From contig NZ_CP059183.1 of NCBI RefSeq assembly GCF_014251275.1, forward strand, positions 521,001-585,000: a DNA stretch of 64,000 nt. The letters are read 5' to 3'. Source of the DNA: Blattabacterium cuenoti (lineage in GTDB: Bacteria > Bacteroidota > Bacteroidia > Flavobacteriales > Blattabacteriaceae). Below the pieces are notes generated by a model. The model had not been told where the DNA came from. It saw only the letters and a program-made list of their open reading frames with translations, and did not search any database. The translations under genes were made by a program, and so were the position numbers. Of the stretch, positions 1 through 64,000 are shown one piece after another; position 1 is the first letter of the stretch, and every line of letters starts with the position of its first letter.

Positions 1-345
1 AAATCAGCATTTAATGCAATAGAGAGAGCTAGAAATGGAAATGGAGCAACTTTTTTAGATATAAAAACCTACAGATATAGAGGCCATTCTATGTCAGATT
101 CAGAATCATATAGAAGTAAAGAGGAAATTAATTTTTTTAAAAAAAAAGATCCCATTTTAAGTTTAAAAAATTTAATTATTAAAAAAAAATGGGAAACTGT
201 AGAAAATTTGAATATTATAGAAAATGAAGTAAGAGAAAAAGTTGATTCTTGTGTAGAATTTGCAGAAAAATCTGATTATCCATCTTTACAAGATATGTAT
301 GATGTTGTTTACGATGAAAAAAGTTATCCTTTTTTAGATTTCTAA
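1..345 (+). CDS. pdhA: Pyruvate dehydrogenase E1 component alpha subunit, C-terminal part
   Basis: The window opens inside this gene, in frame from base 1. The visible 114 residues include the E1-alpha signature around TYRYRGHSMSD, where the thiamine-diphosphate enzyme carries its phosphorylation-loop-like segment, followed by a helical tail ending in PFLDF. E1-alpha, together with a beta subunit that is not in this window, decarboxylates pyruvate and passes the acetyl group to E2. The E2 gene starts 48 bases downstream on the same strand, the usual flavobacterial pair. The N-terminal two thirds lie outside the window. Confidence 0.93.
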   Translation, partial: KSAFNAIERARNGNGATFLDIKTYRYRGHSMSDSESYRSKEEINFFKKKDPILSLKNLIIKKKWETVENLNIIENEVREKVDSCVEFAEKSDYPSLQDMYDVVYDEKSYPFLDF

Positions 346-393
346 TACTTAATTAGTTTTTTATTCATAACATATAAAAAAAATATTTTAATA

Positions 394-1587
394 ATGGCAG
401 AAATAATATCTATGCCCCAATTAAGTGATACAATGGAAGAGGGGACAGTAATTAAATGGAATAAAAAAGTAGGAGATACAGTATCGGAAGGTGATATATT
501 AGCTGAAATAGAAACAGACAAAGCAATTCAAGATTTTGAAGTTGATGTTAGCGGAATTTTGTTATTTATTGGAGTTAAAGAAGGTGAACGAACTCGTGTA
601 AATGATATATTAGCAATTGTTGGAAAAAAAGGAGAAGACATAAATAATATAATTTTAAAATCATCATCGGAAAAAACAGAAAAAAAAGATACTGATACTC
701 AAAAAATAGAAAAAAATAATAATAAAGAAGAAAAAAATGAATATTGTGATGATAAAAAAAATGAAAAAAGAAAATTTATTTCTCCTTTAGCAAAAAAAAT
801 GGCTAAAAGTAGTGGAATATCTTTGAAAAATATAAAAATAGGCAGTGGAGAATATGGAAGAATAATAAAAAAAGATATAGAACTTCAAAAAAATAAACAA
901 TTTTATGAAAATAGAATAACTCATACATCAATGAGAAAAAAAATAGCAGCTCATTTGACTTTTTCTAAATTTTCTGCACCACATTATTACTTATTTAGTG
1001 AAATTTTAGTAGATAATCTGGTAGATATAAGAAAAAATATAAATAATAAAATTTCTTTAGAAGAAAAAATATCTTTTAATGATTTTATTATAAAAGCGGC
1101 TGCTCAATCTTTAAAAAAAAATACAAATATGAATATTTCTTGGAATGAAGAAGAAATATTAATTCACAAATCAATTAATATAGGATTTGCTGTAGCAATA
1201 AAAGATGGGTTAATAGTTCCAGTTATTAAAAATGCAGATCAAAAATCTATTTTACAAATATCTAAAGAAGTAAAAAACAAAATTTTGCATTCAAAATCTA
1301 GAATAATTAAAAAAGAAGAACTGGAAAATAGTACTTTTACTATTTCAAACTTAGGAATGTATGGAATAGATTGTTTTACCTCTATTATAAATATACCAAA
1401 TTCATCTATTTTATCTATTGGTTCAATAACAAAACGTCCTATTATAAAAAATTCTAAAATAGAGATAGGATATACTATGAAGATAACTTTATCTTGCGAT
1501 CACAGAATTATAGATGGAGCAACAGGAAGTAACTATATTCATACTTTAAAAGGATTTTTAGAAGATCCTATTACAATATTAATTTGA
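394..1587 (+). CDS. pdhC: Dihydrolipoamide acetyltransferase (PDH complex E2)
   Basis: The 397-residue protein has three E2 parts in order. A lipoyl domain covers about residues 2-76, with the lipoylated lysine in ETDKA (K43). A lysine- and asparagine-rich linker and an E3-binding domain follow at about 126-165 (FISPLAKKMAKSSGIS). The rest is the catalytic acyltransferase domain ending with the DHRIIDGATG active-site motif. It moves acetyl groups from E1 to CoA, linking glycolysis to the TCA cycle and fatty-acid synthesis. Only one lipoyl domain is present, whereas free-living flavobacterial E2 proteins commonly carry two. It follows pdhA and its 3' end overlaps the convergent terC by 9 bases. 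Confidence 0.95.
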   Translation: MAEIISMPQLSDTMEEGTVIKWNKKVGDTVSEGDILAEIETDKAIQDFEVDVSGILLFIGVKEGERTRVNDILAIVGKKGEDINNIILKSSSEKTEKKDTDTQKIEKNNNKEEKNEYCDDKKNEKRKFISPLAKKMAKSSGISLKNIKIGSGEYGRIIKKDIELQKNKQFYENRITHTSMRKKIAAHLTFSKFSAPHYYLFSEILVDNLVDIRKNINNKISLEEKISFNDFIIKAAAQSLKKNTNMNISWNEEEILIHKSINIGFAVAIKDGLIVPVIKNADQKSILQISKEVKNKILHSKSRIIKKEELENSTFTISNLGMYGIDCFTSIINIPNSSILSIGSITKRPIIKNSKIEIGYTMKITLSCDHRIIDGATGSNYIHTLKGFLEDPITILI

Positions 1588-2284
1588 TTTTCTAATAACT
1601 TTTTTTTTTATAAATGAAAAAAAAATTGGAAATATAAATAACACAAATGTAAATACATGAAAAATAATATCTAATGATAAATTTTTTGTATGTACTTTAA
1701 AAAAAGAAAAAATAAGTTTTATTCCAAGAATAATTATTACAAAAAATATTGAATTATTTAATTCCGGAAACTTTTTTACTAATTGTATAAAAAATTTAGC
1801 AATTAATTTAATAGATAAAATACCCGTAAATATTCCAAAAAATATTAATAAATAGTTATCAGATAATGCAACTGAAGCAAATATATTATCAATAGAGAAG
1901 GCCAAATCCATTATTACTATAGTTAATAATACTTTAAAAAAAGATCTTTTTTTATTACTCCTTATAATTTTTTTTTTTTTTTAAAAAATGACTAATTCCA
2001 ATAAATATTAAATATATACCACCCAATAATTTCAACCAATACATTTTAATTAATATAGACATAAATAAAAAACATATTACTCTGAAAAAATAAGCTCCAA
2101 TAATTCCATATTTTATAGCAATTTTTCTATGTTTATCTTTTAAACTTACAATTATAGATGACAACATAATTGCATTATCTATAGATAAAATACTTTCAAT
2201 TAAAAATAAATTTCCTATAATAAATAAAGATAAAATAGGATTTTCAATAATTTCTTTTATATTTTTTTCTAAAAAATAAATCAT
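1579..2284 (-). pseudogene. terC: TerC family membrane protein, split by a poly(A) frameshift
   Basis: Two open segments on the minus strand (2284-1955 and 1911-1579) are the two halves of one TerC-like integral membrane protein. The first half holds SIDNAIML and the second MDLAFSIDN, the duplicated acidic motifs of this metal-ion export family. They are joined by a run of 15 A on the minus strand (1968-1982). Read with one A fewer, the frame continues without a stop through IIRSNKKRSFFKVLLTIV into the second half. As written, the first half ends in KKKKNYKE. It may be a young pseudogene or a gene rescued by slippage at the A-run. The downstream frame is still well conserved, which favours rescue. 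Sequencing error at the homopolymer is also possible. Confidence 0.82.
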
Positions 2285-2429
2285 TATAATTAATTATTAT
2301 ATAAAATTTTTGCGTAAAAAACACATAAAAAAAATAAAGAATAATAATTCATTGATACTTATGTTTTTTTTACTGAAAAAAAAATCACTATAATTATATA
2401 TTATATAAAATTTTTTTTAAAATAAAAAT

Positions 2430-2675
2430 ATGAAAAATTTTCTATTTATTAGTATTGAAGAAAGCTTTTTGATAATTCTTATTGCTATTATTATTTTTGG
2501 ACCAAAAAAAATTCCAAATATAGCTAGGGGATTAGGAGAAGGAATTAGATATTTAAAGGAAGCTAAAAATCAAATACAAAAAGAAATTTACAAGGATTCA
2601 CCTACTATAAACAACAATAGTAACATAAATAAAAATAAAAAAAAACCATACTTTTCTATAAAAAGGAATAAATAA
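2430..2675 (+). CDS. tatA: Sec-independent protein translocase TatA
   Basis: This 81-residue protein has an N-terminal membrane helix (about 8-22, LIILIAIIIF) followed at once by the TatA hinge FGPKKIPNIARGLGEG and an amphipathic helix, then a polar asparagine- and lysine-rich tail. TatA oligomers form the pore that passes folded, twin-arginine-tagged proteins across the inner membrane. No tatC or tatB is in this window. It stands alone between the frameshifted terC and the convergent ppiD-like gene. TatA and TatE cannot be separated from sequence alone. Confidence 0.9.
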   Translation: MKNFLFISIEESFLIILIAIIIFGPKKIPNIARGLGEGIRYLKEAKNQIQKEIYKDSPTINNNSNINKNKKKPYFSIKRNK

Positions 2676-2681
2676 TTATAT

Positions 2682-4811
2682 TTATTTTCTATATATTTTA
2701 ACTTTTGTTTTTTCAAATAAAAACGGTTCAAATTTATCTAAAACAATTTTTTTTAAATAATTATCTAAAATTTTTTTTTTAGATTCTATATTTTGTTGTT
2801 TTACATGTGTAAAAAAACGTTTTAAAGGTCTAACAAAATAGACTCCTCTTATTCCAAATATAGGATAAGATGTTTTATATAATTTTGAAGAAAAAATAGA
2901 TCCAATAACTTTTGGCTCTTTACAATTTTCAATAATAGAATTATAAAAATTTAATTCACAATGTTTGTGAATTTTTTTAGAAAAAAAATTAGAAATTTCT
3001 TCTAAGTTTTTAGATTTAAATTTTTCTAAAAAAATTTTTTTTATCTTTTTATTTAAAATAATTGGACCTATATCATTTTTAATTTTTTCAATATAAATTC
3101 CTTTTTCTTTTTTTCCAAATAAATAAACTATAATATTATCTTTATTATTATTATTTGCAGTAAAAATTTTTAAATTTACTTTTTTTCTTTCCTTACTAAA
3201 AGCCCAATCAATTATTTCTTTGTCTATTTCAGTATTTAATCCTACAATATTCCATTGGTTTTTTTTAATTTTTTTAAAAAATATTGTTTCAAATTTTTCC
3301 TTTCTAGCATTATTTACAAATGTATTTAAATTAGAATTTTCATTGTTTTTAATAAAAATATTTATTTTTTTTTGTATATAATCTTTAGTATATTTAGATG
3401 GATTAAGAGTTTTAATTATAATAGCAAATTGATAAGCAGTTTCTGGTTGTTTTTTATCATCAATTTTTATAACATGATATCCCAATTTTGTTTCAGTAAT
3501 ACCTATTGTTCCTTTTTTGTTCTTTGAAGAAAAAAGATCAAATGTTCCAATAGATTTTTTACCTTCATAACTTATCCAACCTAAACTCCCTTTATATTTT
3601 TTTGCATTAATAATATCATCTGATTTATTAACAGCAAAAAAATTAAATTTATTGGGATTTTTTAATAAAAAATTATATACATTATTTGCAATAATTTTAG
3701 CCTCTTTTTTATTTCTTTTGTTATAAGAATATTGAGCATCTTTATGTGAAATTAATATATGACTGGCTAAAACAGAATTAAAAATAGTTTTTTTCCCAGT
3801 TAGTTTAGCTATAACGTAAATATTATTTTCCTTTACTGGACCAAACATAGATCCAATATCTTTATTTTTTCTTACAAAATATTGTAATGATGAAGGTAGT
3901 TGACGTTTAAAATAAAAATTAGTATCAAAAGATTTTTCTAATTTATTCTTATTAGAATATAAAATAGGATCATAATTAGTATTTTTTAATTTAAAAAATA
4001 TTTCTTTTATTTTTTTATTCATATTTTTTTCATCATTTTTAGATGGGTAAGTATGAGATATAGCAATACTTATAACTCTTGTATCACATTCTTTTTTAGA
4101 TTTATATTTATAAATATTTTTATTAATATAATTATAAATATCATTTTCTCTAAAAAATATGTTATATCTATTTTCTATTTCTGAATATGGTATTAAAATA
4201 TAATCAACAACAGAAAAAAATCTTTTATCTCTATCATTAAGTTCATATTCTATTGGAGAAGAATTTAATCCATGTTTCAACATTTCCATATATTTATTTG
4301 CAAGAATTTTACTGTTTATATTATTTTTTTCATAATTCCAAATACTTTTTTCTTGTTCTATACCATTCTTTATATTTATAAATGGATCTTTTAATTTTTT
4401 TAAGTAAGTTTGGAATTTATTTATGTCCATATTTCCATATATATTTTGAAAATCCAATATTTTACTATATATAGATTTTTTTGAAATTTGTTCCCAAAAA
4501 TCTTTATCTGTATTTTTTATTCCTAAATCTTTAATTTTTTTATTCCACATTTTTTCTCGTATTAATAACTTCCATGCATTATTTTTTAGTACAGAATCTA
4601 AATTTTCTTTATTAAAACTTTTTAAAAATTGAATACAATCATAATATTGATTATCATAAATATTTTCTCCATTAACTTTTCCAACTACTTTACGATTTTC
4701 TAATAAAAATTTACCTAAATGACTAGTATCAAATATAATAAATAACAAAAAAATACTAATAACAAAAAAAATTATCCATGTATTATTTCTTATTTTTCCT
4801 AAAATACTCAT
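2682..4811 (-). CDS. ppiD: PpiD-like peptidyl-prolyl isomerase with SurA_N-type and parvulin domains
   Basis: The 709-residue protein starts with a short cytoplasmic stretch and one membrane anchor (about residues 11-27, TWIIFFVISIFLLFIIF). A SurA_N-like helical region and a parvulin-type rotamase segment around residues 345-455 (ASHILISH to GYHVIKIDD) follow. The anchored periplasmic chaperone is expected to help outer-membrane and secreted proteins fold. Its ATG overlaps the stop of the upstream CNNM transporter gene by four bases, so the two are probably co-transcribed; this pairing is common in flavobacteria. Assignment to PpiD rather than SurA rests on the membrane anchor and length. Confidence 0.82.
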   Translation of the reverse strand: MSILGKIRNNTWIIFFVISIFLLFIIFDTSHLGKFLLENRKVVGKVNGENIYDNQYYDCIQFLKSFNKENLDSVLKNNAWKLLIREKMWNKKIKDLGIKNTDKDFWEQISKKSIYSKILDFQNIYGNMDINKFQTYLKKLKDPFINIKNGIEQEKSIWNYEKNNINSKILANKYMEMLKHGLNSSPIEYELNDRDKRFFSVVDYILIPYSEIENRYNIFFRENDIYNYINKNIYKYKSKKECDTRVISIAISHTYPSKNDEKNMNKKIKEIFFKLKNTNYDPILYSNKNKLEKSFDTNFYFKRQLPSSLQYFVRKNKDIGSMFGPVKENNIYVIAKLTGKKTIFNSVLASHILISHKDAQYSYNKRNKKEAKIIANNVYNFLLKNPNKFNFFAVNKSDDIINAKKYKGSLGWISYEGKKSIGTFDLFSSKNKKGTIGITETKLGYHVIKIDDKKQPETAYQFAIIIKTLNPSKYTKDYIQKKINIFIKNNENSNLNTFVNNARKEKFETIFFKKIKKNQWNIVGLNTEIDKEIIDWAFSKERKKVNLKIFTANNNNKDNIIVYLFGKKEKGIYIEKIKNDIGPIILNKKIKKIFLEKFKSKNLEEISNFFSKKIHKHCELNFYNSIIENCKEPKVIGSIFSSKLYKTSYPIFGIRGVYFVRPLKRFFTHVKQQNIESKKKILDNYLKKIVLDKFEPFLFEKTKVKIYRK

Positions 4812-6118
4812 TTATAAAATTTTTTTTTAAGACAAACTTCTTCTATTTTATTTTTAGAAACTTTTCTTATTTCAATAAGTAAATTATTATTAATTGTAAT
4901 TCTATCTCTATATTTAGGAATCTTTCCCAGATAATATACTATTAACCCTCCTAAAGTTTCATAATTTTCAGATTTAGGAATTTCTAAGTTGTATTTATTG
5001 TTAATAAAATCTATTTTTAAACGTGCAGAAAATAAAAATTCATTAAAACTTATTTTTTTATCTAAAAATAAAATTTCATCATGTTCATCCTTTATATCTC
5101 CAAGAAATTCTTCTAAAATATCCTCTATAGTAATCAATCCTGCAGTCCCACCATATTCATCTATAACAATTGCCATACTTATTTTTTTTTTAATTAAAAT
5201 ATCCATTATTTTTCTTACAGGAGTATTAGTATAAACCAGTTCTATGGGTCTAATTAAAGAATTTAAATCATCTTTTTTTTTCAATATTATTTCTAAATAA
5301 TGAATATATCCTATAATATTATCTATACTATTTTTATAAATTACAATTTTAGATAATCCACTATTTGTAAAAATATTTTTAATTTTATCAATAGAAAAAA
5401 GATTAATATCGTAAGATATAATTTCTTTTCTAGGGACCATACATACTTTTGCTTTTTTTCCGTAAAAATCTAAAGCTTTATGAAAAATTTCAATTTGAGA
5501 TTCTATAATTCCTGTTTCATTAACATTATTTTTTATTTTTTCTGATAAAAAGTAAATCAAGTCATTTTTATCAAAAATTTTTTTATTGTACTTTTCTTTT
5601 TCTCCTAATATTTTTAAAAATATATTGGAAATATAAAAAATAGAATTAGTTATGGGAGAAATAATTATACATATAACATAAGCTGGGATAATAAATAAAT
5701 TCAATAATTCATTAGAATACACACTAAATATAACTTTTGGAATAAATTCTCCAATTATTAAAATAATAACGGTTGAAAAAAATGTTTCTAAGAAAAAAAC
5801 AAATAAAGAATTATTAGATAATTCTTTTGGAAAAAAATGAAAAAATAATTTTTCCATATATATGCTATATATAACTAAAGATATAGTATTTCCAATTAAC
5901 ATTGCAGTTAAAAATTTTTTAGGATTTTTTATACTTATAGCAAGTATTTTTGAACGAAGAGAATCCTTTTTTTTATCTATTTCTATTTGAAATAAACTAG
6001 AAGATATAAATGCCATTTCCATTCCAGAAAAAAAAGAAGAAACAATCATTGAAAAAATAACTATACAAATATAAATAGTAACATTATTTAATTTTAATAT
6101 TAATAGGTAATTTTCCAC
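4808..6118 (-). CDS. HlyC/CorC (CNNM) family transporter
   Basis: The 436 residues follow the CNNM layout: a DUF21 membrane domain with about four hydrophobic helices (about 13-32, 64-80, 98-118, 130-160), two CBS domains around 215-335 (VCMVPRKEI, VIDEYGGTAGLIT, EDILEEFLGDI), and a CorC_HlyC C-terminal domain (ETLGGLIVYYLGKIP). Family members act in magnesium or cobalt efflux. GldE of gliding bacteria has the same architecture, but the neighbour here is a ppiD-like gene rather than the usual gldD/ssb partners, so the generic transporter name is preferred. It leads a two-gene unit with the isomerase gene. Confidence 0.85.
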   Translation of the reverse strand: MENYLLILKLNNVTIYICIVIFSMIVSSFFSGMEMAFISSSLFQIEIDKKKDSLRSKILAISIKNPKKFLTAMLIGNTISLVIYSIYMEKLFFHFFPKELSNNSLFVFFLETFFSTVIILIIGEFIPKVIFSVYSNELLNLFIIPAYVICIIISPITNSIFYISNIFLKILGEKEKYNKKIFDKNDLIYFLSEKIKNNVNETGIIESQIEIFHKALDFYGKKAKVCMVPRKEIISYDINLFSIDKIKNIFTNSGLSKIVIYKNSIDNIIGYIHYLEIILKKKDDLNSLIRPIELVYTNTPVRKIMDILIKKKISMAIVIDEYGGTAGLITIEDILEEFLGDIKDEHDEILFLDKKISFNEFLFSARLKIDFINNKYNLEIPKSENYETLGGLIVYYLGKIPKYRDRITINNNLLIEIRKVSKNKIEEVCLKKKFYK

Positions 6119-6304
6119 TTATATTTTTTAATTAAACTTTTTTTTAATAATAAAATATTTCTATTTCACATTATTATTATTTAATGTTTTTTTAACTAAC
6201 CTAGTATAAAATAGATATAGTAATGTGTTATATAATAAAAATAAAATTAGTTTAATTGCATAAATATATAAAAAACAATTTTTTTCAATTTACTACTTCT
6301 TATG

Positions 6305-6312
6305 TATTTTTG
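6305..6312 (+). promoter_or_regulatory. Possible Bacteroidetes-type -7 box for tRNA-Phe
   Basis: TATTTTTG fits the Bacteroidetes sigma-A -7 consensus TAnnTTTG and lies 9 bases before the tRNA. No clear -33 TTTG is seen at the expected spacing, so support is weak. Confidence 0.3.
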
Positions 6313-6321
6313 TTTAGAATA

Positions 6322-6394
6322 GGTATCTTAGCTCAGTAGGTAGAGCAAAGGACTGAAAATCCTTGTGTCCCCGGTTCGATTCCGGGAGATACCA
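6322..6394 (+). tRNA. tRNA-Phe (GAA)
   Basis: A 73-base cloverleaf: acceptor GGTATCT pairs with AGATACC with discriminator A, the D arm is GCTC/GAGC, the anticodon stem AAGGA/TCCTT closes the loop CTGAAAA (anticodon GAA), and the T arm is CCCGG/CCGGG with TTCGATT. The 3' CCA is not encoded. Confidence 0.97.
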
Positions 6395-6455
6395 TTTTTA
6401 TTGATTAAAAAAAAACGAAAAAATTATTAATTATTGATGATAAGTAATAATAACC

Positions 6456-9113
6456 TTATGATCTGCTTATGAAGAAATTTGTTTTCCATTTTGAATAATA
6501 AGGATTTGAATCATTCTTAATATCAATAGGATAACCAATATCTACACCTAAAATTCCTATAGGTTTCCAAAAAATACGAATTCCAAATCCAATAGATTTA
6601 TTCAGAGCAAACCATTTGAATACTTTATTAGTATTAGATGAAGATAACTTATCTAAACTACCTCCTTCAATAAAAAAATTTGTCCATATTTTCATATCAG
6701 ATAAATTTTTTATTAAATATCTTGTTTCTAAAATAAATTTCTTATAAAAATTTCCTCCAGAATATGGTGTTATATATTTAGTTTTTGATTTTGGAAAAGA
6801 ATATCCACGAAGAGAAATATGATTGTCAGAATCTTTTGCTTCTGTTCCACCCATATAGAATCTTTGAAATGGTAATAAAAGTTCTTCTTCTCTTAATTTA
6901 TATGGTAATATACATCCCATTTTTCCTTCTAATTTTAATACTAAATCTTTAACAATTTCTTTATACCAGTCATATTGAACTTTAAATTTAAAATATTCCA
7001 ACCACCGTTTATCTTCAGTAGTTTCTTTATAAATATTGCTACTGTTATTATTATATTTATCCTTTTTTTTACTATTATAAATCATAGAATACGGAAAAGA
7101 AAACTCACTATCAAAAATAAAATTTTGCCCTTCTAATGGAAAAATGTCATTAGGTTTAGTAGTATCTTTTTGTACTAAAAAAGTAGTACTTAAATTATTA
7201 AAATCATATTTATAATTATTATGATTAAAAGTCTTATATATATATTTTTCTCCATTAACAGATATTGACATACTAGTATAAGGATATAAATGGTTTAGCC
7301 ATTTATATAAAAGAATTGACCCAAATTTTTTTTGAAAAATGTATTTTTCTCCAAAAAAAATATTTAAAGGTTTATTTGAATATAATGAATAATGATCCAT
7401 TATCAAATCTTTAGTTGAATATCCAGTATTTACAGTGAGTGATACTGGATTTTTTTCATTAATGCAAGGTTCTGAAAAAGAAATTCCATATGATCTAGAA
7501 TATTTTCCTAATTGACTATATATACTCAATTTTTGTCCATCTCCTTGAGGAATAGGATTCCAATATTTCCAATCCATAAGATTTTTAATAGAAAAATTAT
7601 TAAAATTGAATCTTAATTTTCCAATGAATTCTCTAATGTTTTCTCTTTCTCCTCCTAATCCAAACTGAAATTGAAATTCATTTACACTTTTTTCTTTTAC
7701 ATTCCATATTATATTTACAGTGTTGTTATCAGTGTTATTATTATCATGTATAAATTTGAAAGATATATCATCAAATAAATCTAATTCTTCTAAATTACTA
7801 ATACTTTCCTTTATTTTTTCAGGAGAAAAAATATCTCCGGTAAAAGTCTTTAATTTCCTTCTAATAACATAATCTTTTGTAATCTTATTTCCTGTTATTT
7901 TTATTTCTTTTAAATAAATAGGTTTATCTTCCTCTATTATAATATCTAAATCAATTTTATTACAATCTAGTTTCTTTTTTTCCATAGAAAAAACTTTAGA
8001 AAATAAGTTACCTAATCTTAAATAAGAATAAACGATACTAGAAGAAGATGATAAAGAAGTATTAAATATATTTTTCATTATTTGTTCTCTATCATAAACA
8101 TCTCCCTCTTTATAATAAAGAACATTTTTTAAAAAACTATCATCTAGAATATTATTTCCATAAATATTTACTTTTCCAAGATAATATTTTTTTCCTTCAT
8201 CAATCTTTATTTTTATTCCATAATTTCCAGACGGTTTTTTCCAAATAGAATTTAAAAATACGTCAACATATCTAAAACCCAAAGATTGGTAATTTTTCTT
8301 TATATTTTTTATATCTTTTTTTATATTATCCTCAATGAAAACATAAATTGGTTTTTTTACCATAGGTATGAAAAAACTCTCTTTTACTTCATTCATAAAA
8401 TCTAGTAATTCATTATCACTAAATATTTTATTTCCTTCAAATACTATTTCTTCTATCTCTATTTTTTTTCCTTTATTAATGACAAAATGTAATATATTTC
8501 TATTATTTATATTTTTGATAATGTTATTTGATTTTATAAATGCTTCATTGTAACCTTTCTTTTCGTAATCATCTATTATTTCATTTTTTATATCTTGTAT
8601 ATCATTATAAGATATTTTATATCCAGGATAAATCATTTTTTTTCCAAAAAGTAAATAATTATTTTCTTTCATTTTTCCATCATTATCATTTTCATATTCA
8701 TCTATTTTTACTTCATCTATCTCTATTAAATCATATAAACAAAAAAATAAATCAATTTCTTTTTCGTTATTATACTTATTTTCCTTATATATTGATATAT
8801 TGTTAAATAGTTTTTTATTCCACAAATTAATAATAGCCATATCTATATTACTTTGGTTTATAGTGTCTCCAATATATATTCCAGATATTTTAGATATAAA
8901 ATCTATATCGTATTTAGTTTTTCCAATTAAACGTATATTTTTCACAATGAAATTTTTATTAGAAAAATCATCATCTGTTTTTTGTACATAATGTTCCTTA
9001 TTATAATCTTTAGTCTCTGTAATCTCTGTTGCTTTAGATAACATATTCCATTTATGAAAAATTATTACAACAAAAAAACATAATAAAAATTTTGAAAATA
9101 TTTTATTTTTCAT
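6456..9113 (-). CDS. bamA: Outer membrane protein assembly factor BamA
   Basis: The 885-residue protein begins with a hydrophobic signal segment (about 6-20, FSKFLLCFFVVII). Several POTRA-like repeats follow to about residue 480, with recurring patterns such as EGNKIF, GNNILDDSFLK and TGNKITKDYVI. A C-terminal beta-barrel contains the family patch GYSFPKSK around residue 775 (RGY at the conserved position). BamA inserts barrel proteins into the outer membrane. Its gene closes a minus-strand operon nadK-uppS-bamA, with 10 bases after uppS; uppS beside bamA is a standard flavobacterial arrangement. Its presence shows that an outer membrane is retained despite genome reduction. Confidence 0.93.
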   Translation of the reverse strand: MKNKIFSKFLLCFFVVIIFHKWNMLSKATEITETKDYNKEHYVQKTDDDFSNKNFIVKNIRLIGKTKYDIDFISKISGIYIGDTINQSNIDMAIINLWNKKLFNNISIYKENKYNNEKEIDLFFCLYDLIEIDEVKIDEYENDNDGKMKENNYLLFGKKMIYPGYKISYNDIQDIKNEIIDDYEKKGYNEAFIKSNNIIKNINNRNILHFVINKGKKIEIEEIVFEGNKIFSDNELLDFMNEVKESFFIPMVKKPIYVFIEDNIKKDIKNIKKNYQSLGFRYVDVFLNSIWKKPSGNYGIKIKIDEGKKYYLGKVNIYGNNILDDSFLKNVLYYKEGDVYDREQIMKNIFNTSLSSSSSIVYSYLRLGNLFSKVFSMEKKKLDCNKIDLDIIIEEDKPIYLKEIKITGNKITKDYVIRRKLKTFTGDIFSPEKIKESISNLEELDLFDDISFKFIHDNNNTDNNTVNIIWNVKEKSVNEFQFQFGLGGERENIREFIGKLRFNFNNFSIKNLMDWKYWNPIPQGDGQKLSIYSQLGKYSRSYGISFSEPCINEKNPVSLTVNTGYSTKDLIMDHYSLYSNKPLNIFFGEKYIFQKKFGSILLYKWLNHLYPYTSMSISVNGEKYIYKTFNHNNYKYDFNNLSTTFLVQKDTTKPNDIFPLEGQNFIFDSEFSFPYSMIYNSKKKDKYNNNSSNIYKETTEDKRWLEYFKFKVQYDWYKEIVKDLVLKLEGKMGCILPYKLREEELLLPFQRFYMGGTEAKDSDNHISLRGYSFPKSKTKYITPYSGGNFYKKFILETRYLIKNLSDMKIWTNFFIEGGSLDKLSSSNTNKVFKWFALNKSIGFGIRIFWKPIGILGVDIGYPIDIKNDSNPYYSKWKTNFFISRS

Positions 9114-9123
9114 GTATAAAAAA

Positions 9124-9855
9124 TTATTTTACATTACCAAAACGTCTATCTCTTTTCTGATAATTTATAATAGCTTTGAAAAAATCTTTTTTACGAAAAT
9201 CAGGCCATAAAATCTTAGTAAAATATAATTCTGCATAAGCAGATTGCCAAAGAAGAAAATTACTAATTCTTTTTTCTCCACTAGTTCTTATAATTAAATC
9301 TACATCTGGTAAATCTTTTGTATATAAATGATCTTTAAAAAAAGAAGAATTTAAATCTCTTAGTGATGACTCATTATTGCATACTTTTTTTACAATTTTT
9401 TTTGTAGCTCTTAAAATTTCTTCTCTAGAACCATAACTTAATGCTAATATAAGTGTTCCAGATGTATTATTTTTTGTTTTATTTACAAAAAAATTAAGAT
9501 CATCTTGTATTGTTTTAGAAAATTTTTTTATTTCTCCTATAGTGATAATTTTTAAATTATTTTCATGTATTTCTTCTAAGCTACTTTTTAAATTACTATG
9601 AAACAAATTCATTAATTTATCTATTTCTTTTTTAGGTCTCATCCAATTTTCAGAAGAAAATACATATAAAGTAATATAAGGAATTCCTAATTCTTTACAA
9701 GCGTTCAAAGATTCTCTAACAGATTTCAGAGAACTTTTATATCCAAATGACCTTAATCTTCCTCTTTTTTTAGCCCACCTACCACTTCCGTCCATAATAA
9801 TAGCTACATGATGTGGAATGTTTTTATTATCTATTTTTTCTAATAGTTTTTTCAT
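9124..9855 (-). CDS. uppS: Undecaprenyl (di-trans,poly-cis-decaprenylcistransferase) diphosphate synthase
   Basis: This 243-residue cis-prenyltransferase makes the C55 lipid carrier for peptidoglycan from farnesyl and isopentenyl diphosphates. It has the family blocks IIMDGSGRWAKKRG near the N-terminus, LYVFSSENWMRPK in the middle, and IRTSGEKRISNFLLWQSAYAE with LWPDFR near the C-terminus. Two positions differ from the usual motif: the first block normally reads DGNGRWA (here Ser at residue 24), and the following loop usually has a His where Tyr39 stands. It is placed between nadK and bamA. Confidence 0.93.
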   Translation of the reverse strand: MKKLLEKIDNKNIPHHVAIIMDGSGRWAKKRGRLRSFGYKSSLKSVRESLNACKELGIPYITLYVFSSENWMRPKKEIDKLMNLFHSNLKSSLEEIHENNLKIITIGEIKKFSKTIQDDLNFFVNKTKNNTSGTLILALSYGSREEILRATKKIVKKVCNNESSLRDLNSSFFKDHLYTKDLPDVDLIIRTSGEKRISNFLLWQSAYAELYFTKILWPDFRKKDFFKAIINYQKRDRRFGNVK

Positions 9856-9919
9856 TTTTTATAAAAATGAACATTCTTACCTTATATTATATTATACAAA
9901 TATAAATTATCTTGGTAAT

Positions 9920-10810
9920 TTAATTTCTCTTATCCATTCCCCACAGTAATTTTTCTCTCAATGTTTTAAAATATGTATTTTTTTTTTCTTGTAAAATATA
10001 TATATAAAATGGAGCTTTTTTTATATATAATTCATTTTCTTCTTTTAAAGAAGTTAATCTAGTATCCATAGATAAAGAATAAAATTTTACTCTACTATGT
10101 ATTTTTAATCGTATTTCTTTGTTGTCTGATATGACTATTGGACGGGAAAAAAGATTATGTGGAGCTATAGGTGTAATAACAAAATTTTTATTTTCAGGAC
10201 TAATAATTGGCCCGCCACAACTTAAAGAATATCCAGTAGATCCAGTTGGAGTAGAAATAATTAATCCATCGGCCCAATAAGAAGTTAAAAATTCGTTATC
10301 AATATAAACATCGATAGTTATCATAGATACTGTTTCTTTTCTAAGAATAACTATCTCATTTAAAGCATAATTAAATAAATTGTCTTTTTTTTTTTTTGTT
10401 ATAGAAGTTTCTAAACAAAGCAAACTTCTAGGCATTACATAAAATTTTTTTTCAAAAATTTTATCTATTTTTTTTATAAAAACATCCTTATTAAAAGTTG
10501 CTAAAAATCCTAAATTACCTGTATTTACTCCTACTATAGGAATATTAGTATCTCTTACTAAAGTAATAGCAGACAATATTGTCCCATCTCCACCAAAAGT
10601 AAACATCAAACAAAAATCTTTAGTTAGATCTTTATAGTTAGAAAAAATAGGAAATTTTAATTGTTTAAATTCATCAAAAAAATATAATATTTCAGAAAAT
10701 GATTCTTCTATATAAATCTCTACAGAACGGTTTAATGCATATTCTATAAACTGTGTTAAATATTCAATATTCTTTTTTATAAATTTTTGTCCATATATAG
10801 CAATTTTCAT
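9920..10810 (-). CDS. nadK: NAD kinase
   Basis: The 296-residue enzyme phosphorylates NAD to NADP. It shows the glycine-rich catalytic motif FTFGGDGTILSA, the following NTGNLGFLAT, and the substrate-binding stretch TPTGSTGYSLSCGGPII. The gene heads the nadK-uppS-bamA unit and is divergent from the GHMP kinase gene. A 13-base homopolymer (A on the coding strand, 10385-10397) lies in frame and encodes a lysine run, so this gene is a candidate for slippage products. Confidence 0.95.
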   Translation of the reverse strand: MKIAIYGQKFIKKNIEYLTQFIEYALNRSVEIYIEESFSEILYFFDEFKQLKFPIFSNYKDLTKDFCLMFTFGGDGTILSAITLVRDTNIPIVGVNTGNLGFLATFNKDVFIKKIDKIFEKKFYVMPRSLLCLETSITKKKKDNLFNYALNEIVILRKETVSMITIDVYIDNEFLTSYWADGLIISTPTGSTGYSLSCGGPIISPENKNFVITPIAPHNLFSRPIVISDNKEIRLKIHSRVKFYSLSMDTRLTSLKEENELYIKKAPFYIYILQEKKNTYFKTLREKLLWGMDKRN

Positions 10811-10877
10811 GTTAATTTTTATTAGTAAAAAAATAAAAAAAATTTTTTCTATTCTTTTATTTAAATTTACATATGAT

Positions 10878-11813
10878 ATGAAAACAACAATATATTATCC
10901 TGCAAAAATATTATTATTTGGAGAATATGGTATAATAAAAGATTATCCAGCATTATCAATACCATACAAAGTATACAAAGGAAATTTAAAATTAAATTTA
11001 CATTTTAATAACGAACCTTTATTTTTAAATTCAAATAAAGAAATAAGAAAATATTATAACTTTATATGTTTAGAAAAAGAAAAAAAAAATAAATTGTATT
11101 TTGCAAAATGCAATCTAGAAAAATTTTTTCAAGATATAAAAAATGGAATATTTTTTAAATCAAACATTCCTATAAAATACGGAATTGGAAGTTCTGGAGC
11201 TTTAGTTGCAGCAATATATGATAATTATTTTAAAAAACATAAAACCCATAACTTAGTAATTTTAAAAAAAATTTTTAGTTATATGGAATCTTTCTTTCAT
11301 GGAATAAGTTCTGGAATGGATCCTTTAATTTGCTATTTGAATAAACCTTTACTTTTTTCATATAAAGAAATATCAATAATGAAAATTCCTAAAAATAACA
11401 AAAAAGGAAAAGGAGCAATTTTTTTACTAAACTCTGGATTTCCATGTAATACTATATGTATGATAAATATTTTTATAAAAAAATTTAAACGTTTACAATT
11501 CCAAAGAATATTAAAATATGAATTTTCAAAATATAATGAAAAATGTATTGAACATTTATTAACATCAGATTTTGAAAATTTATTAAAAAATGTTAAAAAA
11601 CTTTCTATTTGGATACTACATCATTTACAATCCATGATTCCGAAAAATCTTTTGAAAATATGGAAAGAAGGAATATATAATAATATTCATTATTTTAAAT
11701 TATGTGGATCTGGTGGAGGAGGATATATGTTAGGATTTTCTCCTAATTATAAATTATCAAAAAAAATATTAATTCAATATAAATATAAAGTAAAAGAAGT
11801 TTTACGATTTTAA
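10878..11813 (+). CDS. GHMP-family kinase, probably mevalonate kinase
   Basis: The 311-residue protein shows the GHMP fold: an N-terminal YYPAKILLFGEYG, the phosphate-binding loop PIKYGIGSSGALVAA, the segment GISSGMDPLICYL and the C-terminal KLCGSGGGGYMLGF. This order matches mevalonate kinase, which would feed isoprenoid synthesis upstream of UppS and menaquinone. Length and motif drift leave phosphomevalonate kinase or another GHMP kinase possible. An ATG at 10809 is in frame, but it would overlap nadK and add a poorly conserved lysine-rich leader, so the ATG at 10878 directly before KTTIYYPAK is chosen. Confidence 0.75.
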   Translation: MKTTIYYPAKILLFGEYGIIKDYPALSIPYKVYKGNLKLNLHFNNEPLFLNSNKEIRKYYNFICLEKEKKNKLYFAKCNLEKFFQDIKNGIFFKSNIPIKYGIGSSGALVAAIYDNYFKKHKTHNLVILKKIFSYMESFFHGISSGMDPLICYLNKPLLFSYKEISIMKIPKNNKKGKGAIFLLNSGFPCNTICMINIFIKKFKRLQFQRILKYEFSKYNEKCIEHLLTSDFENLLKNVKKLSIWILHHLQSMIPKNLLKIWKEGIYNNIHYFKLCGSGGGGYMLGFSPNYKLSKKILIQYKYKVKEVLRF

Positions 11814-11829
11814 ATATTTTATTTTTTTA

Positions 11830-12573
11830 ATGAAAAAAATAAGATTAAACCACTATATTTCTTTATCTGGAATTTCATCACGTAGAAAAGCAGATAAACT
11901 AATTAAATTAGGACTTGTAGAAGTTAATGGGAAAATAATTACCAAATTAGGAACTGTTATTAATAATAATGATCTTGTTAAACTAAATGGAGAAAAAATA
12001 CAAATAGAAGAAAAAGTTTATTTATTAATTAACAAACCTAAAGGATTTGTTACTACTACAAAAGATCAATTAAATAGAAAAACAGTAATGAGTTTAATTC
12101 CAAATCATTTAAAAAAATATAAATTATTCCCTGTTGGTAGGTTAGATAGGAATACAACGGGGATGTTACTTATTACAAATGATGGAACAATAACTGAAAA
12201 ATTAACTCATCCAAAATATCATGTACAAAAAATTTACTGTGTATTATTAAATAAACAAATTAGTTCGGATGAATTGGAAAAAATTAGAAAAGGAGAAATA
12301 TATCTTAAAGAAGGAAGAGTAAAAGTAAATTTCATACGTGTAAAAAGAAATAAAAAAAAAATAGAAATAGGATTATGTGTAGGATGGAATAGAATAGTAA
12401 AAAGAATATTCAAAAAATTAAATTACAAAGTAATACACCTAGACAGAATAAACTTTGGAGGATTTACTAAAAAATTTATTAAAAGAGGAATCTGGATGCA
12501 GGTTAGTCATAAAAAAATTAAAGAAATTTTAGAAAAAAATTTTTTATATGAAAAAAAAAATAACTATAATTAA
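11830..12573 (+). CDS. rluB: RluB/RsuA-family rRNA pseudouridine synthase
   Basis: The 247-residue protein has an N-terminal S4 RNA-binding domain (about 1-60, LNHYISLSGISSRRKADKLI) and the RsuA/RluB catalytic domain, with the aspartate in the motif GRLDRNTTGMLLITNDG. It converts a uridine in rRNA to pseudouridine; RluB acts on 23S helix 90, but the exact target cannot be read from sequence. It starts 16 bases after the GHMP kinase gene and overlaps aroQ by 26 bases, suggesting one transcript. Confidence 0.87.
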   Translation: MKKIRLNHYISLSGISSRRKADKLIKLGLVEVNGKIITKLGTVINNNDLVKLNGEKIQIEEKVYLLINKPKGFVTTTKDQLNRKTVMSLIPNHLKKYKLFPVGRLDRNTTGMLLITNDGTITEKLTHPKYHVQKIYCVLLNKQISSDELEKIRKGEIYLKEGRVKVNFIRVKRNKKKIEIGLCVGWNRIVKRIFKKLNYKVIHLDRINFGGFTKKFIKRGIWMQVSHKKIKEILEKNFLYEKKNNYN

Positions 12574-12979
12574 TGGTCCTAATCTAAATCTTCTCGGAAT
12601 TAGAGAAATAGATTTATATGGATCAGAAAACTTCTTTGACTTTCTAGAAAAAATAAAAAAAAAAAAATATTTTTCAAACATAGAAATTGATTACTATCAA
12701 AATAATTGTGAAGGAAAGATTATAAATAAATTACATAATATAGGGTTCAAAAAATCAAACGGAATTATTTTAAATGCTGGAGCATATACTCATACTTCTA
12801 TAGGAATTTCAGATGCTATTAAAACTATTATAACTCCTGTAATAGAAATACATATATCCAACATTTATGCAAGAGAAAATTTTAGAAAAAAATCATTTAT
12901 ATCACACGTTTGTAAAGGGACAATTTTTGGATTTGGTTTAAAATCCTATGAACTAGGAATACTTAGTTTTTGTTTATAA
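12548..12979 (+). CDS. aroQ: Type II 3-dehydroquinate dehydratase
   Basis: The 143-residue protein is typical for type II dehydroquinase, the third step of the shikimate pathway. Visible motifs are NGPNLNLLG at the N-terminus, LYG carrying the active-site tyrosine region, NAGAYTHTSIGISDAI, and EIHISNIYAREN with the catalytic histidine. Retaining it fits aromatic amino-acid supply to a host. The start lies inside the rluB end, and its own 3' end overlaps the convergent engB by 34 bases. A 13-A run at 12655-12667 lies in frame. Confidence 0.95.
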   Translation: MKKKITIINGPNLNLLGIREIDLYGSENFFDFLEKIKKKKYFSNIEIDYYQNNCEGKIINKLHNIGFKKSNGIILNAGAYTHTSIGISDAIKTIITPVIEIHISNIYARENFRKKSFISHVCKGTIFGFGLKSYELGILSFCL

Positions 12980-13578
12980 TTAATTTTATTCAATTCTTCT
13001 ATATATTTAATTATATTTTTTTTTCCAAATTTATTCTTTGCAGATATTACAAAATACTTATGTATTTTTATTTTTTTATTTTTTAATTTGTTTAAACAAA
13101 AAAAAATACTTTCTTCTACCTTTTTTTTTGATCTTAATTTGTCAACTTTAGTAAAAACAACACAAAATTTTACATTTTTATTCATAATAATTTTTATGAA
13201 AAAAAAATCAATTTTCTGTATTGATACATTACAATCTATTAATAAAAATAAACAAGTAATTTTTTTTCTATAAAGGATATAATTTATCATTAGTTTTTGA
13301 TTTTTTTTTATACCTTTTTTTCTATATGAATAACCATAACCAGGAAGATCAATAAAATACCATTTATTATTTATTAAAAAGAAATTTATATATTTTGTTT
13401 TTCCAGGTAGTGAAGAAACTTTTGCTATTCTCTTTTGATTAGTTAAATAATTTATTAAACTAGATTTTCCTACATTTGATCTACCTACAAAAGCATATTC
13501 TTCAACTTTATTTTTCATGGTCAATAGCCTATAAATACTAATAACACTTTCTTTAAATTTTACAGAAGTAATTTTCAT
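12946..13578 (-). CDS. engB: Ribosome biogenesis GTPase EngB (YsxC/YihA)
   Basis: The 210-residue GTPase shows all five G motifs: GRSNVGKSS (G1), the threonine of PGKTK (G2), DLPGYGY (G3), TKVDK (G4) and SAK (G5). YsxC/EngB is needed for late assembly of the large ribosomal subunit. The start overlaps the end of the upstream alpha/beta hydrolase gene by 26 bases, a pairing common in Flavobacteriia. It is convergent with aroQ. Confidence 0.95.
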   Translation of the reverse strand: MKITSVKFKESVISIYRLLTMKNKVEEYAFVGRSNVGKSSLINYLTNQKRIAKVSSLPGKTKYINFFLINNKWYFIDLPGYGYSYRKKGIKKNQKLMINYILYRKKITCLFLLIDCNVSIQKIDFFFIKIIMNKNVKFCVVFTKVDKLRSKKKVEESIFFCLNKLKNKKIKIHKYFVISAKNKFGKKNIIKYIEELNKINYKQKLSIPSS

Positions 13579-14332
13579 TATTTAAGTTTAATTTAGATAG
13601 CCAATCCTCCAATATTTTAATGAATATTTCTGGATGTTCCATCATAGGAACATGCCCGCACTTATCTATCCAATAGAGTTCTGATTTTGGTAATAATCTG
13701 TGAAATAATCTTGCTACTTCTGGTGGAGTAACATGATCCTGTTTACCCCAAATTAAACAAATAGGTTGAGTAATCATAGATAAATCTCTAGACATATTAT
13801 ATTTAATAGAACTTTTAGCAAGATATAAAGTTCTTATTACTTTTTTTTTATCATTAACAATATTAAAAACTTCATCTACTAATTCTTTTGTAGCTATTTT
13901 TGGATCATAAAATACTTCTTGAGATTTTTTTTTAATATATTCATAATTTTCTCTCTTAGGAAAATTGTATCCAATAGATTTTTCAAATAAACCAGAACTA
14001 CCTGTTAATACAACTGAATGTACTAAATCTAATCTTTTTTTTGCTACAATTAAAGCAACATGTCCTCCTAAAGAATTTCCAATTAGAGTAACTTTTCTAA
14101 CTTTTATTCTTACTAAGAATTCCATTATATATTTAGATAAATTAGAAATATTTGTTAATAATAAAGGCATTTTATAAAGAGGTAAAGATGGAAAAATTAC
14201 TTTGTAACCTTTTTTTGGAAAAAAGTCTAAAATATATTTAAAATTACTTAATCCCCCCATTAATCCATGAAGCAATATTAAAGGATGACCATATCCTTTT
14301 GTTATATAAGAAAATTTTTTTTGATTAAGCAT
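13553..14332 (-). CDS. Alpha/beta hydrolase
   Basis: This 259-residue alpha/beta-hydrolase-fold enzyme has the oxyanion segment LLHGLMGG, the nucleophile elbow GNSLGG, the acid in WGKQDHVTP and the histidine in CGHVPMMEHPE, so the catalytic triad is complete. The substrate is unknown. It resembles the hydrolase that sits next to engB across flavobacteria. Retention in a reduced genome suggests a core role, but the sequence does not show which one. It precedes engB with a 26-base overlap. Confidence 0.85.
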   Translation of the reverse strand: MLNQKKFSYITKGYGHPLILLHGLMGGLSNFKYILDFFPKKGYKVIFPSLPLYKMPLLLTNISNLSKYIMEFLVRIKVRKVTLIGNSLGGHVALIVAKKRLDLVHSVVLTGSSGLFEKSIGYNFPKRENYEYIKKKSQEVFYDPKIATKELVDEVFNIVNDKKKVIRTLYLAKSSIKYNMSRDLSMITQPICLIWGKQDHVTPPEVARLFHRLLPKSELYWIDKCGHVPMMEHPEIFIKILEDWLSKLNLNNENYFCKI

Positions 14333-14342
14333 AATCTTTTAT

Positions 14343-15068
14343 TTAAAGATTTTTTATATTTTTTTTATTAATAATAATAAAATACGCTTTTTTTGCTGCC
14401 ATTTCTTCTGATTTTTTTTTTGATGGACCTCTCCCCTTAGTAATAAGGTCATATTCTGTTATCTTAAATTCAGACAAATAAATAATTCTATTTTTTTCTT
14501 TTTCTTCTCTAAAAGTGTTAAAATTTATCAAAAATTTTCTTTTTTGACACCATTCTATTATCCAGACTTTATAACTAAAAATTTCATTTTGCAATTTTAC
14601 TATATTTACATGATCATGTATAATTTTTTTATGAACAAATTCTTTACATCCTTGATATCCAACTTCTAAATATATAAATCCTATTAAAGCTTCTAATGTA
14701 TTCCCCAATACATTATTCTCGTATATAACAGTTTTATCGAAAAATATATCTGTAATAGTTAATTTTTTAGAAAGTTTATTTAAATTTTTTCTACACACTA
14801 TTTTTGACCGTATTTGTGTCAATTCACCTTCTTCTTTTTCCGGTAACTTTTCACACAAAAAATGTGAGATTATAGTGTTTAAGACAGAATCTCCTAGAAA
14901 TTCTAATCTTTGGAAGTTTACAGAATAACTTTTATTTAAATTTCTTTTTTTTGCAGAAAAATTATATATAAATGTTTCTTTTAAAGAATCTATATTTTTT
15001 GGAGAAAAACCTAATATTTTCTTTAATTTTTTAACTAAAGTAGGATCTTTACTTTTTTTTTTTAACAT
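14343..15068 (-). CDS. rnc: Ribonuclease III
   Basis: The 241-residue protein has an RNase III catalytic domain with the signature RLEFLGDSVL (residues around 69-78) and the second acidic site in NTLEALIGFIYLE, followed by a double-stranded RNA-binding domain ending in GRGPSKKKSEEMAAKKAY. It processes rRNA precursors. It lies 6 bases downstream of fabF in the acpP-fabF-rnc order widespread in bacteria. Confidence 0.95.
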   Translation of the reverse strand: MLKKKSKDPTLVKKLKKILGFSPKNIDSLKETFIYNFSAKKRNLNKSYSVNFQRLEFLGDSVLNTIISHFLCEKLPEKEEGELTQIRSKIVCRKNLNKLSKKLTITDIFFDKTVIYENNVLGNTLEALIGFIYLEVGYQGCKEFVHKKIIHDHVNIVKLQNEIFSYKVWIIEWCQKRKFLINFNTFREEKEKNRIIYLSEFKITEYDLITKGRGPSKKKSEEMAAKKAYFIIINKKNIKNL

Positions 15069-15074
15069 TATTAG

Positions 15075-16334
15075 TCAAATAACATTTATTTTTTTAAATA
15101 AAATACAAACATTATGACCTCCAAATCCAAATGAATTGCACATGCTAATTGATACTTTTTTTTTAATGTATTTATTTGGAGTAAACTTTATTTTAGAATC
15201 TATATTTTTGTCTATGTTAAATAAATTAATAGTTGGAGGAATTATTTCTTTTGTCAAAGGAAGAATAGACGCTATTGCTTCTATAGCTCCTGCCGCTCCT
15301 AACAAATGTCCAGTCATAGATTTTGTAGAATTAATATCTATATTATAAATGTTATTAGAAAAAACTTTTTTCATAGCTTTTACTTCTGCAATATCTCCTA
15401 ATTTAGTAGAAGTTCCATGTGAATTAATATGATCTACTTCTCCTGGTTTAATTCCAGAATCTTTTATAGCTGATTTCATAGCTAAAATAATTCCTTTTCC
15501 TTCTGGATGTGGCGCTGTAATATGATAAGCATCTCCAGACATACCTACTCCTATTACTTCAGCATATATATATGCTCCTCTATCTTTAGCATGTTCATAC
15601 TCTTCAAGAAGTATACACCCTGCTCCTTCTCCTAATACAAAACCATCTCTATCCTTATCAAAAGGTCTAGATGCAGTTTTATATTCATTATTTTTAATAG
15701 ACAATGCATGAATAGCATTAAACCCACCAATTCCACTTTGCGTAATAGCTGCTTCTGATCCTCCAGAAATAATTACATCTGCTTTATTTAAACATATTAA
15801 ATGATAAGCATCAACTATGGCATTAGAAGAAGATGCACAAGAAGAAACGGTTGCATAATTAGGCCCCTGTATTCCATAGTTAATGGAAATAATTCCAGCT
15901 GTAATATCTATCAACATTTTAGGGATAAAAAATGGACTAAACCTAGGATAGTTACTTCTGTTTATATGATCAGATATTGATTCCTCTAAATTTAGTAATC
16001 CACCTATTCCTGAACCCCAAATTACTCCAATTCTATCTTTTTTTTCATTAGAAAAATTAATTTTACTATTCTTTATAGCTTCTTCAGATGCCACTATACC
16101 ATATTGAGAACATGGATCTAACTTTTTAAGTTCTTTTTTACTAAAAAAAATATTAGGATCATAATTTTTCAATTCACAAGCAAATTTTGTTTTATATTTT
16201 TTAGTATCGAAATAAGTAATAGGTGCAGATCCACTTTTACCATTTATAAGAGAACTCCAATATTCTTTAATATTATTTCCTATTGGAGTTATTGCTCCAA
16301 TACCTGTTACTACTACTCTTTTTAATTTATCCAT
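15075..16334 (-). CDS. fabF: 3-oxoacyl-ACP synthase II
   Basis: The 419-residue condensing enzyme elongates acyl-ACP with malonyl-ACP. The catalytic cysteine is in SSCASSSNA, and the two histidines are in NSHGTST and MTGHLLGAAG. The N-terminal VVVTGIGAITPIG and the C-terminal SFGFGGHN blocks are intact, and the length is normal. It follows acpP and precedes rnc, forming a fatty-acid unit with the carrier protein. Confidence 0.96.
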   Translation of the reverse strand: MDKLKRVVVTGIGAITPIGNNIKEYWSSLINGKSGSAPITYFDTKKYKTKFACELKNYDPNIFFSKKELKKLDPCSQYGIVASEEAIKNSKINFSNEKKDRIGVIWGSGIGGLLNLEESISDHINRSNYPRFSPFFIPKMLIDITAGIISINYGIQGPNYATVSSCASSSNAIVDAYHLICLNKADVIISGGSEAAITQSGIGGFNAIHALSIKNNEYKTASRPFDKDRDGFVLGEGAGCILLEEYEHAKDRGAYIYAEVIGVGMSGDAYHITAPHPEGKGIILAMKSAIKDSGIKPGEVDHINSHGTSTKLGDIAEVKAMKKVFSNNIYNIDINSTKSMTGHLLGAAGAIEAIASILPLTKEIIPPTINLFNIDKNIDSKIKFTPNKYIKKKVSISMCNSFGFGGHNVCILFKKINVI

Positions 16335-16372
16335 ATTTTATTGTTACATAATAACAGAATTTATATTATTTT

Positions 16373-16633
16373 TTATTTTTTTTGTGAATTATTTTTTTCA
16401 ATTAAAATATATTCTATGGCCTGTATAGCGTCCCCTACAGTGGTAATTCTCTCTGCTTTTTCATCAGGAATACTAATATCAAACTCTTTTTCAAATTCCA
16501 TTATAAGTTCAACTATATCTAATGAATCTGCTCCTAAATCGTTAGTAAAACGAGTATTAGAAAAAATTTCATTTTTTTCTATACTTAGTTTATCTACGAT
16601 AATGGCATGAACTCTAGATGCAATATCAGACAT
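16373..16633 (-). CDS. acpP: Acyl carrier protein
   Basis: The 86-residue acidic protein has the phosphopantetheine attachment serine in [15 protein letters not shown]. It carries growing acyl chains for FabF, FabG and FabZ, all of which are encoded in this window. It is the first gene of acpP-fabF-rnc. Upstream lies the long gap at 16634-17378, which must hold its promoter. The tail NNSQKK is slightly longer than usual. Confidence 0.96.
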
Positions 16634-17378
16634 AATATCATATTTTTTTATAATACAAAATTAGTAAACTTTTGTAAATCATATATAAATTTGATTATTT
16701 ACATATTTTACTGTAAAATAATTGCAAAAAAAATACAATTATTAATATAAATATTTTTAAAAATATTTTATAAAAAAAGCTACAAAATACAAAAGCTTTA
16801 AAAAAAAATAAATAGATATTATTGTTACAGCCCTAGTGAATAAAAAATTAAGGAATTTTAAATAATTTACATTTTTTTGCTATACTTAATATTTATAAAA
16901 TACATTAATTAGGTGGAGAATTATTATATTATTATATTAATAATAATAATGATAAATTAAAAATTGTTTTAAATTTCAGTTTTAGGATATAATCTCAAAA
17001 TTATTGTAATATTTGATAAAAGATTTAGTAGTAAAATAAGAAAAAAACATAATACTAGCTATTAAATATTTTTTTTAAAAAAAATTATTAGTTACTGGCT
17101 CATATTATATTAGATAATTTATTTTTGTAAATAAATTTGTTTTAGCAATGTATCATTATCAATGATTAATTACATTTAAAATTATTAGACCCCATAATGT
17201 AGTTAATTTTACTGCTGATCTTAGTAAGTTCAGTACTATTCCGTATCATTTAGTCGTATATGATATGGAAAAAAAATGAATTGCAAATGCAAATTATTTT
17301 TAAAAATCTATTTTAAATGCTATAAAAATATTCAAAAATAGAAAAGAATATTTTAGTTTAGTTTAAGGAAAAAATTAA
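16634..17378. other. 745-base stretch without an intact gene
   Basis: This is the only gap above 300 bases. It lies between acpP and atpC, both on the minus strand, so it should hold the acpP promoter and the end of the atpDC transcript. No tRNA, tmRNA, RNase P or SRP RNA core was recognised. Base composition is mixed: some parts are pure A/T, while 16824-16865 and about 17148-17279 carry GCC, CCG, GTC and GTG triplets uncommon in spacers here. Those parts can be read as short open fragments on the plus strand and may be remains of a gene. Confidence 0.6.
16973..17279 (+). pseudogene. Possible eroded coding remnant, unidentified
   Basis: Two plus-strand open pieces in different frames look protein-like. 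16973-17065 ends in IFDKRFSSKIRKKHNTSY. 17166-17279 includes RPHNVVNFTADLSKF and IPYHLVVYDMEKK, and is preceded in frame by a TGA and an ATG at 17148. No family was recognised. A degraded gene is an inference from the composition and size of the gap; chance open frames or an unrecognised RNA remain possible. Confidence 0.25.
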
Positions 17379-20144
<2,766 letters not shown>

Positions 20145-20150
20145 ATATTT

Positions 20151-22751
20151 GTGGAAATAGAAAAAATAATAAGAAATATATCGTCATTTTTTGATGATGG
20201 AAAAACTTTAAAAAAACGATTTATATTCATATCAAAAGATTCTACTTTTATAGAATTATTATCAAATGAATATAATGCTAATTTTAAAAATACAAAAACT
20301 AAATTTTTTACAATAGAAAAATTCTTAGAAAAGATTTCTGGATTAAAAAAAATAGATAATTATTATATCTTTCTTCATTTTCTTTATTTTTTAAAGGAAA
20401 GTGATTTTTTAGTAAAAAAATCTTTAGAATATTTAAAATGGATTCCTAATATTTTATATGATATACAAAATATTGATTTTAATATTGATAAATTTTTCTC
20501 AAATATTATTTCTACAGAAACAATAAAAAAATGGAAGTGTAAAAATTCTTTTTATAAAGAAAATCCTTTTATATTTTGGGATATTATTAAAAAGTATTAT
20601 TATTTAATACATTCTCAACTAATTATAAAAAGAATAATTTATAAAGAATTACTTTTTAAAAAAGTAGTTCCTAATCTATATAATTTTTTATCAAATAGTT
20701 CATGTGAAGAGATTATATTTTTTTTTAGAAAAGATTTCATTTTTAATAAATGGGAAAATAATTTTATAAAAAAAATAAAGGAATACCATAAAGGATACTT
20801 ATATGAATTATCTATGAAAAAATTTTTTACAAAAGATTACATTATAAAATATAATGATAATAAAATTAATAATTTTTCAAAATTGAAAATAATAAGTGTT
20901 TCTAAAGAAATAGAACAAGTAAAAATTTTAGAAAAAATAATACGTAAATTTATTAAAAAAAAAAAGACAAAAACCCATAATAATATATTAATAATTCCAG
21001 GAGATATAAATCTTATAATTCCTATAATTTACTCTGTAAACAATATTTTAAAAATAAAAATATCATTCGATATAGATTATCCCTTTAAAATAATTCCTAT
21101 TAATTATACTTTTCAATCTATTTTTAAATTTTTATTGAATAAACATTCAAAAAATATACTAATAAAACAATACATAAAAAATTTATTGTTAGATGGATAT
21201 ATAAAAAAATTTTTTTCTAAAAATGATATTGGAATTATTTTTCAAATAAACACACTAAACATAAAAAATGTTTTAATAGGGATTTTAAGTATAGTAAGAA
21301 AATTTAAAAATTATTTGTTTTATAATGTAAAAAAACATTTTTTAGAATTAAAATTTCTTTCTAAATTAGAAAAATTTATTTTAAAAATTAAAATAATAAC
21401 AAGGATAAAAAATAAATTTTCATTTAAAATTAACGATTTTTACCACATGTATGAACAGTTTGTTAAAACTGGAAAAATACGTTATAAAACTATAAACAAA
21501 AAAGGATTATTTGTTAAAGAATTTACAGATAATTTCATAGAAAAATTTGATTTAACAATAATAACTTCTTTTAATAGTGGAGTAATTCCTCCAAAAAAAA
21601 AAAAATTTTCTTATATTCCATTTGATATTAAAAAAAAATTTAATATTAATTCTTATAATAATAATAATGATTATTACTTTCTTAATTTTATAAGAATTTA
21701 TAAATCTTCAAAAAAAACATTTCTTTTATTCAAAACCCACCCAGATGAAATAAATAATGGAGAAAGCAGTCCATTTATTAAAAAATTAAAAATTATATCA
21801 AAATTATCAATTGAAAATAAAATGTTTAATATTTCTAATAATATTATAGAAAATCCTATTATAATTAGTAAAACTAAATCTTTTCTTAATTCTTTACACA
21901 ATCTTGTAAATAGTGGGATCTCTCCAAGTTCTATAAAATTATATAATAAAAACCCAATATTTTTTTATTGCAAAAAAATATTAAAAATAAATGAACAAGA
22001 AGAAAAAGAAAAATTTCCCAGAATAATAATAGGAAAAATTATTCATAAAATACTAAAAATATTATATTCCTCTATAATAGGAAATAATATTACTATTGAT
22101 TGGATTAAAGAAAAAAAAAGTATAATAGACATCATAATAAATAAATTTTTTTTAGAAGAAAATAAAACAATAAGTGGAGAAAACATGTTATTATACTTTA
22201 TAATAAAAAATTATATAAAAAATTTTCTTTCATGGGACGAAAAATATATTAAAAATGGGCACAATATTATTATAAAAAAAATAGAATATAAAACATCTAC
22301 TTTATTAAAAATAAAATCTAAAAAAGTAAAATTACATGGGATAATAGATCGTATAGATGAATTAGATGGAAAAATAAGAATTATTGATTATAAAATAGGG
22401 ATTTCAAAAAGAAAATCAATAAACATTTATAAAGAAGATGTTAAAGATATTTTTATTAATCCAAAATACGAAAATATTATGCAATTACTTATCTATACAT
22501 ATTTATGGTTTAGTTCTAATATGATAAATAAAAAATATTCACCTTTAATAGGAATTGTTTCTCCTATACAATCAATGGATAATTCTATATTTAAAATTCC
22601 AATAAACTTTTTTTTTAAAGAAAAATATAATATAACATACAAAAATTATAAAGAATATTTTCTTCCTCATCTATTATATAGAATTTCAGAAATTTTGGAT
22701 CCTAAAATTCCAATAGTAGAAAAACTTATTGATTATCAATATATTTCTTAA
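20151..22751 (+). CDS. AddB/RecB-like PD-(D/E)XK nuclease family protein
   Basis: The 866-residue protein starts with GTG. The C-terminal quarter has a RecB-type nuclease core: GKIIHKILKILY carrying the histidine, then HGIIDRIDELDGKIRIIDYKIG giving the D...DYK catalytic set. The middle has UvrD-like remnants (VVSFNSGVIPPKK-type segment and TFLLFKTHPDEI). It resembles the AddB-like partner of helicase-nucleases that repair double-strand breaks in Bacteroidetes. An A13 run at 21593-21605 lies in frame. The gene follows ribF and ends in a 26-base convergent overlap with leuB. No AddA partner is in this window. Confidence 0.75.
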   Translation: MEIEKIIRNISSFFDDGKTLKKRFIFISKDSTFIELLSNEYNANFKNTKTKFFTIEKFLEKISGLKKIDNYYIFLHFLYFLKESDFLVKKSLEYLKWIPNILYDIQNIDFNIDKFFSNIISTETIKKWKCKNSFYKENPFIFWDIIKKYYYLIHSQLIIKRIIYKELLFKKVVPNLYNFLSNSSCEEIIFFFRKDFIFNKWENNFIKKIKEYHKGYLYELSMKKFFTKDYIIKYNDNKINNFSKLKIISVSKEIEQVKILEKIIRKFIKKKKTKTHNNILIIPGDINLIIPIIYSVNNILKIKISFDIDYPFKIIPINYTFQSIFKFLLNKHSKNILIKQYIKNLLLDGYIKKFFSKNDIGIIFQINTLNIKNVLIGILSIVRKFKNYLFYNVKKHFLELKFLSKLEKFILKIKIITRIKNKFSFKINDFYHMYEQFVKTGKIRYKTINKKGLFVKEFTDNFIEKFDLTIITSFNSGVIPPKKKKFSYIPFDIKKKFNINSYNNNNDYYFLNFIRIYKSSKKTFLLFKTHPDEINNGESSPFIKKLKIISKLSIENKMFNISNNIIENPIIISKTKSFLNSLHNLVNSGISPSSIKLYNKNPIFFYCKKILKINEQEEKEKFPRIIIGKIIHKILKILYSSIIGNNITIDWIKEKKSIIDIIINKFFLEENKTISGENMLLYFIIKNYIKNFLSWDEKYIKNGHNIIIKKIEYKTSTLLKIKSKKVKLHGIIDRIDELDGKIRIIDYKIGISKRKSINIYKEDVKDIFINPKYENIMQLLIYTYLWFSSNMINKKYSPLIGIVSPIQSMDNSIFKIPINFFFKEKYNITYKNYKEYFLPHLLYRISEILDPKIPIVEKLIDYQYIS

Positions 22752-23790
22752 TATAATTTCCAACATCTTCTGTTGTACTTGGATTTGTATTATAACAAAT
22801 ATCCTCTGTAAAAACACCATTTTCTATAGATTTTTTTACAGCTTCTTCTAAAAGACATTTTTCTTTATGCATTCCAAAATATTCCAACATCATAGATCCA
22901 GATAATATACATCCCAGTGGATTTGCTATATTTTTTCCTTTTGCTTTAGGATAAGATCCATGAACTGGTTCAAATAATGGAGTCTTTCCACCTATGGAAG
23001 AAGAAGGTAACATTCCTATTGATCCACATATTACACTAGATTCATCTGATAAAATATCTCCAAACATATTATCCGTTAAAATAACATCAAATCTACTAGG
23101 ATTTAGAATAATCTGCATAGCTGCATTATCTATATATAAAAAATCTAGTTTTACTTCAGGATAAGATAATCCTATTTTAATTATAACTTCTCTCCATAAT
23201 TTAGAAGTTTCTAATACATTAGATTTATCTACCAAGGTTAGTTTTTTTCTTCTACTAATAGAAGCTTTAAATGCTAAATTACCAATTCTTTCTATTTCAT
23301 TTTTAGAATATATACAATTATCATAAGCTAATTCTCCACTTTCATTCCTTCCTTTTTCTCCAAAATAAATTCCCCCAGTTAATTCCCTATATATAACAAA
23401 ATTAACATTTTTTAATAATTCTCTATTTATAGGTGATCTATGAATATCTGGATAAAAAATTACGGGACGTATATTACAATATAATTTCATTTTCTTTCTA
23501 AGTTGTAATAAACCATCTTCTGGTGTAATTTTTTTATATCCACTTTTGCATTTATATGCAGGATCCCCTATACATCCCAATAATATTGCATCTGATTTTG
23601 AACAAATTTGTAATGTTTTTTCTGGAATAGGATTCCCTGTCATTTTTATTGCTTCAATACCAGCTAATAAATAGTGATAATAAAAGTTATGTCCATATTT
23701 TTTTGTAATGGAATTCAAAATTTTTATTGTTTCTTTCATAATTTCAGGGCCTATTCCATCTCCATATATTACAGAAATATTTTTTTCCAT
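22726..23790 (-). CDS. leuB: 3-isopropylmalate dehydrogenase
   Basis: The 354-residue NAD-dependent enzyme oxidises 3-isopropylmalate in leucine synthesis. Landmarks are VIYGDGIGPEIM, the substrate-binding RELTGGIYFGEKG, DNMFGDILSDE and FEPVHGSYPKAKG. An in-frame ATG at 23820 lies inside leuD; the ATG at 23790, one base after the leuD stop and just before KNISVIYGDG, is the natural start. It is the last gene of the leuA-C-D-B unit. Confidence 0.96.
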   Translation of the reverse strand: MEKNISVIYGDGIGPEIMKETIKILNSITKKYGHNFYYHYLLAGIEAIKMTGNPIPEKTLQICSKSDAILLGCIGDPAYKCKSGYKKITPEDGLLQLRKKMKLYCNIRPVIFYPDIHRSPINRELLKNVNFVIYRELTGGIYFGEKGRNESGELAYDNCIYSKNEIERIGNLAFKASISRRKKLTLVDKSNVLETSKLWREVIIKIGLSYPEVKLDFLYIDNAAMQIILNPSRFDVILTDNMFGDILSDESSVICGSIGMLPSSSIGGKTPLFEPVHGSYPKAKGKNIANPLGCILSGSMMLEYFGMHKEKCLLEEAVKKSIENGVFTEDICYNTNPSTTEDVGNYIKKYIDNQ

Positions 23791-23791
23791 A

Positions 23792-24394
23792 TTAAAAAAT
23801 ATATTTTTTTTTTCTTTCAAAAATTTCTATTTCTTTTTTCATAGAAACTAAAAAATCTATATCGTCATATCCATTAATAAAACAATATTTTTTGTATGGA
23901 TGAATATAAAAAGTATTAATTTCTTTTGTATTTATAATAGATATTTTTTGATTTAATAAATCCACTTTTACTTTAATTTTTGGATTCTTTTTCGTAATGT
24001 TAAATAATTTTTTTACAAAAACATCTGATATTTCTACTGGTAACAACCCATTATTTAATGCATTTTCTTTAAAAATATCAGCAAAAAAACTAGATATTAT
24101 TACTCTAAATCCATAATCTAAAAGAGCCCATACTGCATGTTCTCTACTAGATCCACATCCAAAATTTCTTCCAGACAAAAGAATTTTTCCTTTAAAATTA
24201 GGATTGTTCAAAATAAAATCCTTATTTATCAATCCATTCTTTTTATATTTCCAATCTATGAAAAGATTTTTTGCATAAACTTTACGTTTAAATTCCTTTA
24301 AAAAACGAGCAGGGATAATCTGATCTGTATCTATATCATCTATATATAGAGGTACTATTCTACTAATAATAACTTTTAATTTCTTCATAAACAT
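23792..24394 (-). CDS. leuD: 3-isopropylmalate dehydratase small subunit
   Basis: The 200-residue small subunit carries [14 protein letters not shown] and [14 protein letters not shown], which complete the active site of the aconitase-type enzyme with LeuC. Its start overlaps leuC by 32 bases if the ATG at 24394 is used; the ATG at 24388 is also possible. It sits between leuC and leuB. Confidence 0.96.
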
Positions 24395-25787
24395 ATTTGT
24401 CTATATTTACTATTTTACCTACTATAGAAACAACAGCCGCAGTTAAAGGACTTGCAAGTAAAGTTCTTGCTCCTGGGCCTTGTCTACCTTCAAAATTTCT
24501 ATTAGAGGTAGAAATACAATATTCTCCTGAAGGAATTTTATCTTCATTCATCCCTAAACATGCCGAACATCCTGGTTGTCTAAATTCTAATTCAGATTCT
24601 CTAAAAATGATATCTAATCCTTCTTTTTTTGCTTGTTCTACTACTTTATTAGACCCAGGGACAATAATAGTTCTAACATTTTTAGCTTTCTTTTTTCCTT
24701 TAACTATAGATGCTACTAGTCTAAGATCTTCTATTCTAGAATTAGTACAACTTCCTATAAATACATAATTTATATTTTTTCCAATTAAAGATTCTCCTGG
24801 ACAAAAACCCATATAATTCAATGATTTAAAAGATGTTTCATTAAAAAATGATTTATCTGGAATAGATTCATTTATTTTTATGGCCATTCCTGGATTTGTA
24901 CCATAAGTTATCATAGGAGAAATCTCTTCTGCTTTAAACGTATATTCTTTATCAAAAATAAAATCTTTATCAGTTTTTAATGATTTCCAATATTTTATTA
25001 TATTTTCATTTAATTTAATGTATATTTTATTAATATAATCTATAGTAATTTTGTCTGGATAAATAAGACCACCTTTTGATCCCATTTCAATACTCATATT
25101 ACAAATTGTCATTCTTCCTTCCATACTCATTTTATCAAATACAGTCCCACTATATTCTATAAAATATCCAACTCCTGCATTAACACCTAATTTGGAAATA
25201 ATATACAATATTACATCTTTTGATGTAACACTTTTTTTCAACTTTCCATTTATACAAATTCTCATTTGTTTTGGTTTATATAATAATAAACATTGACTAG
25301 CCATTACCATAGCTACTTGGCTAGTTCCAATTCCAAAAGCGATACATCCGAATGCCCCATGAGTTGAAGTATGACTATCTCCACAAACTATTGTCATTCC
25401 AGGTAATGTATGACCCAATTCAGGTCCAATAACATGAACTATACCATTATTCTTATCACCTAATTTATATAAGCAATGAATTCCAAACTTTTTACAATTA
25501 TTTGTTAATAAATTTATTTGGTTTCTTGATAAAGGATCAGATATTGGAAGATGTTGGTTTATTGTAGGAACATTATGATCCACTGTAGCAATAATTTGTT
25601 TTGGCCTAAAAATTTGTAAATTTTTTTCCTCTAGTTTTAAAAATGCTTGTGGACTAGTGACTTCATGTATATAATGTTTATCTATATAAATAACATCTAT
25701 ATTATTTTCTAATTTTTTTACTAAATGTGCATCCCAAATTTTATCAAATAATGATTTTGGTTTTTTTATCTTATTATTATATAACAT
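24363..25787 (-). CDS. leuC: 3-isopropylmalate dehydratase large subunit
   Basis: The 474-residue aconitase-type subunit isomerises 2- to 3-isopropylmalate. It keeps the [4Fe-4S] ligands in FIGSCTNSR and PGCSACLGM and the substrate loop [13 protein letters not shown]. Its start overlaps the leuA end by 11 bases, and its end overlaps leuD. The close packing of the four leu genes suggests tight co-translation. Confidence 0.96.
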
Positions 25788-26976
25788 TTATTCTAATATC
25801 AGAATGTAAAAAATTTTTTTTGTTTAATTTTGCTTTTTCTAATATAATCATCAATTCTTTATCCGTAATTTCTATATTTTTATCTGCATATTCTAAAAAA
25901 ATAGAATAAACTAAATCTAAAGAACTTTTATTCAAAATAATTCCTAATTTTTTATAACGATATGACAATGCTGCTCTTCCACTTCTTGCAGTTAAAACAA
26001 TTGATGACCTATCTACACCAACATCTCTTGGATTAATGCTTTCATATGTTACTTTATTTTTAATTACCCCATCTTGATGTATACCAGATGAATGAGAAAA
26101 TGCATTCATACCAACTATTGCTTTATTTGCCTGAATTTTTATTCCTGTATATTTAGAAACTAAACTACTAACATCTGTTAGTTGTCTAGTTTTTATACTT
26201 GTATAAAAGTTTAAACTAGGATTTTGTTTCATAATCATTACAATTTCTTCTAATGAAGTGTTCCCAGCTCTTTCCCCAATTCCATTAATAGTACATTCAA
26301 CTTGTTCTGCTCCATTAATTACCCCATATAAAGAATTAGCAGTAGCCAACCCTAAATCATTGTGACAATGTGTGGATAATATTACTTTGTGTATTCCTTT
26401 TACATTTTCTTTTAAAAAATTTATTTTTTCTCCATATTCTTTTGGTAAACAGTATCCTGTAGTATCAGGAATATTAATTACAGTAGCCCCACTTTTAATA
26501 ACTTTTTCACATACTATTGCTAAAAAAATATTTTCTGTTCTACCTGCATCTTCTGCATAAAATTCTACATCTTCTGTAAATTTTTTTGCATATTTTACCG
26601 CTTTTTCAGCTATTTCTATTATTTTTTCTTTATTACTGTTAAATTTGTAACGAATATGATAATTTGAAGTTCCTATTCCGGTATGAATTCTAGGTTTTTT
26701 AGCAAATTTTATAGCATTCCAAGCTATATTTATATCTTTTTCTAAAGCTCTAGATAAAGCACATACAACTGAATTTGATATATTTTTAGAAATTTCTTGT
26801 ACAGAGTTATAATCTCCTGGACTAGAAATAGGGAATCCAGCCTCTATAACATCAACACCTAATTCTTCTAATTTTTTCGCAATTTTTATTTTTTCTTTAG
26901 TTTTCAACTTGCATCCTGGAATTTGTTCACCATCTCGTAATGATGTATCAAAAATTTTAATTCTTTTCTTCTTCAT
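25777..26976 (-). CDS. leuA: 2-isopropylmalate synthase without regulatory domain
   Basis: The 399-residue protein has the HMGL-like TIM barrel signature [12 protein letters not shown], the metal ligands in [11 protein letters not shown], and [13 protein letters not shown]. It condenses acetyl-CoA with 2-oxoisovalerate, the first committed leucine step. It stops before the LeuA dimer regulatory domain found in enzymes of about 510 residues, so leucine feedback through that domain is not expected. Homocitrate-type relatives share the barrel, but the following leuC, leuD and leuB settle the role. Confidence 0.93.
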
Positions 26977-27137
26977 TATGCATAAAATTTTTTATATAAA
27001 AACCCAAAACTATTTTTTACGTAAAGAAAATAGAAACAAACTATTTTAATAGTTACAATATCTAATGATAACACATAATTTTTATTCAGTTATTTATCAA
27101 CGTATAACATAAAAGAAAAAATACTATATCCAATTAC

Positions 27138-28691
27138 ATGAAAAATCAATATGATAATCTTTTTTTATTAATTAAAACATTATCAAAATCTGAAAAAAGA
27201 CATTTTCAATTATATGTAAAACGCATAAAAAAAAATAAAAATTCCAAGTTTATGATGTTATTTAAGAATATGATGAAAATTGATAATTATAATGAAAAAA
27301 AAATATTGAATAATACAAAAATAAGTAAAGTTCAACTATCCAATATTAAAAGATATTTATATAATCAATTATTAATAAGTCTAAAAATTCAACATGTAAA
27401 AATAAATTATGATATTAAAATACGTCAGTATCTAGATTTCTCTAGAATATTATATAATAAAGGTCTATATATACAAAGTTTAAAACTTTTGAAAAAAGCC
27501 AAAATAATCGCAAAAAATTATGAATTAAACACTATTTTATTGGAATTAGTAGAATTTGAAAAAATGATAGAATCTCAACATATAACTAGAAGTATTTGTT
27601 CTAGATCAGAAGATCTGTCTTCAGAATCTAAAGAATTAGTAGAAAAGATAAAACAATGTAATGCATTATCCAGTTTATCATTAGAACTTTATGATCTATA
27701 TTTAAAAGTAGGATACGTAAGAAATGAAAAAGACAATATTTTTATAGAAACTTATTTTCGTACCAATACTCAAAAATTTAATATAACTAAACTTAGTTTT
27801 TATGAAAAATTATTTTTATATCAATCTAAAGCATGGTATTATCATATTCGTCAAGATTTTATAATGTGCTATAGATCATCTAAAAAATGGATAAAATTAT
27901 TTCAATCTTATTCAAATGCAAAAAAAATAGCTCCAGTAAGTTATATTAAAGGATATCATTATTTATTAGATACACTATTTTATTTAAATCATTATTCAAA
28001 ATTCACAAGTGTATTAATGCAATTTGAAAATGAAGTAAAAAACAAAAAAATACTTATAAACGAAAATACTGAAATATTAATTTTCATATATACATATGCT
28101 AATCGAATTAATAAACATTATATGGATGGAACTTTTTCTGAAGGAGTTAAAAAAATAATTCCATCGTTTATATCAAATTTTAAAAAATTTTGTAAACGAA
28201 TGGACTATCATTATATAATGGTACTATACTACAAAATTTCATGTTTATATTTTGGTAGTGGAGATTATTCTAATACTATTAAATATTTATCTAATATTAT
28301 AGAAAATAAAAGAAAAAACTTACGACAAGATTTACAATGTTTTTCTAGATTATTATATTTAATATCTTGTTACGAAAGTGGTTTAGATGATAATATGGAT
28401 CAAAAAATACAGTCTACGTATAAATTTTTCATAAAAATGAATGATGGATATATTGTTCAAAAAGAAATTATTCTTTTTTTCAAAAATTTAAGAAGTGTAT
28501 ATCCACATCAAGTAAAAAATAATTTTATAAAATTGAAAGAAAAATTAATAAAATACTACAATCATCCTTATGAAAAAAGAACTTTTTTGTATTTGGATAT
28601 TTTATCTTGGATTTCTTCAAAAATAGAAAATAAATCTGTAGAATACATTGTAAGAGAAAGATTTATTAAAAATAATTTAAAATTAAGATAG
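27138..28691 (+). CDS. Conserved Bacteroidetes hypothetical protein
   Basis: The 517-residue protein is mostly alpha-helical by composition, with lysine-rich helices and no signal peptide or membrane segment. It begins FLLIKTLSKSEKRHFQLYV, a start that I recall in uncharacterised flavobacterial proteins of about 500 residues. Repeated helix pairs could be TPR-like, for example RILYNKGLYIQSLKLLKKA, but no clear TPR consensus repeats. No catalytic motif is visible. It is monocistronic, divergent from leuA and convergent with the next small gene. The function is unknown. Confidence 0.7.
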   Translation: MKNQYDNLFLLIKTLSKSEKRHFQLYVKRIKKNKNSKFMMLFKNMMKIDNYNEKKILNNTKISKVQLSNIKRYLYNQLLISLKIQHVKINYDIKIRQYLDFSRILYNKGLYIQSLKLLKKAKIIAKNYELNTILLELVEFEKMIESQHITRSICSRSEDLSSESKELVEKIKQCNALSSLSLELYDLYLKVGYVRNEKDNIFIETYFRTNTQKFNITKLSFYEKLFLYQSKAWYYHIRQDFIMCYRSSKKWIKLFQSYSNAKKIAPVSYIKGYHYLLDTLFYLNHYSKFTSVLMQFENEVKNKKILINENTEILIFIYTYANRINKHYMDGTFSEGVKKIIPSFISNFKKFCKRMDYHYIMVLYYKISCLYFGSGDYSNTIKYLSNIIENKRKNLRQDLQCFSRLLYLISCYESGLDDNMDQKIQSTYKFFIKMNDGYIVQKEIILFFKNLRSVYPHQVKNNFIKLKEKLIKYYNHPYEKRTFLYLDILSWISSKIENKSVEYIVRERFIKNNLKLR

Positions 28692-28697
28692 AAACAA

Positions 28698-29066
28698 TTA
28701 TTTATTTGTAATAATAATTACACTAATGAACAATGTTACAAAATATGATAAAACAAGATTAAATATTTTAATTCTACAGTTAAAATAACTTGAATAATTA
28801 TAATCAATAAAATAAAAAAATACAACAGACATAAACAGCATCTTTGTGAAAATTAAATAAGTATATATTTTTATTAGAAATTTACTATTTTTCTTTTTCA
28901 TAAAACAAAGAACAAAAAATATAAAATTATTTATAAAAAATAAAAAAATATAGATTTTTATTAACACAAATAAGAATCTTTTTTCATAAAAAAAGGAATC
29001 AAAAAATATGTGAATAAAATTAAAAAATAAGTTATATAGATTATACAATATAATTTTTTTCTTCAT
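28698..29066 (-). CDS. Small four-helix membrane protein, unidentified
   Basis: The 122-residue protein is almost entirely hydrophobic, with about four membrane segments (near 10-30, 33-56, 68-85 and 95-118) separated by short lysine-rich loops. Its layout resembles small flavobacterial membrane proteins of the DUF6168 kind, but identity is too weak to assign. It lies between a convergent hypothetical gene (6 bases) and the divergent tyrS (18 bases). It could be drifting towards loss. Confidence 0.45.
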   Translation of the reverse strand: MKKKIILYNLYNLFFNFIHIFFDSFFYEKRFLFVLIKIYIFLFFINNFIFFVLCFMKKKNSKFLIKIYTYLIFTKMLFMSVVFFYFIDYNYSSYFNCRIKIFNLVLSYFVTLFISVIIITNK

Positions 29067-29084
29067 TTATTAATTATAACTATA

Positions 29085-30359
29085 ATGCAAAATATTTTAG
29101 ACGAACTCTCTTGGAGAGGATTAATTCAAGATAAAGTTACTGGATTAGAAAATATACTTAGAAAAAAGACTACAGTCTATATTGGATTTGATCCAACATA
29201 TGATTCTCTTCACATAGGGAGTTTAATTCCTATTATTGTATCAATTCATCTTCAAAATATAGGTCACAAACAAATAGTAATTATTGGTGAAGCAACAGGA
29301 TTTATAGGGGATCCTTCTGAAAAAAAGAATGAAAGAATTTTTTTGAAAAAAGATATATTACAAAAATATGTAATATCTATAAAAAATCAAATATTTAATT
29401 TATTTAGTTATCATTCAAAAAAAATAGAATTGTTAAATAATTTAGATTGGATTAAAAACATTACATTTATAGAATTTATTCGTGAAATTGGAAAGCATTT
29501 TACTGTAAATTATTTGATATCTAAGGATTCTGTAAAAAATAGAATAAAAAACAAAAAAAAAGGACTATCTTTTACTGAATTATCATATTCTATTATACAG
29601 GGGTATGACTATTTACATTTGAATAGAACAAAAAATTGCCAATTACAAATTGGAGGATCAGATCAATGGGGTAATATAATTACCGGAATAGAACTTATTA
29701 AAAAAATAACAGGAAAAAAAGTATATGGATTTACTTGTCCTCTTATAACAAGCCCTAATGGATTAAAATTTGGAAAAAGTGAAGAATTAGAAAATATATG
29801 GTTAGATAGAAATAAAACTTCTCCATACAAATTATACCAATTTTGGATAAACATATCAGATAATGACGCAGAAAAATATATAAAAATGTACACATTTTTA
29901 TCTAAAGAAAAAATAGAAAATTTAATAGTAGAACATAGATATAATCCAAGTAAAAGATTACTTCAAAAAAAATTAGCAAATGTAATCACTAAGTGGATCC
30001 ATGGAGATAAAGAATTAAAAAAAATAACAAAAATAACATCAATATTATTTGATAATAATAATAAAATTTTACAATCTTTAAATGAAGATATAATGACTTC
30101 CATATATGAAAATATTCCCCATATTTTATTTTCTAAGAAAGAATTAAATTATGGAATATTTTTAATAGATATATTGAAAAATAGTAGATTTTTAAAATCT
30201 AAAAAAAAAGCAAATTATGCTATAAAAAATAATTCTATTTATGTAAATAAAATTATTATAAAAAAAAATTTTTTGCTTGTAAAAAAAGATTTAATAAAAG
30301 ACAAGTATATTTTATTTCAATTTGGTAAAAAAGAATTTTTTATTATAAAATTTATATAA
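29085..30359 (+). CDS. tyrS: Tyrosyl-tRNA synthetase
   Basis: The 424-residue class I enzyme has the HIGH-type motif in DSLHIGSLIP, the tyrosine-binding region QGYDYLHL, the QIGGSDQWGNI block and a KMSKS-type loop KFGKSEE. The C-terminal S4 domain contains SKKKANYAIKNNSIYVN. It charges tRNA-Tyr. Confidence 0.96.
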   Translation: MQNILDELSWRGLIQDKVTGLENILRKKTTVYIGFDPTYDSLHIGSLIPIIVSIHLQNIGHKQIVIIGEATGFIGDPSEKKNERIFLKKDILQKYVISIKNQIFNLFSYHSKKIELLNNLDWIKNITFIEFIREIGKHFTVNYLISKDSVKNRIKNKKKGLSFTELSYSIIQGYDYLHLNRTKNCQLQIGGSDQWGNIITGIELIKKITGKKVYGFTCPLITSPNGLKFGKSEELENIWLDRNKTSPYKLYQFWINISDNDAEKYIKMYTFLSKEKIENLIVEHRYNPSKRLLQKKLANVITKWIHGDKELKKITKITSILFDNNNKILQSLNEDIMTSIYENIPHILFSKKELNYGIFLIDILKNSRFLKSKKKANYAIKNNSIYVNKIIIKKNFLLVKKDLIKDKYILFQFGKKEFFIIKFI

Positions 30360-30370
30360 AATTTAGTATC

Positions 30371-31261
30371 CTAGTATCCAAAATGTTTTAATTTACTAAA
30401 ATTATACCTGAAATTTTTACTAACTTTAACATGGAAAAGTAATCTAATTTTTTTTTCATAAAAATGTTCTATATTTTTTATAGACATAAGTTTTAATTTA
30501 TTCAAAATATTTCCTTTTTTTCCTATTAAAATTCCTTTTTGAGATTCTTTCTCTACATAAATAGAAGAACGTATATTTATTATATTTTGTTTTTCTTTAA
30601 AAAAATCAGTTACAACTTCTGTAGAATAAGGAATTTCTTTGTCATATAAAATATATATATTTTCTCTTATCATTTCATTTACGAAAAAACGTTTTGGTCT
30701 ATTACTTATATATTTTTTAGGATAAAAAGGTGGATGTTCAGGCAATAAAGATTCTATTTTTTTCATTAAAAAATCTTTATTTATATTTTTCAACGCAGAT
30801 ATTGGTAAAATTTCTAAATCAGGAAATAGTTTATTACAATAATATATTGTATTATATAATACATTTTCTTTATATTTTATTCCTATTTTATCAATCTTAT
30901 TAATTAAAACAATTATAGGTATATTTTTATTTGTTATACAATCAAAAAAATCTTTTGAAATATATTTGTATTTTCCAATTTCTGTAATTATTAAAATTAT
31001 ATCTGCAGAATTTAATGATTTTTTTATATCTATCATCATCATCTTTTGCATAAGATAAACAGGTTTATGTATTATTCCTGGAGTATCAGAAAATATCATT
31101 TGATAATTAGGTTTATTAATAATTCCTAATACTTTTTTACGAGTAGTTTGTGGTTTATCTGTAATAATAGAAATTTTTTCTCCAACAAGAGAATTAATTA
31201 AAGTTGATTTTCCAACATTTGGATCTCCTATTATATCTATAAAACCTGATTTATGAATCAC
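30371..31261 (-). CDS. era: GTPase Era
   Basis: The 296-residue protein couples a GTPase domain (GDPNVGKST, QTTRKKVLGI, DTPG, NKID, SALK) with a C-terminal KH domain that binds 16S rRNA (QKGILIGKKGNILNKL). It acts in small-subunit maturation. Its start overlaps the upstream clpB stop by 11 bases, so it is the second gene of a clpB-era unit. Confidence 0.95.
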   Translation of the reverse strand: MIHKSGFIDIIGDPNVGKSTLINSLVGEKISIITDKPQTTRKKVLGIINKPNYQMIFSDTPGIIHKPVYLMQKMMMIDIKKSLNSADIILIITEIGKYKYISKDFFDCITNKNIPIIVLINKIDKIGIKYKENVLYNTIYYCNKLFPDLEILPISALKNINKDFLMKKIESLLPEHPPFYPKKYISNRPKRFFVNEMIRENIYILYDKEIPYSTEVVTDFFKEKQNIINIRSSIYVEKESQKGILIGKKGNILNKLKLMSIKNIEHFYEKKIRLLFHVKVSKNFRYNFSKLKHFGY

Positions 31262-33881
31262 TATGAATTTCTTTTATTAATTTTTCTGATTTTCTAAATA
31301 CAATTCCTTGTTCTTTAAAAAAATCTATCAAAATATTATAATTTTTTTTAATTTTACCTTTAAGAATTTCCTTAGATAAATTGTTTAAAATATCATGTTG
31401 AATAACTCTTTTTAATGGTCTAGCACCAAAATTAAAATCATACCCCTTTTCTGATAAGTAATCTATAGCTTCATTTGTATATTCTATGGAAATATTTTTT
31501 TTTGATAAAATATTTTCCAACTTTTTTATTTGTAATTTAACAACTTCTTTAATTTCTTTTATAGTAAGAGGTTTAAATAAAATAATTTCATCTATACGAT
31601 TAATAAATTCTGGTCTAAGAATATTTTTTAATAAATTAACTATAGATTTTTTTAAAGTTTCTATTTCATTATATGAAATTTCTTTATATAAATTTTTTTG
31701 AATAATATCTGATCCTATATTAGAAGTCATAATAATAATTGTATTAGTAAAGTTTACCGTTCTACCTTTATTATCTGTTAATCTTCCATCATCTAAAACT
31801 TGTAAAAGTATATTAAAAACATTAGAATGGGCTTTTTCTATTTCGTCTAATAAAATAACACTATATGGTCTTCTTCTTATAGATTCTGTTAATTGCCCAC
31901 TTTCATCATAGCCTACATATCCTGGTGGAGCTCCTATTAATCTACTTATAGAATGACGTTCTTGATATTCACTCATATCTATTCTTACCATATTATTTTC
32001 ATCATCAAATAAATATTCTGATAAGGCCTTTGCAAGTTCTGTTTTTCCTACTCCTGTACTACCCATAAAAATAAAAGATCCTATAGGCCTTTTTTCATCT
32101 TGTAATCCAGCTCTAACCCTTCTTATTGCATTTGATATAGATTTAATTGCTTCATCTTGTCCTATAACTCTTTTATGCAATTCTTTCTCTAAAGAAAGCA
32201 ATTTATTTTTTTCACTTTGTAACATTTTAGTAATGGGAATACCAGTCCATTTAGAAATTACCTGTGCTATATCTTCCTTTGATACTTCCTCTTGTATCAT
32301 TTTTTTTCCTTTATATTCTTTACTTTTTAATTCTTTTTCAAATAATTTTATTTTGTTTTCTTCTTCCTTAATTTTCCCATATCTTAGTTCTGCTACTTTT
32401 CCATAATCTCCTAATCTTTCTGCTTGCTCAGATTCAAATTTAAAATGTTCTATTTTATCTTTAGACTTTTGTATTCCTTCTACTAAATCCTTTTCACTTT
32501 GCCATTGAGATTCTAATTTATTTTTTTTATCATTTAATTTGTATAATTCTTTTTTTAAAGGAATTAATTGTTTTTCATCTTTCTCCCTCTTTAAAGCTTC
32601 TATTTGAATTTCCATATGCATAATTTTCCTATATAATACATCTAGTTTTTCTGGTTTAGAATTAATTTCCATTCTCAATTTTGAAGCAGCCTCGTCAATA
32701 AGATCAATTGCTTTATCAGGAAGATAACGTTCATTTATATAACGTTTAGACAATTCTACAGCAGCTATAATAGATTCATCTTTAATTCTTACTTTGTGAT
32801 GACTTTCATATTTATCTTTAATTCCACGTAATATAGAAATAGCATCAGATACTGTAGGTTCATTAACATACACTTGTTGAAATCTTCTTTCTAAAGCTTT
32901 ATCCTCTTTAAAATATTTCTGATATTCATTTAATGTAGTGGCTCCAACTGCTCTAAGTTCCCCTTTTGCTAATGCTGGTTTCAAAATATTTGCTGCATCC
33001 ATAGCTCCTTCTCCTCCTCCAGCCCCAACTAAAGTATGAATTTCATCAATAAACAAAATAATTTTTCCATTTGAATAAGTAACTTCTTTTATTACAGATT
33101 TTAGTCTTTCTTCAAATTCTCCTTTATATTTTGCTCCTGCAATTAAAGATGCCATATCCAGGGAAAAAACTCTCTTATTTTTTAAATTTTCTGGAATATC
33201 CCCACTTGTAATACGGTGAGCTAATCCTTCTGCAATAGCTGTTTTTCCTACTCCTGGTTCTCCTATCAAAATAGGATTATTTTTTGTTCTTCTAGATAAT
33301 ATTTGTAATACTCTACGAATTTCTTCATCTCTTCCAATAACAGGATCTAATTTCCCATTATAAGCCAATTCATTAAGATTTTTAGCATATTTCTCCAACG
33401 CATTGTATGTATTTTCTACCGTAGAAGAAACTACATTACCATTTTTATTTCTAATATTTTGTATAATACTTTTTATTTTATTTTCTGTTATTCCTTGGTT
33501 TTTTAATAATTGAGAAGTTTTATCAGATACAACAAAAATTCCATAAAAAATATGTTCTACAGAAATAAATTCATCTTTTAAAATTTTAGCATAATTTTCA
33601 GATATATTTAACATTTTTGTAACATTATTACTGAAATGTTGAGTAAATGATCCACTTATTATTTTTGGATAGGAGGATATAATATCATCTAATTCTTTTA
33701 TTATTATTTTATAATTAACTGATAATTTTTGAAAAATATAAGGAATTATGTTTTTTTCGACATTTAAAATCGATTTTAAAATATGTGAATTTTCAATAGA
33801 CTGTTGATTTTTATTTAATGCAATATATTGAGCATTTTGTATTACTTCCTGAGATTTTAAGGTAAGTTTTTTATAATTCAT
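31251..33881 (-). CDS. clpB: ATP-dependent chaperone ClpB
   Basis: The 876-residue disaggregase has an N-terminal Clp domain (about 1-145), a first AAA+ module ([32 protein letters not shown]), a coiled-coil middle domain rich in Lys/Glu (about 400-525), and a second AAA+ module ([23 protein letters not shown]). Together with DnaK it rescues aggregated proteins. Chaperones tend to be strongly retained in endosymbionts. A palindromic element lies in the 94-base spacer shared with the divergent prfB. Confidence 0.97.
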
Positions 33882-33920
33882 ATAAAATTTTTTATATAAT
33901 ATAAAAAAAATTTATAACCG

Positions 33921-33953
33921 AAATAATTTTATAGTCTAATAGACTAATTATTT
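33921..33953. promoter_or_regulatory. Imperfect palindrome between clpB and prfB
   Basis: AAATAATT at 33921-33928 pairs with AATTATTT at 33946-33953, and AGTCT at 33933-33937 pairs with AGACT at 33941-33945 around a 3-base centre. The spacer serves two divergent genes. It is not the CIRCE heat-shock element. It may be an operator or a chance A/T palindrome. Confidence 0.3.
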
Positions 33954-33975
33954 CAAAATATTTATTTTCGCAAAT

Positions 33976-35076
33976 ATGATAATTAAAGAAGATGAAATAC
34001 ACTTTATTTCAAAAAAAGTACTTAAAATTTGTAATTTTTTTAATATTGATAAAATAAAAAAAGATCTTAAAAAAGAACAAAAAAAAATATTTAATACAAA
34101 TTTATGGAAAAATAAAATACAATATAAAAATTGGATAAGGAACATACAGAATATGAATAAATGCGTAAAAGAATTTACAGAATTAAATACTTCTCTAGAA
34201 GATTTAAAAATTATATATTCATTATCTAAAGAAGAAAATATAAATGAAGAACTTGAAAAACAATTCTTTAAAACTAAAAAATTATTATATAACATAGAGT
34301 TAAAAAATATTTTATCAAAAAAAGAAGATGTTTTAAATGCAATATTGCAAATATCTTCCGGTGCTGGAGGTACTGAAAGTTGTGATTGGACTAATATGTT
34401 AATGAGAATGTATATTATGTGGGCGGATAAAAATAATTTTTCAGTAAAAAAAAATCATCATACTTATGGAGAAATTACTGGAATTAAATCAGTAACATTA
34501 GAAATAGAAGGAAAATATGCATTTGGATATTTAAAAGGAGAAAATGGAGTACACAGATTAATTAGAATATCTCCTTTTGATAGCAATTCTAAAAGACATA
34601 CCTCTTTTTCTTCTGTTTATGTCTATCCAATGATAGATAAAAATATTAGTATCAATATAAAAGATTCAGATATTGAATGGCAAACTTTTCGTTCTGGTGG
34701 AGCAGGAGGTCAAAATGTAAACAAAGTTGAAACTGGAGTACGATTACGTCATATTCCTACTGGTATTATTATAGAAAATACTGAAGACCGTACTCAAGTA
34801 AAAAATAGAAAAAATGCTTTAAAACTATTAAAATCAAGATTATTTAACATAGAATTATTAAAAAAAAATGAAAAAGAAGAAAAAATAAAATCGAGTAAAA
34901 AAAAAATAGAGTGGGGTTCTCAAATACGTAATTATATTATGCATCCTTATAAATTAGTTAAAGATCTAAGGACAAATTATGAAACTACTAAGATACAATC
35001 TGTAATGAATGGAGAAATAGACAAATTTTTAAAGGAATTTTTAATGTACATGTACAATTACAATAATAAAAAATAA
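33976..35076 (+). CDS. prfB: Peptide chain release factor 2, without programmed frameshift
   Basis: The 366-residue protein has the RF2 stop-reading tripeptide SPF (in RISPFDSNS) and the peptidyl-hydrolysis GGQ (in [10 protein letters not shown]). RF2 reads UGA and UAA, and several genes here end in TGA (pdhC, secA). In many bacteria prfB needs a +1 shift at an early in-frame UGA; here the N-terminal region reads straight through [13 protein letters not shown] with no TGA and no second start. That autoregulatory device therefore seems to be absent. Confidence 0.94.
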
Positions 35077-35113
35077 AATTTTATACATTTTCTTCTACAA
35101 ATTTTTTTATACT

Positions 35114-36511
35114 ATGAAAAAAAGTTATTATGATCTAATAAATCAAACTTTAGAGCTCCCTACTGAAGAATTTACTATTAAAAATAATTTTTTAGAATTT
35201 CATGGAATTCCATTAATAAATCTTATTAAAAATTATGGAAGTCCATTAAAATTTACATATTTACCTAAAATATCACAAAATATAAAAAAAGCAAAAAAAT
35301 GGTTTCAAAAGGCTATTAACATTAACCAATATAATAATAAATACACTTATTGTTATTGTACAAAAAGTTCTCATTTTTACTTTATATTGGAAGAAGTATT
35401 GAAAAATAATATTAGCATTGAAACTTCATATGCTTATGATATAGAAATTGTTAAAAATCTTTACAAAAAAGGAAAAACAAATAAAAATATAGAAATTATA
35501 TGTAATGGATTTAAAACAAAAAATTATATAAATAACATATCTTATCTCATAAATAATGGATTTTATAATATTATCCCCATTCTTGATAATTTTGACGAGT
35601 TAGAACAACTTAGTTTGACTATTAACTCACCTTTTAAATTAGGAATTAGAATTGCTTCTGAAGAAGAACCAAAATTTGAATTTTACACTTCTAGATTAGG
35701 AATTAGGTGTAAGGATATTATTTTTTTTTATATGAATAAAATAAAAAATAATCCAAAAATAGAATTGAGAATGCTACATTTTTTTGTAAATACAGGAATA
35801 AAAGATACAGATTATTATTGGAATGAACTTTTTAAATGCTTGCACGTATATGCAAAACTAAAAAAAATAGAGCCAAAATTGGATATTCTAAATATAGGTG
35901 GGGGGTTCCCAATAAAAACTTCAATATCTTTCACATATAATTATGAATATATGGTTAATGAGATTATATATAGAATAAAAAAGTTTTGTCAAGAAGAAAA
36001 TATTTCAGTCCCACATATATACACAGAATTTGGCTCATATACTGTAGGAGAAAGTAGTGGAATAATATACAAAATTCTTGGTCAAAAACGTCAAAATGAC
36101 AGAGAAAAATGGAACATTATAGACAGTTCATTTATGACTACTCTACCTGATACTTGGGCTATTAATAAAAGATTCATAATGATGGCAATTAATCGTTGGA
36201 ACGATTCTTATGAAAGAGTATTTCTAGGTGGATTAACATGTGATAGTGATGATTATTACAATTCAGAACAACATATAAATGCTATACATCTTCCTTGTTA
36301 TAGAAAAGATTCCCCACTTTATATTGGATTTTTTAATACTGGAGCTTATCAAGATACAATTAGTGGATATAATGGAGTTCACCATTGTTTAATTCCTCAA
36401 CCTATTCACATTTTAATAAATCATAATGATAATGAAAAAAATAATTTAGTATATAAAATATTTAGAAAAACACAAACTCCCGAAGAAATATTAAATATAT
36501 TAGGTTATTAA
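35114..36511 (+). CDS. speA: Arginine decarboxylase (biosynthetic, Bacteroidetes-type)
   Basis: The 465-residue fold-III PLP enzyme shows the lysine segment YCTKSSHF (K84) and later LNIGGGFPI and GAYQDTISGYNG-type phosphate- and substrate-binding blocks. It is shorter than the roughly 630-residue enterobacterial SpeA. The agmatinase gene lies 11 bases downstream, so the likely route is arginine to agmatine to putrescine plus urea. Ornithine or diaminopimelate decarboxylase relatives share the fold, but the neighbour favours arginine. Confidence 0.85.
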   Translation: MKKSYYDLINQTLELPTEEFTIKNNFLEFHGIPLINLIKNYGSPLKFTYLPKISQNIKKAKKWFQKAININQYNNKYTYCYCTKSSHFYFILEEVLKNNISIETSYAYDIEIVKNLYKKGKTNKNIEIICNGFKTKNYINNISYLINNGFYNIIPILDNFDELEQLSLTINSPFKLGIRIASEEEPKFEFYTSRLGIRCKDIIFFYMNKIKNNPKIELRMLHFFVNTGIKDTDYYWNELFKCLHVYAKLKKIEPKLDILNIGGGFPIKTSISFTYNYEYMVNEIIYRIKKFCQEENISVPHIYTEFGSYTVGESSGIIYKILGQKRQNDREKWNIIDSSFMTTLPDTWAINKRFIMMAINRWNDSYERVFLGGLTCDSDDYYNSEQHINAIHLPCYRKDSPLYIGFFNTGAYQDTISGYNGVHHCLIPQPIHILINHNDNEKNNLVYKIFRKTQTPEEILNILGY

Positions 36512-36522
36512 TTTTATGGATT

Positions 36523-37398
36523 ATGGAAAAAAAAACTTTTTCCGGTATATCTAAAAAATATTCTAATATTGAAAATTCAAAAATAGTATTAATTCCTATC
36601 CCATATGATAGAACACAAACTTGTAAAAAAGGTTCCAAAATGGGACCAAAAGCATTTTTATATGCAGCAAATCATTTAGAATTATATGATATTGAAACTA
36701 ATTATGAAGTATATAAAAAAGGAATATTTATAGATTATTCAATACAGAATATTTATTCTATTTCTCCAAAAAGAATGGTAAAAAAAGTTTATGATATCGT
36801 AAAAAAATATATTTTAAAAAAAAAGTTTATTACTATTATTGGTGGAGATCATTCCATATCTATAGGAAGTATTAGAGCTTTTGGAGAAAAGTTTTCTGAT
36901 TTAAGTATTCTTCATATGGATGCTCATGCTGATCTACGTCCTATATATAAAGGTAATTTATATAATCATGCTTGTTCTATGCATGAAGCTTCAAAAAAAC
37001 ATTCTATTATACAAATAGGAATACGAAGTATGGATATATCTGAAAAAAAATATGTTCAAAAAGATAATATATTCTACATGCATAAAATAAATAGTAATGA
37101 TTATTGGATGGAAAAATCTATTGAAAATCTATCAAAAAATGTTTTTTTAAGCATAGATATAGATGTTTTTGATCCTAGTATTGCCCCATCGACAGGGACA
37201 CCTGAACCTGGTGGATTGAATTGGTATACAAGTTTAAAATTTTTTAAAAAAGTATTTAAAAAAAAAAAAATAGTTGGATTTGATATAGTTGAACTTTTAC
37301 CTAATCCAAAAGATTTTTCTACTGACTTCCTGGCAGTAAAACTTTTTTATAAATTATTATCATATAAATATAAATTTTTTCATAAACATGAACCATAA
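36523..37398 (+). CDS. speB: Agmatinase (ureohydrolase family)
   Basis: The 291-residue binuclear manganese enzyme keeps the metal ligands in GGDHSIS, DAHADLR and SIDIDVFDPS, and has GTPEPGGLNW, more typical of agmatinase than of arginase. It would split agmatine from SpeA into putrescine and urea. Cockroach Blattabacterium is known to use urease on urea to recycle nitrogen; no urease is in this window. An A13 run at 37258-37270 is in frame. Its stop overlaps cmk by 11 bases. Arginase remains possible. Confidence 0.83.
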   Translation: MEKKTFSGISKKYSNIENSKIVLIPIPYDRTQTCKKGSKMGPKAFLYAANHLELYDIETNYEVYKKGIFIDYSIQNIYSISPKRMVKKVYDIVKKYILKKKFITIIGGDHSISIGSIRAFGEKFSDLSILHMDAHADLRPIYKGNLYNHACSMHEASKKHSIIQIGIRSMDISEKKYVQKDNIFYMHKINSNDYWMEKSIENLSKNVFLSIDIDVFDPSIAPSTGTPEPGGLNWYTSLKFFKKVFKKKKIVGFDIVELLPNPKDFSTDFLAVKLFYKLLSYKYKFFHKHEP

Positions 37399-38110
37399 TA
37401 ACCAAAATAAAATAATTATTGCAATAGATGGTTATTCTTCATCTGGAAAAAGTACGTTAGCAAAAAATATAGCAAAAAAATTGCAATATAAACATATAGA
37501 TTCAGGTTCTATGTATAGATGCATAACTTTATTAGCTATCCGAAATAAAATTTTTCAAAGCGATTTATGGAATAAAAAAAATTTTATAAAATTTTTAAAA
37601 AAAAAGAATTTAAAATTCATATTTAAATGGAATGAAAAATTAAATGAAACAGATATTTTTTTTAATGAGGAAAATATACGAAATGAAATTCGATCATATG
37701 ATGTAAATAAAAAAGTCTCTTTAATTGCTAAAATACCAGAAATTAGAAACATTTTGACAAAAATACTAAGACATATGGGAAAAAACAAAGGAATAGTAGT
37801 AGATGGAAGAGATATAGGTAATCATGTTTTTCCAAAATCTGAATTAAAATTTTTTCTTACAAGTTCATTAGATATACGTGCATATAGAAGATATAATTCT
37901 ATTAAAAAAAAAGGTAAAATAATTTATTATGAAGAAATAAAAAAAAATATTATTTATAGAGATAATCAAGATACTTGTAGGAAAATATCACCACTAAAAA
38001 AATCATTAAATCATATAGAAATAGATAATACATTTATGAATGTAAAAGAACAATTTAATTTCATATATAAAATAATAAAAAAATACACAATAAATGAAAC
38101 TATTAAATAA
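37388..38110 (+). CDS. cmk: Cytidylate kinase
   Basis: The 240-residue enzyme phosphorylates CMP and dCMP. It has the P-loop IDGYSSSGKST, GSMYRCITLLA with the substrate arginine, DGRDIGNHVFP and a lid segment RDNQDTCRKISPLKK. It starts within the agmatinase end and overlaps the fabG start by 17 bases, so it lies inside a tight co-directional run. Confidence 0.95.
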   Translation: MNHNNQNKIIIAIDGYSSSGKSTLAKNIAKKLQYKHIDSGSMYRCITLLAIRNKIFQSDLWNKKNFIKFLKKKNLKFIFKWNEKLNETDIFFNEENIRNEIRSYDVNKKVSLIAKIPEIRNILTKILRHMGKNKGIVVDGRDIGNHVFPKSELKFFLTSSLDIRAYRRYNSIKKKGKIIYYEEIKKNIIYRDNQDTCRKISPLKKSLNHIEIDNTFMNVKEQFNFIYKIIKKYTINETIK

Positions 38111-38828
38111 AAAAATAGCTATAGTTACTGGAGGATCAGGAGATATAGGTAAGTCTATTGTAAAAACTTTTGTTAAACATGGGGCTTATGTAATATTTAC
38201 TTTTTTATCTTCTAAAATAGAAGCTGAAAATTTAAAAAAAGAATTTAATAATTTTGTAGAAGCATATGAAATTGATTTATCAAATACAAGTTCTTCAAAA
38301 CTATTCATTGAAAATGTAATCAAAAAATATGGAAGGTTGGATATATTAGTTAATAATGCAGGAATTATAAGAGATAATCTTCTTATTAAAATATCAGAAA
38401 AAGATTGGGATAAAGTTATAAAAACAAATCTTTATTCTGTTTTTAATCTAACGAAATATGCAATTTTTCCTATGATTAGACAAAAGGAAGGCAACATTAT
38501 TAATATGAGTTCAATTATAGGGTTAACAGGAAATATTGCTCAGTCTAGTTATGCTGCATCTAAAGCTGGAATTATTGGATTTACTAAATCAGTAGCTAAA
38601 GAATTTGGAAAAAAAAATATTCGTTGTAATGCTATAGCCCCAGGATATATTTCTACAAAAATGAATTCACATTTAAAATATAATACAAAAGAAAATTGGA
38701 TAAAAAATATACCACTAAAAAAACCTGGGAAACCACAAGATGTAGCCAATTGTGCTTTATTTTTAGCATCATATTTATCAAATTATATAACAGGATGTGT
38801 TTTAAATGTAAATGGTGGTTTGATTTAA
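38094..38828 (+). CDS. fabG: 3-oxoacyl-ACP reductase
   Basis: The 244-residue short-chain dehydrogenase shows the NADPH-binding VTGGSGDIGKSIV, the NNAGI motif, and the catalytic Ser-Tyr-Lys set in INMSSIIG and YAASKAG, with an NGG-type end. It reduces 3-oxoacyl-ACP in each elongation cycle and works with FabF, FabZ and AcpP, also encoded in this window. The close match to FabG length and motifs makes another SDR role unlikely. Confidence 0.93.
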   Translation: MKLLNKKIAIVTGGSGDIGKSIVKTFVKHGAYVIFTFLSSKIEAENLKKEFNNFVEAYEIDLSNTSSSKLFIENVIKKYGRLDILVNNAGIIRDNLLIKISEKDWDKVIKTNLYSVFNLTKYAIFPMIRQKEGNIINMSSIIGLTGNIAQSSYAASKAGIIGFTKSVAKEFGKKNIRCNAIAPGYISTKMNSHLKYNTKENWIKNIPLKKPGKPQDVANCALFLASYLSNYITGCVLNVNGGLI

Positions 38829-38838
38829 AAAAATATTG

Positions 38839-40581
38839 ATGAAAAATTTAATATACTCAAAAAAGAAAATTGTACAAAGTTTATGTAAAATATTAAAGAA
38901 AAAATCTATTTTTAACATTATTATATCTCCAGGATCTAGAAATGCACCAATTATAATTCACTTTACACAAGACAGTAAATTTAAAACTTATTGTATAGTA
39001 GATGAACGTTGTGCTGGTTTTTTTGCAATAGGAATGGCTCAACAAATAAAAAAACCAGTTATTATAAATTGTACGTCTGGTTCAGCAGTAGTTAATTATT
39101 ATCCAGCTGTTACAGAAGCATTTTATCAAAAAATTCCTATTATTATTATTACTGCAGATAGACCTAAAGAAATTAAAGGAGGATTTGAAGGTCAATCAAT
39201 TAATCAAGAAAATATTTTTAAAGACCACGTAACATCATTTATTCAACTAACAGAAGATGAAACTGAAAAAGGATTATTGTATGACGAAAAGTTAATAAAT
39301 GAATCTATAAATAAATGTATGGTATATGAAAAACCTATACACATAAACATTCCTTTTTCAGAACCACTTTATAAAACTACTAATAGTATAGAAGTAAATC
39401 CAAAAATAATAAAAATTATATCTATAAAAAAAAAAATTGTTAAATCTATAGATTATAAAAAAGAAAAATCATTATGGAGTAAATGTAAAAAAAAAATGAT
39501 TTTGTTAGGATTATGCAATGAAAATGAAAATATAAAAAAAATTTTGATAAAAATGAGTTTTAATCCTACTATTGTCATTCTTATAGAAAGTACATCACAT
39601 ATATATAACGATATGTTTTTCTCAAATATAGATCAAATGATTTTTGGAATAACTTATAAAGAATGGAATAGTTTAAGACCTAATATATTATTGACAATTG
39701 GAAATAATATTATATCTAAAAACATTAGATATTTATTAACAAAATATCCTCCAACTTATCATTGGCATATAGGTGATAATTGCAATAATTATCCTGATTC
39801 TTATTATAAATTAACTACTTATTGGCCAATTACTCCTAAAACATTTTTTAAAACATTTAAAGAAAAATACAATAATAAATATATTTGTTCAAATTATAGA
39901 AAAAAATGGGAAAAATTAAAACAAACAAGAATAAAAAGACAAAAAAAATTTTTTGAAAAAGAAAAAAGTTTTTCTGACCTACTAGCACTTAATATTGTAT
40001 TTTCTAAAATACCTAAAAATTCAGTTTTACAATTAGGAAATAGTATGATAATAAGATATTATCAGTTTCTTATAAAAAAGAATAACTTTATTTTATCTTA
40101 TTGTAATCGTGGAACATCAGGAATAGATGGGAGTGTTTCAACTGCAATAGGATATTCTATAAATAGCAAAAAAAGAGTAACTCTTATTATTGGAGATATT
40201 AGTTTTTTTTACGATAGCAATGCTTTATGGAATGATTATACTCCAAAAAATTTTAGAGTAATTTTGATAAATAATGGAGGTGGAAATATTTTTAAAATAA
40301 TATCAAATAATAATAATTTACCTGAAAAAACATTAAAATTTTTCGAAACAAAACATACTTTTACAGCAAAAGAAATATGTAAAATGCATAACTGGAAATA
40401 TAAAAATATTTCCAGTTATGCAGATTTAATAAAAAGTTTATCAATATTTTGGAAAAAAACAAAAAAGCCATTTTTACTAGAAATAAATACACAAAAACAA
40501 AATAATGAAAAAATTTTTTCAAATTTTTTGTATTATCTATCTAGAAATAAAAATATCCCAAAAAACTTTTATTCTAGATAA
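38839..40581 (+). CDS. menD: SEPHCHC synthase (menaquinone biosynthesis)
   Basis: The 580-residue thiamine-diphosphate enzyme has the N-terminal SPGSRNAPI motif, the cofactor region GTSGIDGSVSTAIGYS with the GD...NNGGGNIF metal-binding pair, and the substrate segment ADRPKE. It joins isochorismate with 2-oxoglutarate on the way to menaquinone. A TTG lies directly before the ATG; the ATG at 38839 is used. The 3' end carries a perfect 17-bp inverted repeat at 40385-40422 and overlaps the convergent SanA-like gene by 45 bases. Confidence 0.94.
   Translation: MKNLIYSKKKIVQSLCKILKKKSIFNIIISPGSRNAPIIIHFTQDSKFKTYCIVDERCAGFFAIGMAQQIKKPVIINCTSGSAVVNYYPAVTEAFYQKIPIIIITADRPKEIKGGFEGQSINQENIFKDHVTSFIQLTEDETEKGLLYDEKLINESINKCMVYEKPIHINIPFSEPLYKTTNSIEVNPKIIKIISIKKKIVKSIDYKKEKSLWSKCKKKMILLGLCNENENIKKILIKMSFNPTIVILIESTSHIYNDMFFSNIDQMIFGITYKEWNSLRPNILLTIGNNIISKNIRYLLTKYPPTYHWHIGDNCNNYPDSYYKLTTYWPITPKTFFKTFKEKYNNKYICSNYRKKWEKLKQTRIKRQKKFFEKEKSFSDLLALNIVFSKIPKNSVLQLGNSMIIRYYQFLIKKNNFILSYCNRGTSGIDGSVSTAIGYSINSKKRVTLIIGDISFFYDSNALWNDYTPKNFRVILINNGGGNIFKIISNNNNLPEKTLKFFETKHTFTAKEICKMHNWKYKNISSYADLIKSLSIFWKKTKKPFLLEINTQKQNNEKIFSNFLYYLSRNKNIPKNFYSR
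40385..40422. repeat. Perfect 17-bp inverted repeat inside menD
   Basis: TGCATAACTGGAAATAT at 40385-40401 and its exact reverse complement at 40406-40422 are separated by AAAA. The hairpin lies within conserved menD coding sequence (HNWKYKNISSYAD), about 160 bases before the stop. No U-run follows it, so an intrinsic terminator is unlikely. Confidence 0.85.
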
Positions 40582-41130
40582 AAATTCTCTAAACTGTATT
40601 TTACTATCAAAAGATAAACTTTTTGCATTAAATCCTATAACATCTAACCCTAAACAATTTCCAATAAAAATTGCTCTTTCATTATGAAATTTTTGAGATA
40701 TAATTGTAAATTTTTTTTGATGAAAAATTTTATAAACTCTTGAAATAGAATATATTGTATTTACTCCATAAAAATCTTCATGTATAAAATTAGGAGATAT
40801 TCCTTTTTTTATTAATTCTTTTTTCATCATTTTTGGCTCATTATAATTTTTACTTCTATTATCCCCACTTACAATAATATATTGTATTTTTTTATTATAA
40901 AAAAGATAACTAGCAGCATCTATTCTATATTTAAAATAAGCATTTATTCCTCCTCCTGGTAAATATTTAGAAGTTCCTAAAACTACTCCAAAAGTATTAT
41001 ATGGGATATTTTTTATCCCATTGTAATTCTTTTTATATGCAAAAAAACTAATACTAAAATTACATATAATACTAAAACAAAATAGGCCTATTAAAAATAT
41101 ACGTTTTATCTTTATTGAACATAATAAAAT
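40537..41130 (-). CDS. sanA: SanA/YdcF-like DUF218 family membrane protein, non-ATG start
   Basis: Reading from ATT at 41130 gives 197 residues: an N-terminal membrane helix (IFLIGLFCFSIICNF), then the DUF218 core GVVLGTSKYLPGGGIN, YFKYRIDAA, IIVSGDNRSKNYNEP and TIISQKFHNERAIF. SanA-type proteins influence envelope permeability and vancomycin sensitivity at high temperature. No ATG precedes the core in this frame; the next ATG (40830) would delete half the domain. The frame is open from 41145, so ATT 41130 or a nearby ATA are candidates. It lies 15 bases after secA and overlaps menD. Confidence 0.78.
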   Translation of the reverse strand: MLLCSIKIKRIFLIGLFCFSIICNFSISFFAYKKNYNGIKNIPYNTFGVVLGTSKYLPGGGINAYFKYRIDAASYLFYNKKIQYIIVSGDNRSKNYNEPKMMKKELIKKGISPNFIHEDFYGVNTIYSISRVYKIFHQKKFTIISQKFHNERAIFIGNCLGLDVIGFNAKSLSFDSKIQFREFLSRIKVFWDIFISR

Positions 41131-41145
41131 TTTATTAAAAAAGTA

Positions 41146-44100
41146 TCATTCTTCTATTATCCATTCTCCATCATCTAAAAAAAACTTGGCTATTTTAAAT
41201 TTTAAATATTTTTTTTTACCTGTAATTAAATGTATAATATTGATTTTGTCATTTCTTCCTATTTTTTTACTATTACTAGTATTTTTTTTTATAAAAGTAT
41301 TCATACTTTTTACTTTTTTATCAGAAATACAAAATATATGCATTTTTTTTATATTAGATTTTATTAAAAAAGAAATAATTTTTTTGTTTATTTCATAAAT
41401 TATATCTTGAAATAAATAAAAAGCATTTTGTTTATAAACTATAAGAGGATCTTTCTGTTCAAAAATTGCATTTTGTACTGAAAATCTTAAATTATCCATT
41501 TCTCTTAAATGTTTTTTCCATATATCATCCAAAAAGTATAATAAAGTTTTTCTTTCAAATATTGATAATATAGAATTTCCTTTAGTTTTATTAAATTGAT
41601 TAATACTTGATAATAAGTTTATAAAATAAATATTTTCATATTCAAACGTTACTTGTATATGATTATCATAATTTTTATTAATTTTATGTAAATCTAAATT
41701 AGAAGTAATAAAAGAATTTATTTTATTATAAATAATATCATTTTTTCTTTTTTCATAAAAATTATTTATTAAATCATAAATATTAGTTATGTTATAATTA
41801 TATTTTTTATCAAAAAATTTTTCTTCTGAAATTGGAAATTTCATTCCAAAAGTATATAAAAACTCATATTTTAAATTATTAAAATTTTTTTTGTAGTTAT
41901 TAACATTTATCATCTTATCTAATAAAAAATAAATCATATTAGAAATATCTAAATTTAATTCACTTCCACATAAGGCATTTTTACGTTTTTTATATATGAA
42001 TTCCCTTTGTTTATTAATAACATCATCATAATCTAGTAAGCGCTTTCTAATACTAAAATTGTTATCTTCTATTTTCTTTTGGGCTTTTTCAATAGATTTA
42101 GTTAGTAAAGAATGTTGAATTATATCACCTTCTTTATGTCCAAATTTATCCATTAATTTTGAAATTCTTTCTGAATCAATGAATAAACGAATTAAATTAT
42201 CTTCTAAAGATACATAAAATTGAGTTGATCCATGATCCCCTTGCCTCCCTGCTCTTCCTCTTAATTGATTATCTACTCTTCTAGAGTCATGCCTTTCTGT
42301 TCCTAAAACTGCCAATCCTCCATTTATTATAACTTCTTTAGATAATTTTATATCTGTTCCCCTTCCTGCCATATTAGTTGCTATAGTTACAGTTCCTGGA
42401 TCTCCAGCCTTTGCTATAATTTCTGCTTCTTTTTCATGTAATTTAGCATTCAAAACATTGTGTGCAATTTTTTTAAATTTTAATGATCTACTTAAAAATT
42501 CTGATACTTCTACTGAAGTTGTTCCTACTAATACAGGACGATTTTTACATTTAGACAAATAAATAATTTTTTCTATAATAGAATTATATTTTTCTTTTTT
42601 TGTTTTAAATACTAGATCTTGTAAATCTTTTCTTATAATAGGTTTATGAGTAGGAATAACTACTACATCAAGTTTATAAATATGCAAAAATTCTCCAGAC
42701 TCTGTTTCTGCAGTTCCTGTCATCCCACATATTTTTTTATACATCCTAAAATAATTTTGCAATGTTATTGTTGCAAATGTTTGACTAGAAGATTCTACTT
42801 TTACATTTTCTTTTGCTTCAATAGCTTGATGTAATCCATTGGAATACCGTCTTCCTTCCATAATTCTTCCAGTTTGTTCATCTACTATTTTAACTTTATC
42901 ATTTAATACAACATAATCTATGTCTCTTTCAAATAAAGTAATTGCTTTAAGAAGTTGATGAATTGTATGTATTCTTTGTGATTTAATAGAAAATTCACTT
43001 AATAATTTCTCTTTTTCCTTAATTTTTTCTTCTTTTGATATTTTTTTTTTCTCTAAATCAGAAAGTTCTAAATTTATATCAGATAAAATAAAAAAACTTT
43101 TGTCTTTTACATACTTTGATAAGTATTCTATTCCTTTATCAGTTAATTCAACTGTATTATTTTTTTCATCAATAACAAAATATAGATCATTATCTACTTT
43201 ATACATTTCTCTTCCATTATCTTGTATATACTTACTTTCAATTTTTTGTAAGATACCACGTACATTTCTCTCACTTAAAAATTTTATTAATGACTTTTTT
43301 TTTGGTAAACCACGATAAGCTTGTAATAGTTTAAATCCTCCAACTTTATTTTCTCCTTTTCTTATTAATTTTTTTGATTTTTTTATTAAATCATTTATTA
43401 TTTCATTTTGTACATTAACAAGTTTTATTACTTTATCTTTAAATAATTCAAAATCTTTTTTATTATCTTTTTTTTCATCTACAGATCCTGATATAATTAA
43501 TGGAGTCCTAGCTTCATCTATTAATACAGAATCTATTTCATCTATTATAGCATAATTCAAATCTCTTTGAACTAACTCTTCTTTAGTATTCGCCATATTA
43601 TCACGTAAATAATCAAATCCAAATTCATTATTAGTTCCGTAAGTTATATCTGCTTTATATGCTATTTTCCTACCTTTTGTATTAGAAGATAAATAATTAT
43701 CAATACAATCAACTGTAAGCATATGAAATTCCATTAATGGAGCCATCCATTCAGCATCTCTTCTAGATAAATAATTATTTACTGTAACAATATGAACTCC
43801 TTTTCCGGATAAAGAATTTAAATATGCTGATAAAGTAGCAACAAAAGTTTTTCCTTCTCCAGTTGCCATTTCTGCTATTTTTCCTTGATGTAATACTATT
43901 CCACCAATTAATTGAACATCATAATGGACCATATCCCAAATAACTTTTTTACCATATGCATCCCATTCATTTTTCCAAATTGCTTTATCTTTATAAATTT
44001 TTACATAAGATTTTATTTTAGATAATTTTATATCAAAATCAGTAGATTTTACTATCAATTCATTCTTATTTTTAAAACGTTTAGCTGTTTCTTTTACAAT

Positions 44101-44454
44101 AGAAAAAGCTTCAGGAAGAAGAATAGTTAATATTTCTTGTTCTTTTTTGTAACTTTTTTCTCTTATTTTTTCTAAATTTTCATAATATCTCTCTAAAAAA
44201 TTAATAGAATTAATATTTTTATTTATTTTTTCTAAAACATATTTTTCTTGTTCAGTAAAATTCTTTATAGATTGTTTGATAATATGTTTTAAATTTTTAG
44301 TCTTATTTCTCAATTCATCATCTGATAATGTAGATAAATGATATTCTTCTTTTTTTATTTTTTCTAGAAAAAAATTTGCTTCTTTTAGATCTTTTTGATT
44401 TTTATTTAATAATAATTTATTTAATAATGTTAGTATGCTTTTTATAAAATTCAT
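41146..44454 (-). CDS. secA: Preprotein translocase ATPase SecA
   Basis: The 1102-residue motor has Walker A in MATGEGKTFVATL, the DEAD-like EIDSVLIDEARTPLIISG, and second-domain motifs MAGRGTDIKL and QLRGRAGRQGD. An insertion between these halves (about 330-460) is typical of Bacteroidetes SecA. It ends in DDGEWIIEE without the cysteine-rich zinc-binding tail of proteobacterial SecA. It drives Sec export at the inner membrane and feeds BamA and PpiD clients. A SanA-like gene follows. Confidence 0.97.
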   Translation of the reverse strand: MNFIKSILTLLNKLLLNKNQKDLKEANFFLEKIKKEEYHLSTLSDDELRNKTKNLKHIIKQSIKNFTEQEKYVLEKINKNINSINFLERYYENLEKIREKSYKKEQEILTILLPEAFSIVKETAKRFKNKNELIVKSTDFDIKLSKIKSYVKIYKDKAIWKNEWDAYGKKVIWDMVHYDVQLIGGIVLHQGKIAEMATGEGKTFVATLSAYLNSLSGKGVHIVTVNNYLSRRDAEWMAPLMEFHMLTVDCIDNYLSSNTKGRKIAYKADITYGTNNEFGFDYLRDNMANTKEELVQRDLNYAIIDEIDSVLIDEARTPLIISGSVDEKKDNKKDFELFKDKVIKLVNVQNEIINDLIKKSKKLIRKGENKVGGFKLLQAYRGLPKKKSLIKFLSERNVRGILQKIESKYIQDNGREMYKVDNDLYFVIDEKNNTVELTDKGIEYLSKYVKDKSFFILSDINLELSDLEKKKISKEEKIKEKEKLLSEFSIKSQRIHTIHQLLKAITLFERDIDYVVLNDKVKIVDEQTGRIMEGRRYSNGLHQAIEAKENVKVESSSQTFATITLQNYFRMYKKICGMTGTAETESGEFLHIYKLDVVVIPTHKPIIRKDLQDLVFKTKKEKYNSIIEKIIYLSKCKNRPVLVGTTSVEVSEFLSRSLKFKKIAHNVLNAKLHEKEAEIIAKAGDPGTVTIATNMAGRGTDIKLSKEVIINGGLAVLGTERHDSRRVDNQLRGRAGRQGDHGSTQFYVSLEDNLIRLFIDSERISKLMDKFGHKEGDIIQHSLLTKSIEKAQKKIEDNNFSIRKRLLDYDDVINKQREFIYKKRKNALCGSELNLDISNMIYFLLDKMINVNNYKKNFNNLKYEFLYTFGMKFPISEEKFFDKKYNYNITNIYDLINNFYEKRKNDIIYNKINSFITSNLDLHKINKNYDNHIQVTFEYENIYFINLLSSINQFNKTKGNSILSIFERKTLLYFLDDIWKKHLREMDNLRFSVQNAIFEQKDPLIVYKQNAFYLFQDIIYEINKKIISFLIKSNIKKMHIFCISDKKVKSMNTFIKKNTSNSKKIGRNDKINIIHLITGKKKYLKFKIAKFFLDDGEWIIEE

Positions 44455-44514
44455 TGATATATATATATATTATATTAATGAAAGTAATTAAAAAATTCAA
44501 TTACATTTATTTTA

Positions 44515-44748
44515 TCAAAGTTCATACTCATCTCTATTCCAATAAAAATCTTCATCATCACGTGGATAATCCGCCCATATGTCCTCTATAGATTCAAAAA
44601 CTTCTCCATCTGCATTTTCCAACTGTTGCAAATTTTCAACAACTTCTAAAGGAGCCCCTGTTCTAATTGCAAAATCAATTAATTCTTCTTTTGTTGCAGG
44701 CCATGGTGCATCTTCTAAATGAGACGCTAATTCTAAAGTCCAATACAT
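44515..44748 (-). CDS. DUF2795 family protein
   Basis: The 77-residue protein matches the small, very conserved Bacteroidetes family recalled as DUF2795: MYWTLELASHLEDAPWPATK, then FAIRTGAPLEVVENLQ. It is acidic, with aspartate and glutamate concentrated at the end, and has a single lysine, quite unlike its lysine-rich neighbours. No function is known. Conservation in a reduced genome suggests an essential role. Its upstream side carries the 16-bp tandem array at 44761-44891. Confidence 0.85.
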   Translation of the reverse strand: MYWTLELASHLEDAPWPATKEELIDFAIRTGAPLEVVENLQQLENADGEVFESIEDIWADYPRDDEDFYWNRDEYEL

Positions 44749-44760
44749 ATTATAAATTTT

Positions 44761-44891
44761 TTTTATTTTTATTCAATTTTATTTTTATTCAATTTTATTT
44801 TTATTCAATTTTATTTTTATTCAATTTTATTTTTATTCAATTTTATTTTTATTCAATTTTATTTTTATTCAATTTTATTTTTATTCAATTT
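44761..44891. repeat. 16-bp tandem repeat array, about eight units
   Basis: Seven full copies of ATTCAATTTTATTTTT start at 44771, 44787, 44803, 44819, 44835, 44851 and 44867, with partial copies on both sides (44761-44770 and 44883-44891). All full copies are identical. The array fills the spacer between the divergent DUF2795 and fmt genes, starting 12 bases before the DUF2795 start codon. Confidence 0.95.
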
Positions 44892-44968
44892 CAATATCAA
44901 TTAAATTAAATTAACTTTTTCACAAAAATACAAAATAAATTAGTGTATTTAAATTATAAATATATTGT

Positions 44969-45931
44969 ATGAAAAAGTTTCCAAAGATAGTATTTATAGG
45001 ATCTAATAATTTTTCAGTTTATTCCTTAAAAGAATTATATAAACAATATAATAATAATATTATTGGAATTATAACTGTTCCTGATAATCCAATCTATATA
45101 GGGAAAAAATCTTTTTCTCCAGTAAAAAAATATGCATTAGATAATAATATTCCTTTTCTTCAACCTAATAATTTAAATGATCCTAAATTTTTTAGAAATT
45201 TTAAAAAATGGAATTCAGATATTCAAATAGTTGTTTCTTTTAGGATTTTACCAGAAAAAATATGGAATTTTCCAAAAATGGGGACTATAAATTTACACGG
45301 GTCCCTCCTCCCACAATATAAAGGTGCAGCTCCTATAAATTGGGCAATAATAAATGGAGAAAATAAAACGGGAATAACAATTTTTTTTATAGAAAAAAAA
45401 ATAGATTCCGGAAAAATATTATTACAAAAAAAAATATTTATTAACCAAAAAGAAACTGCAGGAGATATAGAAAATAAAATGATAAAAATTAGTGGAAAAA
45501 TGTTGATATCAGCTATAGAAAAAGTATTTAATAGAGACATAGTCCCTATTAGTCAAAATGATATATACATTAAAGATTTAAAAAAAGCTCCAAAAATATA
45601 CACTGAAGATTGTCGAATTAAATGGAAAAATAATACTATAGGATCAATTTATAACAAAATTAGAGGACTAAGTCCTTATCCAACTGCATGGACATTTTTT
45701 ATAATAAATAAAAATAAATATCTTAGATTTAAAATTTTTATAATTGAAAAAATAGAAAAATATCATAGTTTTAAAATAGGAAAAGTAATTATAACTTCAT
45801 CAAAAATAATGATTGCTGTTAAGTCCGGATTAATATCTATTATAGAAGGACAAATAGAAGGAAAAAAAAGGATGAATGTAAAAAATATAATAAATGGATT
45901 TAGAATAAAAAATAATATTTTTGTAGAATAA
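44969..45931 (+). CDS. fmt: Methionyl-tRNA formyltransferase
   Basis: The 320-residue enzyme formylates initiator Met-tRNA. It has an N-terminal FIGSNNFSVYSLKEL, the catalytic and folate-binding HGSLLPQYKGAAPINWAI, and a C-terminal OB-like domain. The length is normal. It is divergent from DUF2795 across the 16-bp repeat array. Confidence 0.95.
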   Translation: MKKFPKIVFIGSNNFSVYSLKELYKQYNNNIIGIITVPDNPIYIGKKSFSPVKKYALDNNIPFLQPNNLNDPKFFRNFKKWNSDIQIVVSFRILPEKIWNFPKMGTINLHGSLLPQYKGAAPINWAIINGENKTGITIFFIEKKIDSGKILLQKKIFINQKETAGDIENKMIKISGKMLISAIEKVFNRDIVPISQNDIYIKDLKKAPKIYTEDCRIKWKNNTIGSIYNKIRGLSPYPTAWTFFIINKNKYLRFKIFIIEKIEKYHSFKIGKVIITSSKIMIAVKSGLISIIEGQIEGKKRMNVKNIINGFRIKNNIFVE

Positions 45932-45967
45932 AAAAAAGTAATATTTATTTATTATTTCTTATATATA

Positions 45968-45993
45968 TTTGTTATCATAATTTGTTATCATAA
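45968..45993. repeat. 13-bp direct duplication upstream of hup
   Basis: TTTGTTATCATAA occurs twice head to tail (45968-45980 and 45981-45993), followed by a short TAG-repeat (about 45995-46006). It lies about 90 bases before the hup start codon. TTTG also matches the Bacteroidetes -33 box, so the duplication may have copied a promoter element. Confidence 0.7.
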
Positions 45994-46082
45994 CTAGTAG
46001 TAGTAGAGTAATCGTTATAGTATTATATAGTAATTAGTAATTTAGTAATATTAATTTTAATTATTATAATAAATTTAAATTC

Positions 46083-46349
46083 ATGAACAAAACAGAATTA
46101 GTTAATTCAATATCTAAAAAAACTGGAATAACTAAAATAAAAGCAAAAGATGTGACAGATGCATTTATAGAAACAGTAATTGAATCTCTAAAAAAAGGAA
46201 AAAAAGTAACACTTGTTGGATTTGGAACATTTACTGTTGTAGTAAGAAATCCAAGAAATGGAATAAATCCTAGAACAGGAAAAAAAATACTTATTCCAGG
46301 TAAGAAAGTTGCAAAATTTAAAATTGGTGCAGAACTATCTAAATTATAA
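46083..46349 (+). CDS. hup: HU-type DNA-binding protein
   Basis: The 88-residue histone-like protein has the HU signature FGTFTVVVRNPRNGINPRTG and IPGKKVAKFKIG, with a basic beta-arm. It packages and bends DNA and is often the only nucleoid protein left in endosymbionts. A stem-loop terminator follows directly. Confidence 0.95.
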   Translation: MNKTELVNSISKKTGITKIKAKDVTDAFIETVIESLKKGKKVTLVGFGTFTVVVRNPRNGINPRTGKKILIPGKKVAKFKIGAELSKL

Positions 46350-46356
46350 AAAAAAC

Positions 46357-46390
46357 AATGTAAAGTTGTTTTAATTAAATGCTTTACATT
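46357..46390. terminator. Likely bidirectional terminator between hup and pdxH
   Basis: AATGTAAAG (46357-46365) pairs perfectly with CTTTACATT (46382-46390) around a 16-base loop. A run of A precedes it and ATTTTTAT follows, so both convergent transcripts would end in U-rich RNA. The stem has low GC, as expected in this genome. Confidence 0.55.
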
Positions 46391-46399
46391 ATTTTTATA

Positions 46400-47056
46400 T
46401 CATGGAGATAATCTAAAAAAAGTCCACTCTTTTTCAACCATTAATTTATACATTATCCTGTCATGTAGTCTATTTGGTTGCCCCTGCCAAAATTCAATTT
46501 GATATGGTTTAACAATATATCCTCCCCAATAATAAGGTCTTTTTATAATTAATCTATTTTTACAGAAAAAATTATACCATTTTTTATATTGTTTTTCCAA
46601 TTGTTTTTTAGATGAAATAATATAGCTTTGTTGAGAGGCCCAACAAGATATTTTATTTTCTTTAGGTCTTTTATTAAAATACTCGTCTGATTTATCTTTT
46701 TCAACTTTATGTGTAATGCCTTTAATAATAATTTGTCTTTCTGTTCTATTCCAGTAGAAAGATAAACATACTTTTGGTCTATTTTTTATTGCTACCCCTT
46801 TGTAACTATAATAATTTGTATAAAAAACAAAACCTTCTTCAGAATATTCTTTTAAAAGTACTATCCTAGTTTCTGGAACTCCATCATTTCCTATAGTAGA
46901 AACTGACATTGCATTCACTTCTTTATTTTTTCCGTAAAAAGATTTTTCTTCTTGAAACCATTTATGAAACAATGTAAAAGGTTTTTCAGGTACTTCATTT
47001 TCCAACAAACAATCTTTATTGTAGTTTTTTCTATAATTACTTAAGTCTACATTCAT
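46400..47056 (-). CDS. pdxH: Pyridoxamine 5'-phosphate oxidase
   Basis: The 218-residue FMN enzyme makes pyridoxal phosphate. Visible family blocks are MSVSTIGNDGVPETRIVLLKEY, FYTNYYSYKG, LSFYWNRTERQIIIKG and the C-terminal FWQGQPNRLHDR. It supports PLP enzymes such as SpeA and SufS. It is convergent with hup. Confidence 0.95.
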   Translation of the reverse strand: MNVDLSNYRKNYNKDCLLENEVPEKPFTLFHKWFQEEKSFYGKNKEVNAMSVSTIGNDGVPETRIVLLKEYSEEGFVFYTNYYSYKGVAIKNRPKVCLSFYWNRTERQIIIKGITHKVEKDKSDEYFNKRPKENKISCWASQQSYIISSKKQLEKQYKKWYNFFCKNRLIIKRPYYWGGYIVKPYQIEFWQGQPNRLHDRIMYKLMVEKEWTFFRLSP

Positions 47057-47124
47057 AATAAAAAAAAAGTATTATTCTATTACCTATCATAAAATGTATT
47101 AAATTTAAATAAATATAAAAAAAA

Positions 47125-47198
47125 AGCGTGATAGCTCAGTTGGTTAGAGCATTGGATTCATATCCCAAAGGTCGGGGGTTCAAATCCCCCTCACGCTA
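47125..47198 (+). tRNA. tRNA-Met (CAU), probably elongator
   Basis: A 74-base cloverleaf: acceptor AGCGTGA/TCACGCT with discriminator A, D arm GCTC/GAGC, T arm GGGGG/CCCCC with TTCAAAT. The loop TTCATAT gives anticodon CAT. The A1-T72 pair argues against an initiator. Position 31:39 is an A-C mismatch. The CAU tRNA at 61340 looks more like tRNA-Ile2, so this one is taken as elongator Met; the reverse is possible. Confidence 0.88.
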
Positions 47199-47332
47199 TT
47201 ATAAAAATAATTTACCTATTTTTTATAACAAAAATTTATTTCATAAGCTTTATTAAAATACTTAAGTATTATTGAAAAATATAAAAAATACATGTTTTTA
47301 TTTTATATTAATATAGTTTATTTCATAGCTAC

Positions 47333-49429
47333 ATGAAAATATCATACAATTGGATTAAAAATTATATATATTTTGATATTGATATAGAAAAAATATGCAA
47401 TACTATTGCTGATATTGGAATTCCTGTCAAAAAGATTCAAAAAATATATATAAATAAAAAAATAGATTATATCCTATATTTAGAAATTACGCCAAATCGG
47501 ACAGATGCTATGAGTCATTATGGTATTGCACGGGATTTATATATTATGTTAAAATATAGGGGATATAACACACATTTATTAATTCCAAAAATTAGTGATG
47601 AAAAAGAATATAAAAAATATAAATCTCCTTATAAAATTTTTGTAAAAGAAAACAAAAAATGTATAAGATATTCTGGAATGTTTGTGGAAAAAATAAGAAT
47701 TTCAACTTCTCCTGATTGGTTAATTTATAGATTAAAATCTATTGGAATAAAATCAATAAATAACATAATAGATATTGTTAATTTTATAATGTATGAATTA
47801 GGAATTCCTATACATGTTTTTGATGCCGACAAGATAAAAGGAAAAAAAATTTTAGTAAAAACTTATGATAAATCTTCTGAAGATTTTCAATTTAATGATA
47901 ATATTATAAGAACATTAGATAATAATGACTTGATAATTACGGATGAAAATATGAATATATTATCTATATCAGGTATTATAAATAATACAAGATATAACAT
48001 AAACAATAAAACAAATAATATTTTTTTTGGAAGTATATTTTTTGATCCTTTATTTATAAGAAAAACTAGAAAAAAACATATAATAGAAACTGATTATCAA
48101 TATTTTTTAGAAAAAGGAATAGATCCAAACTTATCTAGTTTTGCTTTAAAAAGATTAATTTTTCTATTGAAAACAATTAAAATAGAGAAAAATAAAATTA
48201 AATTTTATAATATTATTGATTTTTATATTAAACCTAATATACCTTTTATAATAAAACTTTATTATAAAAAAATTTTTCAGGTAATTGGAAAAAATATTTC
48301 AAAAAAAGAAATTAAGAAAATACTTTTTTTACTAGAAATTATTGTTAATTCGGAAAATGAGGATTTTTTTTTAGTTACTATTCCTACGTATAGAACAAAT
48401 ATTAAAAGGGAAATAGATTTAATAGAGGAAATTTTACGTATTTATGGAATTAAAAATATTAAAATATCTAATAGAATAAAAATATCTCCTATACCTAATT
48501 TTTTTTCTAAAAAAGAAAATAAAATACAAAAAACTATTTTTAATCAATTAATTTCTTATGGATTTCAGGAAATTATTTCTTATCCTATAAAAAATAGAGA
48601 TAAAAATTCCATTATACTAAATTCTTTTTTTAAAAGAGAAGAAATCATGATAATAAATCCTATTAATAAAAATAACAATTTATTAAGAACTAGTTTATTA
48701 TTTGGAATGATTGATTGTATAATTAATAATTATAATAATAATAGAAAAAGTTTAAAAGAAAATATGAAATTCTTTGAAATAGGAAAAATATATTATAAAA
48801 AAAATAACATTTTTTTTGAAAAAACAAATCTTGGAATTTCTATTATGGAAGTAGATGAAAAAAAGGAAAAGGATATAGAATATAATAATTATTTCTATTT
48901 AAAGGGCATTATAGAACAAATTTTTCAAAGATGCGGAATTATTAATTACACACAGAAATTTTCTAAACATCCATTATTAGATTTTGGAGTATCAATATTT
49001 TATAATAACAAAAATTTGATTGAATTAGGAAAAGTTAAAAATAGTTTTTTGGAAAATAAATCTATTTTTTATGCAGAGATAGATTGGGAGTATTTAATAT
49101 CTATTATTAATAATAATAAAATAAATTGTACTTCATTAATTAAATATCCTATTTCAAGAAGAGATTTATCTATATTAATTGATAAAACTATTTCATTTGA
49201 AGAACTAAATAAATTTATTCACAATAACAAAATAGATTTAATTAAAAATATTAATATATACGACTTATATGAAGGAGGAGATTTCTCAAGTTTGAAAAAA
49301 TCTTATACAATAAGTTTTTTGTTTGAAAATAAAAATGGAACATTAACTGAAAAAATTATTAATCATTCAATGGAAAAAATTAAATTTTTTTTGCAAAAAA
49401 AATTTAAAGCTGAAATGAGAAAAAAATAA
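47333..49429 (+). CDS. pheT: Phenylalanyl-tRNA synthetase beta subunit lacking the tRNA-binding domain
   Basis: The 698-residue protein begins with MKISYNWIKNYI, as PheT does, but passes at about residue 40 straight to the block YLEITPNRTDAMSHYGIARDL. The EMAPII-like (B2) domain of about 110 residues that normally lies between is missing. The B3/B4 editing region, B5, the synthetase-like core and the C-terminal anticodon-binding (FDX-ACB) domain (YPISRRDLSILIDKTISFEE) remain. The alpha subunit is not in this window. The missing domain explains the short length against about 800 residues. Confidence 0.93.
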   Translation: MKISYNWIKNYIYFDIDIEKICNTIADIGIPVKKIQKIYINKKIDYILYLEITPNRTDAMSHYGIARDLYIMLKYRGYNTHLLIPKISDEKEYKKYKSPYKIFVKENKKCIRYSGMFVEKIRISTSPDWLIYRLKSIGIKSINNIIDIVNFIMYELGIPIHVFDADKIKGKKILVKTYDKSSEDFQFNDNIIRTLDNNDLIITDENMNILSISGIINNTRYNINNKTNNIFFGSIFFDPLFIRKTRKKHIIETDYQYFLEKGIDPNLSSFALKRLIFLLKTIKIEKNKIKFYNIIDFYIKPNIPFIIKLYYKKIFQVIGKNISKKEIKKILFLLEIIVNSENEDFFLVTIPTYRTNIKREIDLIEEILRIYGIKNIKISNRIKISPIPNFFSKKENKIQKTIFNQLISYGFQEIISYPIKNRDKNSIILNSFFKREEIMIINPINKNNNLLRTSLLFGMIDCIINNYNNNRKSLKENMKFFEIGKIYYKKNNIFFEKTNLGISIMEVDEKKEKDIEYNNYFYLKGIIEQIFQRCGIINYTQKFSKHPLLDFGVSIFYNNKNLIELGKVKNSFLENKSIFYAEIDWEYLISIINNNKINCTSLIKYPISRRDLSILIDKTISFEELNKFIHNNKIDLIKNINIYDLYEGGDFSSLKKSYTISFLFENKNGTLTEKIINHSMEKIKFFLQKKFKAEMRKK

Positions 49430-49430
49430 A

Positions 49431-50876
49431 TTATGTAATAACTTTTTTAAGTACATTTTCTAATGCTGTTTCTTTTTTTATTATACTAGATATTTTATTA
49501 ATATGTATCCTTTTCTGTTTCATAGAATCTCTATATCTAACAGTCACATTTCCTGTTCTCATTGTTTCATAATCTACAGTAAAACAAAGTGGGGTCCCTA
49601 TAGCATCTTGTCTTCTATATAATTTTCCAATAGATTCTTTATAATCATATACTAATTTATAATTAAACTTTATTTTATTAAATAAATTTTTTGCTAATTC
49701 TGGTAATCCATCTTTACTAACTAGAGGAAAAATAGCGGCCTTAACTGGAGATAAATAAGAAGGAATTTTTAGTAGAATTCTTGTATTTCCATTTTCCAAT
49801 TTTTCTTTTTTAAGAGAAGAAGATAATATTGCTAAAAAACATCTATCTAAACCTAAAGATGTTTCTATAACATATGGGACATAGTTTATTCCTAAATTAT
49901 CAAACACTTTAAATTTTTTTTTAGAAAAAAATTCATGTTTTTTTAAGTCATAATCTGTTCTAGAATGAATACTTTCTAACTCTTTAAATCCAAAAGGAAA
50001 ATTAAATTCAATATCTACCCCTTTACTAGCATAATGAGGTGGATTTTTTTGATCAAATAATCTATACTTTTTTTCTCCTAAATTAAATATCTTATGCCAT
50101 TTAATACGAATATTTTTCCAATATTCATACCAATATATTTCATCCTTAGGATTAATAAAAAATTGCATTTCCATCTGTTCAAATTCTCTAAGTCTAAACA
50201 AAAATCTTCTTGCAATAATCTCATTTCTAAATACTTTTCCTATTTGAGCTATTCCAAATGGAATTTTCATTCTATTAGATTTTTTTACATTATTAAAATT
50301 ACAAAATATACCCTGAGCTGTTTCAGGTCTAAGAAAAAATTTATTTTCATTATTTTCTTCTTTAATTCTAAACATCATATTAAAATCTCTTATATCTGTC
50401 CAATTATTAGTATTACATATAGGATCACGAATATTCAATTCAAAAATTAAATCTTTTATCTCAACCATACTCTTATTTTCTATGTATCTAGATAAACGAG
50501 ATAATATTTCCTTTTTTTTATTAATTTTATTGGAAAAATTTTTATATACATATTCTTTAATTAGAAGATCAGGACGATATCTTTTATTAGAATCTTTATT
50601 ATCAATAAACAAATCATTAAATTTACTTATATGACCAGATGCTTCCCAAATTTTAGAATGAGTTAATATAGAAGAATCTATTCCAACTATATTATCATGT
50701 ACTTGTGTCATTGACTTCCACCAAAATTCTTTTATATTATTTTTCAATTCTATTCCATTTTGTCCATAATCATAAATAGCATTTATTCCACCATAAATTT
50801 CACTAGAAGGAAAAACAAATCCATAAGTTTTAGAATGAGATATTAAAAAATTTATAAATTCTTTATCTTTTTTCAT
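49431..50876 (-). CDS. glyS: Glycyl-tRNA synthetase, single-chain eukaryotic-type
   Basis: The 481-residue class II enzyme has the alpha2-type architecture: N-terminal GFVFPSSEIYGGINAIYDYG, motif 2 RNEIIARRFLFRLREFEQMEMQ-type, the glycine-binding region ELESIHSRTDYDL and motif 3 ETSLGLDRC, then an anticodon-binding domain. It charges tRNA-Gly. This form, rather than the alpha2beta2 type, is usual in Bacteroidetes. It is convergent with pheT, 1 base apart. Confidence 0.96.
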   Translation of the reverse strand: MKKDKEFINFLISHSKTYGFVFPSSEIYGGINAIYDYGQNGIELKNNIKEFWWKSMTQVHDNIVGIDSSILTHSKIWEASGHISKFNDLFIDNKDSNKRYRPDLLIKEYVYKNFSNKINKKKEILSRLSRYIENKSMVEIKDLIFELNIRDPICNTNNWTDIRDFNMMFRIKEENNENKFFLRPETAQGIFCNFNNVKKSNRMKIPFGIAQIGKVFRNEIIARRFLFRLREFEQMEMQFFINPKDEIYWYEYWKNIRIKWHKIFNLGEKKYRLFDQKNPPHYASKGVDIEFNFPFGFKELESIHSRTDYDLKKHEFFSKKKFKVFDNLGINYVPYVIETSLGLDRCFLAILSSSLKKEKLENGNTRILLKIPSYLSPVKAAIFPLVSKDGLPELAKNLFNKIKFNYKLVYDYKESIGKLYRRQDAIGTPLCFTVDYETMRTGNVTVRYRDSMKQKRIHINKISSIIKKETALENVLKKVIT

Positions 50877-50886
50877 TATATTTTCT

Positions 50887-51840
50887 TTATAAAGATGATA
50901 AATATTTATCTAAATCTATTGCAGCCATACATCCAGTACTTGCAGAAGTTATTGCTTGTCTATAATTAATATCCATAACATCTCCTGCAGCAAAAACTCC
51001 AGGTTTATTTGTTATTGTACTTCCTTTTTTCACTATAATGTATCCTTTATTATCTAAATTTATTTGATTTTTAAATATATCTGTATTTGGTATATGTCCA
51101 ATAGCAACAAATAATCCACTTAATAATACAGTACGAATAGTTTTATTTTTTTTTTCAAAAATTTTTATTCCTTCTAAAAAATCATTTCCAATAATTTCTG
51201 TAACAATAGATGAAAAATTAATTTCCACATTTTTTTTTTCAAAAACTTTCTTTTGTAATATTTTTGAAGCTTTTAAATAATTTTTTCTAACTAAAAGATA
51301 AACTTTTTTACAAATTTTTGATAAATATAATGTCTCCTCTAATGCTGAATCTCCACCACCTACTACTGCTACATCTTTTTCCTTATGAAAAAATCCATCA
51401 CAAGTAGCACAAAAAGAAATCCCTAATCCAACCAATTCTTTTTCCTTTTTTATTCCTAAAAATGATGAACTAGAACCTGTAGCTATTATTATCCCTATAC
51501 TATCCAAATAATCTTGTGATTTTCCAAAAAAAACTCTATGAGTCCCACCAATATCATTAGATAGAATAACTTTATTAATAGTTTTATTCAATATTTTAGT
51601 ATTAAAACGTAATGCTTGTTTTTTACAATTATCCATAAAACTTATTCCATCGATACTCTCTGGAAATCCAAGATAATTTTCTATATCATTTGTATATGTT
51701 AATTGCCCACCTGGATTAGGGCCTGAAAATAAAATAGGGTTAAGACCATATCTTGCTGCGTATATAGCAGCAGAATATCCAGAAGGGCCAGAACCTATAA
51801 TTATACAATTATGTATACAATTTTCCTTTAAAAAAAACAT
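50887..51840 (-). CDS. trxB: Thioredoxin-disulfide reductase
   Basis: The 317-residue flavoprotein has the FAD-binding GSGPSGYSAAIYAARYGL near the N-terminus, the redox-active CATC (C144 and C147), an NADPH-binding GGGDSALEE, and a second FAD motif GVFAAGDVMD. It keeps thioredoxin reduced in the cytoplasm. The start lies 58 bases from the divergent frameshifted nuclease-like gene. Confidence 0.96.
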   Translation of the reverse strand: MFFLKENCIHNCIIIGSGPSGYSAAIYAARYGLNPILFSGPNPGGQLTYTNDIENYLGFPESIDGISFMDNCKKQALRFNTKILNKTINKVILSNDIGGTHRVFFGKSQDYLDSIGIIIATGSSSSFLGIKKEKELVGLGISFCATCDGFFHKEKDVAVVGGGDSALEETLYLSKICKKVYLLVRKNYLKASKILQKKVFEKKNVEINFSSIVTEIIGNDFLEGIKIFEKKNKTIRTVLLSGLFVAIGHIPNTDIFKNQINLDNKGYIIVKKGSTITNKPGVFAAGDVMDINYRQAITSASTGCMAAIDLDKYLSSL

Positions 51841-51898
51841 AAAATATTTTTTTAATTTAGTTTTAGTTATATTATAACAAATTTACATTTTTGCATTT

Positions 51899-52326
51899 AT
51901 GAATAATTTCATAAAACATTATCTATGTTTGAAAAAAACTAAAGAAAAAAATTATATATTTTGTACAATTAGAAAAAAATTTGTTCTTTTTAAAAAAGAA
52001 GAAATAACACGTCAATACATAATTTTTTTACTAAAAACTGTTAAAAATTATAAAAATTCAAATATTTTTGTAGAAACTTCTATACGTATACAAAAAATTA
52101 TAAAAAGATTAGATATACTAGTCTTAGATAAAAAAAAAATCCTTACATACTTATTGAATGTAAATCACAATTTATTAATATAACACAAAAAACGTTTGAT
52201 CAAATATCTATGTATAATACTGTCGTAAATGCTCCATATTTATGGATAAGTAACGGAAAAAAAAGTTTTATTTTTAAAATTGATAAAATAAAAAAAAAGT
52301 TTTTTTTTATAAAATACATTCCATAA
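51899..52326 (+). pseudogene. HsdR N-terminal-domain-like PD-(D/E)XK protein, split at a poly(A) run
   Basis: A plus-strand frame opens at 51899 (with FCTIRKKFVLFKKEEITRQY), and shifts at a run of ten A (52130-52139). Beyond it, another frame continues with PYILIECKSQF, TQKTFDQISMYNTVV and APYLWISNGKKSF to TAA at 52326. Joined, it makes about 142 residues matching a small conserved flavobacterial protein related to the HsdR N-terminal domain. The nuclease motif is shared across the break: RLDILVLD supplies the aspartate and IECK the E-x-K. One extra A would restore the frame. The function is unknown, and it is not a full restriction enzyme. Confidence 0.82.
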
Positions 52327-52362
52327 AATAATACAATACTATATAAAAATATTATACAATAA

Positions 52363-53373
52363 TTATTGTATATATTCTATATATTCAATTAAATCTATTA
52401 ATTTATTAGAATATCCTACTTCATTATCATACCATGAAATAATCTTGAAAAATTTATTAGTTAACATTATACTAGAGTTAGCATCAAAAATAGAAATTCT
52501 CTTATCACCTATAAAATCAGTAGAAACTACTTTGTCCTCAGTGTATCCAAGTATCCCTTTTAATATTGTTTCAGAAGCATGTTTCATCGAAACTTTAACC
52601 TGGTTTAAATTTGTTTCTTTTTTTAAACAAACTGTAAAATCCAATACTGATACGTTTGCAACTGGAACTCTAAATGCCATTCCAGTTAATTTTCCATTTA
52701 AACTAGGTATTATTTTTCCAACAGCATTAGCAGCACCTGTAGAAGATGGAATTATATTTATTAAAGATGACCTTCCTGCTCTCCAATCTCTATGAGAAAT
52801 AGAATCAACTACTTTTTGAGTAGATGTACTAGCATGTATTGTAGTCATTAATCCATTAAATATTCCAAAATTTTCATGTAATACTTTAACAATTGGAGAT
52901 AAACAATTTGTTGTACAAGATGCATTTGATATTATTATATCATTTTTACTTATTTTTTCATGATTAACACCCATTATAAACATAGGAATACTTTCTTCTT
53001 TAGGAGGTGCTGATAAAACAACTTTCTTAGCTCCTGATTTTAAATGTTTTTCTGCAAGTTTTCTTGTTAAAAAAATTCCAGTAGATTCAACAACATATTT
53101 TACATTTAATTTACCCCAATTTAATTCTTCAGGATTTTTAATATTAGTAACTTTAATACGTTTTCCATTTATAATCAAATAATTATTATTTTCTATACAG
53201 ATTTGTCCTTTAAATGATCCATGTACTGAATCATATTTTAACATATAGTACAAATATTCTATAGACACTAAATCATTTATAGATACTACATCAATATTAC
53301 TTCTGTTTATAGCCGCTAATAAAACTAGTTTACCTATTCTCCCCATTCCATTTATACCTATTTTAATAGACAT
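52363..53373 (-). CDS. gapA: Glyceraldehyde-3-phosphate dehydrogenase
   Basis: The 336-residue enzyme has the NAD-binding GINGMGRIGKLVLLAAINR and the active-site ASCTTNCLSP (catalytic C153), followed by a normal catalytic domain with the histidine in the ISWYDNEVGYS region vicinity. It serves glycolysis or gluconeogenesis. Its stop lies inside a 20-bp palindrome (52353-52372) at the convergent end of the nuclease-like gene. Confidence 0.96.
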   Translation of the reverse strand: MSIKIGINGMGRIGKLVLLAAINRSNIDVVSINDLVSIEYLYYMLKYDSVHGSFKGQICIENNNYLIINGKRIKVTNIKNPEELNWGKLNVKYVVESTGIFLTRKLAEKHLKSGAKKVVLSAPPKEESIPMFIMGVNHEKISKNDIIISNASCTTNCLSPIVKVLHENFGIFNGLMTTIHASTSTQKVVDSISHRDWRAGRSSLINIIPSSTGAANAVGKIIPSLNGKLTGMAFRVPVANVSVLDFTVCLKKETNLNQVKVSMKHASETILKGILGYTEDKVVSTDFIGDKRISIFDANSSIMLTNKFFKIISWYDNEVGYSNKLIDLIEYIEYIQ

Positions 53374-53424
53374 ATTAAATAATTTTTTAAATTTTTTTAA
53401 TGAAATTTAATTTACATACTAAAG

Positions 53425-55227
53425 TTAACTCTTAACTTTTAAAAATGCTATAAAAGCAGATGACGGAATTTCTACTTTACCAATTTTTTTCATTCTTTTT
53501 TTTCCTTTCTTTTGTTTTTCTATCAATTTTTTTTTTCTGGAAATATCTCCACCATAACATTTACCAATAACATTTTTTCTAAAAGGTTTTATAGTTTCTC
53601 TAGCTACAATTCTACCAGATACAGAAACTTGAACAGGAATACTAAATTGATGTTTTGGAATTACCATTGATAAATCTTTACATACTTTTTTTGCTAAAAA
53701 AATTGCTTTACTTTTATGGGATAATATTGATAAAGATTCTACTTTTTCATGATTAACTAATACAGTTATTTTTTTCAAATCAGAATTTCTATATCCAATA
53801 AAAATATAATCAAAAGTAGCATATCCTTTTGATATTGTTTTCAATTTATCGTAAAAATCAAATATAATTTCAGATAAAGGAATTTCGAATGATACTTTAA
53901 TTTTTTTTGAAGTTAAATAATATTTATTATCAATTATAGTTCCACGTTTTCCAATACATAAAGAAATTATTTTTCCTATATCCATTTCTTCAACAATAAT
54001 TGTAATTAAAACATATGGTTCTTCTACTTTATTAAATTTCTCTATATCAGGAAATTCAGAAGGATTTTTTACCAAAATTACTTTATTATCTTTAGTAAAA
54101 ACTTTATATAAAACATTGGGAATGGTAATTAAAACTTTTATTCCATACTCTCTTTCTAAACGATCTTTAATAATTTCCATATGAAGTATTCCTAAAAACC
54201 CACAGTGGAATCCAGATCCTAGGGCCGTAGAAAACTGTGATTTAAAAGAAAAAGCAGCATCATTCAACTGTAGTTTTTCTATAGAAGATTTAAGGTCTTC
54301 GTATTTATCAGAATTAATTGGAAAAATACTTGCAAATACCATAGGTTTTATTTCTTCAAATTCATCTTTAGATTTTATAGCTGGATGTATTGCATCTGTT
54401 ATTGTATCACCTACTTTAACTTCAGATATATTCTTTATTCCAGATATAACATATCCAACATCTCCTACACTTACCATGTTTTTAGGAATACGTTTTAATT
54501 TTAAAATACCTATTTCATAAGCATAAAATATTTTACCTGTGGACATAAATTTTAATTTTTGTCCTTTTCGCATATTACCATTTTTTATTCTAAAAAGTAA
54601 TTCAACACCAGTAAATGGATTATATAAAGAATCGAAAATAAAAGCTTGTAACGATGCTTTTTTATCTCCATTTGGATGAGGAATTTTTAAAACAATATTA
54701 TCTAAAACATTTTTTACACCTATTCCATTTTTAGAACTAACATGTAAAATATCTTCCTTTTTACATTTTACTAATTTTATAATATCATCTATTGCTTTTT
54801 CATAAGTAGAATCATAATGAGATAAATCTATTTTATTTAATACCGGAATAATTACAAGATTTTTTTTTAATGCTAAAGATAAGTTAGATACAGTTTGTGC
54901 TTGTATACCTTTTGTACAATCTACAACAAGTAAGGCCCCTTCGCAAGAGGTAATAGATCTAGATACTTCAGATGAAAAATCAACATGGCCAGGAGTATCT
55001 ATCAAATTAAGAATATATACTTTATTTTTGTATTTATATTCCATTTGTACAGCATGACTCTTAATAGTTATTCCACGTTCTCTTTCTAGTTCCATATCAT
55101 CTAATAACTGATTTTTATCACTTTTGTATATTGTATTAGTATGTTCTAATAAACGATCAGCCAGTGTACTTTTTCCATGATCTATATGTGCAATAATACA
55201 GAAATTACGAATATAATTACAACTCAT
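53425..55227 (-). CDS. lepA: Elongation factor 4 (LepA)
   Basis: The 600-residue translational GTPase has AHIDHGKSTLADRLLEHT, the DTPGHVDFSSEV block and NKIDL, followed by domains II, III and V, and the LepA-specific C-terminal domain ending in VEIPSSAFIAFLKV. It assists stalled ribosomes. It is upstream of tRNA-Arg(CCG) and pth on the same strand. Confidence 0.96.
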   Translation of the reverse strand: MSCNYIRNFCIIAHIDHGKSTLADRLLEHTNTIYKSDKNQLLDDMELERERGITIKSHAVQMEYKYKNKVYILNLIDTPGHVDFSSEVSRSITSCEGALLVVDCTKGIQAQTVSNLSLALKKNLVIIPVLNKIDLSHYDSTYEKAIDDIIKLVKCKKEDILHVSSKNGIGVKNVLDNIVLKIPHPNGDKKASLQAFIFDSLYNPFTGVELLFRIKNGNMRKGQKLKFMSTGKIFYAYEIGILKLKRIPKNMVSVGDVGYVISGIKNISEVKVGDTITDAIHPAIKSKDEFEEIKPMVFASIFPINSDKYEDLKSSIEKLQLNDAAFSFKSQFSTALGSGFHCGFLGILHMEIIKDRLEREYGIKVLITIPNVLYKVFTKDNKVILVKNPSEFPDIEKFNKVEEPYVLITIIVEEMDIGKIISLCIGKRGTIIDNKYYLTSKKIKVSFEIPLSEIIFDFYDKLKTISKGYATFDYIFIGYRNSDLKKITVLVNHEKVESLSILSHKSKAIFLAKKVCKDLSMVIPKHQFSIPVQVSVSGRIVARETIKPFRKNVIGKCYGGDISRKKKLIEKQKKGKKRMKKIGKVEIPSSAFIAFLKVKS

Positions 55228-55260
55228 AACAAAAAAATGATTATAAATAAAAAAAGTAAA

Positions 55261-55338
55261 TAACCTTGATGGGATTCGAACCCATACCCATAGGATTCGG
55301 AAGCCTATATTCTATCCAAAATATTAAACTACAAGGTT
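55261..55338 (-). tRNA. tRNA-Arg (CCG)
   Basis: A 78-base cloverleaf on the minus strand: acceptor AACCTTG/CAAGGTT with discriminator A, D stem GTTT/GAAT with an enlarged loop, anticodon loop TTCCGAA (CCG), T arm ATGGG/CCCAT with TTCGAAT. The anticodon stem TAGGC/TCCTA has a C-U mismatch at 31:39. It lies in the lepA-pth spacer. Confidence 0.93.
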
Positions 55339-55356
55339 ATAGTTATAAAAAAATAA

Positions 55357-55932
55357 CTATTTTCCGTTAAATAAATTCATAGTTTTTTGTAATCCATTAA
55401 TGACAAAAGAAAATATAACTTTTATACTTGTTTCTAGTTTGTAAAATAAAATACCAAATTCTTCTTTTTTCCAATTTTCTAATACATAATCTTTATTTCT
55501 CTTGTTATTGTTATCAATAAAATTATTTTTAATTCCAATACGAAGACGTGCATAACTAGAATTTTTAATTTCTTCCTCTATATTTTTTAATCCATTATGA
55601 CCGCCACTACTTCCCTTCCCCCTTAAACGTATTAATCCAAATTTAAGGTAAATATCATCTGAAATTATAAGAATGTTTTTTATAGGAATATTTTTTTTAA
55701 TCATCCAATATTTAACAGATTTTCCACTATTGTTAACATAAGTAGTAGGTTTTAAAAAAAAAATTATATTATTTAAATAATTAAATTTTGAAATAAAACC
55801 TAATTCTTTTTTTTTAAAAAAAAAAGAATATTTATCAGAAATTTTATCCAGTACTAAAAATCCTAGATTATGTCTAGTTTTTTTATAAATAACACCATGA
55901 TTTCCTAATCCAACTATTAAAAATTTTTCCAT
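55357..55932 (-). CDS. pth: Peptidyl-tRNA hydrolase
   Basis: The 191-residue enzyme frees tRNA from peptidyl-tRNA. It has GLGNHGVIYKKTRHNLGF (the common form has Pro where His12 stands; the catalytic histidine is H21), YVNNSGKSV and the GKGSSGGHNGLKN loop. It sits between sucD and tRNA-Arg on the minus strand. Confidence 0.94.
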   Translation of the reverse strand: MEKFLIVGLGNHGVIYKKTRHNLGFLVLDKISDKYSFFFKKKELGFISKFNYLNNIIFFLKPTTYVNNSGKSVKYWMIKKNIPIKNILIISDDIYLKFGLIRLRGKGSSGGHNGLKNIEEEIKNSSYARLRIGIKNNFIDNNNKRNKDYVLENWKKEEFGILFYKLETSIKVIFSFVINGLQKTMNLFNGK

Positions 55933-55961
55933 TATTATTATTAAAATACAATATAAATTTA

Positions 55962-56849
55962 CTATTTTTTATTAAATAATTTACTGACTACTAATCCTAT
56001 GTTATCCGGTGATTTTACTACATGTATTCCATTATTTTTCATTATCTCCATTTTTTCTTGTGCAGTTTCTATATTTTTGTTTATAATAGCTCCAGCATGT
56101 CCCATGGTTTTTCCTTTAGGTGCAGTTTGTCCAGCTATGAAACTAATAATAGGTTTTTTTTTGTCATATTTCAACGTATTGATCCATTTTACTACTTCAA
56201 TTTCTAATTGTCCACCTATTTCTCCAATCATTACAATACATTCTGTTTCAGAATCATTAAAAAATAATTTTACAATTTCTTTCATATCTGATCCTAAAAT
56301 AGCATCTCCACCTATTCCAACAGCAGTAGATATCCCATAACCCATTTTTATGATTTGATCAGCTGCTTCATAAGTTAATGTCCCAGATCTTGATAAGATA
56401 CCTATATTTCCTCGCTTTTTAAAAACAGAATTTGGCATTATTCCAACTTTAGATTGTTCTGGAGAAATAATACCAGGACAATTTGGACCTATTATACGAG
56501 ATTTTTTATTTTTTATAAAAGATTTTATTAACATCATATCCGATACTGGTAACCCTTCAGTAATACAAACAATTATTTTTAATTCTGTATATATAGACTC
56601 CAATATTGCATCAAAAACAAAATTATTAGGAACAAAAATTACACTAACATTTGCTCCTGTATTGTATACAGCATCTTCAACAGTATTAAAAATAGGAACT
56701 CCTAAGCAAGTAGATCCACCTTTTCCTGGAGTTACTCCTCCTACTATTTTAGTTCCGTAATTTATCATTTGTTCTGTATGAAAAAACCCTTCTTTTCCTG
56801 TTAATCCTTGAACAATAACTTTTGTATTTTTATTAATTAAAATGCTCAT
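55962..56849 (-). CDS. sucD: Succinyl-CoA synthetase alpha subunit
   Basis: The 295-residue subunit has a Rossmann CoA-binding start (VIVQGLTGKEGFFH, GGVTPGKGG) and the phosphorylated histidine in TMGHAGAI. It makes ATP from succinyl-CoA in the TCA cycle with SucC, which is not in this window. It lies downstream of fabZ with 20 bases between. Confidence 0.96.
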   Translation of the reverse strand: MSILINKNTKVIVQGLTGKEGFFHTEQMINYGTKIVGGVTPGKGGSTCLGVPIFNTVEDAVYNTGANVSVIFVPNNFVFDAILESIYTELKIIVCITEGLPVSDMMLIKSFIKNKKSRIIGPNCPGIISPEQSKVGIMPNSVFKKRGNIGILSRSGTLTYEAADQIIKMGYGISTAVGIGGDAILGSDMKEIVKLFFNDSETECIVMIGEIGGQLEIEVVKWINTLKYDKKKPIISFIAGQTAPKGKTMGHAGAIINKNIETAQEKMEIMKNNGIHVVKSPDNIGLVVSKLFNKK

Positions 56850-56869
56850 TTTATTTATAAGATATTTTT

Positions 56870-57349
56870 TTATTTATTATTTTTGAATATCTTCGCCACA
56901 ACTTCTGCTACTACTGCAAGTTTATTATTTACATATCCATTTCCTTGTATATGAACAATACCTCTTTTTATTTTTTCTAACAAATGTACTTGAAATATTA
57001 TTATATCTCCAGGTATAACTTTTCTCTTAAATCTTACTTTATCTATTTTAATAAAATAAGCAGAATATCCTATTGGATTTTTAAATTTACTCAAAACAAG
57101 TATTCCACCTACTTGTGCAATAGCTTCTATTTGTAATACTCCAGGCATTACAGGGTTTTTTGGAAAATGTCCAGTAAAAAAAAATTCGTTTATTGTAACA
57201 TTTTTTATTCCAATTGCTTGATTATCTGATAAATAGATTATTTTATCTACTAATAAAAATGGAGGTTTATGAGGTAAAATTTTCATAATATCTTTTATAT
57301 CAAAAATTGGTTCTGTTTCCAGATTAAATTCAGGAATATCTATTTTCAT
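56870..57349 (-). CDS. fabZ: 3-hydroxyacyl-ACP dehydratase FabZ, stand-alone
   Basis: The 159-residue hot-dog enzyme has LPHKPPFLLVDKI, the catalytic histidine in TGHFPKNPVMPGV, and LQIEAIAQVGG with the glutamate. It dehydrates 3-hydroxyacyl-ACP. In many Bacteroidetes FabZ is the C-terminal half of an LpxC-FabZ fusion. The N-terminal stretch before the core (IPEFNLETEPIFDIKDIMK) resembles the linker of that fusion, so this gene may be a trimmed remnant. It heads a minus-strand run with sucD and pth. Confidence 0.93.
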   Translation of the reverse strand: MKIDIPEFNLETEPIFDIKDIMKILPHKPPFLLVDKIIYLSDNQAIGIKNVTINEFFFTGHFPKNPVMPGVLQIEAIAQVGGILVLSKFKNPIGYSAYFIKIDKVRFKRKVIPGDIIIFQVHLLEKIKRGIVHIQGNGYVNNKLAVVAEVVAKIFKNNK

Positions 57350-57630
57350 ATTATACTTTTTAAAAATTATATAATAATTGAATTTTGAACTAAATATATT
57401 AGATTATTCACACTCATAAGTAATTATTAGTAATTATAATATTTAATACCTATAATTAATTTTTTAATTTAATTAAACTACTAAATATTTTATATTATTG
57501 TTTAATTTTTTGAATTTATTCAAAATAAAAATGTATTAATCAATTTTATAATTATTTTTAAAAATAAAATTAATACTAATCAAAAAAAATTATAATTTCG
57601 TAAATTATTATAAATAAATTTCATTAAAAT

Positions 57631-57780
57631 ATGAAACGGACATATCAACCATCCAATAGAAAAAAAGTTAATGTACATGGATTTATGAAACGAATGAATA
57701 CAAAAAAAGGTAGGATAATAATATCTAGAAGAAGAAGAAAAGGAAGAAAAAAATTGTCTATTTATAATCACAAAAAATAA
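57631..57780 (+). CDS. rpmH: 50S ribosomal protein L34
   Basis: The 49-residue protein [18 protein letters not shown] continues with the usual L34 tail rich in Arg and Lys ([11 protein letters not shown]). It is short but unmistakable, and ends 15 bases before the convergent carboxypeptidase gene. No rnpA or dnaA is beside it. Upstream (57350-57630) I see only A/T-rich spacer with an 18-base palindrome at 57508-57525. Confidence 0.95.
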
Positions 57781-57795
57781 TATAAAAAAATATTT

Positions 57796-58971
57796 TTATT
57801 TAACTTTAAATTCAAAAAATTCTATTTCTCCTATTTTAGGATAATTTCTACCATTTTTTCCATAAAATTTATTATTTTTAGATATTATTTCTTGATAAGA
57901 AAAAAATTGAGATAGGTCTCCTATATCAACTATTTTTAATACAGAATTAATATTTTTTTTTTCTATATCGAATTTTTCTATTTTCATTAATCCTATATCT
58001 ACTAAAAATGTATTATCATTTTTTTGTATTTTAACTTTTCTATATATTTTATCTAGTAATATGCTTTTATTTTTTTTTATAGTAAAATATTGTCTATAAC
58101 ATTCCTTAATTTTATTTTCTTCATTAGTAGATAAAAAATAAAAACCTGAAAATATAGAAATTGCATTGTATTTTCTAACTACATTTTTTTTAATATCACC
58201 AGGATAGTTCCCAGCTTCTAAAAGAATACAAGAATACCCTAATTTTTGTAAGTTATCCCCAGTTGCAGTTGGATAATATTCATCAGAATATCTTCCAATT
58301 CCTCCAATACTTGGTATTAATTTTTTTATTTTATTTACTATTCCACTTATAACTCCCATAGAAATTATTCTACTAATAGTATTTGTATTTTTTCTGTCTA
58401 TAGCTGGAGATAAAAAAGATAAAATTGCTGGATTAAAACGTTTATTATCTACATTAAAAACACTCCTTTGATCATGTAAGTTAAATAAAATATAAGGATT
58501 TTCTTTACGAATTTCTTTAAATAAAATTTGCATTTCTATTGATTGTAATTTAATTGCATCTCTATTTAAATCAATGTTTACTGCATTTCTTCTTTTAAAA
58601 AATTCAGATCCATCAGGATTTAACATAGGAATAAATAAAATAGTTAATTTTTTTTTCATAAACTTTACTATTTTATCATTTTCTTTTTTTAAAAAGAAAT
58701 TAAAAATATCAAACATAGATTTTGTTCCAGTTGTTTCATTTCCATGCATTTGTGACCAGATAAATATTTTTATTTTTCCAATACCCCACTGCATTTTGAA
58801 AATTTTTCTTTTATTTGTAGACATTCCTATTTTAGAAATAGAACAAAAATTTCTATATTTTTCTAATATTTTTATTAATTCAGAATATCTGAATATATTA
58901 GATACATTTATATCTTTTTCTATAAATGTATCATAATTATTAAACATAGATTCAATATCAAAAAAAAACAT
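57796..58971 (-). CDS. M14-family zinc carboxypeptidase
   Basis: The 391-residue protein has the M14 zinc site: WSQMHGNETTG gives H-x-x-E, and the third ligand is the histidine of LFNLHDQRSVF. Other core segments are FIPMLNPDGSEFF, INLNRD-like VNIDLNRDAI and SCILLEAGNYPGD with the catalytic glutamate. No signal peptide is seen, so it may act in the cytoplasm. The substrate is unknown. It is convergent with rpmH. Confidence 0.87.
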   Translation of the reverse strand: MFFFDIESMFNNYDTFIEKDINVSNIFRYSELIKILEKYRNFCSISKIGMSTNKRKIFKMQWGIGKIKIFIWSQMHGNETTGTKSMFDIFNFFLKKENDKIVKFMKKKLTILFIPMLNPDGSEFFKRRNAVNIDLNRDAIKLQSIEMQILFKEIRKENPYILFNLHDQRSVFNVDNKRFNPAILSFLSPAIDRKNTNTISRIISMGVISGIVNKIKKLIPSIGGIGRYSDEYYPTATGDNLQKLGYSCILLEAGNYPGDIKKNVVRKYNAISIFSGFYFLSTNEENKIKECYRQYFTIKKNKSILLDKIYRKVKIQKNDNTFLVDIGLMKIEKFDIEKKNINSVLKIVDIGDLSQFFSYQEIISKNNKFYGKNGRNYPKIGEIEFFEFKVK

Positions 58972-59174
58972 GATAAATATAAAGATTTTGTAATTTTATT
59001 TTTGATGTTTATATTAGAATTAAATATAAAATATAATTTTTAAAATTACTAAACTAAAAAAGAATATGTAATATTATTATTATATATTTATTATTATTTA
59101 TTATTTACAATTATATTAATATTTAATATATTATATATGGTTTTTAATATAAAAAAGAATTTTTAATATTTATT

Positions 59175-59972
59175 ATGAAGAATTATTTTAAAATAAATTA
59201 TGTAGAATCTGTACTATTGATAATAGGATTTTCTTTAATAAATTTTTTAAATATAATTTTTAGAAAATTATTAATTTTTATTAATTTTCCTGAAAAAATG
59301 ATGTTTTCTGTATCATATGCATTTCCTTTTATTTTTTTGTTTCTTTTAATTTCTTACAGAGCAAGGAAAAAGAATTTTGTCATAAATTTTTCTATGAAAA
59401 TGTCACCATGGTATATTTATATTCTACTTTTTTTTATGATGTTAGGAATAATTATAGTAAATGAATTATTCACTTCTCTAATTCCTAGAGAAGGCCCACT
59501 ATTAGGAAATATGTATAAAGAAATTGAAGAATTTTTAAAAGAAGAAATAAAAAATCCAATTCCTTTTTTTTCAACTACAGTTTTATTAGCTCCTATATGT
59601 GAAGAAATTTTATTTAGAGGAATTATTTTAAATGGAATGTTGAAAAATAATATACATCCATTAAAAGCTATATTATTTTCTTCTTTTTTATTTGGAATAA
59701 CCCATATGAATCCATGGCAATTTATAGGAGGATTTTTTATAGGTAATTTGATAGGTTTTGTTTATTACATTACTTCTTCTATAATAAATTGTATATTATT
59801 ACATGTTTTTAATAATGGATTTGCATTATTTACAATGATACTTTTTATGAAATATGAAATAAATATTCCAGAAAAAATAAATTCTAATTATTGGTCTATT
59901 TTTATTTTAGGAATTATAACATTGATATCAGGAACTTTTTTTCTTATGAAAAAAAGAAAACAATTAACATAA
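59175..59972 (+). CDS. CPBP family intramembrane metalloprotease
   Basis: The 265-residue membrane protein has about seven hydrophobic segments. The CAAX protease and bacteriocin-processing (CPBP) motifs are EEILFRGIILNGM, FLFGITHMNPWQF and LLHVFNNGFALF, together giving the EExxR, Fxx(x)H and HxxxN sites. The substrate is unknown. It is followed by rnz after 8 bases. Confidence 0.87.
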   Translation: MKNYFKINYVESVLLIIGFSLINFLNIIFRKLLIFINFPEKMMFSVSYAFPFIFLFLLISYRARKKNFVINFSMKMSPWYIYILLFFMMLGIIIVNELFTSLIPREGPLLGNMYKEIEEFLKEEIKNPIPFFSTTVLLAPICEEILFRGIILNGMLKNNIHPLKAILFSSFLFGITHMNPWQFIGGFFIGNLIGFVYYITSSIINCILLHVFNNGFALFTMILFMKYEINIPEKINSNYWSIFILGIITLISGTFFLMKKRKQLT

Positions 59973-59980
59973 GTAAAGTA

Positions 59981-60898
59981 ATGGATAAACCTTCGTTAAC
60001 AATTTTGGGATGTCATTCCTCTATACCTACTGATAAATTCCATCCTACTGCTCAAATATTAGAAATAAAAGGGTTTTGTTTCCTTATTGATTGTGGAGAA
60101 GGGACACAAATGCAATTAAGGAAAGCAAACATAAAATTCAATAAAATTATTCATATATTTATTTCTCATTTACATGGAGATCACTATTTTGGATTAATAG
60201 GTTTATTATCAACTTTTCATTTGTTAGGAAGAGAAAAATCTATATATATTTATGCTCCAAAAGGTTTAAAAGAAATTATAAATATTCACTTTAAGTGGTC
60301 TTATACTAAAATAAAATATTCAATATTTTACTTTGAATTAGAATCTGAAAAATTAGAAAAAATAATAAATAACGATAAAATAGAAGTATTTTCTATACCA
60401 TTAAAACACCGAATTTATACCAATGGGTTTATTTTCAAAGAAAAACCAAATGAAAGGAAATTAAATATGAAAGAAATAAATAAAATTTCGTGTGTTAAAA
60501 TAAAAGATTACATAAATTTAAAATTAGGAAAAGACTTAATAACAAATGAAGGTAAAATTATCCCTAATAATAAATTAACATTTGATCCCCCAAAAATATT
60601 TTCTTATGCTTTTTGTTCAGATACATCATATCATTTACCTATAACAGAACATATAAAATATGTTGATTTATTATATCATGAGTCAACTTTTCTAAAAATA
60701 GAAGAAGAAAGAGCAATAAATACTGGGCATTCTACTGCTACTCACGCAGCAATTATAGCAAAAAAAGCTAAAGCAAAAAAATTATTATTAGGACATTATT
60801 CAAATAGATTTCCTAATACTAAAGATTTTGAAAAAGAAGCTAAAAGTATATTTTATAATGTAGAAGCATCTGAAGCATTAAAAAAATATTATTTATAA
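59981..60898 (+). CDS. rnz: Ribonuclease Z (tRNase Z)
   Basis: The 305-residue metallo-beta-lactamase-fold nuclease has the zinc motif SHLHGDHYFGL, FCSDTSYH and LLLGHYSNRF, and trims tRNA 3' trailers. Since the tRNAs here do not encode CCA, such processing is needed. The start ATG at 59981 is used; an upstream in-frame ATG lies inside the preceding protease gene and adds an unconserved leader. Confidence 0.95.
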   Translation: MDKPSLTILGCHSSIPTDKFHPTAQILEIKGFCFLIDCGEGTQMQLRKANIKFNKIIHIFISHLHGDHYFGLIGLLSTFHLLGREKSIYIYAPKGLKEIINIHFKWSYTKIKYSIFYFELESEKLEKIINNDKIEVFSIPLKHRIYTNGFIFKEKPNERKLNMKEINKISCVKIKDYINLKLGKDLITNEGKIIPNNKLTFDPPKIFSYAFCSDTSYHLPITEHIKYVDLLYHESTFLKIEEERAINTGHSTATHAAIIAKKAKAKKLLLGHYSNRFPNTKDFEKEAKSIFYNVEASEALKKYYL

Positions 60899-60916
60899 AA
60901 CAATATAAAATTAATA

Positions 60917-61237
60917 TTAATAATCAATAGTTTCACGAAAAATAAAAAATAATTTTGGTATTTTTTTTACACGATATCTAAGTCTTTTAGACAGTAATTT
61001 TCTGTAAAACTTAGATTTAGAATTTAGGTAATGCATTATTTTTTCATCAAAAAATGGATAAATATTTATATAGGCTATAATACTATTCATATCATAACTA
61101 ATTTTAATTTTTATTAAAGTAACTATAAAGTCTTCATGATTTTTATTATCAAAAAAATTTTTAATATTTTCATTTATAATTTCAGCTATCTCTGTATAAA
61201 ATATAGAATATAATTTCTCTGTCTTAAAAATTATCAT
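60917..61237 (-). CDS. rbfA: Ribosome-binding factor A
   Basis: The 106-residue protein fits RbfA in length and pattern (EIAEIINENI, VTLIKIKISYDMNSIIAYIN, RKLLSKRLRYRVKKIPKLFF), a KH-type fold for 16S rRNA 5'-end maturation. It is convergent with rnz, 18 bases apart. Confidence 0.85.
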   Translation of the reverse strand: MIIFKTEKLYSIFYTEIAEIINENIKNFFDNKNHEDFIVTLIKIKISYDMNSIIAYINIYPFFDEKIMHYLNSKSKFYRKLLSKRLRYRVKKIPKLFFIFRETIDY

Positions 61238-61286
61238 ATTTTATATATTTAGTTTAAATATTTAATAAAAAAAAAGTGATAAAAAA

Positions 61287-61318
61287 TTTGTAATAGGAAA
61301 AATAATGTTGTAAAATTG
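61287..61318 (+). promoter_or_regulatory. Probable Bacteroidetes-type promoter for the CAU tRNA
   Basis: A -33 box TTTG at 61287-61290 is followed after 20 bases by TAAAATTG at 61311-61318, one mismatch from TAnnTTTG. It lies 21 bases before the tRNA. The consensus is established for Bacteroidetes; use here is inferred. Confidence 0.45.
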
Positions 61319-61339
61319 TATTAAAATAATTTTTTTATT

Positions 61340-61413
61340 GGTCCCATAGCTCAGTTGGTTAGAGCACCTGACTCATAATCAGGGGGTCGCTGGTTCAAAT
61401 CCAGCTGGGACCA
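61340..61413 (+). tRNA. tRNA with CAU anticodon, likely tRNA-Ile2 (lysidine-type)
   Basis: A 74-base cloverleaf: acceptor GGTCCCA/TGGGACC with discriminator A, anticodon loop CTCATAA (CAT), T arm GCTGG/CCAGC. The C4-G69 and C5-G68 pairs match the TilS lysidine-synthase preference, so isoleucine (AUA codons) is favoured. Elongator Met is the alternative; the other CAU tRNA lies at 47125. Confidence 0.9.
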
Positions 61414-61416
61414 TAG

Positions 61417-61491
61417 TAACTGAGGTGGGATTCGAACCCACAACTTACAGTTTAGGAAACTGTTGTTCTATCCTAATTAAACTACCCAGTT
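61417..61491 (-). tRNA. tRNA-Arg (CCU), overlapping rpmA
   Basis: A 75-base cloverleaf: acceptor AACTGGG/CTCAGTT with discriminator A, D stem GTTT/GAAC, anticodon stem ACAGT/ACTGT closing TTCCTAA (CCT), T arm GTGGG/CCCAC with TTCGAAT. Its first ten bases are also the end of rpmA, including the TAG stop. Only 3 bases separate its 3' end from the opposing tRNA at 61413. Confidence 0.95.
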
Positions 61492-61742
61492 TTATTAATT
61501 ATAGATATAACAGACTTATTTTTTTTTATTTTTTTAAAATATACTAATCCATCTTTTATAGCATATAAAGTATGATCTTTACCCATTTTTACATTTCTTC
61601 CTGGAAGAAATTTGGTTCCTCTTTGACGAACTATTATATGTCCATTTTTTATGTTATGATTACCGTATACTTTTATTCCTAATCTTTTTCCTATCGAATC
61701 TCTCCCATTTCTAGAACTTCCTGAACCTTTTTTATGAGCCAT
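61482..61742 (-). CDS. rpmA: 50S ribosomal protein L27
   Basis: The 86-residue protein has the L27 N-terminus [21 protein letters not shown] and [11 protein letters not shown]. Its last codons ACT GGG TAG are bases 2-10 of tRNA-Arg(CCU). It follows rplU by 21 bases in the usual rplU-rpmA order. Confidence 0.97.
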
Positions 61743-61763
61743 ATTTATTTATACTTTTTTACT

Positions 61764-62087
61764 TTATTTTTTTTCTGAGAAAGAAATTACTTTAATCTTT
61801 GAAAAAATAGGTCTAAATCCATTTTTAACTTTGTAACCTTTTCTTCTTTTTTTCTTAAAAACAATAATTTTTTTTCCTTTTATATGTTGTAAAACTTCAA
61901 TATTTACATTTATTTTTTCTAAAAAAGGAGTCCCTATATGGATAATTCCTTTCTTATAAAAAAACAAAATTTTATTTAATAATATTTTTTTTCCTAAGTC
62001 AAATGGTAGATGAGGAACAAAAACATATTTATTTTCAAATAGTTTAAATTGCAACCCTTGTATATTAGCAATAACATAAGAAATCAT
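61764..62087 (-). CDS. rplU: 50S ribosomal protein L21
   Basis: The 107-residue protein matches L21 (YVIANIQGLQFKLFE, IVFKKKRRKGYKVKNGFR). It is the first gene of rplU-rpmA and starts 11 bases after the sufS stop on the same strand. Confidence 0.95.
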   Translation of the reverse strand: MISYVIANIQGLQFKLFENKYVFVPHLPFDLGKKILLNKILFFYKKGIIHIGTPFLEKINVNIEVLQHIKGKKIIVFKKKRRKGYKVKNGFRPIFSKIKVISFSEKK

Positions 62088-62098
62088 AAGTAATATAT

Positions 62099-63340
62099 TT
62101 AATTTTTCAAAATTTTTTTCACTTTTAAAAGACTATCAAATAAATAATCTATTTCTTTAATAGTGTTATATATAGAGAAACTTGCACGTATCATTCCTGA
62201 AACATTGAAAAATTTCATTAGAGGTTGAGCACATAAATGACCTGTACGTACAGCAATTCCTAAACGATCTAGTATTGATCCTACATCAAAACAATGAAAT
62301 TTTTTTAAATTAAATGAAAAAATACTTAATTTTTTGGATAAATTTTTTGTTTTTCCATATAATTCAATTTCATTTTCATTTATTGAATTTAACCTTTTTA
62401 TAAAATATTTAGAAAGTTTTTCCTTATACGATTTTATATTTGAAATTCCTATATCTTCTACAAATTCTATTGCTTTTCCCCATACAATAATTCCCACTAT
62501 ATTCGGAGTTCCTGCTTCGAATTTAAACGGTATTTCAGAATAAGTTGTTTTTTTTAAACTTACATTTTTAATCATTTCACCTCCAAATTGATAAGGATTA
62601 ATCTTATTTAAGATACTCTTTTTCCCATATAATACACCTATTCCAGTTGGCCCATACATTTTATGAGCAGAAAATACATAAAAATCTACATCTAAATATT
62701 GCATATCTAAATCAATATTAGATATTGCTTGAGCCCCATCAATCAAAACGTATGAACCATATTCATGAGATTTATCTATTATATATTTAATAGGATTAAT
62801 TATTCCTAAAATATTAGATACATGACTAATAGAAACTATTTTTGTTTTGTACGAAATTAGTAATTCAAAATCTTCTATTTTAAGTTTTCCATTTTCATTA
62901 ATAGGAATAATTTTCAATATAGCTTCTTTTTTATTGCAAAGAACTTGCCAAGGGACTATATTTGAATGATGTTCTGCACAAGAAATAATAATTTCATCTC
63001 CTTTTTTTATCATAAAACTAATACTAGAAGCTACTAAATTAATTGACTCTGTAGTTCCTTTTGTAAACAAAATTTCTGAAGTATATTTTGCATTAATAAA
63101 GTTTCTAATTTTTTTTCTTACATTTTCCATTTTTGTAGTTGCTTTTATACTCAAAAAATGAGAGCCTCTATGTACATTAGAATTAATTTTAGTATAATAA
63201 TACTTATATGCTTTTATAACTTTTAATGGGTTTTGAGTAGTAGCTGCATTATCAATGTAAACTAATGGATTAGAATATATTTTTTCTTTTAAAATTGGAA
63301 ATTGATTTCTAATTTCTTGTATTTTTCTTTCCGAAAACAT
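62099..63340 (-). CDS. sufS: Cysteine desulfurase SufS
   Basis: The 413-residue group II desulfurase has YIDNAATTQNP, the PLP lysine in FSAHKMYGPTG and the active-site cysteine in RTGHLCAQP. It takes sulfur from cysteine for Fe-S assembly, needed by LeuC here. It starts 8 bases after sufD, the usual Suf order. Confidence 0.96.
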   Translation of the reverse strand: MFSERKIQEIRNQFPILKEKIYSNPLVYIDNAATTQNPLKVIKAYKYYYTKINSNVHRGSHFLSIKATTKMENVRKKIRNFINAKYTSEILFTKGTTESINLVASSISFMIKKGDEIIISCAEHHSNIVPWQVLCNKKEAILKIIPINENGKLKIEDFELLISYKTKIVSISHVSNILGIINPIKYIIDKSHEYGSYVLIDGAQAISNIDLDMQYLDVDFYVFSAHKMYGPTGIGVLYGKKSILNKINPYQFGGEMIKNVSLKKTTYSEIPFKFEAGTPNIVGIIVWGKAIEFVEDIGISNIKSYKEKLSKYFIKRLNSINENEIELYGKTKNLSKKLSIFSFNLKKFHCFDVGSILDRLGIAVRTGHLCAQPLMKFFNVSGMIRASFSIYNTIKEIDYLFDSLLKVKKILKN

Positions 63341-63348
63341 ATTTTTTT

Positions 63349-64000
63349 TTATAAAAGTTTTTCTATTTTTTTATTTACCTTTTTATTAAAAAAAGTCCTT
63401 AATTCAATATTATCTATAGTAGATAGTAATTTTTTTAAAAAAGATAACAGTATCATTTTCTTACTTTCTTTTTCCGAAATTCCTCTTGATCTTAAGTAGA
63501 ATAATTCATATTCTTTAATATTACCTATCGTACATCCATGAGAACATTTTACATTTTTAGAAAAAATTTTTAATTGTGGATTAGCATACGCTCTAGAAGA
63601 ATTTGATAATAAGATATTATTACTTTTTTGAAATGCATTTACTCCACTAATAAATTTTTTAACAATTATTTTTCCATTAAAAAAAACACTTGATTTTTCC
63701 GATAAAATACTCTTATACAATTGATAACTATATGAATTTGAAAATAAATGATTAATTAATGTACATTGATTTAAATATTGTTCTTCTGACAATAGAGATA
63801 TTCCATATAAATAAGAATAAGATCTTTCTCCACAAGAATAAAAATTTAAATTATTTTTTATAATATTTCCTTTATAAGAAAAAGTATAAACAGTACATTT
63901 ACTATCTTTTTTTTGTTTTAGAAATGTATTGTCTATAATTGAAGTTTTTTTTAAACAATCTTGTATTTTATAATACTTAATTTTACTTTTATCTAAAGAA
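63349..64000 (-). CDS. sufD: Fe-S cluster assembly protein SufD, C-terminal part
   Basis: The frame runs to the window edge; the visible C-terminal 216 or so residues show the SufB/SufD beta-helix (CGERSYSYLYGI, INHLFSNSYSYQLYKSIL) and the typical SRAYANPQLKIFSKNVKCSHGCTIG-type block, then the end helices. It scaffolds Fe-S assembly with SufB and SufC upstream, outside the window. The start is not in the window. Confidence 0.93.
   Translation of the reverse strand, partial: SLDKSKIKYYKIQDCLKKTSIIDNTFLKQKKDSKCTVYTFSYKGNIIKNNLNFYSCGERSYSYLYGISLLSEEQYLNQCTLINHLFSNSYSYQLYKSILSEKSSVFFNGKIIVKKFISGVNAFQKSNNILLSNSSRAYANPQLKIFSKNVKCSHGCTIGNIKEYELFYLRSRGISEKESKKMILLSFLKKLLSTIDNIELRTFFNKKVNKKIEKLL

Follow-up and report, generated by a model that had tools for sequence, protein, structure and literature searches.

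The split gene and its reading frames

The window, that is, the whole stretch of 64,000 nucleotides from the Blattabacterium cuenoti genome analysed here, carries on its forward strand, between trxB and gap, a gene that is split between two reading frames at a run of A's. The sequence-only reading had claimed that a 10-A run at 52130-52139 breaks a nuclease-like gene, and we found exactly ten A's at these positions (GAT on the 5' side, TCC on the 3' side) together with two frames of one gene. The features of the locus are as follows.

51899-52183, + strand: 0-frame ORF of 94 aa, comprising the N half of an HSDR_N_2 protein, followed by 14 codons in the wrong frame and a stop
52112-52114, + strand: codon of the catalytic Asp D72 (RLD), invariant in a 33-sequence alignment
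52130-52139, + strand: A10 run, the point of the frame break; by frame arithmetic the halves would be joined by an A11 or A8 transcript or by a -1 ribosomal slip
52138-52326, + strand: C half in the -1 frame, with E-x-K and QxxxY; 62 codons, TAA at 52324-52326
52156-52164, + strand: codons of E87-C88-K89 (ExK motif), invariant in the alignment; E87 at 52156-52158, K89 at 52162-52164
52201-52215, + strand: codons of Q102 to Y106 (QxxxY motif), with Q102 and Y106 invariant in the alignment

The 0 frame starts at ATG 51899 and reads MNNFIKHYL...KRLDILVLDKKK, then ILTYLLNVNHNLLI up to its stop at 52181-52183. The -1 frame translates as NPYILIECKSQF...IKYIP and a stop, ending at 52326, and the read downstream of the run begins NPYILIECKSQFINITQKTFDQISMYN. 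Many stops interrupt the third frame across the gene, and ATG, GTG and TTG are all absent from the downstream frame 5' of ExK. An A11 transcript or a -1 slip would give the junction DKKKNPY, and an A8 transcript, with two A's fewer, DKKNPY. The gene is single-copy in this single-contig genome of 594,902 bp, a second copy being absent.

Family, predicted fold and active site

The N half alone matched PF13588 (HSDR_N_2) over profile positions 1-49 (4.7e-8), the C half alone over positions 48-110 (5.1e-17), and the joined product over positions 1-110 (1.4e-29, 102.8 bits, against a gathering cut-off of 25 that each half alone also exceeded), in agreement with the earlier statement that both sides of the break are recognisable; a search of NCBIfam gave no match. 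Across 33 relatives R25, E34, E35, R38, Q39, D72, E87, C88, K89, Q102 and Y106 were invariant, and the joined window protein has them all. As the sequence-only reading had stated, the Asp lies in front of the run and the E-x-K behind it; Q102 and Y106, which it did not mention, lie behind the run as well and form what we take to be the QxxxY motif of HsdR/RecB-type nucleases.

When the intact protein of the sister genome was modelled with AlphaFold (pLDDT 93.9, pTM 0.88), the closest structure was the nuclease part of BsaXI (Z 13.7, 142 residues, rmsd 2.9), followed by the HsdR fragment 3h1t (Z 12.1); sequence profiles likewise reached BsaXI and the HsdR of EcoR124I. D72 lies on strand 67-76 of this model and E87 and K89 at the end of strand 82-88, and the A run is accordingly modelled as encoding the turn that links these strands. 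The modelled fold and this D...ExK arrangement on adjacent strands place the protein in the PD-(D/E)XK superfamily as a predicted nuclease, and the model lends support to the split PD-(D/E)XK site that had been proposed from the letters. That the whole site would occur only in slipped products, which had been proposed as well, is a direct consequence of the sequence, since the unslipped fragment of 94 aa, being without ExK, cannot carry the catalytic site. With the nuclease domains of HsdR (3h1t, EcoR124I) and BsaXI the protein shares the predicted fold (Z 12-14) and the D...ExK arrangement, but the gene here stands alone at 142 aa, without a helicase or methyltransferase partner. Assignment as the HsdR subunit of a type I restriction enzyme was rejected, as the protein has a length of about 142 aa, HSDR_N_2 was the sole domain found in it and the helicase motor is absent. 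The gene product is thus predicted to be an orphan HsdR N-terminal PD-(D/E)XK domain of about 142 aa, nuclease-like in its motifs and modelled fold.

The break among relatives

The sequence-only reading had suggested an alignment with intact flavobacterial homologues, and every one of the 48 other genomes in the genus has the gene in one unbroken frame across the active site. Those genomes are similar in size to this one, and three relatives identified by sequence are Blattabacterium cuenoti chromosomes, which points to a cockroach endosymbiont or something very near to one. Across the order 196 genomes were sampled and 195 had the domain, among them those of three symbionts of the same family with only 0.3 Mb each. 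Judged by these comparisons, this appears to be a conserved single-copy gene that is broken at this site in one lineage. The HSDR_N_2 (PF13588) orphans of other Flavobacteriales have the same domain, conserved residues and size, but theirs are unbroken through the active site and adjoin holA (DNA polymerase III delta) in the four free-living loci examined, whereas the gene here is split and lies between trxB and gap. A literature search on the orphan family and holA yielded nothing useful. In G063, a symbiont from the same family with a genome of 345 kb, the holA beside this gene (L102:830-1551, - strand) itself appears in two frames, possibly at an A run too.

In the closest sequenced relative (G038, AMAZOsp, NZ_CP059220) the site reads ACT-A8-T, in frame, and the loop is as long as in the A11 reading of the window. 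The turn encoded by the A run varies in length among relatives, so a residue gained or lost should be tolerated there. The most parsimonious history would be a lengthening of the run in this lineage, followed there by a change of one A. In other genomes the same gene contains long A runs that are in frame, namely A16 in G032, A13 in G039 and A12 in G035; the G032 copy (L047) has T10 followed by A16 within the coding sequence, in frame in the genome, and its transcripts should slip heavily. Another relative, G045 (L049), has independently lost a single A (A6 to A5) close to the 3' end; this changes roughly the last 25 residues, which lie beyond the active-site motifs.

The comparison with relatives also bears on how the two halves might be joined. 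A -1 ribosomal frameshift on A AAA AAA, as in dnaX, would yield the same product as A11; the slippery heptamer lies within the run and the required shift is -1. However, the downstream fold is unstable (z +0.62, 143 of 200 shuffles folding at least as well), a Shine-Dalgarno-like stimulator upstream was not seen by eye, and the arrangement is absent from the relatives, all 48 of which read the site in one frame. We rejected assignment to the programmed -1 frameshifting class, in which the slippery run would be accompanied by a stimulatory structure and a conserved arrangement, neither of which was found, and regard ribosomal joining of the halves as very improbable.

Constraint on the 3' half

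Of the columns conserved at 90% or more, the window sequence keeps 20 of 22 in the 3' half and 26 of 28 in the 5' half, the average among relatives being about 96%, and one of the two 3' changes, M116W, is common to G038 and G029. The terminal branch in the tree of the 3' half was unremarkable (rank 14 of 48, zero-based), and third codon positions differed most from G038 (about 0.35 against 0.16-0.18 at the others). The 62 codons of the 3' half are without a stop, whereas shuffled sequence of the same composition was open in 0.1% of cases. In a neutral simulation all 20 residues survived 0.1 substitutions per site in <1% of runs, which bounds unselected drift at no more than about 0.05-0.1 substitutions per site, a rough bound given that an AT-biased substitution model was assumed and only the 20 conserved residues still in the window were used. 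These results leave two alternatives, a very recent break or continuing selection on the 3' half. Relaxed substitution downstream of the run, which the sequence-only reading had named as evidence against its proposal, did not appear as far as this could be tested, although a very recent break would look alike.

This leaves room for a recent loss or a standing polymorphism, with a break so young, or confined to a part of the symbiont population, that decay does not show yet, and a gene on its way out. The restriction of the break to this genome, the 0.05-0.1 unselected substitutions per site that the simulation allows and the independent deletion in G045 are consistent with such a loss. Against it, the gene is near-universal in the order, and the survey described below, which took in about 45% of the genome, turned up three conserved genes with the same kind of break, all at A10 or longer and with no further decay, so that three very recent losses would be needed. 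We consider a recent loss possible but unlikely.

Other homopolymer breaks in the genome

We surveyed about 265 of the 595 kb, or some 45% of the genome, for frameshifts by tblastn against a divergent sister, with detection thresholds that could overlook breaks close to gene ends. Three homopolymer frame breaks stood out: the A10 described here and two at A14 and A15.

Window 1603-2284, - strand: split gene for a TerC family membrane protein, A15 at 1968-1982; both halves match Pfam TerC, and 48 of 48 relatives are unbroken
G000:C1:426532-426940 (L067), - strand: thioesterase-like gene, in two halves in this genome, split at A14 near G000:426,706

Each of the 48 relatives matches the thioesterase-like gene once and over its full length; in two, a stop falls at the end of the match and nowhere else. 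Over about 227 kb of homologous coding sequence we counted sense runs of A10 (53), A11 (16), A12 (1), A13 (7), A14 (2) and A15 (2), and 52 of the 53 coding A10 runs appeared unbroken; at the shorter runs the survey gave no other break that held up on inspection. An A10 run is ordinary in this genome, and a frame break at such a run is uncommon.

Indel errors occur most often in homopolymers, and the chromosome may truly have A11 (or A8) and an intact gene, the break being an error of sequencing or assembly. The other two breaks lie at A14 and A15, lengths that are hard to size with short reads, which fits such an error. A single break among 53 coding A10 runs, with none noticed by the survey at 408 coding A8-A9 runs, argues against a systematic homopolymer error, and we judge an error at this site to be decidedly improbable.

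Several further flagged frame changes were rejected on inspection: at 16361-16407 (acpP/fabF neighbours), at 44761-44891 (a 16-bp tandem repeat and a DUF2795-like gene) and near G000:337,000 (ORFs antisense to rRNA). The repeat at 44761-44891 is perfect, comprises 8.2 copies (TTTTATTTTTATTCAA) and lies just upstream of the minus-strand DUF2795-like gene. Loss of mismatch repair was rejected as a cause, since this genome and all 48 relatives have the MutS and MutL domains in long frames without a break. The sister genome G038 has a T10 frame break of its own (L055 about 7700-8050, G038 about 533,600-534,050) in the ortholog of an 868-aa ORF at window 20145-22748.

A tolerated indel with probable partial rescue

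The constrained halves, the position of the run in a loop and the repetition of such breaks in unrelated genes make partial rescue the simplest explanation. We favour, with a probability of roughly 0.6, a poly-A indel that is tolerated because transcriptional slippage partly rescues the gene, a case of tolerated damage and not a regulatory device. By comparison with the sister genome, the run would have grown in the loop between the catalytic strands, and replication slippage would then have shifted it by one A and broken the frame. RNA polymerase most probably slips on A10, so that a minority of mRNAs would be A11 or A8 and give the full-length protein, and the remaining mRNAs would give the 94-aa fragment without ExK. 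Such partial rescue would make the indel bearable, leave some residual function and keep the 3' half under purifying selection. Two marks of slippage-rescued genes are present at the locus: a single indel in a long homopolymer of an otherwise intact, conserved gene, and constraint that is not relaxed downstream, the second of which a very recent break would display too.

The sequence-only reading had also entertained a coupling of nuclease-like activity to slippage frequency. This idea gained no positive support, as the break is found in this genome only, a stimulatory RNA structure is lacking and two unrelated genes are broken alike. A more specific form would be dose control, in which the out-of-frame run and polymerase slippage hold down a nuclease that is harmful at full dose, and the tolerance of the loop for A8 and A11 fixes the active fraction. 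Since relatives do not share the arrangement, nothing supports a role as a switch or in dose control, and we hold dose control to be extremely unlikely.

Precedents and significance

Poly-A frameshifts in Buchnera and Blochmannia are described as being relieved by polymerase slippage, which brings a part of the transcripts back into frame (Tamas et al. 2008; Wernegreen et al. 2010, as presented through PMC3017870, PMC5009743 and PMC3971599). In Blochmannia vafer eight genes have homopolymer frameshifts, and the four that are frameshifted only there have not evolved unusually fast (PMC3017870); among the symbionts of aphids and ants 12-50% of the transcripts from such genes are corrected (PMC5009743). 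As far as these accounts describe it (Tamas et al. 2008; Wernegreen et al. 2010; Williams and Wernegreen 2010, PMC3017870), the gene here resembles those cases in its single indel in a long A run, in being otherwise intact and conserved, and in belonging to an AT-rich obligate insect symbiont with several such genes per genome. It differs in coming from a flavobacterial cockroach symbiont, in being an orphan PD-(D/E)XK gene and in having a break that is not conserved between species, and the corrected transcripts were measured in those other symbionts. Candidatus Walczuchella monophlebidarum, also a flavobacterial insect symbiont, has homopolymer-frameshifted pseudogenes that are suggested to have kept their function, which is there a suggestion only and concerns another host group and other genes (PMC3971599). 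By analogy, the break is of a kind already known from other insect symbionts, and the gene is a candidate further case.

If the favoured explanation is true, slippage rescue, documented in the gammaproteobacterial symbionts of ants and aphids, would also operate in flavobacterial cockroach symbionts, where a single genome offers at least three candidate genes, and this would caution against calling such genes lost. The orphan nuclease-like gene, retained even in 0.3-Mb symbionts and located by holA in several free-living relatives, is worth study in itself.
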